A stretch of 64,000 bases of DNA from Nautilus pompilius (taxonomy: Eukaryota; Mollusca; Cephalopoda; Nautilida; Nautilidae), in the NCBI GenBank assembly GCA_018389105.1, contig JACATO010000924.1, forward strand, positions 939,988 to 1,003,987. Reading direction: 5' to 3'. Under the pieces are notes generated by a model. It saw only the letters and a program-made list of their open reading frames with translations, did no database searches and was not told the DNA's origin. The translations under genes and the position numbers were made by a program. This document shows, one piece after another, positions 1 to 64,000 of this stretch (positions within the stretch are counted from its first letter, which is position 1; every line of letters begins with the position of its first letter).

Positions 1-210
1 GACGTTCATTGGATATTAATCGATGTCTCCGCGAAGCCATTCTACCCGCAATCCTTGTAGGATGTAGCGCTTTAATATATATACATATATATATCCCCTT
101 GGTGGACAGACAGACAGGCAGACAGGCAGGCACTAGTCCCAGAAGCAGTCAGAAAAAGAAAGAAAAAAAAATCGAATGTGGAAAAGTATCGTTTGATTGA
201 TCGATGGGTG

Positions 211-565
211 ATAGAAAGAAAGAGACAGAGAGAGAGATGGGGGGAGATAGAGACAGAGAGAGAGAGATGGAGAGATGGGGGGAGAGAGAGAGATAGAGAC
301 AGAGAGAGAGAGATGGGGGAGAGAGAGAGAGATAGAGACAGAGAGACAGAGATGGAGAGATGGGGGGAGAGAGAGAGAGAGAGATAGAGACAGAGAGAGA
401 GAGATGGGGGAGAGAGAGAGAGATAGAGACAGACAGAGAGAGATGGAGAGATGGGGGGAGAGAGAGAGAGATAGAGACACAGAGATGGAGAGATGGGGGG
501 AGAGAGAGAGATGGAGACACAGAGAGGGAGAGACAGAGATGGAGAGATGGGGGGAGAGAGAGAGG
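211..565. repeat. GA-rich minisatellite
   Basis: Irregular units of roughly 36-57 bp built from GAGAGA, GATAGAGACAGA and GAGATGGGGG blocks. The GATGGGG landmark recurs at about 235, 276, 312, 359, 404, 449, 491 and 548. Open frames on both strands here are simple translations of the repeat and not genes. Confidence 0.92.
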
Positions 566-1172
566 ACCTGAGGTCAGACTGTCCGATAGATGGGGGGGGG
601 TAGCAGCAGCGACACAGCCGGGATGCTGCTAGCTTCTTCTCCTCTTGTCCGTCCGTCCCCGTCTTTTCGCCTTCCGGTTTTTTTTTTTTTTCCTTTCCTT
701 TCTTTCTTTTGGCCACGCGCAATCACAGCACACAGGTACTGCTTACCTTCCTTCCGGCCGGCCAGTCTCGTTTTTTGCCTCACCTCGTCGTCCGGCGTGG
801 ACGAAGCTATTACGGAAAATCAACACAAATAAACTTCCGCCCACAGCCTCCCGGCGACAAGGTTTAACCTCCACGAACCCAACCCGTGGTTTCTGTTTCA
901 CACCGAGCCTAACCCTGTGCCCACCACCCACACAACTTCACTCGAGTCCAAAAGTATCTTTAAAAAAACAATAACAAACTGGTTTAGCACTTTAAATTTT
1001 AATCTAACAGTTCATGATAAATCAGTTAAATAATCTGTTAAAGGTTCAGTTTAAGAATTACTTTATTTTAAATGAAATACATTTGGAATTTTACATATTT
1101 TGCTTTAAATACCATAATGAATAAAGCACTTATATTATATCATTTTGTATATAAATCATATACTTTTAAAGT

Positions 1173-1173
<1 letters not shown>

Positions 1174-1223
<50 letters not shown>
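1174..1223. repeat. (ATT)n microsatellite
   Basis: About 16 uninterrupted ATT/TTA repeats. Confidence 0.97.
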
Positions 1224-1874
1224 GAAATTCAAATGCCGATTTTTTGTTATTTTATACTTCAGGTGTGACTTACCGTCTGTACCTGATTCCACCTAAAAAA
1301 GACAAACCAGAAAGCATTTGTTTGTTGATAATTAAATCCCTACCTGCTCGAGTTTTTTTTTTTTTTTTTAAATACGGGCAAACTTTTTATCTACTGTTCG
1401 CCAGCCTTATCGATCACAAGCGTCCACTATTCGTGTCAATGGCATTGCAGGATAAAAGCCCGATCGACGAATCAGAACTGGCAGATTGATGACAACACAC
1501 TCCGCTGACTGCCAGCTTTAACTCTCCTCCTCCTCCTCCCTATGTCATGGTCTCCTCCTGCGATTTCCATCTTCTCCCGAGTGTTGCCTTCGTGCAAACA
1601 ACCGGTCACCGTGTCGCGCTGTCGTCGTCTTCCTCGAAAGACACCCGAGCTTCTCATCAACTGAGCGTAAAAATAAATCAATAAACTGGGCGTTAAAAAA
1701 CAAAACAAAAATGGTGTCTTCTTTTTTTTTCCCCCGAAATTAATTACTAATTGCTTCTTGGAATCAGTTCTTTATAAACTTTTCTTGTTTTCTTCAGCCG
1801 GGTGAACAATAAGACTTCAGTGGCAAATGAACTTCTACTAGCTTGTGGATTGCTCAGTAAAATACCGTAAAGCT

Positions 1875-1883
1875 TTATTATTA

Positions 1884-1928
<45 letters not shown>

Positions 1929-1930
1929 TA
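1875..1930. repeat. (ATT)n microsatellite, interrupted
   Basis: TTA/ATT repeats with one TTTA interruption near the left side and a TTTA break at the right end. Confidence 0.95.
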
Positions 1931-2402
1931 AATATACTTTACATTTTTCTATGGCCTGGCTTTTTTTTTTCGAGTACATTTCTTATTTTATCTTCTCCTT
2001 TACCATATATTTATTTATGCTGCGCTCTCCTCTCTAGCGCCATAGTATGTAAACCACCTGTCCCATCGTCTCCCTTTCATGAAAATCATCGAGCGGTGTA
2101 ACTCTTCTCGTCCGTGACGGCTCATTGAATGAAACCGTTTCGCAGTTTCCAGTGTGACCGAGACGACGACGAGGAAGTAAACAAGAAATTATTCAGTTCT
2201 AAAACCATGACACTGAACGTCCCAGGAGCCACTCGCTTTCCTGTTGCTGAGTTTGTTGAATTTATTAGCGTAGATGATTAACAGACGGTTTTATACCTGA
2301 ATGATGATTTTCTACTCTAAAGTGTTATTGGTTTTGTTGTTGCTTTTCCTATAGAGCTTGTTATTGTTTCTAAGATGCAAACAAACTGCTTCTTTCTCCA
2401 TA

Positions 2403-2469
2403 TCTCTCCTCTCTCCATCTCTCTCTCTCTCTCTTATATCTGTATATGTGTGTGTGTGTGTGTGTGTGT
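2403..2469. repeat. Compound (TC)n / (TG)n microsatellite
   Basis: An imperfect TC run is followed, after TTATATCTGTATA, by about twelve TG repeats. Confidence 0.93.
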
Positions 2470-3949
2470 TTTTTAAAAAAAGTATGAATTAATCTAATCA
2501 TTTCTCACGAAGATCAATAGCCATCCTATTTAGAAATAACTCTGTTTAGTTTTACAGCCTAATGCTGTTGTAATTGCTCTTAATAAAATGTTCAGTAATC
2601 ATGAGTTTAATCTGAACTTTAAGGGCCCGTTTATGATCGTTTGTTTCGTAAATATTTGCAGAAAAGGGATTTTAATACTAAATAAAGCTGTATTCGGATT
2701 TGTTGCGGTATTTTAAATTATTTTTAACTCTGCGCTGTTGTTTCTTAACCAAATAACACTAGATCACTTTAAAATTGTTGCAGTTTTGTATAGTTTGTGT
2801 AAGATTGGCAGTGACTTAAGTTCGCAAATGTATGGCATCGAATTATCGTAGCCTGCAACCTGCTATTGCGGAAGTCCTTTTTCAGCTGCATGCGTGGAAT
2901 TCTCCTTCAGCTGTCCCTGTTGGAGTTTGGCGTAGCTTTCCGAATCTGTCCAAGGGTTAGGGTTAAAGCTGCTTAGATTTCTTGAGTTCTTCCAATTGAA
3001 GGAAAGCTATTTCTTAAACTGCTTGTTAGCACTTAAATATGATACCAGACCACGGTAATTGGAACAGATTCTGCATTCTTTGGCACTTGCAGTCAGACGA
3101 CGCGATCACTGTAGTTATAAAGACTGCACCTGCTCACTTTCGGATCCCCATCCTACGGCCGATTTGTGAGTGCCCCCGGATTATGCATTTGTACCAACAG
3201 CAGACTAATTTTACCATGCGACTAAATTATGAATAGCGAAAAAATACAGGGAAAAGACTTAAATATATGAGAATCTGACTCCGTTTCTACCAAGAAGAGG
3301 AGAGGAGGAGTTGTAATAAGGTCGCATCACATCACACATTGCCAAGATGCAGTTCGAATCTGTTCCACCAGCATGCATTAGTCCAAGAAAACAAGCAAAA
3401 CGTAATGGCGCATTGGATATTAGAATAAGTAAAGGTACCAACTAAATTTTGAAGAGCAATAACAAAGAATCAGTACGTGTTTTCAGGTGAAACAGGTTAC
3501 TGTCCTGAAAGTGTGGGCGAACATCTGCCAACTGATTGCAAAGAACTTCTTGTCCTTTATACAGTACGCTCTAAACCTGTCAGTTTTTTCCAAAGGTGAG
3601 CAAATTTCTTTGAGAAAAAATGTCCGCGACAACGAGAATGGTCGACAGGCGTCTAGCGAAATTCCCGCTGATACTCCGGGATGGCTAAGGTCGGGTACGG
3701 AGCGTGAGTAACAGTAGCCAGTGCGCTTCTCGTTCCTGTGATAAGATGATGTACACGCACGGACACAACTACCGTGGCTGGATTTAAGCAAACAGAAAAA
3801 TTATAAAAGCATCGAGTTAAATTTAAAAAAAAAAAAAAATGCACCATAGGATAATAATTCCAATGGGGTGGGAAGCTACAGCGTGGCGAGTTTGTTCATC
3901 TTTTCTATGGAGGGCTGTAACCGGTGGATAAAAACATCGGGCGAGCTGA

Positions 3950-5872
3950 CTACTCGGTCGAACCGACGCATAAAGATGTCGGGAACTTCTCGCACATCAG
4001 GCTCTCCGGCCACTGGAACCCGAACTTGTTCATCAGCGTCTCGCAGCCGTTCCTCGCCTGGAGGCAGAGCTTCTGGCAGGGCGGGATGGGCCGCTCCAAG
4101 ATGGTGCAGACGGGCGTGTACATGGAGCAGAGGAAGAACCTGAGCTGGGGGCTGCACTGGACTTTGACGAGCGGGAAGAACTGGTGGATCTCCAGCCCCG
4201 CTTCGTCCTGCTTCTGGTGGCCCAGCAGGTTGGGCATGATCGTCTGGTTGTACTGGATCGCCTTGCACAGCGGAATCGTGATGGGCTCGCACTTGGACAA
4301 ACCCTCTATTCTTTTCATCGCTTTCCTCTTTCTGTCCTGCTCTCGCTTCTTCTTTTCGCGTTCTCTCTTCGCTTTACGCTCTCGCATCTTCCTCTCCCTG
4401 GCATCTCTCTGCTCTCTTTTCCTTCGCTGTCTCTCCTGTTTCACGCTTTCTCTGGTTATCGCTAGGACCGATACGCCGACCGTAAGAGGTCCAGCTGCGT
4501 CCGTACCGCACTCCTTCTCGCCGATGCACAAACCCGAGGAAGGGAAGCTATTGCAGGCGAGGGTGTCGGGCCAATGGAATTTAAGCCTCTCCTCGAACGG
4601 CTCGCATCCATCTTTAGCCTGTTCGCAGAGCCTGCGGCACGGCGGGATCGACTCGCCCAATACGGTGCAAACCGGAGCATGAAGCAAGCACAGAAACATT
4701 CTCAACTTGGTTCCACACTGGGTGGCGGCAACAGATTCAAACTGCCGAAGGGCTACAGCGGAGTCATTCTGACTCCGATGGCCCAGCGCATTCGGCATGG
4801 CTGTCTCGTTATAAGGCATATCACGACAAAATTCCATTGAAAGTAGCTCACATCTCCTTTGCTTCACGGTGCGCAAACCATCGCCTTGTCTTTCTTCCGT
4901 CCCCCGCCTGTTCGACATTAATCCCGCCGACCGGGGCTCGAGTAAGTTATCGTCTGTTTCTTTAAGACAAAGACCTCCTTTCGGGAAGTTCTCGCACCTT
5001 AAATTTTCCGGCCACTGCATCCCGAATTGATTCAGTACCGGTTCACAACTATCCCTGACCTGCAGGCACAGGGAGCTACAGGGGGGGATGGCCTTCTCCA
5101 AAACAGTGCAAACTGGCGCGTGAACATAGCAGAGGAAATGTCTAAGCTGTTTGCTGCATCCATACTGAACGAGAGGAGAAAACCATTCAATTTCCCGTGC
5201 AGCCTCCTCCTGGTTTTCATGCTGCAACAGGTTTGGCATTATCGTTTCGTTATACGACACCTTGTTCTGACAGAATCTCATCGTGACCGGCTCGCACCTT
5301 CCCCCTCTCTTCCTGTCCAAATTCCGCGATTCACCAGTCGTCATCTTTCCCGCCGGTGCCGTTGCAGTGACCTGCGACTCTTGTATCTCAACAGCGGACG
5401 CTTTCGGGACGCACCGGCCCCCTGTCGGGAATCTGTGGCACTCCAGCTGATTCGGCCACGAGAACCTGTATCGTTTGATTACATTTTCGCAACTGCTTCT
5501 TACGTGTGAACAGAACGAGCGACAGGGCAGGGCCCGCGCTCCCGTCGTCCGGTAGGCGCAGTCGGGCACGTACAGAGAACACAGGAAAGGCTTCAGTTCC
5601 GAAATACAGCCCAATTTCATAATGGGCAAAAACTGGTAAATCGCCATTTCCGCTACCTTCTGACTGCTGTGAAGAAACTCGTTGGGCATCAGGGTTTCGT
5701 TGTATGGGACACCTTTGCAGAAGACTATCGAAATAGACTCACACTTCGCATCCAGAGGCTGATCCTGGCCCTGCCTCTGTGATGTTCCACGTCGCTTTCC
5801 CCGAACGAGAGAGCAGACTGCGATCAGGACTAAAACCGACACGACGGCCACTTTTCTGATAAAGTTACCCAT
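3950..5872 (-). CDS. Secreted protein with four tandem Frizzled (FZ/CRD) domains
   Basis: This 640-aa frame has no interruption. Residues 1-25 form a signal peptide with a hydrophobic core at about 8-22. Four FZ domains follow at residues 44-154, 193-302, 341-449 and 528-635. Each has exactly ten cysteines in canonical spacing (for example C44, 52, 89, 98, 105, 117, 121, 128, 145 and 154), a YN(E/Q)T sequon (N58, N208, N355, N542) and an MPN motif. Domain 4 has the MPNLLGH, FFLCSMY and NKFGFQWPE signatures of Fzd1/2/7. FZ domains bind the Wnt lipid and thumb, so a secreted multivalent Wnt binder or antagonist is inferred. There is no 7TM region, KTxxxW motif or netrin-like domain, so it is neither a receptor nor a standard sFRP. 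The start is supported by an in-frame TAA at 5885-5887, 15 bases upstream, and by the signal peptide. The stop is TAG. It is intronless as seen. There is no poly(A) tract on the coding strand after the stop, and no AATAAA in the first 450 bases (only TATAAA at 3556-3561). Nothing else resembling a gene lies nearby. Confidence 0.9.
3968..4291 (-). other. FZ domain 4, Fzd1/2/7-like
   Basis: Residues 528-635 with ten cysteines and a sequon at N542 (YNQT, the form used by Fzd1/2/7). It is the best conserved of the four. Its DNA is visibly GC-richer than that of domains 1-3, with many G/C third positions. The protein ends five residues after the last cysteine (C635), at the point where a Frizzled receptor would continue into its linker and 7TM region. 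Confidence 0.92.
4301..4456 (-). other. Highly charged Arg/Lys/Glu linker between FZ3 and FZ4
   Basis: Residues about 473-524 are almost entirely R, K, E, Q and D, with several runs of basic residues (for example RQRRKR at 481-486). The composition fits a single charged alpha-helix or coiled coil and offers many dibasic sites. The other two inter-domain linkers are about 38 residues and less extreme. The coding DNA here is strongly purine-biased on the minus strand, so expansion of a GA-rich tract inside the gene is a plausible origin. Confidence 0.75.
4526..4852 (-). other. FZ domain 3 of the tetra-FZ protein
   Basis: Residues 341-449 with ten cysteines and sequons at N355 and N369. [16 protein letters not shown] and IPPC are retained. 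An extra cysteine, C455, lies six residues past the domain and has no partner inside a canonical CRD, so it could mediate dimerisation. It is preceded by RTVKQRR at 334-340. Confidence 0.9.
4967..5296 (-). other. FZ domain 2 of the tetra-FZ protein
   Basis: Residues 193-302 with ten cysteines (C193, 201, 239, 248, 255, 265, 269, 276, 293, 302) and a sequon at N208. It keeps [18 protein letters not shown] and QWPE, so it is closer to the Fzd1/2/7 pattern than domain 1. It is preceded by the basic cluster DRKRGGR at residues 186-192. Confidence 0.9.
5411..5743 (-). other. FZ domain 1 of the tetra-FZ protein
   Basis: Residues 44-154. All ten cysteines are present, with the conserved sequon at N58. 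It is the most diverged domain: the segment after MPN reads EFLHSS rather than LLGH, and the usual PVCT after the fifth cysteine region is replaced by [11 protein letters not shown]. The fold is expected to be intact, but Wnt-groove residues may differ from those of domain 4. Confidence 0.88.
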
Positions 5873-5887
5873 CAGTAAGACTGCTTA

Positions 5888-6489
5888 ACTTCCCTGCTCG
5901 CATAACCAAATGAAGTCTGGCACAAAATTGGCTGTTCGTTAAAATTAATACGGTTAATAAGTCTGTTCCGGTAACATTAGAAGTCGTGCGTGTATTGAGT
6001 ACAAATTACTTTGTAACACAAACGGTTTCCTCAATTAAACAACGTTTATTTATTATTATTTTTTTTGAAAACTGCACTGTAAACAAGAGCTATGCATCCT
6101 GCCGACCTACAACAGAAGTTTAATCGTCCCGATTTTGTTTGTCTTCAGCGGGGGCCAAGGATAGAGAGAGACTCGTGTTTTAGGTTCTTTTCTCTACCCT
6201 CCCCTTGTCCACAAACAACCGGAGCAAACAGCCAAACGTGGCTGTCTGTTAGTGGAAATACAAAAGTATTTCCAAAATGTTTAAATGTTCTTCCACCGAA
6301 CGATCAACACAGACTCATATACTACAACTTGTATCAAAGAGGTGCAAGTTGCATTGGTGTAAGGAAGTGAAAAAAAATAAACCAAAAAGGACCGGATCAG
6401 GAAACGTGAAAATCTCCAGCATACAAATGTAAGTAAATGGATTACAGGTATTCAGTATGGGGGTGATTCTCGCCCCGCCCGAAGCGGCT
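5888..6489. other. Upstream region of the FZ gene
   Basis: On the minus strand this holds the 5' flank and presumably the promoter and 5' UTR of the tetra-FZ gene. It is AT-rich, with an ATT-rich and T-rich block at about 6045-6066. I see no convincing TATA box or initiator and cannot place the transcription start. Confidence 0.4.
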
Positions 6490-7115
6490 CTACTACACGT
6501 TCCTTACCAGGCTATGAACGAGACCAGTGGAAATAAAATCTATTGTCTTAGCAGAGAAGTTAGCAGGTCTTAAAGAAAGACAACAGGTCTTCCTAAGACA
6601 TCCCAAAACTATCTCAGTAGAATTTACTCCAGAACGTGTTGCCCCGTTCCGCAGAGATAATGCTTTAGTCTTAAAGATATTGGCAGGTTACAGGTGTCCG
6701 TCCATCAAAATAAAATTAACTCCAATTGCAGCTGTGTAGCGATCTAGAATCTCGTCCCTATCCCACTTTCCCAAACAATGTGATAGTGTTGTTTGTGGGC
6801 TGGTTGCGTGTTCCACATTCTCCCCAGACGAGTACACGCCGTGAATCAGATTGAAGGCTAAAAACTTGACTCATCAGTTAGGAAAACATAGCACTAATCA
6901 TGTGGTGTCCAAGCAACACGTTTACGTCCTGCATTGAGCCAGTCAGCCCTCTTTTATTGCGGTCTTTTGCGTATGGCGAAGGCTGATACTAATCTCTCTC
7001 TAGCCACAGAGATCATAAGCTCGTTGGTCAGGTTGAAGTTCCGCTTCACCGAGCCAGAAGTGACCATGGCGATCATCTGCCGAGGTTGTGACCCGTGGTC
7101 TACCTTGAACTAGTC
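6490..7115 (-). pseudogene. Degenerate Tc1-like transposase
   Basis: Reading the minus strand in shifting frames gives the order of landmarks expected for a Tc1-type (IS630/Tc1/mariner) transposase. GRPRVTTSADD lies near 7112-7080. A diverged linker with RERL...RKRPQ and KRADWLNAGRKR follows. LTDESSF, the first catalytic Asp motif, lies near 6885-6866. FSLQSDSRRVLVWGECGTRN in the next frame lies near 6866-6808. AAIGVNFILMDGH, matching the second Asp region, lies near 6736-6698. Several stops and at least one frameshift interrupt it, and the third catalytic region is not clear. It is an old inactive copy. I could not find terminal inverted repeats. Confidence 0.75.
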
Positions 7116-10100
7116 TTCGGACAGTATTTCCAAGCATATAAAATTATCTTCTTAGCCGGGAAACTCCAATCTATCCAAATTTAGCCATTCTCCCACCTGA
7201 GATTGTGTCTGTCTGGTCTCCAATAGGTCTCTATTTTACGCTGAGTACCGTTACCCGTTTGTAGCCCTGTTTCCAAAACAGCCGTTTTAACAGAGCCAAG
7301 ACTGTTATGAACAACAAGTCTTTTCTCTTTTTTTTAGATGTCTTTATCACACCTAATTTACATCCTTCTACTAGAACTTATTTACATATTTCTTTCACGA
7401 AAGTTGTGTTGTATATTTAGCGAATAAAACTTTAACCACTGAAAATATTTTTGTTCCTTTGTGTTTGCATAACTTTTAGAAACCGGTGCATCATTAACAA
7501 ACAGTGAGTCCTAGAGAGACATCAAAGAGCTGAAATAATCAAAGCTTGGAGTCCAGCCGATGGCGCCCACTACCGCTCTGCTGGTCGTGGTCCGCATGGC
7601 AGAATAAATCCGGTAGGTTTTTCTCTTGCTTCTTATACGCAGGCGCAAAACGCTACATCCGGAATGCCGCGAAATTCGCCAACTCTTAGCATAATGGACT
7701 CGTCTTCCACCGCTTCCAGTGCCTGGGTGGATGACCACATTTTCAACATCTGGCAGTTTTTTATATCGCTTTTTTGTGTAGCAAATATTATTACAATATT
7801 GCGGTATCTTTACACACACGTGTGAGTGTATGTAAAGCTCTGCTAATGCATATTTAAACTATGTGCCGTGACTTCGGCGAACGGTAGATCTGTCATCCCG
7901 AATATCCAGCGGGGTAAAAACCAGTCTATTAAATAGGAATTATTATTTTTTTAAATGTCAGTAAACAACAATGCACGCATCGACATATTTCTTCAGTTGA
8001 CACCCACCCCTCTCACTGATACAGCCCGGATACCACTGCCAGTTAGTCGAGGAGTAGAATTAATTTCATCTGGCGTCGATCTGAGCCGGCGGATGGACTG
8101 TAAGGTAGCAACAAACTCGCCCCGCGGCTGTGAATCGTATTTTTCTAAAGTTGACGTCACGGATCCTTTTTGGTTTGGGATGCGGGTCCGTCAATAGAAA
8201 CTGCTTTGTTTCTTTTTCATGTTTCATTTGTTCAACATTGTACTCGAGTGTGTGATGGTGGGGGGATTCAGAGTGACCGGTTTCAATTGAAAAAGCCGTT
8301 CTATTGTTCATGTACACGGTGTGTATTTCTTTATACATTGCATCGAGCTGTGTCGAGACTTCCGATAGACCCTGTCGCGTTCATATCCGGTGATAAGGTA
8401 AACCTTCAGAACAACTCGGCGCCATTTGTTGCGCGTTTTCCTCGTGGCCATACCTAGACACTAACCATATGAGATGCCGCGTCGGCTATCAGATCACCGG
8501 TGGAACCCGTTAGAAGACACCCCCCAGTTCGAAAGATGTTGCGGAACCTAAAACCATTTAGATAGGACTCGTAGCCCAGTGCAACAGATCTTTCAGCGCC
8601 ATTTTCGCACAGCAAACTTTTATCGAAACTCAGTCCACGCTTCACCAAACACCTACTCGAAGCGCCTTCGAATTTATTCGAGCATTAATTTTAAAACTGG
8701 GATAATCCATCCCGAATAGCCAAATCAGATTCCTCAGTTTCAACCTCTGCTCTACGAGTGTGCGAACCGCGTGGATTTAGTCAAAACATCTCGGTCGGTA
8801 CGGAAGATTTGTCTTTCCAACGTACCCATCCCTGCAAATCTCTACACCCCCGAAGAACTAGCTAGCTACCTTCGCGAACTAGCGCCTGGCCTGGCAAGCC
8901 GAAACCGTGTTAGTATTTCTAGTGCGACCAACTTCCAAGGCTACCGTAAAGCTACTAAATAAAAACCATCATCTGAAGGAGCCAAGTTTACAAGTTCGGA
9001 TAGTAAAGTGAAACCTTACTATTCAACTAGTGCAGCCAGCTACTGTTATAGTTTTAACGTTACTGACTTTTCTCAAACGCATTTATTACGCCTTAAAATT
9101 CTCAACGTGCAAAGAGTTTGATTGAAATAACTAATTGTACAGTAAGTAGAGGGCCGTTTAGGGTAAACTAGTTAACTTTTCTTTTTTTCTTTATTTTGAA
9201 TGCCACTCGAACTCTTTTCAGTTTTCTTTTGTCAATAGAAGTTTCTGACTGCGGGTCTCAGTACCATTTCTAGACGACCCCTTGACTGAAAAAACAAAAA
9301 GCAAGTATTTGATGACTTTGTTTTGAAAAACTTATTTTAAAATTCTCTTCTGTTACAAGTTCCATTTTCTCGAGAAAATTTTCTTTGTGGTAAACGCACC
9401 GTAAGGGTTAGGTAGACGTATGACTGGTGACGTTCAAGATCGGGTTCTTATTATCGTTTCGAAATTTCTTGGCTGAATTTGGATCAGTTTAGAAATTAAC
9501 TGATACGTTTGTCTCCGGCTTCGTGAGCTTCTCGGTGAAGCTGAAATGAAGTATTCAGTCGTCGGCAAGCTGACTCTTCCTAATCCGCTCATCTCTTGGA
9601 GTTCTAGCGGCTTGTAGGTGCAATTCAGTCAGAGGTACGGTGAGGAAGGTTCGAGTGCCTACCAAAACAAGAGCGCGGTCTTCCGAATTTGTCGTCGTTA
9701 AGTTTACTTTCCCTCTGTCAGAGATCGTTAGTCTCAGTGTTGCATACTAACCATGTTTGTCGACATTCTCGGTGGTTTTGTTTAAGTCGAATACATTATT
9801 TCCTTTTCTCTGTGTGTGTGTGTGTGTGCGTTACTTGGTGACTTTAGGAGCCGCCTTCTGTTTACCACCGAAATGGATTTAAGGCAACAGGGCAGCAACT
9901 GTAGCAACCCACTGGACCGGAAGACCGTCCATAAAGAATAACCCATTGCTGGTGGCGGCAAGCAGGAAAACGTTTTGTGCACAGTTAAAGTAAAGAAACC
10001 AATGGAATTTATCGTCGTTTGTTTGCAATGCATTGTGAACGGTTCTTAATCTTTTTTTTGCAAGATATTTATCTCCATCCATAACAGTACGAGTGCAAAC

Positions 10101-12610
10101 ACGACTGAGATTTTCCAATCTGCCGAAAATTAACCATTCCCACAATGCACTGCAAAAACACTGAGTTTTCCGCTTGTAAATGTATTTACTATTTTAGTAC
10201 GTGTAATTTTTTTCAAGCAACCTGGAGTTTTGTTGGTACCTGTTTTAAAATTTTTTTATGAAACAACATCTTGTATCCACCCTTTCTGAAATGTTTAGAA
10301 AAGCGGTTGGAGAAGAGTCGAACACCTGTATTTTTCAGTTCATAATTTATCCTGGTGGCTTTAAATTGTCTGCAACCGCAGAGCAAAGAAATTTTTGTTT
10401 TTTCGTTTTTTGTTAACTCGCATTGGTGCGTCATCATCGAAGCTTTTATCAACAACTTCTCCCTGCTCTCAAGAACTGTTCGGTGTTCACCTGCGGAATT
10501 TTTGGGGGCCCGTCACTAAAAATTCTCTATGTTCGAGCGCACAGCTCTGGGGAAACCAGTCACCTTCATCTTCTATAGAAGCAAACGCGTGTGAGGGGGC
10601 GTCACAGTTTTTGGCCATCAGATGAAAGGAAGAAAAAATAATGGACCGATGAGTGCCAATGACGGGGAAACAAATAACAGAGTTGTAACCGCAAAGGCTC
10701 CGTTATACATGGTTCACAACAGATCGAGTTTGTAGTGTGTTCTTTAAATGGCCAACCGAGGAAACTTTGCGTTAAAGTCTCCGTGATTTCGCCGCTAACC
10801 ACTAGCGTTCTGCCAGGATTGCACACTCTTTAATATACACATTCTACCAATACAGTGAAACACCGAGCAAAGTTAACTAGGTGACGATTAAAACTACCTA
10901 TTTCTACCTTTCCATGTAAAGTTAGCGCTTGAGAGATGAGTTAACAGGTAAGAAATTTTAATGCAAAAATTACAAATATTTTATAGACATTTTTTGATGC
11001 CTCCCACTGCCAAAAAATTACTGTTTTGCCATCACCTTACACCTTTAAAGAAACTATTGAGTGTTGATTATATATGTTACAATGCAAAAATGTATTTTAA
11101 CACAATAAATTTAATTAAACATGTTGTTATATCCACTGGTTCTCTGTACTAAACATTAATATAATTATCTCTTTTTGGCACATGCTAGCAAAAAACGACA
11201 ACAAGAGAACATCTTATACATTTAGGTTTTCTAACAGCCATGTATTTTATATGCATGAAATTATGTGCAATAATAAATTGATTATAAATTATGTATAAGA
11301 GATATATAATTAGCGATACGAGTTTATGGCTGCCTGTGTTTTGGAAGTTTGGGAAAATATTTTGAAAGTATTAAAAGAACGTTTTAAACAATTTCACAGC
11401 GTTTCTTTGTTTCTATATACAGTATAGGTTGTTTCTATCCGTCAGATTTCCTGAATACACCGCCGGAAGTCTCAGCATCACTAATTCGGTCATTTTGACT
11501 GGGTACTTTCTCTTAAGCGATAGTTCTATCTTAATTTGACTACATTAAGCATTTTTTTTCATTTGTGTTGTATATTATTTCTTTAGACGAAATATTTTAA
11601 AAAGAACGAAAATCTTGCCGGATGCGCGATGCATTATCAAATATTAAATACAGTTATCATTCAAAATACTGGCACTCGCATATGTCAGATTACCTGGTGA
11701 ATTAATCTGTGTGCATACGCCAAGCCAGCTAATGAAATCTGCATGTGTACGAGAATCCCTTAGGGGCTGATATGGTCAAAGTGACCTCTTCTGTAAGCAC
11801 CGATTTCTTTTTTTTTTCTTTTTTAGATCTTACTGTTCTTTTTGTTCTCGTGGGGGAAAAGCTTTTCCTTCCTTGGCTAAGACTCAGCAACTGAAGAATT
11901 TAAAACAGTCTCCCTCGTTTTTCCTTTACGTATGCAGCACATTCGGCCACCCACGTGCTTCTGTTGGAAATGGTATCACTTACAAAATGTAGCTTACGTA
12001 CGTGATACCTTCTCCGCCAGAATATAATTCCCCGCGGAATATTAAATCAAATTAAGTAGACGGAGACGCTTTTAACGCTGTTACACACAAATGCATTTCC
12101 TTATAAGGAGTTCCAAACATACAAAGCTGGAAGGATAAGCGTCCGTGAGATTAGCAAAGAATGAATATATAGAAGACACGGGAAAACAAAAAGAGTCGGA
12201 ACTACACCGAAGTTCTTGGCTGGTGTAAGAGTTAATCTGAACTTCTGCTGTCAGTTTTGGATCACTCGGTGTATTTCAGTAACAGTAAACCCAGGGTTAT
12301 TTAAGTTTTCAGCTTTAGACTGGAACATATTAAAAAACAGAAAGAAAAAAAAAAGGTTCTGCAATAAAAAAGGAAAAAAAGGTAAAAACAATGAAGTTTC
12401 CATTCATATTTTAGAAAAGAAAAACATAACAACTCCTCGTCGCTTTTAAATAGTGAAAGTAAAGTTGCACTTTTTTCTTCTCTTTATTTCTGACCTTAAG
12501 TCCTTGAGTCACCAGGATAAAGCAACGAGACGCGGAAGTCCCACATCCGCTTGTGGTTGGAAGAACGGCGGAGTCAGGCGATTTGGTATTTATTGCTACT
12601 GTTTATCATT
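7116..12610. other. Unrecognised non-coding stretch
   Basis: No gene that I can support. It contains a short GT run near 9811-9830, scattered poly-T and poly-A runs, and AT-rich blocks near 11.0-11.4 kb. The N-terminal (helix-turn-helix) part of the Tc1 relic could lie at about 7115-7330, but it is too decayed to call. Short frames of 60-100 codons occur at chance level. Confidence 0.4.
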
Positions 12611-12616
12611 AGGTTT

Positions 12617-12860
12617 AATGTGGCTGGCGGTCTGGTGGTAGACTGCCGTGGTTGAAGGTCCGAATTCGAATCCCGGTCGAGACCAACTTGGTTTATTGCG
12701 GGTACATGTGGTGGAGAGAGATTCCGCAGGTAACTCTACACCGGCTTGACCCTTCATCGCCACTCGAAACATCCCCAACCGTACTCAGGTAACTCGCTTG
12801 GTCACCAGGGCTACCCACCTACCTACCTACCTCTACCTCGCTGCTGTGAGATGCCCTTTG
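12617..12860 (+). mobile_element. tRNA-derived SINE-like element
   Basis: A pol III A-box-like sequence (TGGCGGTCTGGTGG at 12625-12638) and a B-box-like sequence (AATTCGAATCCCGG at 12663-12676) sit at tRNA-like spacing. A non-tRNA body follows and ends in a short tetranucleotide tract (CTAC repeats at about 12815-12835). The head resembles the minus-strand element at 27245-27320, and both share GCGGTCTG, an AGAC core and TTCGAATCCCGGT. It is too degenerate to fold as a real tRNA gene. Confidence 0.55.
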
Positions 12861-15800
12861 ACCTAAAAAGTCAGGGGACATCGTTTGCAAAGATCATTAA
12901 GTTTCAATTCCAAAATTATTATCGCAAATTTTTTAAAGCAAATACATATTAAAGCAGATATTCTTATGTCGATCATTTGGAGATGTATTTTTTTTGTTGT
13001 TGCTTTAGCTCTCTTGAAGTAAGAATAGAAGTGGTTATTGACTCGCGTCAGAATCAGGAAAAACGTCAAACAGCACACTATTTTGCACATTTATGACGTA
13101 ACCAAACATTATACAGAGAGCAGTATGCACAAGTATGACGCGCATGAATCAGCTTGAGCTCTTTTTGAAAAAGAGCTCTACCGTCACCTGAAAATAACGA
13201 AAGTTTAAATTTACAAGAAAAATCAACAACAACAACAACAACAAAACCTTTACCTTTTTTAGTTAAAGTTTATTAAAGAATTTATCAACAGAATAGCATT
13301 CTTATCACAGAATATTTATGAAATATCTCGAAAAGATCATACATTTTTTATGTAGTGAATCAACTAAATGTTTGCTTTAATGTTTTTAGCAATTGCTATT
13401 TTCTTATATTATAGCACATATAACCCAGTACACACATGAACAGCTTCGGTTTCTTCTTCTTATTATTATTATCTCCGAAGAGAAGGAAAATCTGCCATTA
13501 CACTGGATATAAGGAAATAGAACACAATAGATGGAAATACAGAGCACTGTGCAACATACGTTTTATTAGCATTACGATAAATTACTCTCTTATTTTGCTA
13601 TAAACTAACGCAATCTATTGAAATAGGTAATCGGAATGAAACTTTAAAGAAAATATACATAGATGTTGTTGAAGATGTCTCAAACAGCTTACATGTGATC
13701 GATTTTACAGCATCCGGCGATAGAACACCGTAGTGTTTTTTTTTCTGTCAATACTTAGGCCAGAAACGGTAGAGAGAAGAAAAGGAAATCTGTTTATGCA
13801 CACAGCGTGAGTGCTCAAAGGGAAATTGTTAATCAGAGAGAAGCAATGTAGAAAATTCTTTGGAAGTCTGTATTCTTGTGTCTTCGATGTTAACCAACTT
13901 AATTGTCTGTACAGGAACAAATCATTTCCACCATACTTTACAGGGGGGGGGATAATGACAAAGAAAATGCAGGGCCACTTTAACAATTTGCTTATTACCC
14001 AGGGTGCAATGTTACTGACCAGTTAGCACTGTTCGTTTGACAGTAACGCGTTTGTCTTCTTCTCTGTTCGTTTAGTTGACTTTTGGTGGGTGAAAAGCCG
14101 GCCAATGGTTTCTTAAAGATTTTTCTAAGTTGTGATTATTATATTTTTTGCACCGAGTTAGAAAGATCCTATTGGAAAGCATATTTATTACCAGCACGCC
14201 GTCGGAATTTGAACGGCCTTATGGCTATATCCTTCTAGAATCTTCCTAATGGCTGTGAATTCGCATTGGACCTTATTAATCTGGTTTAGAACACCTGGGA
14301 AGTTAGAGGGGGCGCACCGCCGTAATTCTGATTAGTCCGTGCGAGTCGGTGATTGGACTGATTGATTGACATGTGTCAGTTGGAGAAAATCGTCAGCGGC
14401 TATCCCAGAGATAAATAACTGCGGTGACACCAAATCTAAGTCCCCCCCCCCACCCTGACTCATATATGCCAACGTCTTGGCGTCCTTTCCCTTTTCCATG
14501 ACAATTTCCGCCATTGATTTCTGAACGAACGTACGTTCCTACGCCCTTAGCATCTTTGTGAGCAGAAAGGACCGTCCACTAATCCCTCCCGCAAATAGAA
14601 TGAGGCGAAGCCAAACTTACAGGTTTATTTATCACCATTTACGGAGATGAGTCAACGTTGCCTTGAGAGTCTGTAGCGAGTTTCGAGTGCCATCTGCACC
14701 GGCCGCTTACCACCACAACAAATAGAACGTCAGCCAGGAATATTAATAGCGGAGTTTAAAAGATACTGGGTCCATTCCTATGGGGCATCTGCATTGCAAT
14801 AAACCAGTAATTATTTCCTCCACATTTTAGTGTCAGGGTAGAAATGTAAGTCGGGAGGTTGATAGTATTTGTTCAAAACCCGAGCGGGTAATTTAATCTC
14901 TCTCTCTCTCTCTCTCTCTCCATCTCTCTCTCTCTCACCTCTTTTTTTAATTTTCTAATTCGGCTAGAATTCAGCTGATAGGCGCCGTGTTAGTTCAGGC
15001 TCCACTTTCGTGTTCCACGCTCAGCCATCGCGACGCATTCCTTAACCGAACTCGACTGGTTTTAACAGGCCACTTCCAGTTTCAAAATAAAAGTGCCCTG
15101 TGACCCGTCGTTTCATGCCTGAAGGTGACCCGTGACCTTGCCTGCCTTTAAATAATGTGACCCTGTAACCTGGGCTGGCTGGAATCCCCACTAAAGCGTC
15201 AAATTTCAAGATATCGGTGCGCTACCGCTGAAGTTCTTTGTTTATTTCTATTCCGGGTACACAAGGCCTCTACACTATCTACCTTACAACACCGGTGATC
15301 TCGTGCAGCGGTCCAGTCATTCCACCCAACCCGTCTGTCTGTCTGTCTGTCTGTCATTTTCTACCTCCGTTCTCTCTCTTTCCCTCTACGTTTGACAATC
15401 TTCTCTCGTGTTTTTGCTGAGTCATATCGTATTTATTTTATTAATATATGTTGCCTCTGCTTCATTTTCTTGCAATTCCTTAGGGTCTCCTACACTAAAT
15501 ATCTACTTGGTTGCCTGTCTGTCTCTGTCTTTCTGCTGAATAATACGACAATTTGTTTTCTTTATTTAATTTGTCTATGATTCATTTCCTTGCACTTCCT
15601 TTCTTAAGAGCTCTCTTTCCTTATATACTGCGCGCGCGTGTGTGTATGTCTCTCTCTCTCTCTCTCTGTTAATTCATAATTTATCTTTTAAAAATTTACT
15701 CTCTATCATTTTCCCAAACGTTTTAATGTTCATTCTATAATTATCTGAACATCCCTTACACTATTTTATCCACATCCTTCACCCTCTATTGTTTTGATGA

Positions 15801-17027
15801 CTTTTAATATTATAAATTTGTTTTAATAGTTCTGATTTGAAAGCCTGAGTAATAAATTAACAGAATATATGTATACTCTGGTAAATGAGGAAATGTACGT
15901 TGGACGGGTGATATGCGATTTTCCAATTAGATATTCAGAGTTTTCTTTAACTATATTTCTACTCCTTATAGGAACTCTCTCCTCTGGGCATGATCCACAG
16001 TGAACCGCTTTCATCAAATTAAGTAGTATGAACTAAAGTTTTAAATGCTTACGTATTTGAGAATTATTTCTGTCTACCTGTAGATGCTAGCGAACGTAAA
16101 TAAATTAAATTGTGAAACAAAAATGACTGGTTAGTTTTATCGTAAATGGGTAATTTGAATCCCGGTTGGAACGCTCTCTAGCGGGTAACTGTGACACTAG
16201 GCTACCTCACCAGAGTTGTCTCCAATGTCGAGAGGTTATCTCCCTTGTGGAGACTGGGCTAGTGTACGACAGTGACGACAAATATGTATTTTAAATTATT
16301 AAAACAAAAACGTACTTGAGCTCAATTCTTAAAATGTCATTTCTAATTAACTTGTTGTAGTTAATTACGGAAAGTCGTCCGCAGACAGACATTAAAGCGA
16401 TGCGATAGTGTGATCGATATTACACTAACTGTGTGAAATAATATGCGGTTTTTCAATGCTTCTTTGGAAAGCTTCATAGAAGTAATACAGAAATTTCCGA
16501 TAAATTCACTGTTTACTTCTTTAAATGGCGAGAGAGAGGTCGCGTGCAAAATAAAAAGAAAAAAAAAAGCACTCAAAAACAGTGACGTCATTGAAAAACA
16601 AGGAAAAGCGTTTAGCTAGACGCTATGAAGGAATCTGGAAAAGAAAATCTCGTAAAAAAATAAGATAAATTAGTATTGAGAAATTAGTGCACGGTGAATA
16701 TATATGGACGGTTTGGGTATCTCAGGCTTAAGGGCCTAAGAAGGGAAGTAGCTATCGCTTAACTATCTCTGAGCATCGTCTTTTCGACTTAGATAGAGGG
16801 GCTACAAACTGATCCTTTCTTTTCCGCAGAAATCAATGGCTTCGTGGAATTGAACACTATGCAAGGACGCCGAATAAAATCACTTGTGGCTTAGTCACAT
16901 TTTGCCGGTGGAGAAGACTGAATGTTTAAATGGCACGCAAATGGTCTGCAATCCTAAAGCAATCACCACTGGCCTGACTTAAATGGTTTTTGGAACCTGT
17001 GTGTATTCTTGCAATTGAAATTAGCCT
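12861..17027. other. Unrecognised non-coding stretch
   Basis: AT-rich. It contains a 23-base palindrome at 13156-13178, TC runs at 14897-14937 and 15645-15668, a TGTC run at 15333-15355, and a short SINE-tail-like piece near 16155-16200 that shares GAATCCCGGT and GCGGGTA with the 12.6 kb element. No gene recognised. Confidence 0.45.
14897..14937. repeat. (TC)n microsatellite
   Basis: About 20 TC repeats with one CA interruption. Confidence 0.95.
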
Positions 17028-17080
17028 CTCTCTCTCTCTCTCTCTCTGTACCGACGTCACCTCTCTCTGTATCGACGTCA

Positions 17081-17117
<37 letters not shown>

Positions 17118-17295
17118 CGACGTCATATCTCTCTCTCTCTCTCTCTCTGTATCGACGTCACCTCTCTCTGTATCGACGTCATATCTCTCTCTCTCGACGT
17201 CACATCTCTCTCTGTATCGACGTCATATCTCTCTCTCTCTCTCAACGTCACCTCTCTCTGTATCGACGTCATATCTCTCTCTCTCTCTCTCTCTA
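17028..17295. repeat. Composite (TC)n repeat with embedded GACGTCA spacers
   Basis: TC runs alternate with short spacers of the form GTATCGACGTCATATC or GTATCGACGTCACC. I count eight GACGTCA cores plus one AACGTCA variant. The same architecture recurs at 40.8-41.9 kb, 43.46-43.54 kb and, with GACATCA, at 48.8-49.0 kb. Open frames here are repeat translations. Confidence 0.93.
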
Positions 17296-17358
17296 GTTCT
17301 CATTTCTTTGTGAACAATGGGTCACATTCAGTAATGTTACTGCTGATCATAGATTCTA

Positions 17359-21127
<3,769 letters not shown>

Positions 21128-21557
21128 ACTTTTATCAGGTAATCCAGCGGTACGATAGTTCTTTGATGACACTTTTATCAGGTAATCCAGCGGTACGATA
21201 GTTCTTTGATGACACTTTTATCAGGTAATCCAGCGGTACGATAGTTCTTTGATGACACTTTTATCAGGTAATCCAGCGGTACTATAGTTCTTTGATGGCA
21301 CTTTTATCAGGTAATCCAGCGGTACGATAGTTCTTTGATGACACTTTTATCAGGTAATCCAGCGGTACTATAGTTCTTTGATGGCACTTTTATCAGGTAA
21401 TCCAGCGGTACGATAGTTCTTTGATGACACTTTTATCAGGTAATCCAGCGGTATGATAGTTCTTTGATGACACTTTTATCAGGTAATCCAGCGGTACGAT
21501 AGTTCTTTAATGACACTTTTATCAGGTAATCCAACGGTACGATAGTTTTGATAACAC
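21128..21557. repeat. 43-bp minisatellite, 10 copies
   Basis: The unit starts ACTTTTATCAGGTAATCCAG, with copy starts at 21128, 21171, 21214, 21257, 21300, 21343, 21386, 21429, 21472 and 21515. The last copy is diverged and slightly shortened. Copies 4 and 6 share the same linked variants (ACTATAG plus GATGGC), which marks a duplicated 86-bp dimer (copies 3-4 and 5-6). Most copies contain CTTTGAT. Confidence 0.96.
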
Positions 21558-24378
21558 GTGAAAGGTAAGAAAGTGCAGTAAAAACGAGAAAAATACTATG
21601 CTAAAACAGAAGAATGTATTTTCATCACTTAACTTACCAAGAAGTCGATTTTGTCCAATTATGCTCCACATTAAGTTATAAATACGTTCGAAATATGCTA
21701 AAACAGTTTTTTTTCGTCGCTTGTAACGTTTTTCAACGCATTTATATACAAACATATCCATTGTACGTTTTACCTCAACCTCTTGTTTATCAAATTGAAA
21801 CCGGAAATGATGTCTCTTCCTTATCTAAACCAAAGAAAAAGAGAAGCTTTGCGCAAAAACACTTGTTTTAAATTACTTTTGTTTGATTCTCTTGAGAGCT
21901 AAAAATACGAGAAAAAAAAAAAGAAAATTGTTTGTACGAATAAGATGTACGTGACGGTTTAGCTGCTCCAAGGAGACATGGTATCACACTAGCGAGCATC
22001 GCTGGCTTCTTTCTGCTTCTCCGAACATCGTCCTTTCTCGGGGCGGCCTCTTGGGGTAGAAATCTTCTCGGTGTAAAGATTCTGCGCGGGTCACGTGTGC
22101 GCGAGCTCGCGATCTTCTTCTGTCCCTACTTTCACTAATACAAGGAGAGACGCAGGAACTCTTTCATCGTCTGTACACAGCTTTTCATCGGTATGGAAAC
22201 ATTTGTGAATGGTTTTTTTTTCTTTTTTTGTTAATTGGCCGACGAAAAAAAGTTGTTCAAGTAATTGGAGGGACAGCTGGAGTTGGAACGACTCGTGCGC
22301 AGACAGCCCCACACCCCGACTTGTACACAATGTAAAGACGGTTTTAAGTAAGTTCGGATCTTCTGGTCTTTGTTCACCATTTAAAGCAGACAAGACAACA
22401 AAATACTACAGGAGCATTTCCCCCTGAAAGCAACGACACCAACCTCTAAACACCACAACATACATTATTACTACTATCCACTGTTTAGCTTTCGCACTAA
22501 GATGAATAACCACAAAAAAACTACCTAAAGCCAAATGCACCGACTGTGGCGTAATCAAAGTTGTTTAGCGACTTCCTGATATACGGTCATTCGTGCGTAT
22601 TTTAAAAAGTAAGGGAAGTTTAAACGTTTACTGAGGTTATGCACATTTGTTAAAGGAATTCACCGCGTCTTGAAGGCCACAACCACTTCGAAAAGTCTTG
22701 CTGAAATCTATAGAAAGAAGAGAGGACCAACTGAGTGATCAGATTCGGTAATCGTTTTTTCTCCGAAACGAAAAGAGTTAAATCCGAAAGAAATACAGAC
22801 AGATTATTGTTGCATTCATGAAAACGATTTTTAACCTTCGCTTTTCTCTTTTTGAAGCCGTCGAATTTAATTTAAACGGCTTTAATCGGCTTGTATTTTT
22901 TTTTCCCCTCGTAAACTTAAAGTTCGAGAATCTCTCTCTCTCTCCAATAGAGAGATGAGAAGGCGAAGATGTATCCATATTAATGTTTTACATACTGGGA
23001 AATGAATAGGATAAGAAGAAAAATCTGATAGTGGGAAAAAAAATGAAAAAGGAAACTGCTCTTTGCATCAGATTACTTAACCCTAGCGGGATGAGATTCG
23101 CCTGCGTGGCCCATCGTTCAGCCTGACGGGTGGATTCCCTGTTCACTAATAATGACTCGGTTAACGAGCCGTCGTGACGCAATTTGTTGTAGGGGAGATC
23201 GTTTAGAGATGACGAAGCTGAAACAAAGAACGAGTTCGGTGCGGACGGACGGTTTTGTAAACGGCGCATTCCGGTGGCTGGTTTATTTATCTAGAACTGG
23301 AACAGTTTGAATTAGGAAAATAAAAGTTTAGTTTACTTCAGACGCTGCAAGCGCATAGCATTAACTGGTCGTTTTTGCCTGCGACTGACTGAAGGTGGAT
23401 TCTTAAGACGAGCAGTTTGGGTAAACATTTAAAAATCGATTGATATTAAATTTTATTTTTTAGAATTTTTTTTAAATAATCAACGTTTAAAAGCTTTTTT
23501 TCGGAAAACAAAACAAATAATTATCCACTGATGATACGTGTATTTGCTATTATTCTTCTTCATCTGTTACAGAACGTTGTGAAACTTTGCTAAAACTATC
23601 GTAAACCTAACTTTTCACAACTGTCCTTTGACACAAAGTTGATCGATACCTTATTTATTGTTCACTAAATGGACATCAACAAACTGGGTTTATTGGGCCA
23701 ACCTTTGTCACGTATCGCTAAGCAAAAACGATTGAAAACCGGGACTAGTTATTACAACACCGGTAATTCTTAATTAAACGTAGAGAGCGACGTTACAGGT
23801 TTGGGCATTGAGCTCGGATGTTCAAAGCATATGACATCGATTATACCTCATCTCTGTTTAACTGGGACTTACTAGGGCTGTAATAAATAGCCCCTATTTC
23901 CTTTACTTTACCCGTTCTTTTATTTTTCATCTAATAGGAAATGATTTCTTGTTAGGTTGATTGTCACAAAAGCAATCAGATTTTTAAAATGGAAAATACT
24001 CGCTTTCATTGGTTGGTTGTTAGCGGCCAAAATCCTTTTTAGATCCATATAAATTTCAAGTCTGCAACCTCGACTGAGCCTGTTCTAGCGCCTTCTACAG
24101 ACTCTGACCACCCAAGAATTCCAACACAGTACTGATCCCGGATGACTGGTTTGTGGTAGACTCCAGGAAGCAGAAAGTAAATCTTCCAAGCTTCTCTTGT
24201 TCCTGGTTAAGCTACGTATCCGTTGTACAGCGGCAATAGCCAAATTGCCAGCGGGTTTTAGCGGATAGCATAATAATACATTACTACTATTTACCATTCG
24301 ACTTCACCAAGTAGGGAACGTATCAGATATTAAGCTGATAAGAACAGATACTACACTTTGATCTTTTTTTTTTTTTAA
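21558..24378. other. Unrecognised non-coding stretch
   Basis: Mixed composition with poly-A and poly-T runs and a short TC run at about 22929-22944. No gene recognised. Frames up to 100 codons (for example 22091-22393 minus) have no features that I know. Confidence 0.4.
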
Positions 24379-24528
24379 AAAATACGCCCCTGATTAATTA
24401 ATTTAATATTCCCATGTTGATGAATTGAAGACCGCCATACCATTCAGTATAAACATTAATAGTCTTTAAATACGCCTCTGATTAATTAATTTAGTATTCC
24501 CATGTTGATGTTTTGAAGACCGCCGTAT
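24379..24528. repeat. Direct repeat pair, about 62 bp, period 88
   Basis: A segment beginning AATACGCC(C/T)CTGATTAATT and running through CCCATGTTGATG to GAAGACCGCC occurs at 24379-24440 and again at 24467-24528 with a few substitutions. Confidence 0.85.
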
Positions 24529-27244
24529 AATGTCTTTCAGCTTTCTTTTGTTTTTTGAAGAGGGATTTTCAAAAGCAAGTAACATCACACGAGCGCTATA
24601 CAGCCCTCCATCGCGTTCCTGCTCCCTCGACAGGAAAGCTGTGACGTCAGCCTCAAGGAAGCAGGTGACGGCGAAAAACAGAGGTGTCGTATTGTTCTCC
24701 GACGTCTGTCTGCCTTTCCGGCTCACCTGGGATTTCTTTACTTCTGTATGGCATTACCGCTTTGACTTAAGTGCATCAGTAATTTTAGATATAAAGAAAA
24801 CTTAATTGTAAAATGCCCAAACGTCTGTTTTAGCCATGATGAAGACTAAGCCTTAAGAAGTTATCAGTCGAATTTAATAAGAAAAAATAAAAGACTCCAA
24901 GAAAGAGACAGCAACAAAAAGCAATCTACTCAATTTCTGGAATGATCGCGAGCTAATACCGGCTGATATATCTAAACAATGTAAACTCTTTCGTCAGCTT
25001 CGGTTTCTCGATGTAATCTTGCTAGGAAATAAATAAAATAGGAATATAAAAGCTTCTGCATGCACACATACCTAAAGGTGACAGCTGCTCAGAGAAATTC
25101 TCGCTTGTTCCTACAATTACAAGGTCGTAGTTACGAAATCTGCCAAACTATAATAAGTCACACGTTTTTTTTGTTTTTCTCTTGGCGAGCTGGGTTACCT
25201 GTATTATCGATCTCTTCAAACCTCAGCGGTTACTAAAGTACACTGCACACTACACAGGAAGGTTTACATATACCTTTACAGCATCATTCTCTCCTGACCC
25301 TCCAGAATAGAAATGTCATCTTCCTTACTTTAGCAAAGTATCAGAAAGACAGATCGCCTCTCTTGTTCTATAAGGAGACAAGCATTTTTCTTTATTTCAG
25401 CGTGAAGCGTACTTTATATTTAGACTTTAAATAATCTACTTTTGTTGGAGTTAACGCAAAATTAATTTAAGAAAATCACGTGACCATTGATTTAACATCG
25501 ATCCAAATTGCTATTGCTTGAAAAGATCGATAAATCACCTTTTTTTTAAAAGAAGGTTGTTGACCATGCTTACATGTTAACATTACACTTGATCAGTTAT
25601 CTTTTCTTAACGTAAAATTAATTTTTCCATTAAAGACAAAAATTAATCGTCTTAATTATTTATTGGATTGTCTCTTCTCTCTCTCTCTTTTTTTTCTTCT
25701 TTCTTTTGATACATTTATAATAAACATTTTGCGGGAAGATGGAGTGTAACGGGGATGCTGGTTAATGAGACAGATTGTGCTAAGAATTATCACTTGGATA
25801 AACTCTTGAGAATCTCCTCGATCACCTGTCTGACAGGAAACGAGGGTGTCGCTCTTCGGTCATCGCTCCATATACAAACGTCAGTATTTAGTATTAAGTA
25901 CCAGCCATCGTTTTCGTTTTCTTGTAAGTAGTTTTTACTTTAAGATTCAGAAGAATCTTTTTTCTTTTTCTTTTTTTTTAAATTTTAATATATTTTTTAA
26001 GTAATTAAAAAATTTGACGCTGACTGTTGCTGTTTGTTTGTTGTTCTGTTGGCTCCACAAGAATTAGTACTATTATTTCCAAAAAAAAGCAGCGATTTAA
26101 AATTTAAGTTTCTCCGTTCGAGACAAAAGAGTGCAATTAATTCACGTTATTTCTGAAAGAAGAGCAAACGCATCACTGCGTACGGGCGGATAAGTTCAGG
26201 ATTTATCGCCGCATGAACGACGTTCATTTCGCGTTCCCCCTGAAGGTGTCGCCGAAGCGAAGTCTGCTTTCTGCAGGCGATGATTGGCCGTTAACCCAGC
26301 CTACCGTTGATGGATACGCAAAAAGCGAGGACGGAACCAAAAGGTGCCCGCTCGCAGGTCGTTTGAGATCATTTCCAAATATCCAAACCCATATTGGAAG
26401 TCTTCGGCTGAAACACCCATCGAGATGCTGAAGCATTGATGAAGACTGAAAGCAAAGCAACTCCCCGAAAACGAGACATCAGGAACGACGCACCATTCTG
26501 CTCTCTCCGATGTGCTTCTATTCTTCCTATTTTTCTTCAGTTTCTTGGCTGACTCAGCATTCAGTTTACATATCACGTCTAAATTTGATGGATTTCGCAA
26601 TGTGTGCTTACAATTATTAAATCAGTAGTGAAAAAAAATTACTCTTAGTATTACAGCAGAACGATTTCTTCTCGTCACCTCAGCTTTTCAAAAGCTGCTG
26701 CTTGCGACGGAGTTTTGCCTAAGTCAGTCGGGTTAAAACTTCGATTTCAAAAGAAAATTAAATAAGAGGTAAAATTGAATTCCAAAACTCAAACAAAACC
26801 CAATTTCCCCTTGTTAGTTTATCTGTTGTAAGAAACTTACTACCTGCGACCCGCTTTTACATGATAAATCATCGATAACTTATTATCCATTCAAAAAGTA
26901 TTTTTCTTTACTAATAAGATTTGTGCGCTTAATACGAATATAGAAGTTAGTTTAGAGAAACTCATGTAAACTTTATTCAGTAACAATTTTGTATTATTGA
27001 GCCTTATAATTAAATTGTTACAGCGTAAGAGACTTAGGGTTTCTCTACTGCTGTAAACGACCTACGTATACCGACACCTACAAGAGAGACAAAGAAAAAA
27101 CGGCATTGTCAATCGGGCCCGGCAATTCCGACTTCGGCTGGGAGGGGGATTCCTTTTAAAGCTCTTCAGCTTTGAAACCTGAGTTCCCTGAGAAATGATA
27201 AAGAGCGAGAAGAAACCAGAATAGGGCGATACACCAAACAGAAC
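24529..27244. other. Unrecognised non-coding stretch
   Basis: AT-rich sequence with T-rich tracts at about 25685-25705 and 25955-25980. No gene, RNA or mobile element recognised. Confidence 0.4.
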
Positions 27245-27320
27245 CGGTCCTCACCGGGATTCGAACTGGGTTGTCTCTATTAGCGGTCTTCGGTCAGACC
27301 GCGGCAGCGCCAAATGACGC
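27245..27320 (-). mobile_element. tRNA-derived SINE-like head
   Basis: On the minus strand an A-box-like TGGCGCTGCCGCGG (27312-27299) is followed about 30 bases later by a B-box-like AGTTCGAATCCCGGT (27269-27255). The spacing and boxes fit a tRNA-derived promoter and the sequence is related to the 12.6 kb element. The arms do not pair well enough for a functional tRNA. Confidence 0.55.
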
Positions 27321-28200
27321 TGGAGTAAACGTTTTATACCTTGACTATGAACATTACTCGTTGACGTCTACATCTGCCACTTTATTTTCCAGTAACACAG
27401 AGTTATTCCCTTTTCAGGGACATTTATCGAAACATCATCTTGCAGAAAAACTCTTGCTGTCGCCACCGCTGGGTTTCTTCATTATATTGGTGTAAGCATC
27501 GATTTTATTGGTTTAGGCATGGACACGTGACATGCTGGTTACCGAGACCCGAACTGGTTTTTATGGCAAACCCTATAACATACTGCGTCAGGATACGAGA
27601 AAAGGTAAATTTTGGGATAGTTAAACCTACCCATCCAGATCTTGCTTGGTGTACTCAGTCCGTCAGGTTCCAGCGTAATATAAAAATCTTTATACATCCA
27701 GTATACAGTATTAACACGGTACGGATATGCTTACTTTAACGATATTCCTCGCGCTGTGAATGAAAGGTTTCCGCAAGTCCTATCGAGTCTTCCGCACCAT
27801 TATCGCAAAGCGCCGTCGCTCCTTATAAAATAAGCGAGAACCCCCAGCAGCTAGCATCTAGTCTTTTTCTTACGAAACCGGATCATAACCCTGATTACTA
27901 CGTAGAAAAACTAGCAGAATAAATACTGAAAGTCAAGGAGTTTAACTGTATATCACTGCTATTTATTATTTGGTTTCGGTACCACTAAAATTATTACTCA
28001 CAGATTGTAGAACACAGAGAGAACATTCCCCCCTGTCGATACGCCGGAGATCACCGCTCTGTTTGCAGGATTTATAGAACCAAGAGAAGACACATCGATG
28101 TCAACAAATACGAAATGCGCCAGCTTACTTACCTCGTCTAAAAAGTAGGGGAAATGTTTTTTCCGATGTAGGACAGGGAGGAGGGAGGTGGGTTCTACAG
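27321..28200. other. Unrecognised non-coding stretch
   Basis: A 99-codon plus-strand frame at 27440-27739 has no recognisable domain. Nothing else is supported. Confidence 0.35.
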
Positions 28201-28608
28201 TAAGAAAATTTATGCTAATTGTATCTTAAAAAGCGAATTTGACTTATTCGGAAACCAACACCGCCTCTGTTCCGAACGCAAGCGATGCGAAGGTCTTCGC
28301 AACTTCTGTCGAAAACAATACATCGACTATTTACAGCGTTTCCTAGATGCTTTTGTAACGACTTATACCGATGACATCGTACAAAAACCTGCTTTTGAAT
28401 ATGTATTTCTAATCGAGTCTCATTTTAAGGAGTTTTTTCTTCTTCTTCCGGAAATCATGTATCTGCGTGTTAGATTTCAAAGTGTCGTAGTTTTCAGTTT
28501 GGGTTATCTCCCCGTTAAAAAGGTGAAGGAAACTGGGAATCGGCCAGCTCTCGATCACGCTAACGCAATGTCACGACACAAATTCAGTAGGTTTAATGTG
28601 ACTTTATA
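28200..28608 (+). pseudogene. Possible retroelement reverse-transcriptase-like fragment
   Basis: An open stretch without an initiating Met reads, at about 28290-28385, GLRNFCRKQYIDYLQRFLDA and then FVTTYTDDIV. This is reminiscent of the segment of Ty3/gypsy-type reverse transcriptase leading into the Y-x-DD catalytic box. No flanking RT motifs, integrase or LTRs are visible. The right part of the frame overlaps a fragment of the dispersed transposon-like repeat at about 28440-28520. The resemblance may be chance. Confidence 0.22.
28440..28520 (+). mobile_element. Fragment of the 34 kb / 39 kb short transposon family
   Basis: The core TGTTAGATTTCAAAGTGTC and the following AGTTTGG match the middle of the elements at 33987-34374 and 38788-39153 (TTAGATTTCAAACTGTC in the latter). 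Only this middle part is recognisable. Confidence 0.45.
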
Positions 28609-28655
28609 AAAGAAAGCGACCTCACCAGAAGATTGGCGCTACTGTGTTGGTTTAC

Positions 28656-28715
28656 TAGCCAGCTGGATCAGTTTAATTGTGTCGGCTTTTGGAGCTAACT
28701 GGATTCGATTCTGAG
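28656..28715 (+). mobile_element. Possible decayed tRNA-like or SINE head
   Basis: An A-box-like TAGCCAGCTGG at 28656-28666 and a B-box-like GGATTCGATTC at 28701-28711 are spaced about 45 bases apart. No secondary structure could be confirmed. Confidence 0.28.
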
Positions 28716-29569
28716 AACACATTTACTTCATTTAGTTAAATAACCTAATAAAAAAAAAAAGAAAAGAAAGAAAGAAATGCTGATGAACGGGAACTTACGC
28801 CGCAAAAGATCGCATAAATAACGACTCGTAGTAAAACAGTCTTCTAGAAATAAGAATAAGCAATTTCCTTTCTTTTTAGCATCCCAGAATGTGATTTTCG
28901 TTAGGCTACTAGTGACGTAGTGACACTAGTAAGCGACATGTCTGCCGGCTGCAGATTTCTCTCTCGCTGGGTTAACCAAAAAAAAAAAACAACAAAAACC
29001 AATTACTCATAGACAGTTCTATATTTTTGTTCAAAAAAAGGTTTTTAGTAATCAGTCATCGGATGCTGGAATAATCTGTGACAGATGGTTTTTATTCGAG
29101 CAAAACGATGGCATTCCCCGGAACATTTACTAAGCCGAGTGATTTGGTGATGTAACAATGCGTTCAATGATACTCTTTTTGCTCGGTTGAAGTAAGATAT
29201 ACTTGTAAATCATCGGAAACCATTGTTGGCATTTCTTGAATAAGTCTTACGTTTAAAACAGAGCAGTTACGACCAGAGAATGTAGCCAAAAGCAAAACCT
29301 TGAAGTATTCGTGTCAGCTATAAGCTTGAAATTAGGTTCTACGTGAAAGGCCATCTTTACTTGTACTTTAAACTCCACTTTTACATGAAATTTATTTACA
29401 ATTCTCTATTTTTCAACTTTTTTTTTAAAAAAGTGAATAACACCTAAAAATAGTTGGTTTGTTTGTTTTTTTCAGTTCTTTATATCAGTTACAATGAAAA
29501 ACTACTGCGGTTTGTAAAAGATATCTCATTAATATGCTGCATCTTAAAATTCACTGTGCTCTTTGTACG
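28716..29569. other. Unrecognised non-coding stretch
   Basis: AT-rich with A-rich tracts. No gene recognised. Confidence 0.4.
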
Positions 29570-29985
29570 CGTGCCAGTGAAAGTGCTGGAATACATCGTC
29601 AAGTTACATTTAGGTGAAAAGTTCATCCTCGGTTCTCCTCTCTGCAGTCTCGACCTGGCACAGTCAGATTTTCACCTCTACGGTCGCTTGAAATGTAGAT
29701 AATCTCAGCGGCAAACACTTTCAATCAGTGACAGACTTTCTGGTTGTCAGTACATTCGTGGAATATCTTCCAGCTATTACCAAGAGGGACTGTGGAGATG
29801 AAGCATGGTGGGTGAAGGAGATTGTGATGGAATGAAAAGCGAACACTGCTGACGCGCTTGTTGTTCAGCGAACGGGTTATGTACTATTTCAAAACAGAGC
29901 ACGCGTATTATAGGATGCCCTTGTCGATATCAGATTCATATAAAAATTATTATACCCTGACGGCCATAATTTTGTACTACTCCTG
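29570..29985 (+). pseudogene. Decayed mariner-like transposase C-terminus
   Basis: At 29620-29697 the frame reads SPLCSLDLAQSDFHLYGRLK, matching the third catalytic Asp region of mariner transposases (SPDLAPSDFHLF type). A +1 frameshift near 29697 then gives DNLSGKHFQSVTDF, the usual next block (DHLGGK-F type), and a diverged tail to about 29890. The sequence GGCCATAATTTTGTAC at about 29962-29978 resembles the non-coding right end of such elements. The N-terminal half is not recognisable, and the frame is broken and inactive. Confidence 0.7.
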
Positions 29986-32900
29986 GAAATAAAAACGACA
30001 TTTTGATTTTTAAAAGTCTTTGATGAGAATTTCATTATAAACTTATTGTAACTAGTTTTTGCATCTGTATCCTCTGTAACATTTGCGCTAGTTTGAGTAT
30101 ATCGACGCCACGTCGTAATGCATTAAATGTATATAAAATACGGATAGTTTCATTGGTAACGTTATGGCCGCCAAGACTTTAAATGGGCAATCTCTATAGC
30201 AAATTAAGAACAGGCATAGAGAAACGTTTACTGACATGTTAAGGTACTTCGGAGGTCAAGCGTAAAAGTAAAAATTAAATAAGAACCCATTGCAAAGAGA
30301 TACTTACGACGACATCCCAAAACAGCTGACGTAAACTGGCAAGTATCTCAGGGCGATTGGTTCTAGGGGAAGTGTTTTAATTTAAAAGAAAACTCTATTA
30401 ACCACAAGTAGAACTTCCATTTACGCGTATGAAATACTTTTACATTGGCTGACAGGTCACAATTTATGAACCGAATGGGAATAGAATCAGATAATATACA
30501 CTGATTAACATTATGCTTGCAAATTCATTGGCTTACAGGACATGTTATGTAATCTCTCTGACCAATAAAAAGCAGTTGCGTGTAGATATTTGGCGAGAAA
30601 ATTTGATGTCACCAGAAGAACAAAATAAACGTTTTTTTTATTTTTTATATATATACTCAAAACGAGAAATTTCTATAAATGAAAAGACCTGGAAAGTCTG
30701 GTTCGTAACCTGGAGCCGTTACATATGATGAGAAAAGAATTTTTTAAGCGGTAAAAGTTTATAAAGCTCTTTTTTTTCCTCCTGAAACTATTTCCTATAA
30801 TTAACTACGCCACTTAAAGAGGTATTCGACTTTTAAGTATGCTTCGCTGTCGTGATCGTTCTATTAGCTCGTTGCAGAGCTGGAACACTAGGGGTCGAGG
30901 AAGCAATGCTCGCTTTGTATGGCTGCCAGTAAGGTGTTTAGAAGTGATGAGCAAACATCTCGTCGGGTTTCTATACCGTACGAGACTACGTCGTATGATG
31001 TAACTGCCACCTGGCCTCTTTTTCGATCGTTTTCTTTTTCCCCACGCTGGAATAATTACACAAGATTCTCTATGGTAAAGGGGCTCTGCCACCAAAAAAG
31101 GGTTGGCGGGGGGGGGCAACATGTAAACTCCATCAGAACTAATGAAGTCGTTGTTTATTCCAAACGTGCTCTAGTCCCTAGTTTTGTTTTTCTAGTAAAG
31201 TCTGTAAACAAATTGCTATTAATTCCGATGCCCAACTCAGGACATCGACATTAAGCTCACTTCCACTTTATTTGTTTTCCATGCTAAGGAATAACTAATT
31301 GATTCGAGATAAATTACAGGATATATTTTACAGACAGCGAGTTTTAATTCGTTTCTGGCATTCCATGAAAATGTCTTTTTCAATAAGAGCCACTACACCA
31401 CGCCATTAACCTTGACATCTCGGACAGCTTTGACACGGCTCGTCCAACGCTTGTTTGACGATGCAGTCACCGGAACTTCCAGTAAAAACCCGGAAACGAA
31501 GTATTTATATAGCATGTATCTCCTCTGACTTTGTCTGTAATGTAAGAAAGATAATTCATAGTGACCGCTGCACACTTGAATTATTCACAATTTGCAGTCG
31601 CAGAGGCGCCGATGGAACCAGTGACTATAGCTTAAGATCAATTTCGTTTCAAACTTGATGCACACACCCTTTCCCCCATGTGATGCTTTCAGAATTAAAC
31701 AATTGCGAGGGTATACAAGGGGAGAAGGAGAGGAATTAATTCCGTGCACAATCATCGCTCCATAAAGTTAAAACCCTGCTATTGGCCTCGCCATACAAAT
31801 GGCGCCGATAAGTGCTCTGGACTGACTTTTGGTGGCTGTGATGTCACCCTGCGTGAATTCAAGGATACAAGCGATCTAAAAAAAGGGGGGGAGAAGAAGA
31901 AGAGAACGTCTGCTATCGCTTAATAAGCCAAACCATTGATCAGATTCCGTTTAGATTACCAAACTGTAAAAAGAATCAAGCGGAAAATATCCGCGTAGTG
32001 TTTAAGATGAAAAAAGAAGAAAAACTCATTAAAAAGGAGAAAAGGAGAAATGGGCCTGTTATTTAATTAGCGTTTAAAGGTGAAGATGTGCTTTTCTGCT
32101 CCAAATGTTGGGCGAGCGGCTGCGAGTTGAGTTACCACGAAGATGCAGGATTCGTAGCAAGGTTAATAAGCCATGTTGCTCTTTGTTATGGATTTTCTAC
32201 AAATGGCATATTTTTAATGCCGTAATCCGCTGGATTTTAGTGGTTCTTTGCCGCAAAGCCGTTTTTTTCCTTCAGTGAAAGTTCGGCAGATGGCGCTGAT
32301 TAAGGCTAAGGGAAATATTTTCTGTGGTCTCTAGGCCGGTCTAATGTCTACAGCACACGTTCTAAGTCAAGCAATGTTAGTTAGTTGTATTCATTGCATC
32401 TTGCTCCATGGTTAAAATCTGAAAATATCGAAAGCATTTATTTTTTTGCTTATATTATTTTTTAAAAAATTTTTTTAATGGGAGTTTTAGCGCAAAATGC
32501 TGTAAGACGATAGAAACAGAGAATATCAGAGATCTGCGTTTTTCTTTCACTCTTTTAAAATTTAGTCTTAAATATGTCAGTTCTCCCATAAATGTCAGTA
32601 AAATCATCTTCATCGTTTTGTATCGACTTGCTTCAAATTATGGAAAGATGATCAAAAAAGTTCACAATATTGCCTCTTATAAAGGAAACAAGCATTGTCA
32701 ATCACAAATCGTTATAAGTTTATAAACGCCATTTTTGCATCCGGGTCTTCTTAAACGATGAACAGAAAGTTAATTTTCTGACATGATCTGTTTGTTCTAG
32801 TAATCATGGGCATTACTATAACAACCATTTTGGGTTTTGCGTGAAATATATAAAGTTAGCATAACGTCATGCAAATCGTTATATATTTATTTCTCTACGT

Positions 32901-33986
32901 GTGACGTCATTATAAGCATATACGTTTACGTGCACTATTTTGCTGCTATTAAAATGGACAGAAAATAAAAGAAATTTAAAAGCAAACAAATTAAGGTGAA
33001 AAAAAAATAGAAAAAACTTTTTTCTTTTCAAATTTTAAAATTCAGTTTACCAAACATCGGGAGAGCACTTAAAGTCTACAGGTTTTTGTATGTAAGTTTC
33101 GACGACACACGTTGACATTTTTCATTCTTTGAAGTACATATCGTGCAGAGTAGTTCACGATTATTTTGCCAGTTCTTCTGTATCAGCGTATTAGGAAACT
33201 ATTGGAAACAAAAATGTTTTTCGCCACCTAGTGGTTTGTTTATGACTAACTAACGTTCTGGTACAGAAGGCACTGAACTTTCGTAACTGCAAGTATGGCA
33301 CGGAGACAATGCAGTATGGTTTTATGCATTCTTAAATTTAAAAAAAATTTTTTTTCGTGTGATATTGAAAGCAAAATCAAGGCAGATTTTTTTATTTACA
33401 GAGATGACAGAAATGCATCAACTTGTTCGTATTAATAATAGGTCCGCACAAAATCACACCTTGCCCGTGCAAATCAAAATGTGTTTTAAATATTTCTTTA
33501 TTTTCTTGTAATACTAGATATGAATGGTTTAACAGTTTTTCCTTCAATGAAATACAAAATGTTTTCTTAAGTTCATTATTTAGAAAAAAAAAAACTTTTC
33601 CAGTCTAACACGTTATAAACATCACTTTACTTACTTCTGAACACGAAAAGTTATAGATCTTGTTATATTTTCTATTTTATTTAATGGCACTGCCAATAAA
33701 GACTGCAAAGATTTGTATAAAACCTAACACAATAGATCTGTACTATTAATTTTACAAGCAAATTGTTTCGTATAAAGAATTTTAATAAATTAGAAATTAC
33801 TTAAGCAATCTGCAAATTGTCATTATTTGTTTTTCTTTTACTTTTAAGATAATTTTTGAGAAAGAATTTCTTCAATTTAAATTATCAGAGATTTTTCAAA
33901 AACCACTTCTTCTATATGTTTGCCTCTAATCTTCAGAACAAGAAGAAAATGTTCCATGGAAATTCTGCTTTTGGAAAGAGAGAAAA
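29986..33986. other. Unrecognised non-coding stretch
   Basis: Strongly AT-rich, especially 32.4-33.9 kb. Overlapping frames of about 100 codons at 30814-31254 on both strands show no domain. No gene recognised. Confidence 0.4.
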
Positions 33987-34374
33987 TACAGCAAAAGCGG
34001 TGGCCAAAATGTCTTGCATTACCTAGAAAAATAACAAGAAAAAATCTATCTTCAAAATGAGGCTCACACCTTAATACTCTATCAGAATGAGGCTGACACC
34101 TTAATACCGTATCCAGACCACTTCTGATTGAGTCACATCTGTCCTCATGAATTATGAGTTTCTCTGAAAAAACCATGTCTTTGATGTCAGATTTAAAATT
34201 GTCACTTTTTCCAGTTTTGGACATTTTTACCATTATGCGGAAAACTACAAACTGTTATGCACTTTAGTGTCTTACCATAACATTATTATGCGAATTCAGC
34301 AGGGTTAATTAGACTTTATCAAAAACAAATTTTGGAAATTTTAAGATTATGTGAAACTTTTGACCACAGTTGTA
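33987..34374. mobile_element. Short non-autonomous Tc1/mariner-type element, copy A
   Basis: The left end (TACAGC...GTGGCCAAAA) and the reverse complement of the right end (TACAACTGTGGTCAAAAG) form imperfect terminal inverted repeats of Tc1/mariner style. The internal sequence is collinear with the element at 38788-39153, with matches at GGCCAAAA...TGCA, the GTCAGATTTAAAATTGTC type core and AGCAGGGTT...AGACTTTATCAA. It has no transposase coding. An internal 30-bp tandem duplication lies at 34054-34113. Confidence 0.62.
34054..34113. repeat. 30-bp tandem duplication inside element A
   Basis: The segment AATGAGGCT(C/G)ACACCTTAAT occurs twice with period 30. The homologous element at 38.8 kb lacks this duplication, so it arose within this copy. 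Confidence 0.85.
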
Positions 34375-35505
34375 CTTATATATTCGCTTTTAAAAGTATG
34401 AATTGTTTGAAAATCATTTAACGAGTAGCCAGCCACAGCCTCAGGATCTCAGTCCATAAAGTAGAGAGCTCTTCACTTCACATACTGAAGAATCTCAGAT
34501 GTTAACCCTTTGTTCAGTTGTGAATGCTAAATTAATTACGCGGTCAACAAGCGCTATGGGAGAAATACTCGTAATGGCTAATCGGCGCCATATAACAATT
34601 TTCGGCTACGTAGTATTGTCAAAATATTGTTTCAAACTTGTCTCCTAGGCGACGTCACACGACATGCTGTGATTCACCGCGGTGTAAACAATACCCAACG
34701 TACATTATTCTAAGGCAACCATTATGCGCACGGAGGCAATTGCTGAAAGCCATTTGTGTCACTCATCTTCCGATTAATTTCGGCCAAACCTGGTCTCATA
34801 ATTAACGGATGCAACGTTAATTAACCCGAAGTCTCAGCGGAAGGAAAGAAGTTTGCTTTTGTAAATTATAAATGACAATTCGGATTCGGCGCACTCTTTC
34901 GTTTAGCCCAAGGAAGATTTTGGGGGGAGATCTGACTGACACATTACACCGAGGGTGAATTATGGAGCGGGCTCAGCTTAGGTCGGCGAGCGTGTTCAAA
35001 GATAACGAGGGAATTTTCGGCGCTCCGTGACCGCCTTTTCCAGGAGAGAACGGTCGGTAGGTGTAGTAGCCATTGTTTTCCGTTCCCAGCCCGAAGGTAT
35101 CGGACGGAGGGCTCTGCTCGTCACGGGGTTGATAGCGACGCCCTGACAGGTCTTTCTTCTCTCGCAGATTACACCCGGCGACGAAAACCCCTGCGTTTGA
35201 GCTGGAGACATGAAAGAGGGAGCGGGGCGGTTCAAAGAAAGAGTGATTAGAAAGGGAAAGTACGAGATAAGCCGGGTTCAGCGAGAGGGAAAAAGAAAAA
35301 GGGGGAAAAAAAATGCTATGTAGATATAAGGATAAAAAGCGCGGCGCAGAAAAGGCCGAGGCAGACATTTCTAAATGTTTTTTTTTTTACATCTTCATGA
35401 ACAAAACGAGTGATAACCAGAACCAGTCTGCGAGACGTCTGTTTCCAGGTGACGGTCGATCCGGTCACGCATCCAAAGAAAGAAACTTCTTTTGTACATA
35501 AACCC
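34375..35505. other. Non-coding stretch
   Basis: The 34.5-34.9 kb part is more complex in composition than its surroundings, with homeodomain-like TAATTAA motifs. It could be regulatory but nothing proves it. A minus-strand frame at 34973-35368 (131 codons) is serine- and leucine-rich, low in complexity and unrecognised. Confidence 0.35.
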
Positions 35506-35797
35506 GCACCACTTCATTATCCCTGTTATCCCTAGTCAGCCCAACAACTCGAGGTGGACTTTTATTGCAGTCGACTGCATCCCAACGCGAAATTACCCCA
35601 CGAGAGACGTTTAGTACAGAGACCCCTAAACATCAGAACGATGATTGATTGGCACCACTTCATTATCCCTGTTATCCCTAGTCAGCCCAACAACACGAGG
35701 TGGACTTTTATTGCAGTCGACTGCATCTCAACGCGAAATTACCCCACGAGAGACGTTTAGTACAGAGACCCCTAAACATCAGAACGATGATTGATTG
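35506..35797. repeat. Tandem duplication of a 146-bp unit
   Basis: Unit 1 is at 35506-35651 and unit 2 at 35652-35797. They differ at only two positions that I can see (ACTCGAGG/ACACGAGG and CATCCCAA/CATCTCAA), so the duplication is recent. Both contain ATTATCCCTGTTATCCCTA. Confidence 0.95.
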
Positions 35798-38787
35798 GCT
35801 TTATGGTTAAAATGGATTTCTATTATTAACCTTAATATAAACCCACTTGCGATATTTTGTAGAAGGGTCTGTGTCGGAATCTATGCGACTTACAAGATCC
35901 AAACTGGTAGACGACAAATAAAACCGGCTCCATCCGAAGACTTGACATCGCGGCGAACTATAGCTGAATTAGGATCTAACAATTGGCCAGGCGCTGCCAA
36001 CAGAACATGAGAGGATCGTGCGTGACCCAGCGAGCTATGGGTAAGTGAATCTGTTAATCAATCTAAGACGAGGTCTAACGACCCAAGAAGATAACATTTT
36101 TGTATACTGGCATAGTAACGCAAAGTGAAGCGTCCGGTTCTCGTGGTGAAAGGAAAAGCAGGGGGCAAAGAAATCACAAGAAGAAGAAGGATATTTAGAA
36201 TATCAAATAAAAGAGGGGGGTTTGTATTTTTTAAATCAATTACCGGGTATGCTTTATCATTTCTTTTTCGCTGTTATGGAGATGCTTCGGTTAGCTTTAT
36301 TCTAGCGCCCAGAGGTCATTTTTAAAAGTTGTATCCAGAAATCTACGTCGAGCCTCACGGAAATCAGATCTATTTCACGTAGAATAACTGTTGTGAAAAG
36401 TAGTCCCACCAATTATTCTATTCTTTCTTCCTGTTGTTGTTTTCAGGTGGAAGGATCTGTTATCCTGTCTTCGTTGTCAGATCAAACCCCACTCGCTAAA
36501 AGCCGGCGGAGCCCACTTAATCCATTTAGGGGAAGTTAACCCACCGTTGACACTATAATCTCCGCCGATTTTGCCGCGATCCCGTCTCAGATGTGGCCGA
36601 GCAGTTTGCAGCATTACGTGCAGCCTCTCTTGTTTTTATGGACTTATCAATGTCACGCTATGGTTTATAGTTTCCTTGTCAGGACTGATAAAGTGTAATA
36701 AAGTTTTAACGCCGAAGAAATAACCAGAGCTAACAAAAAGGGGAAGAAAAATAAAAAAAAAAGAAAAAAAAAAAACAGATTTTCCAGCACGTGGGTAAAT
36801 CGGTATCTGAGAAATACATCAGTTAAAAGTACCGACCATATGGTTGTTGGCTCCTGAACGCCTCGCCTCTAATGACCAGATTGCCAATGAACTAGAGCAA
36901 CTTTTGGGGAATTATCCAGACTAACAGTTTGATCATAATAATTAGATTAAGTAGATCATTTAAGGGCAATTAAAGACATAATAACCAATTCTTTTTATAG
37001 GCGCAGTGGAAATGTCTGAGGCGCGTGACCAGAACGAGTCTCAGAGCCATTTCTTCTGTGGGTAATTTATTTAAGAAACTAATTAAAGAAAACAGTAGCC
37101 GGCCTGTTTAGTTTTATTACTGTAAAAAAAATAAATAATAAAGTAAAATAATTGATAAATAAAACAAGATTTGGTATTCTGAAGTCTTACATATATATGT
37201 ACAGAATAGTTAATATAACCTGACTCCAAAAACTGCTTTAACACAATGTTAGCTGATTGTCAGTTCGTACAACGTATTTAGTAAACCACACAAAGAGGCA
37301 TGCATGAATAAATAACTGGAAATATTTGATGGAAACACGGAATTCTTCGTGAAGGACGAAGCCTCCCGGAACCAAAGTTTAGCTGTTGTCACGTGAACAC
37401 TTTAGACCTACTTTCGGTGATAAAAGACGGTTTAACATGTAGAGTACCGACATGTTTGAGAGCAAGCTTCCGCGGAGTTCAGAAAACACGTTTATAACTT
37501 TTAGCACGATCACGAAGGTGCGAAGGTCGCGAGGGGTCCAGAAGACGTAAGCAGATTGGGCAGACTAGGAACTCTTTTACAGGGACGTGGAATCCGGAAG
37601 TCGCGGAATACAGATGGCGGCACGATTTTCCGAATTCGAGAGAGGGGAAACTCGATAACATTTGTCCCTCCCTTCTCCCCCCCCTCATTTTTAAGGAAAT
37701 GCATATCAGTTTGAGGTATCAAACGACTACGTTAACCAATAAAACTGATTGGGCAGTTGCAGAGAAATTAAGGAAAGATGCGGTGTTTGCGAAGCACGGG
37801 TATTTTGCCGTTTACCCGCGATGGCTTAGTAGTGAGAATCGGATTTCTTGGGCTGTTATGACGTCATAAGCCACGACAGAGAAACCAGTCACTTTCGTGG
37901 ACTCGCAGTTGGATCCCGATTGTCTCCAATATGGTGCAAAATTACGGGGCTTCCTGCCGCGCCAAAGTCTTCCGTTCATTTAGAAAAGGTTGTCTCATTG
38001 TGATTTAGTGTGATAACACTATATAATGCCGGAGTTGAAATATTTACATAACAAGCACGTATTACATTTTTTCTATATGAAACACGTTGGTTTTTCTCAC
38101 TAATTCTCAAACCATAGATGTGCCCCCACGTGGACTAAACTACTGCTGGGATCTCACAGTAAATGTTCATGGCGTCAGAACTGCCAATAAATTTCATGTC
38201 ATATGACAGCACTTAAAAAAATATATTGTGTGTATATAGAAGAAACAGCTCATAATTTCTCTTTTCGGTATCAAGGCTTTGTTTTTTTTATTTTTTTTCA
38301 GAATAAAAAGAGAAATGGTTGAACCTGCTGCTTAATTGGTAGGCAGACCATTTTATCCGGCCAGAGTCGGCGCTGCCGGTGAGGCGGGTGTAGGATGAGA
38401 AGGAAGGAGAACCAAAAGTAACTCGATACAAATGCTGTGTCAAAAATGATAGATGGACCTCTTTCTGAATCTGCCATCGAAATCAGCCAGGGCCCGGGTC
38501 GTGGAAGGCGGGCGGTACCCGCTCAGCTGGTGTCGGCTTACCTGCGAGCAGACCCATCGGCCTCATCCCAGCCCGATATACACGGCGAACTTCTCTGCCT
38601 CCAGGCGGGAAGGCAAGCGTCGAAACCCCTTCCATGAGAATAAATAAAAGCGAAAGTTTGTAGTCGTCTCATTGTGCTCATCGTTTTAGTATTCTGCAGG
38701 TAGATTCTATTTGCAGCAGACCTAAACTAACATTTTTTTCCTTCTTAATGAAGACGTCGCTGCAAAACTGCTCTTCCGTTTTAAACG
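35798..38787. other. Unrecognised non-coding stretch
   Basis: The moderately GC-rich block at 36450-36660 stands out from AT-rich flanks and might be a conserved non-coding element. A-rich tracts lie near 36750. Nothing else is recognised. Confidence 0.35.
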
Positions 38788-39153
38788 TACAGCCAGTGGC
38801 CAAAAAATCCTGCACTACCCTATAAATAACAGCAGGCAAAATCTGATCTTCAAATCAAGAGTCATCTCTGCAGTCTGTACCAATGAACGCTTTTGAATCT
38901 CTGCTTCTTTTTTTTTTTTGAATATTTTAGCCCTAACCTTTTGGAAAATAAGATATTTGCATGTTAGATTTCAAACTGTCACGTGTCTAAAGTTTGGTCA
39001 TTCCCCCCCATTATGCACGTGGAAAATCACAAGCCGGTTCTTCTCTTCACGTGAAGTTATTGTGGAAATCTAGCAGGGTTGGGGTTAGCTAGACTTTATC
39101 AAGCAAGATTTTAAAATTCCACTGTAATGCGAAACTTTTGTTCGTGGATGTTA
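38788..39153. mobile_element. Short non-autonomous Tc1/mariner-type element, copy B
   Basis: Collinear with copy A at 33987-34374, from TACAGCCAGTGGCCAAAAAA at the left to GCGAAACTTTTG at the right. It is diverged by many substitutions and small indels, including an expanded T run at about 38909-38920. No coding capacity. Confidence 0.6.
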
Positions 39154-40800
39154 AAAGTTTAAGAAATCCCAGAAATGTAATTGTTATGCACGTTCCACGG
39201 CGAATAAATGTTCACTGACGATAATGTGGAACACAATGGGCATTAGAAAATAACACGTTAAAAGACGATCAATAAGAAGAGATGTGGTAGTTAGTAACAA
39301 CTCAGCTGATAAGAGAGAACAGTCGATCCGTTTCCTTATTAGGAATTCACGAGGGTTTTAGATTTATTTTATTACTTAGCAATTGATTACCTTGTCCAGG
39401 TAGAGAATGAAATAACCTTCGCAGCGAGTCTGTGGATTTGCGTATGTTGACAAATCTGGGAATAGCCGCATCGAGACGCGGTTGCAACTGACGCCCACGG
39501 CTTCATTACCCCGGACTGCTCGAAACTGCACGGGTAGTCGACTCAACAAGAAAGAAAACTGCAAGCTGATCAAACCGAAATACTACAGAAAAATCTCTAG
39601 CGTCTCGGAAGCTAATGAGAAAATGAATCTACTCGAATCTGGCTGGCTGATCAGAACGGAATACCGATGGCGATACCAACGGAGACGACGCGAGGTGAAG
39701 TGTTATCTAAACTCACACGGTTCAGTAGAATTAGACACAAAAGGCGAAGCAAAACTAAGTTGTCAGTCAGACATCTTACACCAAGAGCTCGGTGCCATTC
39801 CTCTTTCCATTCTTGTTTAATATCATGTAAATGTTGCTTTTGGATTTTTATGCGTTTTGTCCTATTATGCAGTAAATGAGAAAGATCATGCAAGTGTTTT
39901 CTTCGGAGAGACGGTTCTTGAAAACCAAGAAATCCACAACAACAAGGAGAGAGAGAATCAACGCGCCGCAGACAAACCAGAGAGCATAGTCGCATCCTCC
40001 CAACCTTTTTTTTTAAATTTACGGTAACTCCAAGAGTTGATCAACAGAGATCTTTTGAAATGGATTCGATTCGGAAGGAAATGAAACGTGCGTAAACTTA
40101 ATTACGGAGAATTGTCAATCTCGGCGGCCGGAGACGGGATGGCTAAAGTGGCTGGAGGGCGCGGATGCTGCCATTGTGCAGCCTGTATTAATGTGTACAG
40201 TTCGTTCGCGTGGTGAATGACCGCGGTGCACGCAGTAGCGGAGCCGGCCGCGGTACAGTAAATGCCCACTCACAGCTAATCCCCACTTACACCGATCGAT
40301 GCTCAAAACACGTGCGTCAGATCAGTTCGATTATTAACCCGCACCGGCGCTGAACGACTGTGGCATCCCCGTTTCGAGTCGGTTTTTATTCGCTGTAGTA
40401 GAATCTTCTAATCCTCATCGGGTTGTTGTGCCTTCCCCTTCCGGTTTTCTCTAATCAAGAGGGTTTCCGGTCTGCTATCAAGCGAGATAACCTCCACCGA
40501 AAAAATGCTTAACTAATTCACCCTAATTACCCAAATTATCCTCCTGCTAACTAAGCGAGAGTACTAAATCTAACTTCGCACTTGGAAGGTAGCACTGCAT
40601 CCACAGTTAAAGTCCCCTATAGCCTGTGCACTGCGAGTCGCTCAATGAGTTTACTGCGAGATTGGCTGAGCGTGATAGACGACTACAAAATTATCCGTCA
40701 GTTTACCAACACCAGTTTACTGTCTTAGATCCTTATAAAAATTAGGATAAAATCGTAAAGGAAATAAATTCTTCTTGGTACGTAGTGTGGCAAATATATA
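39154..40800. other. Unrecognised non-coding stretch
   Basis: Frames of about 112 codons on opposite strands (39482-39820 plus and 39651-39995 minus) overlap and neither shows a known domain. No gene recognised. Confidence 0.35.
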
Positions 40801-40804
40801 TATG

Positions 40805-41915
40805 AGAGAGAGAGAGATGTGAGGTGAGCACAGAGTGAAAGAGAGATGTGACGTCAGCACAGAGAGATGTGAGGTAAGCACAGAGAAGGAAAGAGAGAGA
40901 GAGAGGCGACGGCAGCACAGAGATGTGACGTCAGCACAGAGAGATGTGAGGTAAGCACAGAGAAAGGAAAGAGAGAGAGAGAGGCGACGGCAGCACAGAG
41001 ATGTGACGTCAGCACAGAGAGATGTGAGGTCAGCACAGAGAGAGGAAAGAGAGAGAGAGGCGATGGCAGCACAGAAAGAAGTGACGTCAGGAGAGAGAGA
41101 GAGGCGACGGCAGCACAGAAAGAAGTGACGTCAGAAGAGAGAGAGAGGCGACGGCAGCACAGAGAGATGTGAGGTAAGCACAGAGAGAGGAAAGAGAGAG
41201 AGAGGTGATGGCAGCACAGAAAGAAGTGACGTGAGGAAAGAGAGAGAGGCGACGGCAGCACAGAGAGATGTGAGGTAAGCACAGAGAGAGGAAAGAGAGA
41301 GAGAGGTGACGGCAGCACAGAAAGAAGTGACGTCAGAAGAGAGAGAGATGTGACGTCAGCACAGAGAGATGTGAGGTAAGCACAGAGAGAGGAAAGAGAG
41401 AGAGAGGTGATGGCAGCACAGAAAGAAGTGACGTGAGGAAAGAGAGAGAGGCGACGGCAGCACAGAAAGATGTGACGTCAGCACAGAGAGATGTGAGGTA
41501 AGCACAGAGAGAGGAAAGAGAGAGAGAGAGGCGATGGCAGCACAGAGAGATGTGAGGTCAGCACAGAGAGAGGAAAGAGAGAGAGAGGCGATGGCAGCAC
41601 AGAAAGAAGTGACGTCAGGAAAGAGAGAGAGGCGACGGCAGCACAGAAAGATGTGACGTCAGCACAGAGAGATGTGAGGTAAGCACAGAGAGAGGAAAGA
41701 GAGAGAGAGGCGACGGCAGCACAGAGAGAAGTGAGGTCAGCACAGAGAGAGGAAAGAGAGAGAGAGGCGACGGCAGCACAGAGATGTGACGTCAGCACAG
41801 AGAGATGTGAGGTCAGCACAGAGAGAGGAAGAGAGAGAGGCGACGGCAGCACAGAAAGATGTGACGTCAGCACAGAGAGATGTGAGGTAAGCACAGAGAG
41901 AGGAAAGAGAGAGAT
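40805..41915. repeat. GA-rich composite satellite with TGACGTCA cores
   Basis: Modules include GAGAGATGTGAGGTAAGCAC, GAGGAAAGAGAGAGAGAGGC, GACGGCAGCACAGA and GTGACGTCAGC, shuffled in variable order. I count twelve perfect TGACGTCA octamers plus two TGACGTGA variants in about 1.1 kb. Long minus-strand frames (138 and 154 codons, Ser/Leu-rich) are translations of the repeat and not proteins. Confidence 0.95.
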
Positions 41916-43457
41916 AGCAGCAACAATAACATTACAAGTAACTCTTTCTGTATGGTTTTAATTTTATAAAAGCCTTAGCTGTCACTCTATCTACTTATAC
42001 ATCCAGCCATTCGAACAAAGCAGATCTTGGTAATGCATACATACTTCTTGTTGTTTTTCAAATGTTGTGCTTTTATTTTTGTTATTATACTGACTGGTGT
42101 AATATATTATTTGTTTGTGCTGTCAGAACCTCCCGCCCACATCTATTATTACTGTTTATGATTAGTTATGTGAGTACCTGAAAAAAATTAGCCAGTGTCG
42201 TATTTCTGAAATTCGTTCAGTGAAAGTATACAAAATTAGTGACGTCAGACGCATTCGACTGCTACATGCTGCGCATCATCTTGAACAACTACGACGCGCA
42301 CCAAGATGTGTGTGGTCTTCTCGACAGGAAAACCTCGGCGTCGATCATACCTGGGGTTTCAAAGAGGAGCCAGTAGAAAAGTGCTTCCGGTTATCGAGTA
42401 ATTTAGATTAAGTCTCTTTATTAACATTCTTTTTTTAACAAGGCGAAAGACGGGATTTTTTCCAAAGAGCCACACTGGAGCAGAGAGACGTTACCAAATC
42501 ACTCTCTATATATACACACACACATATATATTTCTTTACTCTCCAACAACAACAAAAGGAGGGCGTTTTCCAATGACCTTTCCATTCTGGCAGCTCATCT
42601 TTCTGCCCGGAATGGCTTGCCGCTCCGTTCCTTTGATGCCGTTAATTTGTTCGTGGAAGTAATGGAGACCACTTCAGCATTGTTTGTCAGTAATCAACCG
42701 TGTTGGCGTCCTGTCTGGCGGCTCGCCGATCCGTGTGCTGGTATTTAATTATCTCTGTCCCGCTGTGTCAATAAATAGGAACTTTGTCTCCAGATGAGGA
42801 GACTCGATGGAAATCGGGCTTTCAAGGGCTAATGCGTGTGCGACGCTCACTGAGGGAAACCGTTTTTCCGAATAATCTCGTTTCATTACTTAAAAAAGAG
42901 ACAAACAGGGATGCATCCTGGAGCGAGGGGTGCAGGAAGTAGCAGCAAGAACCAACCGCAACGATACTAGCAAATGGGGCGATATTTCTGAATTATTATA
43001 ACCTGCGCTTTATTCTCGAGCAAGGCAAGAACGATCCTTACGGATCTGCGCTGTTGAGAACCTGTTCGTTAAAGAAAACAGGTTACAACCGCAATGAGCC
43101 ACGCGTTATTTCTGCCGCGTCTGTAACAGATACCGTCTCCATTGTAAGCTAGGGGAGATAACTAAGAGTGTTTAACGAAACACGGATTAACTATTCGATA
43201 TACACTAGTATAATCTTTAAACGGGGGAAAGAGACTCAATTTACTCAAAAATAAAAATTGCGTAACAACATAACTTACTTATAAGATTGATTTCGAAGGA
43301 ATTTCAGTAAAAAAAACAAAAACAAAAAACTTTTCGTGCAGTTAATCCGTAGAGAAGAGCACACACAACACGCATCATAATTGTGCACGGTGCTTTTAAA
43401 TTTACGTCATAGGTGTGCAGAATGGTTAGGGTTAGGGTCTGTATGATTTCGGGCGTC
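41916..43457. other. Non-coding stretch
   Basis: A short TA/CA run lies near 42505-42530. The 42560-42830 block is of balanced composition and high complexity and is a weak candidate for conserved non-coding DNA. No gene recognised. Confidence 0.35.
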
Positions 43458-43510
43458 ACCTCTCTCTCTCTCTCTAGTACTGACGTCATATCTCCCTTAC
43501 TAACGTCATA

Positions 43511-43537
<27 letters not shown>
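43458..43537. repeat. Composite (TC)n repeat with TGACGTCA spacer
   Basis: A TC run, then AGTACTGACGTCATATCTCC, then CTAACGTCATATC and a second TC run. Same family as 17.0 kb and 40.8 kb. Confidence 0.9.
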
Positions 43538-43542
<5 letters not shown>

Positions 43543-44227
43543 CTTTCTTTTTGCTATTATTTCAATTGTCAATAAGACGGCCTCCAAAAAATCGATATAA
43601 ATACATTTTATGTACATATTACAACATTTGATTAGTAGTTTTAGCGGGTGAAGGCCACCCCTAAACAGTTAAAGTTGGGTGGACTTCAAGATTTCTAAAA
43701 TCAAAACGTCAAAAATGTAAAAAAAGAAAAATAATAGAATATTATGCTCCAAATCAACTTTGAAAATTATTTAGATACTTAAAACGAGAATAGAATGAAA
43801 ACTAGATGTTTGAATGATATCTGGATTTGATTAATTTGCATATATTTTTCCATCCTACTTATCCTTTCATTAAGGAGCTAGCACTTATAAAATCAAAAAA
43901 AGAAAAAAATAGAAATGTCTGCAATAAAAAGTTTTTCTCAGACTAAAACACTGATGATGGCGACAGGAAAAGATGCTCGAAATATGGATTCGTTATTTAT
44001 TTCTGTTGCTTCTAAAAATGTGAAGGAAAATACACAAACTAATTCTTTATTTTCTATAAATACTAAAGCTCTTTGTAGTATGAAATATGAGCTGAACACC
44101 AATTATATTTTTGTTCAAATTAGACGTTTCGCCGCTTGATTCATTTGGGTTTTTCAGTAAGCCAGGGAAGCGGATTTTCCCCCTTTTTTGTAAATTTTAT
44201 GAGCCCTTGTAGTGTTTGTTTATTTTT

Positions 44228-44288
<61 letters not shown>

Positions 44289-46414
44289 GATAATTGTCGT
44301 TTTGAAGAGTTTCCGAATGATGCAATGAAAAGCCGTAGATTGGCTCGATCGGAGAGGCGAGAAAGTGCTGTTAATTGACCGTATTCGTTTGATTTTTACT
44401 CCTGTTTGAACATTAGAAAGAAAATAAATAGAGAAAAATTTGAGATGCAGAGAGAAGAATATCTAAGTTAAAGTTTTAGCAAAAAGAATTTTATTAAAAT
44501 AAAGACAGGCATCCAAGGGGAAAATCACTTTAAAAAAAAAACAACAACAGTATTCATGTATTTCGTAGGCAGGAAATGGTTTAGGTATTCATATTTACTA
44601 AGAATATGAAAGCTATAAAAGAAAAACAAATTGAAAAGGATGGGATAAATTAAAAGATTTACTATGTTACAATATTTACATATTTTTATAATTTAATTTG
44701 TTTCGTAAATTTAAATTGCAGCCGTAGCCAGAGGTTTTGCATTATGCCGAACCTTTGTACTTTTGCTTGATAGAAATGAAACCAGCTGAGATCGCAAAGA
44801 CGATGTTACGTTAACGTATTGAAAGCGTATACAGCTGCGTGGTTTTTCATATTGGAGAGAAAAAATACCATTCCTGAAAAATGTGACAACTTTAGATCTA
44901 ACACAAAACACTAATAAACCACGACGTCCCGTCCAACTGTGAATCGGTTAGAAGTACTCACAAGTGGACATTTAGAATTAGCCATGGGTGGCAGCGCCGA
45001 GCCAAGATCTGATTGTTGTTAATTTGAGGATGATGAAAATCTTTTGCCTATGGCGAACGATGGCTGTAAAAGTATTCACAAAAGGAAAATAATTTGTGTT
45101 TCTAATTTTTTGTATCTAATTAGCAGTACAATTTATTGAAATCGGCAAACGGAATTGCATAACTAACGTTAAGCTTACATTGAAGATAAAGATGCTGTGA
45201 AACATGTCTACAGTATCTTGCTACGACATCAGTGTTTCCATCACATGATCATCTCCAAACTGGGAGTGGCTGCCCAAAAAAGATTATGAAGGATAAACGA
45301 CATATCCAGTATACTACATTTCTTGTGTAGTTTTTGTTCGCTTAGACAATAATGGAAGCATTTCACGGCCGCAAGCTGATATTTAATAACATCGATAATA
45401 GTAATTTCAAGTTCAATTTTCCAAAAAATCCCTGTCGCTGCCAATTTTACAGATTTAAATGAGAAATTCTCTGTTGCGTGGCAAGTTCATTAGAAATACG
45501 ATTTTAAAAAATAGTGGAAATATATTTTAATTTTAGAATTTAAAAGAAAATTGTTAAAAAAATAAAACTGGAGATTAATAGTTTGAAGAACTTTTTAAAG
45601 AGTTGTCTTATGACTATTCTCAGTTCACTTCGTCCTATTCGACCATCTATGGTAAACTGGCATGACCTTGAATTCACATGTTTTTGTTTTTCATTTTGCT
45701 TTTTCAGATGTGTTTTTTCAAGTTATCTTACTTGAACGAAAGATTGAATTTTAATGCAAAGACTAAACGGAAGATGAATTATCAAGATAAATGGTCAAAA
45801 GCTGAAATTAGAGGCTCCTGGACGATATTTAATTTTTAAAATCCTGTCCAGCAAACAATATAGATTTACGTGCTATTTATATGATATTAACAATAAAAGA
45901 TATTAAATGTTATGTAAATGCCATGTATAATTATTTTTATTGGCATGCATTTTGCTAAGAAAGAAATTTGTTAGAGGCAATCACTTAAGATGGACTGACG
46001 GTTTAAATGTAGTGTCTTCAACAACCGCTTTCATTAGTTACAGAATTCGCTGCTCGCTAGCTGTTGGCACCTTATTAAGTTCTTTTCCATCGGCCACCCG
46101 AAGCCCCGTCCACTTACATGTCTAAATTTTCAAAATAGCCATTTTGCGCGATTAATATTAAACCAGAGTTACAATTACGATTCTTAAAGTGTTTGTGATT
46201 TTGTTCCCCTAATTATTACAGTTTGTGGTGTTTTACAGACTGATCGAATGTTTCCGATGGTTTTGTTTACCGTTGTACCAGGTAATTTCACGTGGGCTCA
46301 ATACGCCTAACAGTAGATACGAGCTTTCAAATGTGGTACTGATGACTACTTCATTTAAATATAACAAAACTAAACTACTCAGCGTGGGGGGGGAGAACAA
46401 TAAACAATCAAGTT
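43538..46414. other. Unrecognised non-coding stretch
   Basis: AT-rich. Contains the GT tract at 44230-44285. Frames at 43915-44139 and 45241-45444 are low in complexity and unrecognised. Confidence 0.4.
44230..44285. repeat. (GT)n microsatellite
   Basis: About 28 uninterrupted GT repeats. Confidence 0.97.
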
Positions 46415-47206
46415 GTTTGCTGTAGCATACTTGCGATCGACCAGTGTATTACTGACACTGATTTCAAGTGAGAAAGGAACGTTTGCTGTAGCATACTTGC
46501 GATCGACCAGTGTATTACTGACACTGATTTCAAGTGAGAAAGGAACGTTTGCTGTAGCATACTTGCGATCGACCAGTGTATTACTGGCACTGATTTCAAG
46601 TGAGAAAGGAACGTTTGCTGTAGCATACTTGCGATCGACCAGTGTATTACTGACACTGATTTCAAGTGAGAAAGGAACGTTTGCTGTAGCATACTTGCGA
46701 TCGACCAGTGTATTACTGACACTGATTTCAAGTGAGAAAGGAACGTTTGCTGTAGCATACTTGCGATCGACCAGTGTATTACTGACACTGATTTCAAGTG
46801 AGAAAGGAACGTTTGCTGTAGCATACTTGCGATCGACCAGTGTATTACTGACACTGATTTCAAGTGAGAAAGGAACGTTTGCTGTAGCATACTTGCGATC
46901 GACCAGTGTATTACTGACACTGATTTCAAGTGAGAAAGGAACGTTTGCTGTAGCATACTTGCGATCGACCAGTGTATTACTGACACTGATTTCAAGTGAG
47001 AAAGGAACGTTTGCTGTAGCATACTTGCGATCGACCAGTGTATTACTGACACTGATTTCAAGTGAGAAAGGAACGTTTGCTGTAGCATACTTGTGATCGA
47101 CCAGTGTATTACTGACACTGATTTCAAGTGAGAAAGGAACGTTTGCTGTAGCATACTTGTGATCGACCAGTGTATTACTGACACTGATTTCAAGTGAGAA
47201 AGGAAC
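46415..47206. repeat. 66-bp minisatellite, exactly 12 copies
   Basis: The unit begins GTTTGCTGTAGCATACTTGC and repeats at 46415 and every 66 bases to 47141, with the last copy ending at 47206. Copies are nearly identical: copy 3 has GGCACTG for GACACTG, and the last two have TTGTGATCGA for TTGCGATCGA. Because 66 is a multiple of three, long frames stay open on both strands (227 and 261 codons, each a 22-residue repeat). I read these as a by-product of the repeat. There is no signal peptide, splice context or known motif. Confidence 0.95.
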
Positions 47207-48771
47207 GTTCAGAACACTAGATTAGCACTAACAGAAAATCGAAGCACCCGGAGTTTTTTCTTGGAGGGAGGGGGGACGGTCTAGAAACGAAGCCACTGGC
47301 TTGAAAACAAACACAGCCCAAGAGAAGACGCAGTCGCCGCGTCGAGCGAGAACGCTACTCGCTTTGTTTTTAGTCGGCATTCTTTGACCGCCGAAATGCT
47401 TGTCCCTGGCGCACGAAGCGATGGACCGACGCCTAGGTGCGTGTGTCAGATTCAAGCTTCACTTGCATCCGCGATAACAACGCGGGATTTTTATTGCAAT
47501 CTTGGAACCGATGCACGGTCAAGTAAATTATTACGAAACCAGTTCGTGAGGGCTTGGCGTGAGTCGGGGAAGCGCTTGTGTAGACCGGTTCGCCGCAGCA
47601 GTCGCTCTTCGTTTTCACCGGGTGTGTGGTGGTGTAAAGGCTGTTCAGCCTAATCCTTAGATTCCCGCATAACCTGCTTCAGATCAAGAATTAGATCCCA
47701 TCCGATTCCACCATCAGAAAGATATTTCTTTGAATGCCCGAAAACAATTTAAACGGAGTTAAATCCGTGGAAATCGGGGCGCGATATGAAACTTTGAGTC
47801 CCATTCTCCGTTTTTGTATTAATTTTTGTAAAATTATTCGGTTGAAGAGCAGAATTCTCACTCCGAAGAGACAGTGAGGAAAAGGCCACAGGGGAGCGTC
47901 CAAGGGAAACGGGCCGCACGTTTATCTGGACGGAGAATTCGGCCTCTATGCTGCTTTTAATTCTGATTACACATTAAATTTCTGCTCACATTTTGTTCCG
48001 ATTAAAAATTTTTCATTGAAGAGTCCATATCCCCTCACATTCCCCTTTTAACGACAATAGTTTGCCCACTCCGTATCCCTCTGTTTTGTTCCTTGCAATC
48101 CGTATATGTTCTTCCCTTTTCCAATTTAGCTTATTAAACGGCACGTTTCCGTCTCAACCTCGATCCGAGCCCCTAATCCTTTTTTAATTTGTACCTTGTT
48201 ATTTGTTTTAAAACATTGAAACTTATCGTTGCTAAGCTTCGCGCACGCACACGCACACACACACAAACACACAAACACTGGTAGTCTAAGTGTAGATTCA
48301 CCTACGAAATCTCCACTTCATATATAATCAATTCTTTAGTGCATGAAGTTGCGTATATATTAACATATTGACTTTTGTAAAATACATTAATTAATTAAGG
48401 GTTTTTATACTTAGCTCACAAGATATTTCGTCAAAATATGCTCCGGTCTGCTCGATGACTTTTTTTAAAAAAATACTTTTCCCGTCAAAATTATTAATCT
48501 CTACAAGTAATGAGAGGGCAAAGAATTCCGTGTCTCGATTAGGCTACTCCACGACTGCAAAACATTGGCCGACCACTTCGGTTTAACTCTTCTGCGTAGC
48601 TGATCTACAACTAGTCGAATGGGATTGAGATCTGAAGATTTTGGCAATTCATTATTTTCAGAATCTATCCTCTTCCTTTCGCGATAAGTGCGGTTTATTG
48701 TGTTTTTTGTCGAGTCTTTGAGACATCAGGCATTTTTGTATGATAAAACGAGGGGTCCAGAAGAGGTATAG

Positions 48772-48776
<5 letters not shown>
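47207..48776. other. Unrecognised non-coding stretch
   Basis: Moderately GC-rich at 47.25-47.65 kb, then AT-rich. A short CA run lies at 48242-48278. Overlapping short frames at 47384-47653 (plus) and 47433-47618 (minus) have no recognisable features. Confidence 0.35.
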
Positions 48777-48851
<75 letters not shown>

Positions 48852-48946
48852 TCTCTCTCTCTCTCTCTCTCTGTAATGACATCATCATCATCAACATCAT
48901 CATCATCACCCTCCCTCTCTCTCCCTCCCTCTGTCTCTGTACTGAC

Positions 48947-49039
<93 letters not shown>
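48777..49039. repeat. Two (TC)n arrays with ATC-rich spacer
   Basis: TC runs at 48777-48870 and about 48950-49039 flank CTGTAATGACATCATCATCA, further ATC repeats, and CTGTACTGACATCATC. The spacer looks like a GACATCA variant of the GACGTCA spacers at 17 kb and 43 kb. Confidence 0.93.
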
Positions 49040-49041
<2 letters not shown>

Positions 49042-49846
49042 CGCCTAACTGATTCTTCCTTCAGTCTTTCTTAGCGCGCGCACTGATCTCTTTGAGCAAA
49101 AAAGCTCGGGAATAGTTATCATACAACTCCACCCCTTGGCCATTGTTGAATTGAATAATCCGATTACCTCTTACCCCTCCCCAAACACCATTTCTACACC
49201 ATAGAAAAAGCCTGTGAGCAGTACCTGACCAATCAAACCAACCTTTCGTAAAACGCTTACTCGATGATCGTCATGAGGATGGAGCAGAGTTGTGGTCATC
49301 TGTCACCGGTGTGCCGGTACGGAAGCGGCTTGCTTTAGATTTATATTAAATGCACGTTCGTATATTTTTTTCTCTTCGTTCCATACCCATCTTTTCTTTG
49401 TCGTTGTTGCTGCTGTGGACTGCGCGCTGCTGCTATCCTAGCGAAAGACCAGCGCAGTGCAGATAGTCGATCCATTTCGGTCAAGAATAACCAGCTCTCC
49501 TAAGTGATATACTGACGATCAGTTTTGCATATGTTATTTTTTTTTCCTATTAAAAGTAACGAGGAAACATTAAAAACAAAAAATGTTAGCTTTTAATTGA
49601 TTTTTAATATAGTTTTTTTTTTCTTTTCTACTTTCTATCTCCTTCCAATATTCATCGGCCTTCAGTCATTAACCGAACATCGACCGGGCTGCTGTCAGCG
49701 GCTACTGTTGTTCTTTACCACTCCAAAAGTCGCTTTCGTTCCTTCTTTCTTTTTCGTGTTTATATCTCGCCCAATCAACTCTTCTGTTTCCAGAAGCCGA
49801 ATAATTCAAAATCAGTTTTCTTTTTTTTTAAATTTCTCACTATATA
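49040..49846. other. Unrecognised non-coding stretch
   Basis: Pyrimidine-rich, with T runs near 49540 and 49612. No gene recognised. Confidence 0.4.
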
Positions 49847-49876
49847 CAGGGTGTTCCAAAAGTCTTGGGCACATTT
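49847..49876 (+). repeat. Left terminal inverted repeat of the mariner-like element
   Basis: Starts CAGGGTGTTCC. Pairs with 50505-50534 in reverse orientation with one mismatch (position 24). Confidence 0.93.
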
Positions 49877-49966
49877 TGACAATGAATATCTCGGAAACTA
49901 TTAAGGATATAAAAACGCATCTGGTAAATTCAGAAAGCTTGTAATCTCAATTTTTACATGGAATGT

Positions 49967-50341
49967 TCAAAGATGTTCAATGTGAGCACCATTGGTCACA
50001 CGACACACATCAAGCCTATAGTCCAATTCTTGCCAAACGCGTCCCAGCATTGCATTGTCACCGGTTGAAACAGCTTCTGTTATTCGTGCCTTCAGCTCAT
50101 CCACGTCTCTGGGAATAGGGGGCACATATACCAATCCTTTCACAAATCCCCACAAAAAGAAATCGCATGGTGTGAGATCTGGAGATCTGGGTGGCCAGGA
50201 CATGAGATCGTGATCATTCTGCCCAGACCTTCCAATCCATCTGTCTGGCAGTTTTATGTTCAGAAACTGTCTAACCCTGAGGCTCCAGTGTGGTGGCGCT
50301 CCATCCTGTTGGAAAATGAAAGTCACCAGACTCTTTCTCAA
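49967..50341 (-). pseudogene. C-terminal fragment of mariner-like transposase
   Basis: The 124 codons include FQQDGAPPHW (second catalytic Asp box) and WPPRSPDLTPCDFFLWG (third Asp box), separated by 46 residues if the Asp of PCDFF is used. The fragment ends GAHIEHL followed by a stop, the normal C-terminus of this group. The helix-turn-helix DNA-binding part and the first catalytic Asp are absent, so it cannot act alone. The remaining frame is intact, which suggests a fairly recent insertion. Confidence 0.88.
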
Positions 50342-50504
50342 AATCTGAAAAGATATCTAAAAAAATCTTAATCTAAAAAAATCTTCATATCTGAAAAGAA
50401 ATAAAAAAAATCAATAGCCTTACAAAAAAATTAATGTAATTAGCTTTAAAATGACACAACTTTTATCTTACTACCATTCATAGTTAAATAGATATGGGGA
50501 CTTC

Positions 50505-50534
50505 AAATGTTCCCAAGACTTTTGGAACACCCTG
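50505..50534 (-). repeat. Right terminal inverted repeat of the mariner-like element
   Basis: Reverse complement of 49847-49876 with one mismatch. Followed by TA. Confidence 0.93.
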
Positions 50535-50536
50535 TA

Positions 50537-51832
50537 TAACGGTCCAACAGTTTCACATGGTAAGACGAGTTGGAATCGACCAAATATTGTACTGGCTTGT
50601 TGGATTATGTAGAAGAAGTAGTCAGTCCTTGTGTGACCTGGCAATGTTCCATATTAAATAGCACCAGAAAATCGCTGTTTAAAGGGTTACTTTAGACGTA
50701 ACTTACTATATATAATGAGTAACTTAATTCGAAACTTGGAGGGACAAACTTACTATTATTGAATTCCGTTTGACTAATGTAATTACATCGGCTGCATACG
50801 TCATCATTGTTTTTAACACTTATTTAATCAAAGTTATATATATAAGGCATCTGACAAGTTTTAAATTATATCCAATAAGCTTATTTAATTGTGAAACCGA
50901 TATTTTCATACAATGTAAATATATATGCACTCATTATCATATACCCACAATTAATTCTTGCATATCATGAGGTAAATGCTTTTATCATTTGTACATAATT
51001 TTAAAATAAATAATCATACTATATTTAATACCTTTTTATTATAACTTGCTGACGTTTCATTTAGTTCCATCATTGAAGTTGTCTCCCCCTTCAGAGTTAT
51101 ACACTTAAAGTTTTCTATGTGCCAGAGGATAAGTTCTTCCGTGTTTTTATTTGTATTTTTATCGATTATCCTACAGATCTTGAAAATAGGAGTCCTCGCT
51201 TTCCCCTTTTTCTTTTAAGAAGCATTTAGGAGCGTGATGGTTTTAATCTGTAAGGCTACACTAATTCTACGAAATCTAACTAAGCAAGCAACAGGTAACG
51301 AGCGCTGTTACTCTCACCAGTTGGTACGTGTCTCGGTGCTTACCAAGCCGTTTCAGTCCACACTTACTGTTCCAAAGCTTTAAAGTCTTCTCGACGCTAG
51401 ACAATCCATAGAATAGGTGCGCGCGTGACAAAGAGCCATTTAAAGTAAATAAAAAACAAACAAAAACAACCGTCTGTTTAAAATTCGTTCAAAACACCGT
51501 TAATATAATGTGTGTTTGAGTGCTCTTTTACTGAGCTTCCCGTTTAGACCTGGCACGCACCTGAAGGCCGAAAACACCGCATCTCCGTTTGGCGGCCCGT
51601 TGAGCGAATCTTGTAAATTGGCTGGGTAGGTTGGTTACTGCTGTCTATTTCCCGAGCGCTAAATCAAGTGTCGTGTGTGCAGCCAAAAAAAAACACAACA
51701 AACAAACTGTTCATATGGTGTTTGCAGATTATTTTCCACATTTAATACAAAGTAAATGCTGCGTAGAGACGTTTAGGTTTTTTAAGGCAGTTGTTAAGGG
51801 TAAAGTAAAGATTACCTTTAGTTCAGAGTAGC
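50537..51832. other. Unrecognised non-coding stretch
   Basis: AT-rich. Contains no supported gene. Confidence 0.4.
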
Positions 51833-51847
51833 ACTCTCTCTCCCTCT

Positions 51848-51851
51848 CCAT

Positions 51852-51910
<59 letters not shown>

Positions 51911-51932
51911 GCGTAAAACAAAAGAACATTTC

Positions 51933-51997
<65 letters not shown>

Positions 51998-52031
51998 GCG
52001 TAAAACAAAAGAACATTTCCATTCTCTCTCT
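51848..52031. repeat. Compound TC/AC microsatellite in tandem 84-87 bp units
   Basis: The unit is CCATT, a TC run, an AC run, then GCGTAAAACAAAAGAACATTT. Unit 1 is at 51848-51931, unit 2 at 51932-52018, and a partial third starts at 52019. The compound microsatellite duplicated together with its unique spacer. Confidence 0.92.
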
Positions 52032-52616
52032 GTTGGTCTTTAACCGGAAGTACAATAGCGCTCGTACTTCCTGCAGCTTCAATCAGTGAACATCTTTGAC
52101 AGCTTCCCTAACTCATTAATGACTGCAAAAGGCAAAACAGGGGGTGGGGGGCAACGAGTCTCCATTACTAACTGTTATATATAAATGGACTCCAGTTTCG
52201 TTCCCTGAGTCAGTTTAATAAAGGACTTGAATTCAGCGCTGGTGCTGCCTACAGTTTATTTCCTCACCGAAGCGAGACTTTAATGGATCTTTGATGACTT
52301 ATCAAAGGCCACCTCTACCTGGCGGTTTACAGCGCATTTACCAACGTCCGTATTGAATGCCATATAAAGAGAGATCTTGGTGTTATTTTAGCGACCAGCC
52401 ACAGCGAGGAATCCGCGTAGTGCTCAATTCAGTATATTTATGCAAATAAATATATTAATTAAAATATAGAAAATAAAGTGATTTGTTTTCATAATGAAAG
52501 CCATTCTTCGAAGGAATAGTAAAGCAGCTTTGCTCTATTTGAGCAGTGGCTAGATTATCTTATGATGGAAGAGCCAGGAAACTGCTGCATAAGTTCATTA
52601 GCTAAGAGAGAACTAA
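52032..52616. other. Non-coding stretch
   Basis: Contains an inverted pair of TCF-like motifs (CTTTGAT at 52289-52295 and ATCAAAG at 52301-52307). No gene recognised. Confidence 0.35.
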
Positions 52617-53110
52617 TAAATTTGTGTGTGGTGTGTGTGTATATGTGTCATGTGGTGTGTCTGGGTGTATCTCTGTGTGTGCGTATGTGTGTGTGTAATG
52701 TGTCTGTGTGTGCTGTGTGTATGTGTGTGTGTTGTGTGCTGTGTGTGTGGTGTGTGTATGTGTGTGTGTGTCTTGTGATGTGTTGTGGTGTGTGATGTGT
52801 CTGTGTGTGTATGTGTGTGTGTGTGTGTGTATGTGTGTGTGTGTGTGTGTGTGTATGTGTGTGTGTGTGATGCGTCTGTGTGTGCTGTGTGTGTGTGTGT
52901 GTGTGTGTATGTGTGTGTGTGTCTTGTGATGTGTTGTGGTGTGTGTATCTGTGTCATGTGGTGTGTCTGGATGTATCTCTGTGTGTGCTGTATGTCTGTG
53001 TTGTGGTGTGTGATGTGTCTGTGTGTGCTGTGTGTGTGATGTGTCTGTGTGTGTGTGTGTGATGTGTCTGTGTGTGTGTGTGTATGTGTGTGTGTGTGTA
53101 TGTGGTGTGT
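52617..53110. repeat. Long imperfect TG-rich tract
   Basis: About 490 bases of GT with frequent ATGTG, CTGTG and GATGTG interruptions. There are higher-order near-copies of a GTCTTGTGATGTGTTGTGGT segment (about 52769 and 52921). Valine/cysteine- and threonine/histidine-rich frames here are repeat translations. Confidence 0.95.
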
Positions 53111-55041
53111 CTGTTTATCGATGAAACAAAACTCCCTTGATGAGCTCTACTATAACTTGCTGTTATTATCGGACACGATCCACGTGATTCAGGGTTAGGG
53201 TTATAAAGGGAAATTTCATACTCAAATTGAAAAGTAAAAATGTAATATGCGAAGTCTATAAAAGAAAGTTAGATAAAAAACCACGTAATATAATAACAAT
53301 AAAGGAGGCAGATCCGACCTGGCAGCCGTTCGCCGACTGCTTCGCAGATGCAGTAAAAATGATTATGCTTTTTTAAAGTTCAATAAAAGGAATAAAACTG
53401 GCCCTATAAAAATAGCAGCCGCGGGCTGCTCTAAAGCGTGTCTAACCACAGGCCAAACCAACGTTTGAGCTGTTAACCCTTTTGCGAACACGACAACGCC
53501 CAGGAGAGTCTACTGTTGAGCCTAAGTCTACACAGTAGGAAAAATGTACGCCATTTTGTTGCTGTCTAGCAAAATTCCAGTGAAGCCCGCTTACAGCCGG
53601 CACCCTAGTATAATCTCCTTTTCATAAAGTTGAAATAATGTACAAAACAAATATTATTTTATAAAATTCAGATTGAGCGGGTTAGGGTCTGAGCAGTTTT
53701 CGTAGCCACTCCGAGTAACAGAGCCAGATTTTGCTGACGTCATCGCCGGCGGCACTTTCTGTTGCAAACTGTGTAAGAGTTTCCGATTGATTAGCGTGGT
53801 GGTGGGCGTGTCGATGGGGCACCCCCTTCCGCCTCACACCCACAACACGACGGGTCCAGCGCCAATACCGCAGATCAGGGTGAGATCCACACAACAACAT
53901 CAACAACAACAAAAATGGGGGGGGTAAGAAAAAGGATAAAAGCAGAAAACTCAGAATAGCTTGAGGCCATGCATAAAAGAAAGAAAATTAACTACATTAT
54001 CTAATTTAAAGTTATCTTGCAGGCATAGAATTCTTAAAATCTAGATCTGTTTTTGTTGTTGTTTTGAATTCATTTGTATCGGTAATCATTTTTACATGTG
54101 GCAGAGCGAACGCTATTGCATCATTACACGTAATTAATCAAGACTGTCTTCGTTCTGACAAGTGAAAGAAAACACATGGGGAGTATTTCAAGTTTCTCTA
54201 TCAGACAAACAACAACAACAACGAAACCTAGCAAATTTCTCGGAGGGTAAGTACCACCCTGGCATTCTATACACATGAGAGTAGATGTAATACATTTAAC
54301 AGATTTCGTGCTCTCCTCGGATTTTCGAAAAGGGACGAGCGGCGTTTCGCGTTACCCCCGGTAAACTGAAGAAAAGGGGCCTAGCTTTAGTCTCTGTCCT
54401 ACTGGAACCGCCTGTAAACAGTCACGTGACCACGGTGATCGTCCGCGTGCATGCAATTCTTTGGACCCGGAACTCACGTAATCGGTTTGCGTTGCGAAAT
54501 GAATGCAAACGTTTTCTCAGACGTTTTGTTCCTATTTCTCCCTTTTTAAATTAAAATAAAAACAACAGCAAACGTGTAGTTATATTTATATATCGAATGG
54601 TAGCAATTAGTGGAAAGCAAACTTGATGTTGCCGTTCGAGAAACACGAAGTTTCTATTTTCAAACGATGGCGGCGGCCTCAGGCGAGTGAATTCCAAAGA
54701 TGGCAGATTTTGTGGTGGACAGGCGGGGCCCGGACGACGTCTGACGCAAGCAGCTCAGTCTGGGTCAAGGCCATGGCCTCGTTCCGGCTCCTCCCGCGAC
54801 TACTGTCGGAAATACAATGAGCTCTCCTCAGAGACATTAAGTCAGGCCGTGTTTCAATAAACTTAAAATAAAAGCGAATTTTTCGAGCTGAAAAGACTCT
54901 CAAAAACGTCTCAGTCTTTCAATTTAGCAGAGCCTGCTAGCGTAACCGGCATCCGGTCACGGCTGGCTGGCTTTGTTTTCTGGAAAGCAGCCGTAAAACG
55001 CAGGAAGGGTCCCATCGACTGCGGACGACAGGTAAATAAAG

Positions 55042-55044
<3 letters not shown>
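53111..55044. other. Unrecognised non-coding stretch
   Basis: No supported gene. A minus-strand frame at 53682-53912 and a plus-strand frame at 54623-54820 are unrecognised and short. Confidence 0.4.

Positions 55045-55103
<59 letters not shown>
55045..55103. repeat. (TC)n microsatellite
   Basis: About 29 uninterrupted TC repeats. Confidence 0.97.
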
Positions 55104-55107
<4 letters not shown>

Positions 55108-58100
55108 ATAGAATCTACGTCAGACGTTTTTATTTCATAAAAGTGTATACAGTGTGATTAATCTATCTTGCATTCGACAACCAAAATCCAAACTTTAAGC
55201 TCCTGTGAATATATTATTTAGGTTAATTACACCCTGAACAGATGTTAATTAAAAACGGTAAAGAGTAACACACCTCAAAATTTGGTTTTCTGCGCTTGTC
55301 GCGGTATGTAGTATATTCTGGTTTGGTCATTAAAATGCCTGAGTAAAACATTAGATTGATTCTAGCTCGTGTAAAAAACAAAATTTGTCGAGAAACCTAG
55401 AGTTCGTTGTAATAGCAAAACTTCATCGGCACAGCCAATATAACAAGGCCTCTGTAGGTAATAAGGCGGCGGTCATTTGTATCAGACCTGTAGAATTACT
55501 TAGTGACAGGTATAAAGAATGGGAAACTTGCAGGCTAAAATTAGCACCTCTGCTCGGCAGAGTTTGGCGATCGGCTTCGGATTGTTGCAATAGGTATGTT
55601 ATTAGCTTCGTCCAGAGATTGATCTCGGAATCCGAGCTTCCAATTACGAACCGAAGTTATCCGGCGCCGGATAATTTTCTGTTAATATCCAGAAGAAGGA
55701 AAAAAAAAATAAAGAAGAGAACGTCAATAAAGCAAAAGTTATGTAATTGATTTAGTGTATGCCTAGACGTATTTCTATAGTGAAAAAACCCGTTATATCG
55801 AAGTCCGTAAAACAGGTAGCGACGATTGTTTTCCATATCAGACTGATCCATTACTTAGTCTGTGGTCAATCAGAGATTAAATAAAATCTGAGAATTCAAA
55901 AAACGAATAAATGTGGACTCACCAATTAGAAAGAAAAGAAAAAGTTCCTGTATGACAAAAGTTTGAGAGTAAACCCTTTTTCTCAAATGCATCAATTTTT
56001 AAAAATATTTATTCGCTTATATACTTGTGAATATGCTCGAATATTACGAATATGAAATATAAGATACTTAATTAGTGACGTCACCATTATTGATGCCAGT
56101 GCGAGTGTAAGTAAACAGTCGAAGTTTTCTCCATCTATCTGAGTAAACCTAAATCTAAATGAATAGATCCCCCCTTTTTTTTACAAGTTGTGCTTATTTT
56201 ATACACCAGCAGTTAGCTGGCTTATTATTTGACAGTACTCAGATACAGCACCCATTTGTACCTTTGCACGGTGTAAAATTTGTCTTAATTAGTTTCGGAA
56301 CACTATCCAGGTGAATTAGTCGAAAAATCTTTCTTCGAAAGCCTTAGGCAGACCGAGAATTTTCAAAAGGGAAATATTCTGCTACCTTTTTTTTTGTTGC
56401 CCGGACACCTTCAGGGCATGGCAAGATGTGGTTCCTCTGCTGAGCTGGGGCTGGTTAGGGAGTTATGGTCAAAACCATCTAAGCGAAATGAAGGCTCAAA
56501 CTAAACAGTTAACAATTTCTATTTACTTTAAAAACAATTTCAAGTTTTGAATATTTTTTTTAACATTTGCCTCACTCAAAATAAAAGTTAAAGTTTACGA
56601 AGCTGAAATAGCTGACTGATATTGGTGGGCAATAAATCGGAACTGTGCTGGTCTAATGCGATTAATCGCTCACGTCAAACCAAGTGGGCTACAGCACATG
56701 CGCTAACCTCGCGCATCATTTAATGGACTAAGTTCTCAGAGAGATTTGCCTCTTGTACCGTCATTAAGCAATTATTAGGATAAATCGTTTGTTTGTTTTT
56801 TTAATTTATGAGTGAAAAACCAACTATTGGAAAATACTAACGAATAGCTAAACTTTAAAAAGCGAAGGAAACGTACAGAAAAAAAACAGATTATGCTGTT
56901 ATGCACATTCTAGTTTCAAAAACCTATATTGACTTTTTGAAGACGTAATGCGCAATGATGTAATATCCCATCACTTCACAGCTTACTATGTTGCAATAAG
57001 TCCTAGATAAACTGTATATGAAGATACAAAAAGGGGGGGTACCACTAGATTTATTCAGTCGTCTTGTATAACTCTTTAAAGGAGATAGTTGTAAAAGCAT
57101 ACGATTATACACCCACATTTTTGTACTCACCCGTATCGTGTAGTTTCGACAATCGCGCATGGACCTCAGGCACGGAGTTTCCTTCCTGAAGTTTCCCAGC
57201 GCGAACTCGACGTACCTTTTCCAGCTGGAATTTATAACAAAGCGATGCCGATCGAGGTATCGCGTCGTGACTCGAAAAGGTTTTTCAAAGCACGCGGGCA
57301 GTTAGTTAGTATGCAAAGAGCCGCCGTCTCCGTGGTCGAAACAGAAAAAGCTAATAATTTGTTGTGGCCAGTTGCCCTCGGTCGTCGTGACGTCGGAGGA
57401 AGACCAGACAGCGAGGCGATAACGATCTATGGAGATGCGATCTGTTTGCTAACGAAAGTGACCTCAGATCACCTGTTCTGTCCAGACCAAAGTATATAGG
57501 CTGACGACATCCATAAAACATACACAGGCCCTCTGAGAGGATAAGTTAGCCCCTGGTCACAAAAAAGGTTGAAGCCTTTTCACGGTTTAGTTGTAACTTC
57601 TGTGTTTGCTTAGGTATTTGTTAAAACCTATTTTTTATTTTAATTTAGGCAGGTGCGTAATTACCAAAGAAAATTACGCTATGTTTATATTAATTGTTTT
57701 CTCCGTCTCTGGCTTGCTTCGCCTTCAAACCTCCTCTTCATAGGGTTTTCTTGATATTTTAAAATATTAAAAAGTTTGTATGATTTTCATGTGTTCTTTG
57801 CAAATAAATAACACAAAATAAAGCTATTTAATAAGTTAAATATGAACATATGCAACATAAGATAAACAAGTGAACATTCTGAGGTTCTCTCTAAGCCCGA
57901 GGCTAAGGCTAAATGGCTTTCCTGGACGACCCCCCCCTTCTCATTGGGTGTGGGCATACAACAACTAAATGACCACCACCACCAATATCAGCTTCTTCTT
58001 GAAGACAAAAGAGAATCCATTCTTCAGGCATAAGCCTGTTCCCGCACCACTGGTCGGGTTAGTGCAAGAAACGGGAGTAAGTATACAAGCAGAACATCGC

Positions 58101-60304
58101 CCACAGTTTCTGTCAGTAGAAAGTCCGTGCTATGATTGAAAATCGATTTTTTTCGCGATACTAAACACGTTAAATGCTATATGTTTTAAGAAAAGTTACT
58201 GGTAGTCTTAGTTATCACTCATTTTGAAGACCACTTCTTTATTTCGTGCCAAATTTTCATGAATGGAAATCAATGACCTCGCAGACCAGGCAGCAGTTTA
58301 GAAACTCTTGAAGGCCAGTGCCATTGACACCATACTTTACACAATGAGCCGAAGATGTCAAACCTATTGCTTATCTGTGGTGACCATCTTAGTTGCAAAG
58401 TTAGACAGAGAGACCACAATACAAAATCAGCTAAGACTTGGTCAAGCACATACACAAAAAGTGGCCATAATTTTGGATCTACTGTCTTGTGAAGTTCGTG
58501 AAAAAGAAAGTGTGAAGCATAATCCACGAGCAAGTCGACAACTTGATATTAACTCTCCGAACGATGACTCGATGGACAAAGCTAGTTCATTATCTACATA
58601 AAGCGATTAACGATGGTTTTAGTTCATTAATACATTTTATAAGACGAAATAGATAATGTAGTAAAAGATGCGAACCACACGAGTAAATTAATTATCTCGA
58701 ATTTAATTGATTAAAATAAAAAAAAAAGAACTCAGCGCTCTTCTATCAAGCACACAGCAGGGATGACGTCAGTTTATCATCACTACCATAAAAGTTTCTG
58801 CAATAAAAACACTCGTGTGCGAGATGACAAAAAATGCTGATGATACGGATACAACTGTGGAAATTGCTCCGTTAAACTTAATAATATTAAGGAAAAAACT
58901 CTGCAGTATTTGAACACTCAAAATGTTTTCCATAAAAAAAAAAACTAACGTTTTCTCACTTTCGGCATCCAGAGAAAAACTCAGCAGCGACAGACTTAGT
59001 GATGAAGAATTCACGCAAATATCGCAGATATGTATCCAGTGACATTAATTGGCTATTCTGTGGAACAAACAGATTTTCGAAATTTTAGTTTCACTTTATA
59101 CGAAACGACTCTTCAATAAAGTCACGTTTACAGAAGTTGCATTCAGAAGCTGAGAAGTAAACTGTTAATTTCTTTTTTCCCTATAAGATGGATACGACTC
59201 TAAAATCTGAGCCACGCGAGTAACTTCTTCACGTCTTGGCCAGTTCGTCTCACAGCACCCGGAAATGGTTATCGGAGTTGCTTTGCATAATATCACTGCG
59301 TCACCAGACATTCCTAGTCACTTCCTTCAGCTGCTGAGCCCGGATTCCGCTGCCATAGGAACTGAGGGGGGAAACGCAAAGGCATCATCCACTAGCCGTG
59401 TTAGCCTCTATCATTAACATTCTGCTCATATTTAAGAAAACTGGAGTTTAAACAAGAAGACAAGAGATCGGGCGGATTGCACAAGATGTAAAGATGGCTG
59501 CTGTCCCAGTGATTTTGAATGTGGATTTTTTTTGAAAACTGGGATACCGCGAGAAAAACCCGGTGTCTTTCCTGGATTAAAAACAAACAAACAAACAAAC
59601 AGAACGAATGGAACCAGAAGGATTCTGAAAAATCACAGAAATTCCAAACCATCACAAAAAAAGTCGTTCGGATACTCTAAACTTGTTCTTTTTTTTCTAC
59701 CATTCACTAAGAGAGACTGATCTTAGGTATCTATCAGTACAGGTAGATGTAATAGGCGATTTCCACAAATAAAAAATAAAACAAAGTTTCGACACTCATC
59801 GGCATAAGCAAATACAATGGAAATCGAAACCAGGTGGCTCCCTCTGCTAACCCTATCCGGCGACGGGTTCGGAAAATAGGAAAGGATTATCAACACTCAA
59901 GCAGACGACCGAAGTTAGGTAATTCTGTCTGCACGCCATCGCCATAGTGCCGCTCATTTGCATATTAACCGTTGTTTCTGCGACGAAAGCAATTTAAAAT
60001 GTGTATTAAATCCCAGCCTCTCTGGGTCAGTAATTATAAATACAATTGATTGGATAAAAATCCTGGCCTCAATGAAAATTTCACATTCCACGCTAAGATT
60101 GTTGCATAGTCAAACTTGCATAGAGTTCGCACGTCGAAGAGTCTCAAGCGAAATGGGCCAAGTATAGCCTGACGATTCCTCGTCTCTTGTAGATCCAAGA
60201 CAGCAAATAAAAAAGCGATAAGATGGCGGTAAATTCAGTGTTTACTTCTGTAACATTCTTTGCCTTTTGTAATACATTTTAATGATGGTATCAGAACTGC
60301 TTTA

Positions 60305-60305
<1 letters not shown>
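55104..60305. other. Unrecognised non-coding stretch
   Basis: AT-rich. A 121-codon plus-strand frame at 55385-55750 and opposed frames of 87 and 97 codons at 58270-58601 are the longest and show no domain that I know. An (AAAC)n run lies near 59579-59602. No RNA gene recognised. Confidence 0.35.
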
Positions 60306-60371
<66 letters not shown>

Positions 60372-60378
60372 TAATAAT

Positions 60379-60416
<38 letters not shown>
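60306..60416. repeat. (AAT)n microsatellite
   Basis: AAT repeats over about 110 bases with two small interruptions (TATAAT near 60370 and TTAATAAT near 60385). Confidence 0.97.
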
Positions 60417-60417
<1 letters not shown>

Positions 60418-63400
60418 ATGTTTTAACGATGCATGAATTCAGATGCTGAGACTGAGGGACACATCGCAAATTGCACCGTGGACACAATACGTGGTTATAA
60501 ACCTGCGGTTCCCCGAGCCACTCTGGATGGCAGAATAGCCGGGGGCTAATGACGGAGGCTTCCTTAATGACTACAGTTTGCTGGAAGTGAATGTTCAGAT
60601 GCATGGTCTCTCTTATGAACTTTGTGAAGTACACGTTGGAATAAAACGACTAAAGCGACTAAGTACGTATAATGCAAAGCGGTTAGGTGGCCGAATACCC
60701 ATTATCCTCACGGAAAGACGACATTGCTTTCCATCCAGATACCGGCCCGTTTTTATTGCTTGGGCATCATCACTGAGGAGAACGCTTCTAATTTCTCCAA
60801 AGCATCAATCCTTGTCTTGCTGGCAGACAGATCTATCAATGACGAATGATATTGGTTGTTGGCTATACCAAGCGTTTTATGGGACTTTTTTTATCTTTCA
60901 GAAACGGCTGAACAAAGAAAAGCATACACATTAATCGATCTCTGTCAATAAACAGCACGACTTGAAGATTGTCGTATTCCTATCGACTGCACGAATTCGT
61001 CTAATTGACTGATCATTGCTGAAGACGTGAAGAAAGTAATTGATTATGGTTAGCATAGGTGTCTTTTATTTCCGATCTGTTCAGAAAAACAGCAGTACGT
61101 AACTCGATTATCTACAAGGGTACAGAGTGTAATTGACTGCTATAATTAGAAACTGAATAAAAAAGAAAAGAAAAGAGTTTCTTAATTACATTCCGCTTTC
61201 AACTTGTACCTTTGTTTGGGTTCTCGTTACTGATCCATTTCTCTTTAAAACTAAAACAATAGCGTTAATGGCGGAAGTACAGCGACAAGATGTTGCGCAA
61301 CACCGTCTGTAGTAGATTAGGTGTTAAAGGATCTTAGTTTCAGAGAAATGCTAAAGTAAGGAGAAATTATGAGTCCGTTAAAGAATTCTGAGTAACGAAA
61401 AAGGCTATTTCAAAGGACTGATTAAGAGGCCAAATACGGTGCAACAAAGATTGATGTAAACACAAGGGCAGACTTACCAACGATGACAGTATTAGGGTAC
61501 TGTAAATTATAACTACGTAACTATTAGAATAGCATGAGAAAAATGTGTGTGAGTGCAATTCTTTTGCTTTGCATAGTTTGTCTACTTGGGCATGGCAAAT
61601 TCTCGGGTTTGATGAGGTATTTAGGAACCGAGATCAGAATTACTTTTAAGCGTTGCCAAAGCTCTCCAAGAGATTTAAAAATTTTCTGGCATTGCTTATC
61701 CTTTTGACTTGTTTTCCTGTCTCAACAACTTGTCTCCCATTAAGACTCCCTTCTTCAGCGCCCTTATTACCAGTTTGCTCGCTAGTTATTTAGCTTCTCT
61801 TGCTCGTGTCTTTCTCACATAGCAACCTCAGGTTTTCTTCTTCGCCCTCTTTCAGGTGTCTTTCTTCCACGGCTTTTCTCGTTTCTGATTTTTCTAGGTG
61901 CCCCGTATTTTATGAGTTTTCAGATCGAACTTTCGGAAACCTGCCATTTCTCATGGTCATTGAGAAGTGGCAGAGCGATGCGGAAGTTGTGCCCAGAACG
62001 ACGTTTGGGTTTCCACCCTTTAGTTATACATATGATCTGTGAGTAGTTTCAGAATTAGTTCCAAATACTTCGCCGTAGAAGAACAACAATAAACTATAAT
62101 TATAACTGTTTCAAATATTAATCTGAAGTTGTAAGCATTTACCAACACAAATGGTTCCAAGGCACATCCAACCGGAACCAAACAGAGGTTCCGGTAATTA
62201 GATCGGCTTGATTTGAACGTGTCTGGTGTACTTTTAGACGATAATACCAGGTGCGGCCTATCGAAGGTAGGTGGGCTAAAATAATAATAATAACGTCAAG
62301 AAACATTTTATAATGATTTCTCGAAAATGGCATACTTAAAAAAATATTATATGCCTTTTGATTAGTTTCGCTATTCTGGAGTTTTAATGCAAAATGTTCA
62401 TCAACATGGATGTTTTGGGTTACATTTCCGGTTTTTAAGTTCAAAGTTAAAAGGAAAGGAAAAGATGCTTATATTATAACACGGCGTAAGTTGAATAAAT
62501 ACGGTGTATTATAAGCAACTGTTAGAGATCGTTTGATATGATAGCCTGTTGTCTCAAAAGTGTCCAACCTACATAACAGGCTTTGAATGCTTTAAACTCC
62601 TTAACCCGACATCTGAACCTACCTTTTGTAAGATCGTTCTTGGCTGTCTCTAAATCTGACAATATACACATAAAAACATTCCTCCTTGATATATTTGATT
62701 TTAATTTCGAAAGCAGGTGCTGATCAGTAAAGGAATTTAGTCTATTTGCTATCTGCAATGGCGTACATACGGGTACAAATCTAATGTTAACTTGAAGTTC
62801 TTGTCGTTGTTGTTCATGCGCCATTCAATATATCCTAACAACACCGCGACCCTAGCGCAATCAAAATCTCGGACTCGTGGTTTCAATTTTTGAAATATGC
62901 GCCTACTTTCCTGGAGGGGATCACTACTTATTTAATGACTCACCTTTCCGCCGCCAAGCAGAGCCGTCTGGCAGTGCGGCTGAGCGAGACCATGCGGGGG
63001 TCCGCCATGATGGATTAACCTGATACCCGTTATCAGTGACACCCCACCCAGGTACGTGACTAACAGACTTAATCTATTTGTTCCCCAAAAACAGAGCAAA
63101 CAAAACAACCATATTAGTTCGCCACCAAGAACCTCGAAATGTTTATCGACTGCCTGGTTTTGGACGCAGGGTATTTTCCAAATTCAAGGCATTGGCGTCC
63201 GAATCAGTAAACCCGCCCCCTAGATTTGCCACGTGATACCGAAATTATAAATCGATTACAGCTTCTAATCGGTGACTGACTACTACTTACCCGACTTACA
63301 ACCGGCCGATTTTCACCCTTCGAAGATGGAGTTTTACAAGCACGCGAGTAAGACATTAAAAGGCTGTTGTTGTTTTTCCATGAACTCATCACTAAAATTG

Positions 63401-64000
63401 CTACCTGTCGGTTTGGTGGTCAGCGAACTATCCACTCGAAGACGTCTTGCTGAGTCCAGAGCGTTGAAACGGAATTTATTTAGCGTGTAAATTCAGTAGA
63501 TCAGGTCTTTCTGACAGTCTGCGCTGAATTCCTTTCTGCTTATACCAAGTGAATTTTTATTTTCTGTGGAGGTACTGAAAGCAATATTAAAGAATGTATT
63601 ATTATTATTATTATTATTATTATTTATTACTTATTAGCAGTAGCAGTAACAGCAGTATTAGTGGTAGTAGTAATGTTTGTTTTCAATTAGATCATTTTAA
63701 ATTTCACAAAAAAGATCAGATCGATAAAGCTCGCATTCGATCATACTTTTATTCTCTTACCTGCACAGACGCATACTTACATAGATGCTTGAATAACAAA
63801 ATGGTCAACCCTGGGTGAGTCAGCTGCACTAGATGACTCAGAGATTAGTAGACATATTATCCACTGCCTTATTTTATTTCTACCTTTAAAGCTCACATCA
63901 AGGGAGTAAGTTATGCGTTATCAGTCTGGCCAGATATCCAAGAATTCGTTCTCTTTTCGATTGTTTTCCCTCCCCCTCATGGGAAGACGTTGGTACATAA
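60417..64000. other. Unrecognised non-coding stretch
   Basis: Contains a short ATT run at 63594-63623. Frames up to about 118 codons (60578-60934) are unrecognised. No gene, RNA or mobile element supported. Confidence 0.4.
63594..63623. repeat. (ATT)n microsatellite, short
   Basis: About nine ATT repeats, followed by AGCAGTAGCAG-type trinucleotide sequence. Confidence 0.92.

Follow-up and report, generated by a model that had tools for sequence, protein, structure and literature searches.

A Nautilus frame of four tandem Frizzled domains beside an Fz1/2/7 receptor gene: a probable secreted Wnt decoy

Does the genome of Nautilus pompilius hold a stand-alone gene for a secreted protein made of four Frizzled (FZ) domains and, if so, from where did this gene come? 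The question is raised by a frame on the minus strand of the window, a stretch of 64,000 nucleotides that reaches from base 939,988 of contig C881 to the contig's final base. We refer to the frame as the array and to its domains, in protein order, as D1 to D4.

Results

Four FZ domains in one frame

The array frame (3950..5872) runs uninterrupted from ATG to TAG over 640 codons. Since a stop-free run of this length has a chance probability of about 4e-13 at the local base composition, we regard the frame as a real feature. A Pfam search of the 640-aa product, which the preliminary description had proposed, returned the Fz family in four stretches (E 4.3e-121, 397.9 bits), and all four places exceeded the cut-off of the FZ family (PF01392) in the genome profile search. 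No second family passed its cut-off in Pfam (the lone extra listing reached 13.7 bits versus a cut-off of 26.3), and netrin, 7TM (PF01534), protease, collagen, LDLa and Ig domains were absent from the frame in the same analysis. All 40 signature cysteines are present, exactly 10 per domain. The features, all on the minus strand, are as follows.

3950..5872, minus: single-exon open reading frame, 640 aa, four FZ domains (frame list, Pfam, genome DNA search)
5798..5872, minus: signal-peptide-like N terminus, residues 1-25, MGNFIRK plus 16 hydrophobic residues (hydropathy; cleavage site by eye)
5411..5743, minus: FZ domain D1, Cys44-Cys154, diverged, 42% identity to the Nautilus Fz1/2/7 CRD (alignment, PDB match)
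4967..5296, minus: FZ domain D2, Cys193-Cys302, 55% identity to the same CRD, best PDB matches Frizzled-7/-2
4526..4852, minus: FZ domain D3, Cys341-Cys449, 46% identity to the same CRD, three of eight lipid-groove positions polar
4313..4447, minus: core (residues 476-520) of the highly basic D3-D4 linker, 84% purine DNA, microsatellite-like
3968..4291, minus: FZ domain D4, Cys528-Cys635, 92% protein identity to the CRD of the neighbouring Fz1/2/7 receptor

With a 19-residue window, hydropathy peaked at 2.42 over residues 5-23, and none of the windows starting beyond residue 25 exceeded 1.6. Because there is no such later window, the protein lacks a 7TM region. Apart from this N-terminal stretch the protein has no hydrophobic segment of its kind, and it is probably secreted. 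The preliminary description had claimed a signal peptide followed by four ten-cysteine FZ domains in one frame, with no 7TM, netrin, protease or collagen part; within the frame this architecture is borne out, with a start that resembles a signal peptide. The gene is neither a canonical sFRP (no netrin) nor a Frizzled receptor (no 7TM). The same N terminus might instead hold the protein in the membrane in a type II, corin-like topology, with four FZ domains on the cell surface. Positive residues flank the 16-residue hydrophobic stretch on both sides, and the genome also has FZ exons beside LDLa-like exons (by eye), but 16 hydrophobic residues are short for a membrane anchor and the frame contains neither LDLa nor a protease domain. 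We consider this topology unlikely.

All four domains have an NXT site past the second cysteine, six residues on in D1, D3 and D4 and seven residues on in D2; for Frizzled receptors the site is described as lying exactly six residues after that cysteine (PMC4669655). When matched against solved structures, D2 and D3 fitted Frizzled-7/-2 best, with Frizzled-7 on top for both, and D1 was about equally close to Frizzled-8 (its top match) and Frizzled-1.

The D3-D4 linker (residues 450-527) has 29 K/R and 14 D/E among its 78 residues, six KR/RR sites and two R-X-K/R-R motifs, and its DNA is similar to GA-rich repeat DNA elsewhere in the genome. An intron within this linker was rejected, the stretch being purine-rich and ending, as judged by eye, without a pyrimidine tract. 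The basic sites raise the question whether the product is a polyprotein-like precursor, cut in its linkers by proprotein convertases to give single or paired FZ units. There is RGKR after the signal, RQRR/RRKR before D4 and KR/RR before D2 and D3, so that KR/RR occurs in all three linkers and in the N-terminal tail, and R-X-K/R-R is confined to that tail and the linker between D3 and D4. However, dibasic sites are expected anyway in linkers as basic as these, the R-X-K/R-R motif is absent from the linkers before D2 and D3, and the similarity of the D3-D4 linker to GA-rich repeat DNA means that its basic residues may be incidental. Such processing is, in our estimation, quite improbable.

FZ domains elsewhere in the genome and other features of the window

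We searched the genome (727.64 Mb in 2558 contigs) with the full 1920-base array. The query matched one place in full, and a haplotype duplication of the array was rejected on this result. Four further matches were partial: the CRD of the neighbouring receptor, a stretch in the Frizzled gene of contig C2200 and two matches to the linker, of which the one inspected is GA-repeat DNA.

The Pfam Fz search of the genome gave 21 places, 4 in the array and 17 outside it. Besides the neighbouring receptor there are three further 7TM Frizzled genes, labelled Fz5/8, Fz4 and Fz9/10 by eye, and Smoothened-like pieces; the sFRP and Smoothened labels on other FZ frames are likewise by eye. The label of one sFRP3/4-like FZ place gains weight from a netrin match some 12.5 kb off, on the same strand of contig C1331. 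Only three netrin (NTR) matches were found in the genome and none of them lies on C881, so a netrin part downstream of the array was rejected. The window itself contains no Frizzled 7TM, netrin or additional FZ match (genome searches, E <= 0.001). For window positions 1-3949 we listed the stop-to-stop frames of 45 codons or more on the minus strand, 19 in all, and read them by eye. Pfam scans covered ten frames: the receptor, a two-FZ frame and eight from the window, the last eight without a match at E 0.01.

The two-FZ frame (C324:335,834-336,766, minus strand) is another FZ-only frame of 311 aa, with a signal-like start and two diverged FZ domains; Pfam gave 129.6 bits in two stretches and listed nothing else at E 0.01. 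On C2314 (2,486,944-2,496,470, plus strand) three FZ exons, each matching the profile to about position 81, precede exons that look LDLa-like by eye; together they may form a spliced, corin-like gene with several FZ domains. C294 has a comparable arrangement, two FZ exons plus one LDLa-like exon (by eye).

Several unrelated features were recorded along the way. Tandem repeats occupy window positions 46415-47209 (a 66-base unit in 12 copies, 99% alike, which gives a repetitive open frame on either strand), 21127-21547 (a 43-base unit, 9.8 copies, 96%) and 35506-35799 (a 146-base unit, 2 copies, 98%). A partial U2 snRNA match at 24303-24361, minus strand (50.3 bits, model positions 27-84 of 192), is perhaps a pseudogene or a repeat piece. 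The 124-aa frame at 49967-50341, minus strand, resembles, when read by eye, the C terminus of a mariner-type transposase and had no Pfam match at E 0.01. Across the genome, a search with a hemocyanin model, which we take to be molluscan, gave 14 matches in two arrays of seven molluscan-type units each, as fits a mollusc; Nautilus hemocyanin consists of seven units.

An Fz1/2/7 receptor gene downstream of the array

The 7TM match nearest to the array (C881:937941-938927) belongs to a separate frame on the same strand.

C881:937905-939680, minus: receptor frame, 617 aa, first ATG at 939,680, stop ending at 937,905
C881:939210-939524, minus: receptor CRD match, ending 464 bases left of the first base of the window

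By Pfam this frame contains Fz and the complete Frizzled 7TM family; it has its own ATG, a signal-like N terminus, CRD and 7TM, all in one frame. Its C terminus is ESVV and it carries KTLNSW. Both fit motifs given for Fz1/2/7 in PMC4669655, where KTXXXW is attributed to all Frizzleds and ES/TXV to Fz1/2/7 and Fz4. The receptor CRD, judged through D4, is similar to human Frizzled-2/-7. The array lies upstream, 4,256 bases from its stop to the receptor start. No FZ, 7TM or netrin match was found in between by the genome profile searches, and the intervening frames were read by eye.

This arrangement could mean that the array serves the Fz1/2/7 gene as an alternative exon, part or all of it being spliced to the receptor to give a multi-CRD membrane receptor. 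The two lie on one strand, 4.26 kb apart, with no FZ, 7TM or netrin match between them, and D4 is almost identical to the receptor CRD. The receptor, however, needs no such exon for its ATG, signal-like N terminus or CRD, which it has in a single frame of its own. We scored candidate donors with a crude matrix that was not trained on the host species. By this matrix the GTs that could serve the whole array (at 3967, 3963 and 3953) scored -6.1, -4.2 and -5.1; over the window the median is -5.3 and the 90% quantile -0.1. Five GTs stand in the final 60 bases of the frame, scoring -8.7 to -1.0 and all below that quantile. Eight GTs within the array scored 2.4-3.5, above the window's 95% quantile of 1.2, which makes splicing from inside the array conceivable, but all internal donors stay below the 99% quantile of 4.3. 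In the approximately 480 bases upstream of the receptor ATG, a crude pyrimidine count found one acceptor-like AG (-406). Splicing of the array to the receptor 7TM exon is thus unsupported, in that this crude matrix finds no convincing splice sites, and we give the shared gene a low probability. The preliminary description had named splicing to a downstream 7TM part as evidence that would count against its reading; a scan of this kind lends no support to such splicing.

Origin of the four domains

Identity to the Nautilus Fz1/2/7 CRD was 0.92 for D4, 0.55 for D2, 0.46 for D3 and 0.42 for D1. Of the 17 FZ places outside the array 10 entered the comparison, and for each array domain this CRD gave the highest value; the lead of D1 was narrow (0.42 versus 0.39 for the next of the 10). 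The sFRP3/4-like CRD of the genome (label by eye) reached 0.35-0.50 and was below Fz1/2/7 for all four domains. In a tree of 14 FZ domain rows, D4 joined the receptor at 80/82. D1-D3 were unplaced; none of the 11 inner branches was starred, and the tree gives no order for D1-D3.

The near-identity of D4 extends to the DNA.

3980..4294, minus: 315-base block, 96.8% identical to the receptor CRD DNA at C881:939213-939527 (DNA alignment)

The block corresponds to residues 527-631, nearly exactly the D4 domain. The 305 identical bases of 315 are evenly spread (43-45 of 45 in each of seven bins). On its 3' side, array and receptor remain related, though much diverged and aligned with two gaps (28 of 5000 shuffles scored as high); on its 5' side no relation was detectable (2923 of 5000 shuffles scored as high). 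These alignments point clearly to the neighbouring receptor CRD as the source of D4, most likely through recent gene conversion or a fresh duplication. Conversion of an older D4 is favoured over a fresh duplication, because identity drops sharply within sequence that is still homologous.

D1, D2 and D3 differ from the receptor CRD in 45-58% of residues, with pN (0.28-0.35) below pS (0.64-0.83). By these distances they are old, diverged copies and, despite their age, they retain all 30 cysteines and an open frame. Their position and similarity suggest descent from the same receptor. The most likely history is then that the array arose by tandem duplication of the CRD of the neighbouring receptor and that D4 was copied again lately.

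Of the 105 codons in the D4 block, 9 differ from the receptor, 8 of these 9 by amino acid. Strong purifying selection was rejected (P 5.9e-5 for omega 0.1, 0.013 for omega 0.3; 0.07 for omega 0.5), and the pattern was compatible with neutrality (P 0.47). The replacements were milder than random ones (mean BLOSUM62 1.5, P 0.0004). At the eight replacement sites the residue of human Frizzled-2 is found in the receptor at four, in D4 at two and in neither at two (by eye). Since the human residue is kept variously, both D4 and the receptor seem to have changed.

Might the array then be an unexpressed or decaying receptor duplicate without function? The D4 block gives no sign of strong purifying selection, and there is neither a clear promoter nor a nearby poly(A) signal: no TATA-like box was found within 600 bases upstream of the array, and past its stop the first ATTAAA comes at 1.27 kb and the first AATAAA at 1.68 kb. 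On the other hand, D1-D3 are old, with synonymous sites far diverged, and have nevertheless kept their frame, 30 of 30 cysteines and a pN well below pS; the changes in D4 are conservative. Decay is highly improbable on this evidence.

The Wnt-lipid groove

The cavity of FZD7 is lined by Phe86, Pro88, Leu89, Val92, Leu134, Met135, Phe138 and Phe140 (PMC6333880). D4 is identical to this list at all eight positions. In D1 (F P I L V I Y F) and D2 (F P L Y V L F M) each of the eight residues is hydrophobic, aromatic or Pro, and this holds too for the control Fz5/8, Fz4 and Fz9/10 CRDs of the same genome. D3 (F S V T F E L F) is polar at three of eight. Two sFRP-like CRDs of the genome depart as well, both with Arg at V92 and with Glu or Ser at L134; departure of the groove is for this reason no proof of lost Wnt binding. 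As judged from these residues, D4 is very likely able to hold a Wnt lipid, D1 and D2 probably so and D3 less likely so. Given the three polar positions of D3, it is uncertain whether the array protein would be tetravalent, as the preliminary description had proposed, although its proposal of a Wnt trap is still the best reading.

Discussion

We estimate a probability of roughly 60% that the array is a separate gene encoding a secreted Wnt decoy of tandem CRDs, formed in situ from the Fz1/2/7 receptor gene beside it. This reading draws on the intact four-FZ frame, on a receptor gene that follows after 4.26 kb in the same orientation, on D4 being almost identical to the receptor CRD, and on groove residues conserved in D4 and, in hydrophobic character or as proline, in D1 and D2. 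A secreted splice form of the Fz4 CRD, as told in PMC4669655, is a functional precedent, and so is sea urchin sFRP-1. Some observations speak against it: the pattern in the D4 block is unlike strong purifying selection; D3 departs at three groove positions, though the sFRP-like CRDs do likewise; a TATA-like box and a close poly(A) signal were looked for and not found; and the signal-like N terminus may be a signal anchor.

According to this model, the CRD-coding part of the receptor gene would have been duplicated repeatedly, with the 7TM part left out. The protein would be secreted and its CRDs would capture palmitoleoylated Wnts that are also ligands of the Fz1/2/7 receptor. It has been proposed that one Wnt may bind a CRD dimer (PMC6333880). 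Adjacent CRDs of the array might pair in this way around one Wnt lipid, which the tandem layout could favour. The very basic D3-D4 linker may hold the protein near cells on heparan sulphate, and Wnt signals would be locally damped or spread as a result. D3 would probably be weaker, structural or occupied with another ligand.

A further, doubtful extension of the decoy model is that the decoy updates itself: the receptor CRD would repeatedly overwrite one domain by gene conversion, such that the ligand range of the decoy tracks that of the receptor, while the older domains drift to other roles. If so, a secreted multi-CRD Wnt trap would follow the ligand range of the parental receptor beside which it lies.

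With or without such updating, a decoy at this locus would offer a case in which the possible path from a Wnt receptor to a soluble decoy can be traced, since the source receptor adjoins and one domain is near-identical to it. The array would be a natural model for engineered multivalent FZ traps, and it would bear on Wnt patterning in Nautilus, a cephalopod of unusual body plan.

How does the array compare with known systems? It shares the CRD family with the Fz1/2/7 receptor next to it, up to 92% protein identity in D4, but the receptor combines one CRD with a 7TM region whereas the array has four FZ domains and no 7TM. Corin likewise has more than one FZ domain but is a membrane-bound serine protease of type II topology that carries LDLa repeats. 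Canonical sFRPs are secreted FZ modulators of Wnt, with one FZ domain and a C-terminal netrin domain in place of the four FZ domains without netrin seen here. Phrase searches of the open-access subset of the literature, weak proof of absence, found no molluscan protein of four FZ domains only; a prawn transcriptome paper (PMC3555924) contains the phrase 'two frizzled domains'. Lophotrochozoan like the array are FzCRD-1, -2 and -3 of Platynereis and one Aplysia gene, which PMC4669655 describes as having the CRD domain only, not in tandem, and reads as lineage-specific duplicates; in that account FzCRD-1 is thought to derive from sFRP3/4 and the Aplysia model is maybe incomplete.

The closest architecture is that of sea urchin (Strongylocentrotus) sFRP-1, in which a signal sequence precedes four tandem CRDs, an Ig domain separates CRD3 from CRD4, and netrin is missing (PMC5778778, Khadka 2018; Illies 2002, as cited there). 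In embryos, mRNA injection and morpholino knockdown indicate that it antagonises Fzl5/8 signalling, and the sea star genome is reported to hold at least four related genes of similar architecture (PMC5778778). The preliminary description knew of no protein consisting of four FZ domains only; set beside this secreted four-CRD protein, which adds one Ig domain and has no netrin by the account in PMC5778778, that statement was too strong. Both proteins have four tandem ten-cysteine CRDs, no netrin and no transmembrane domain, secretion of the array protein being predicted. They differ in that sea urchin sFRP-1 has the Ig domain and CRDs related to sFRP3/4 (PMC5778778), whereas the array has no Ig and its CRDs are closest to Fz1/2/7. 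Being of different phyla, the two are probably convergent. Secreted CRD-only and four-CRD proteins are thus already known; what is new, as far as the literature search reaches, is a four-FZ-only protein that lies beside an Fz1/2/7 receptor and shares recent sequence with it. Together with echinoderm sFRP-1, the array would represent a second, independent origin of secreted four-CRD proteins, and two origins would suggest that Wnt modulators are built from tandem CRDs time and again.
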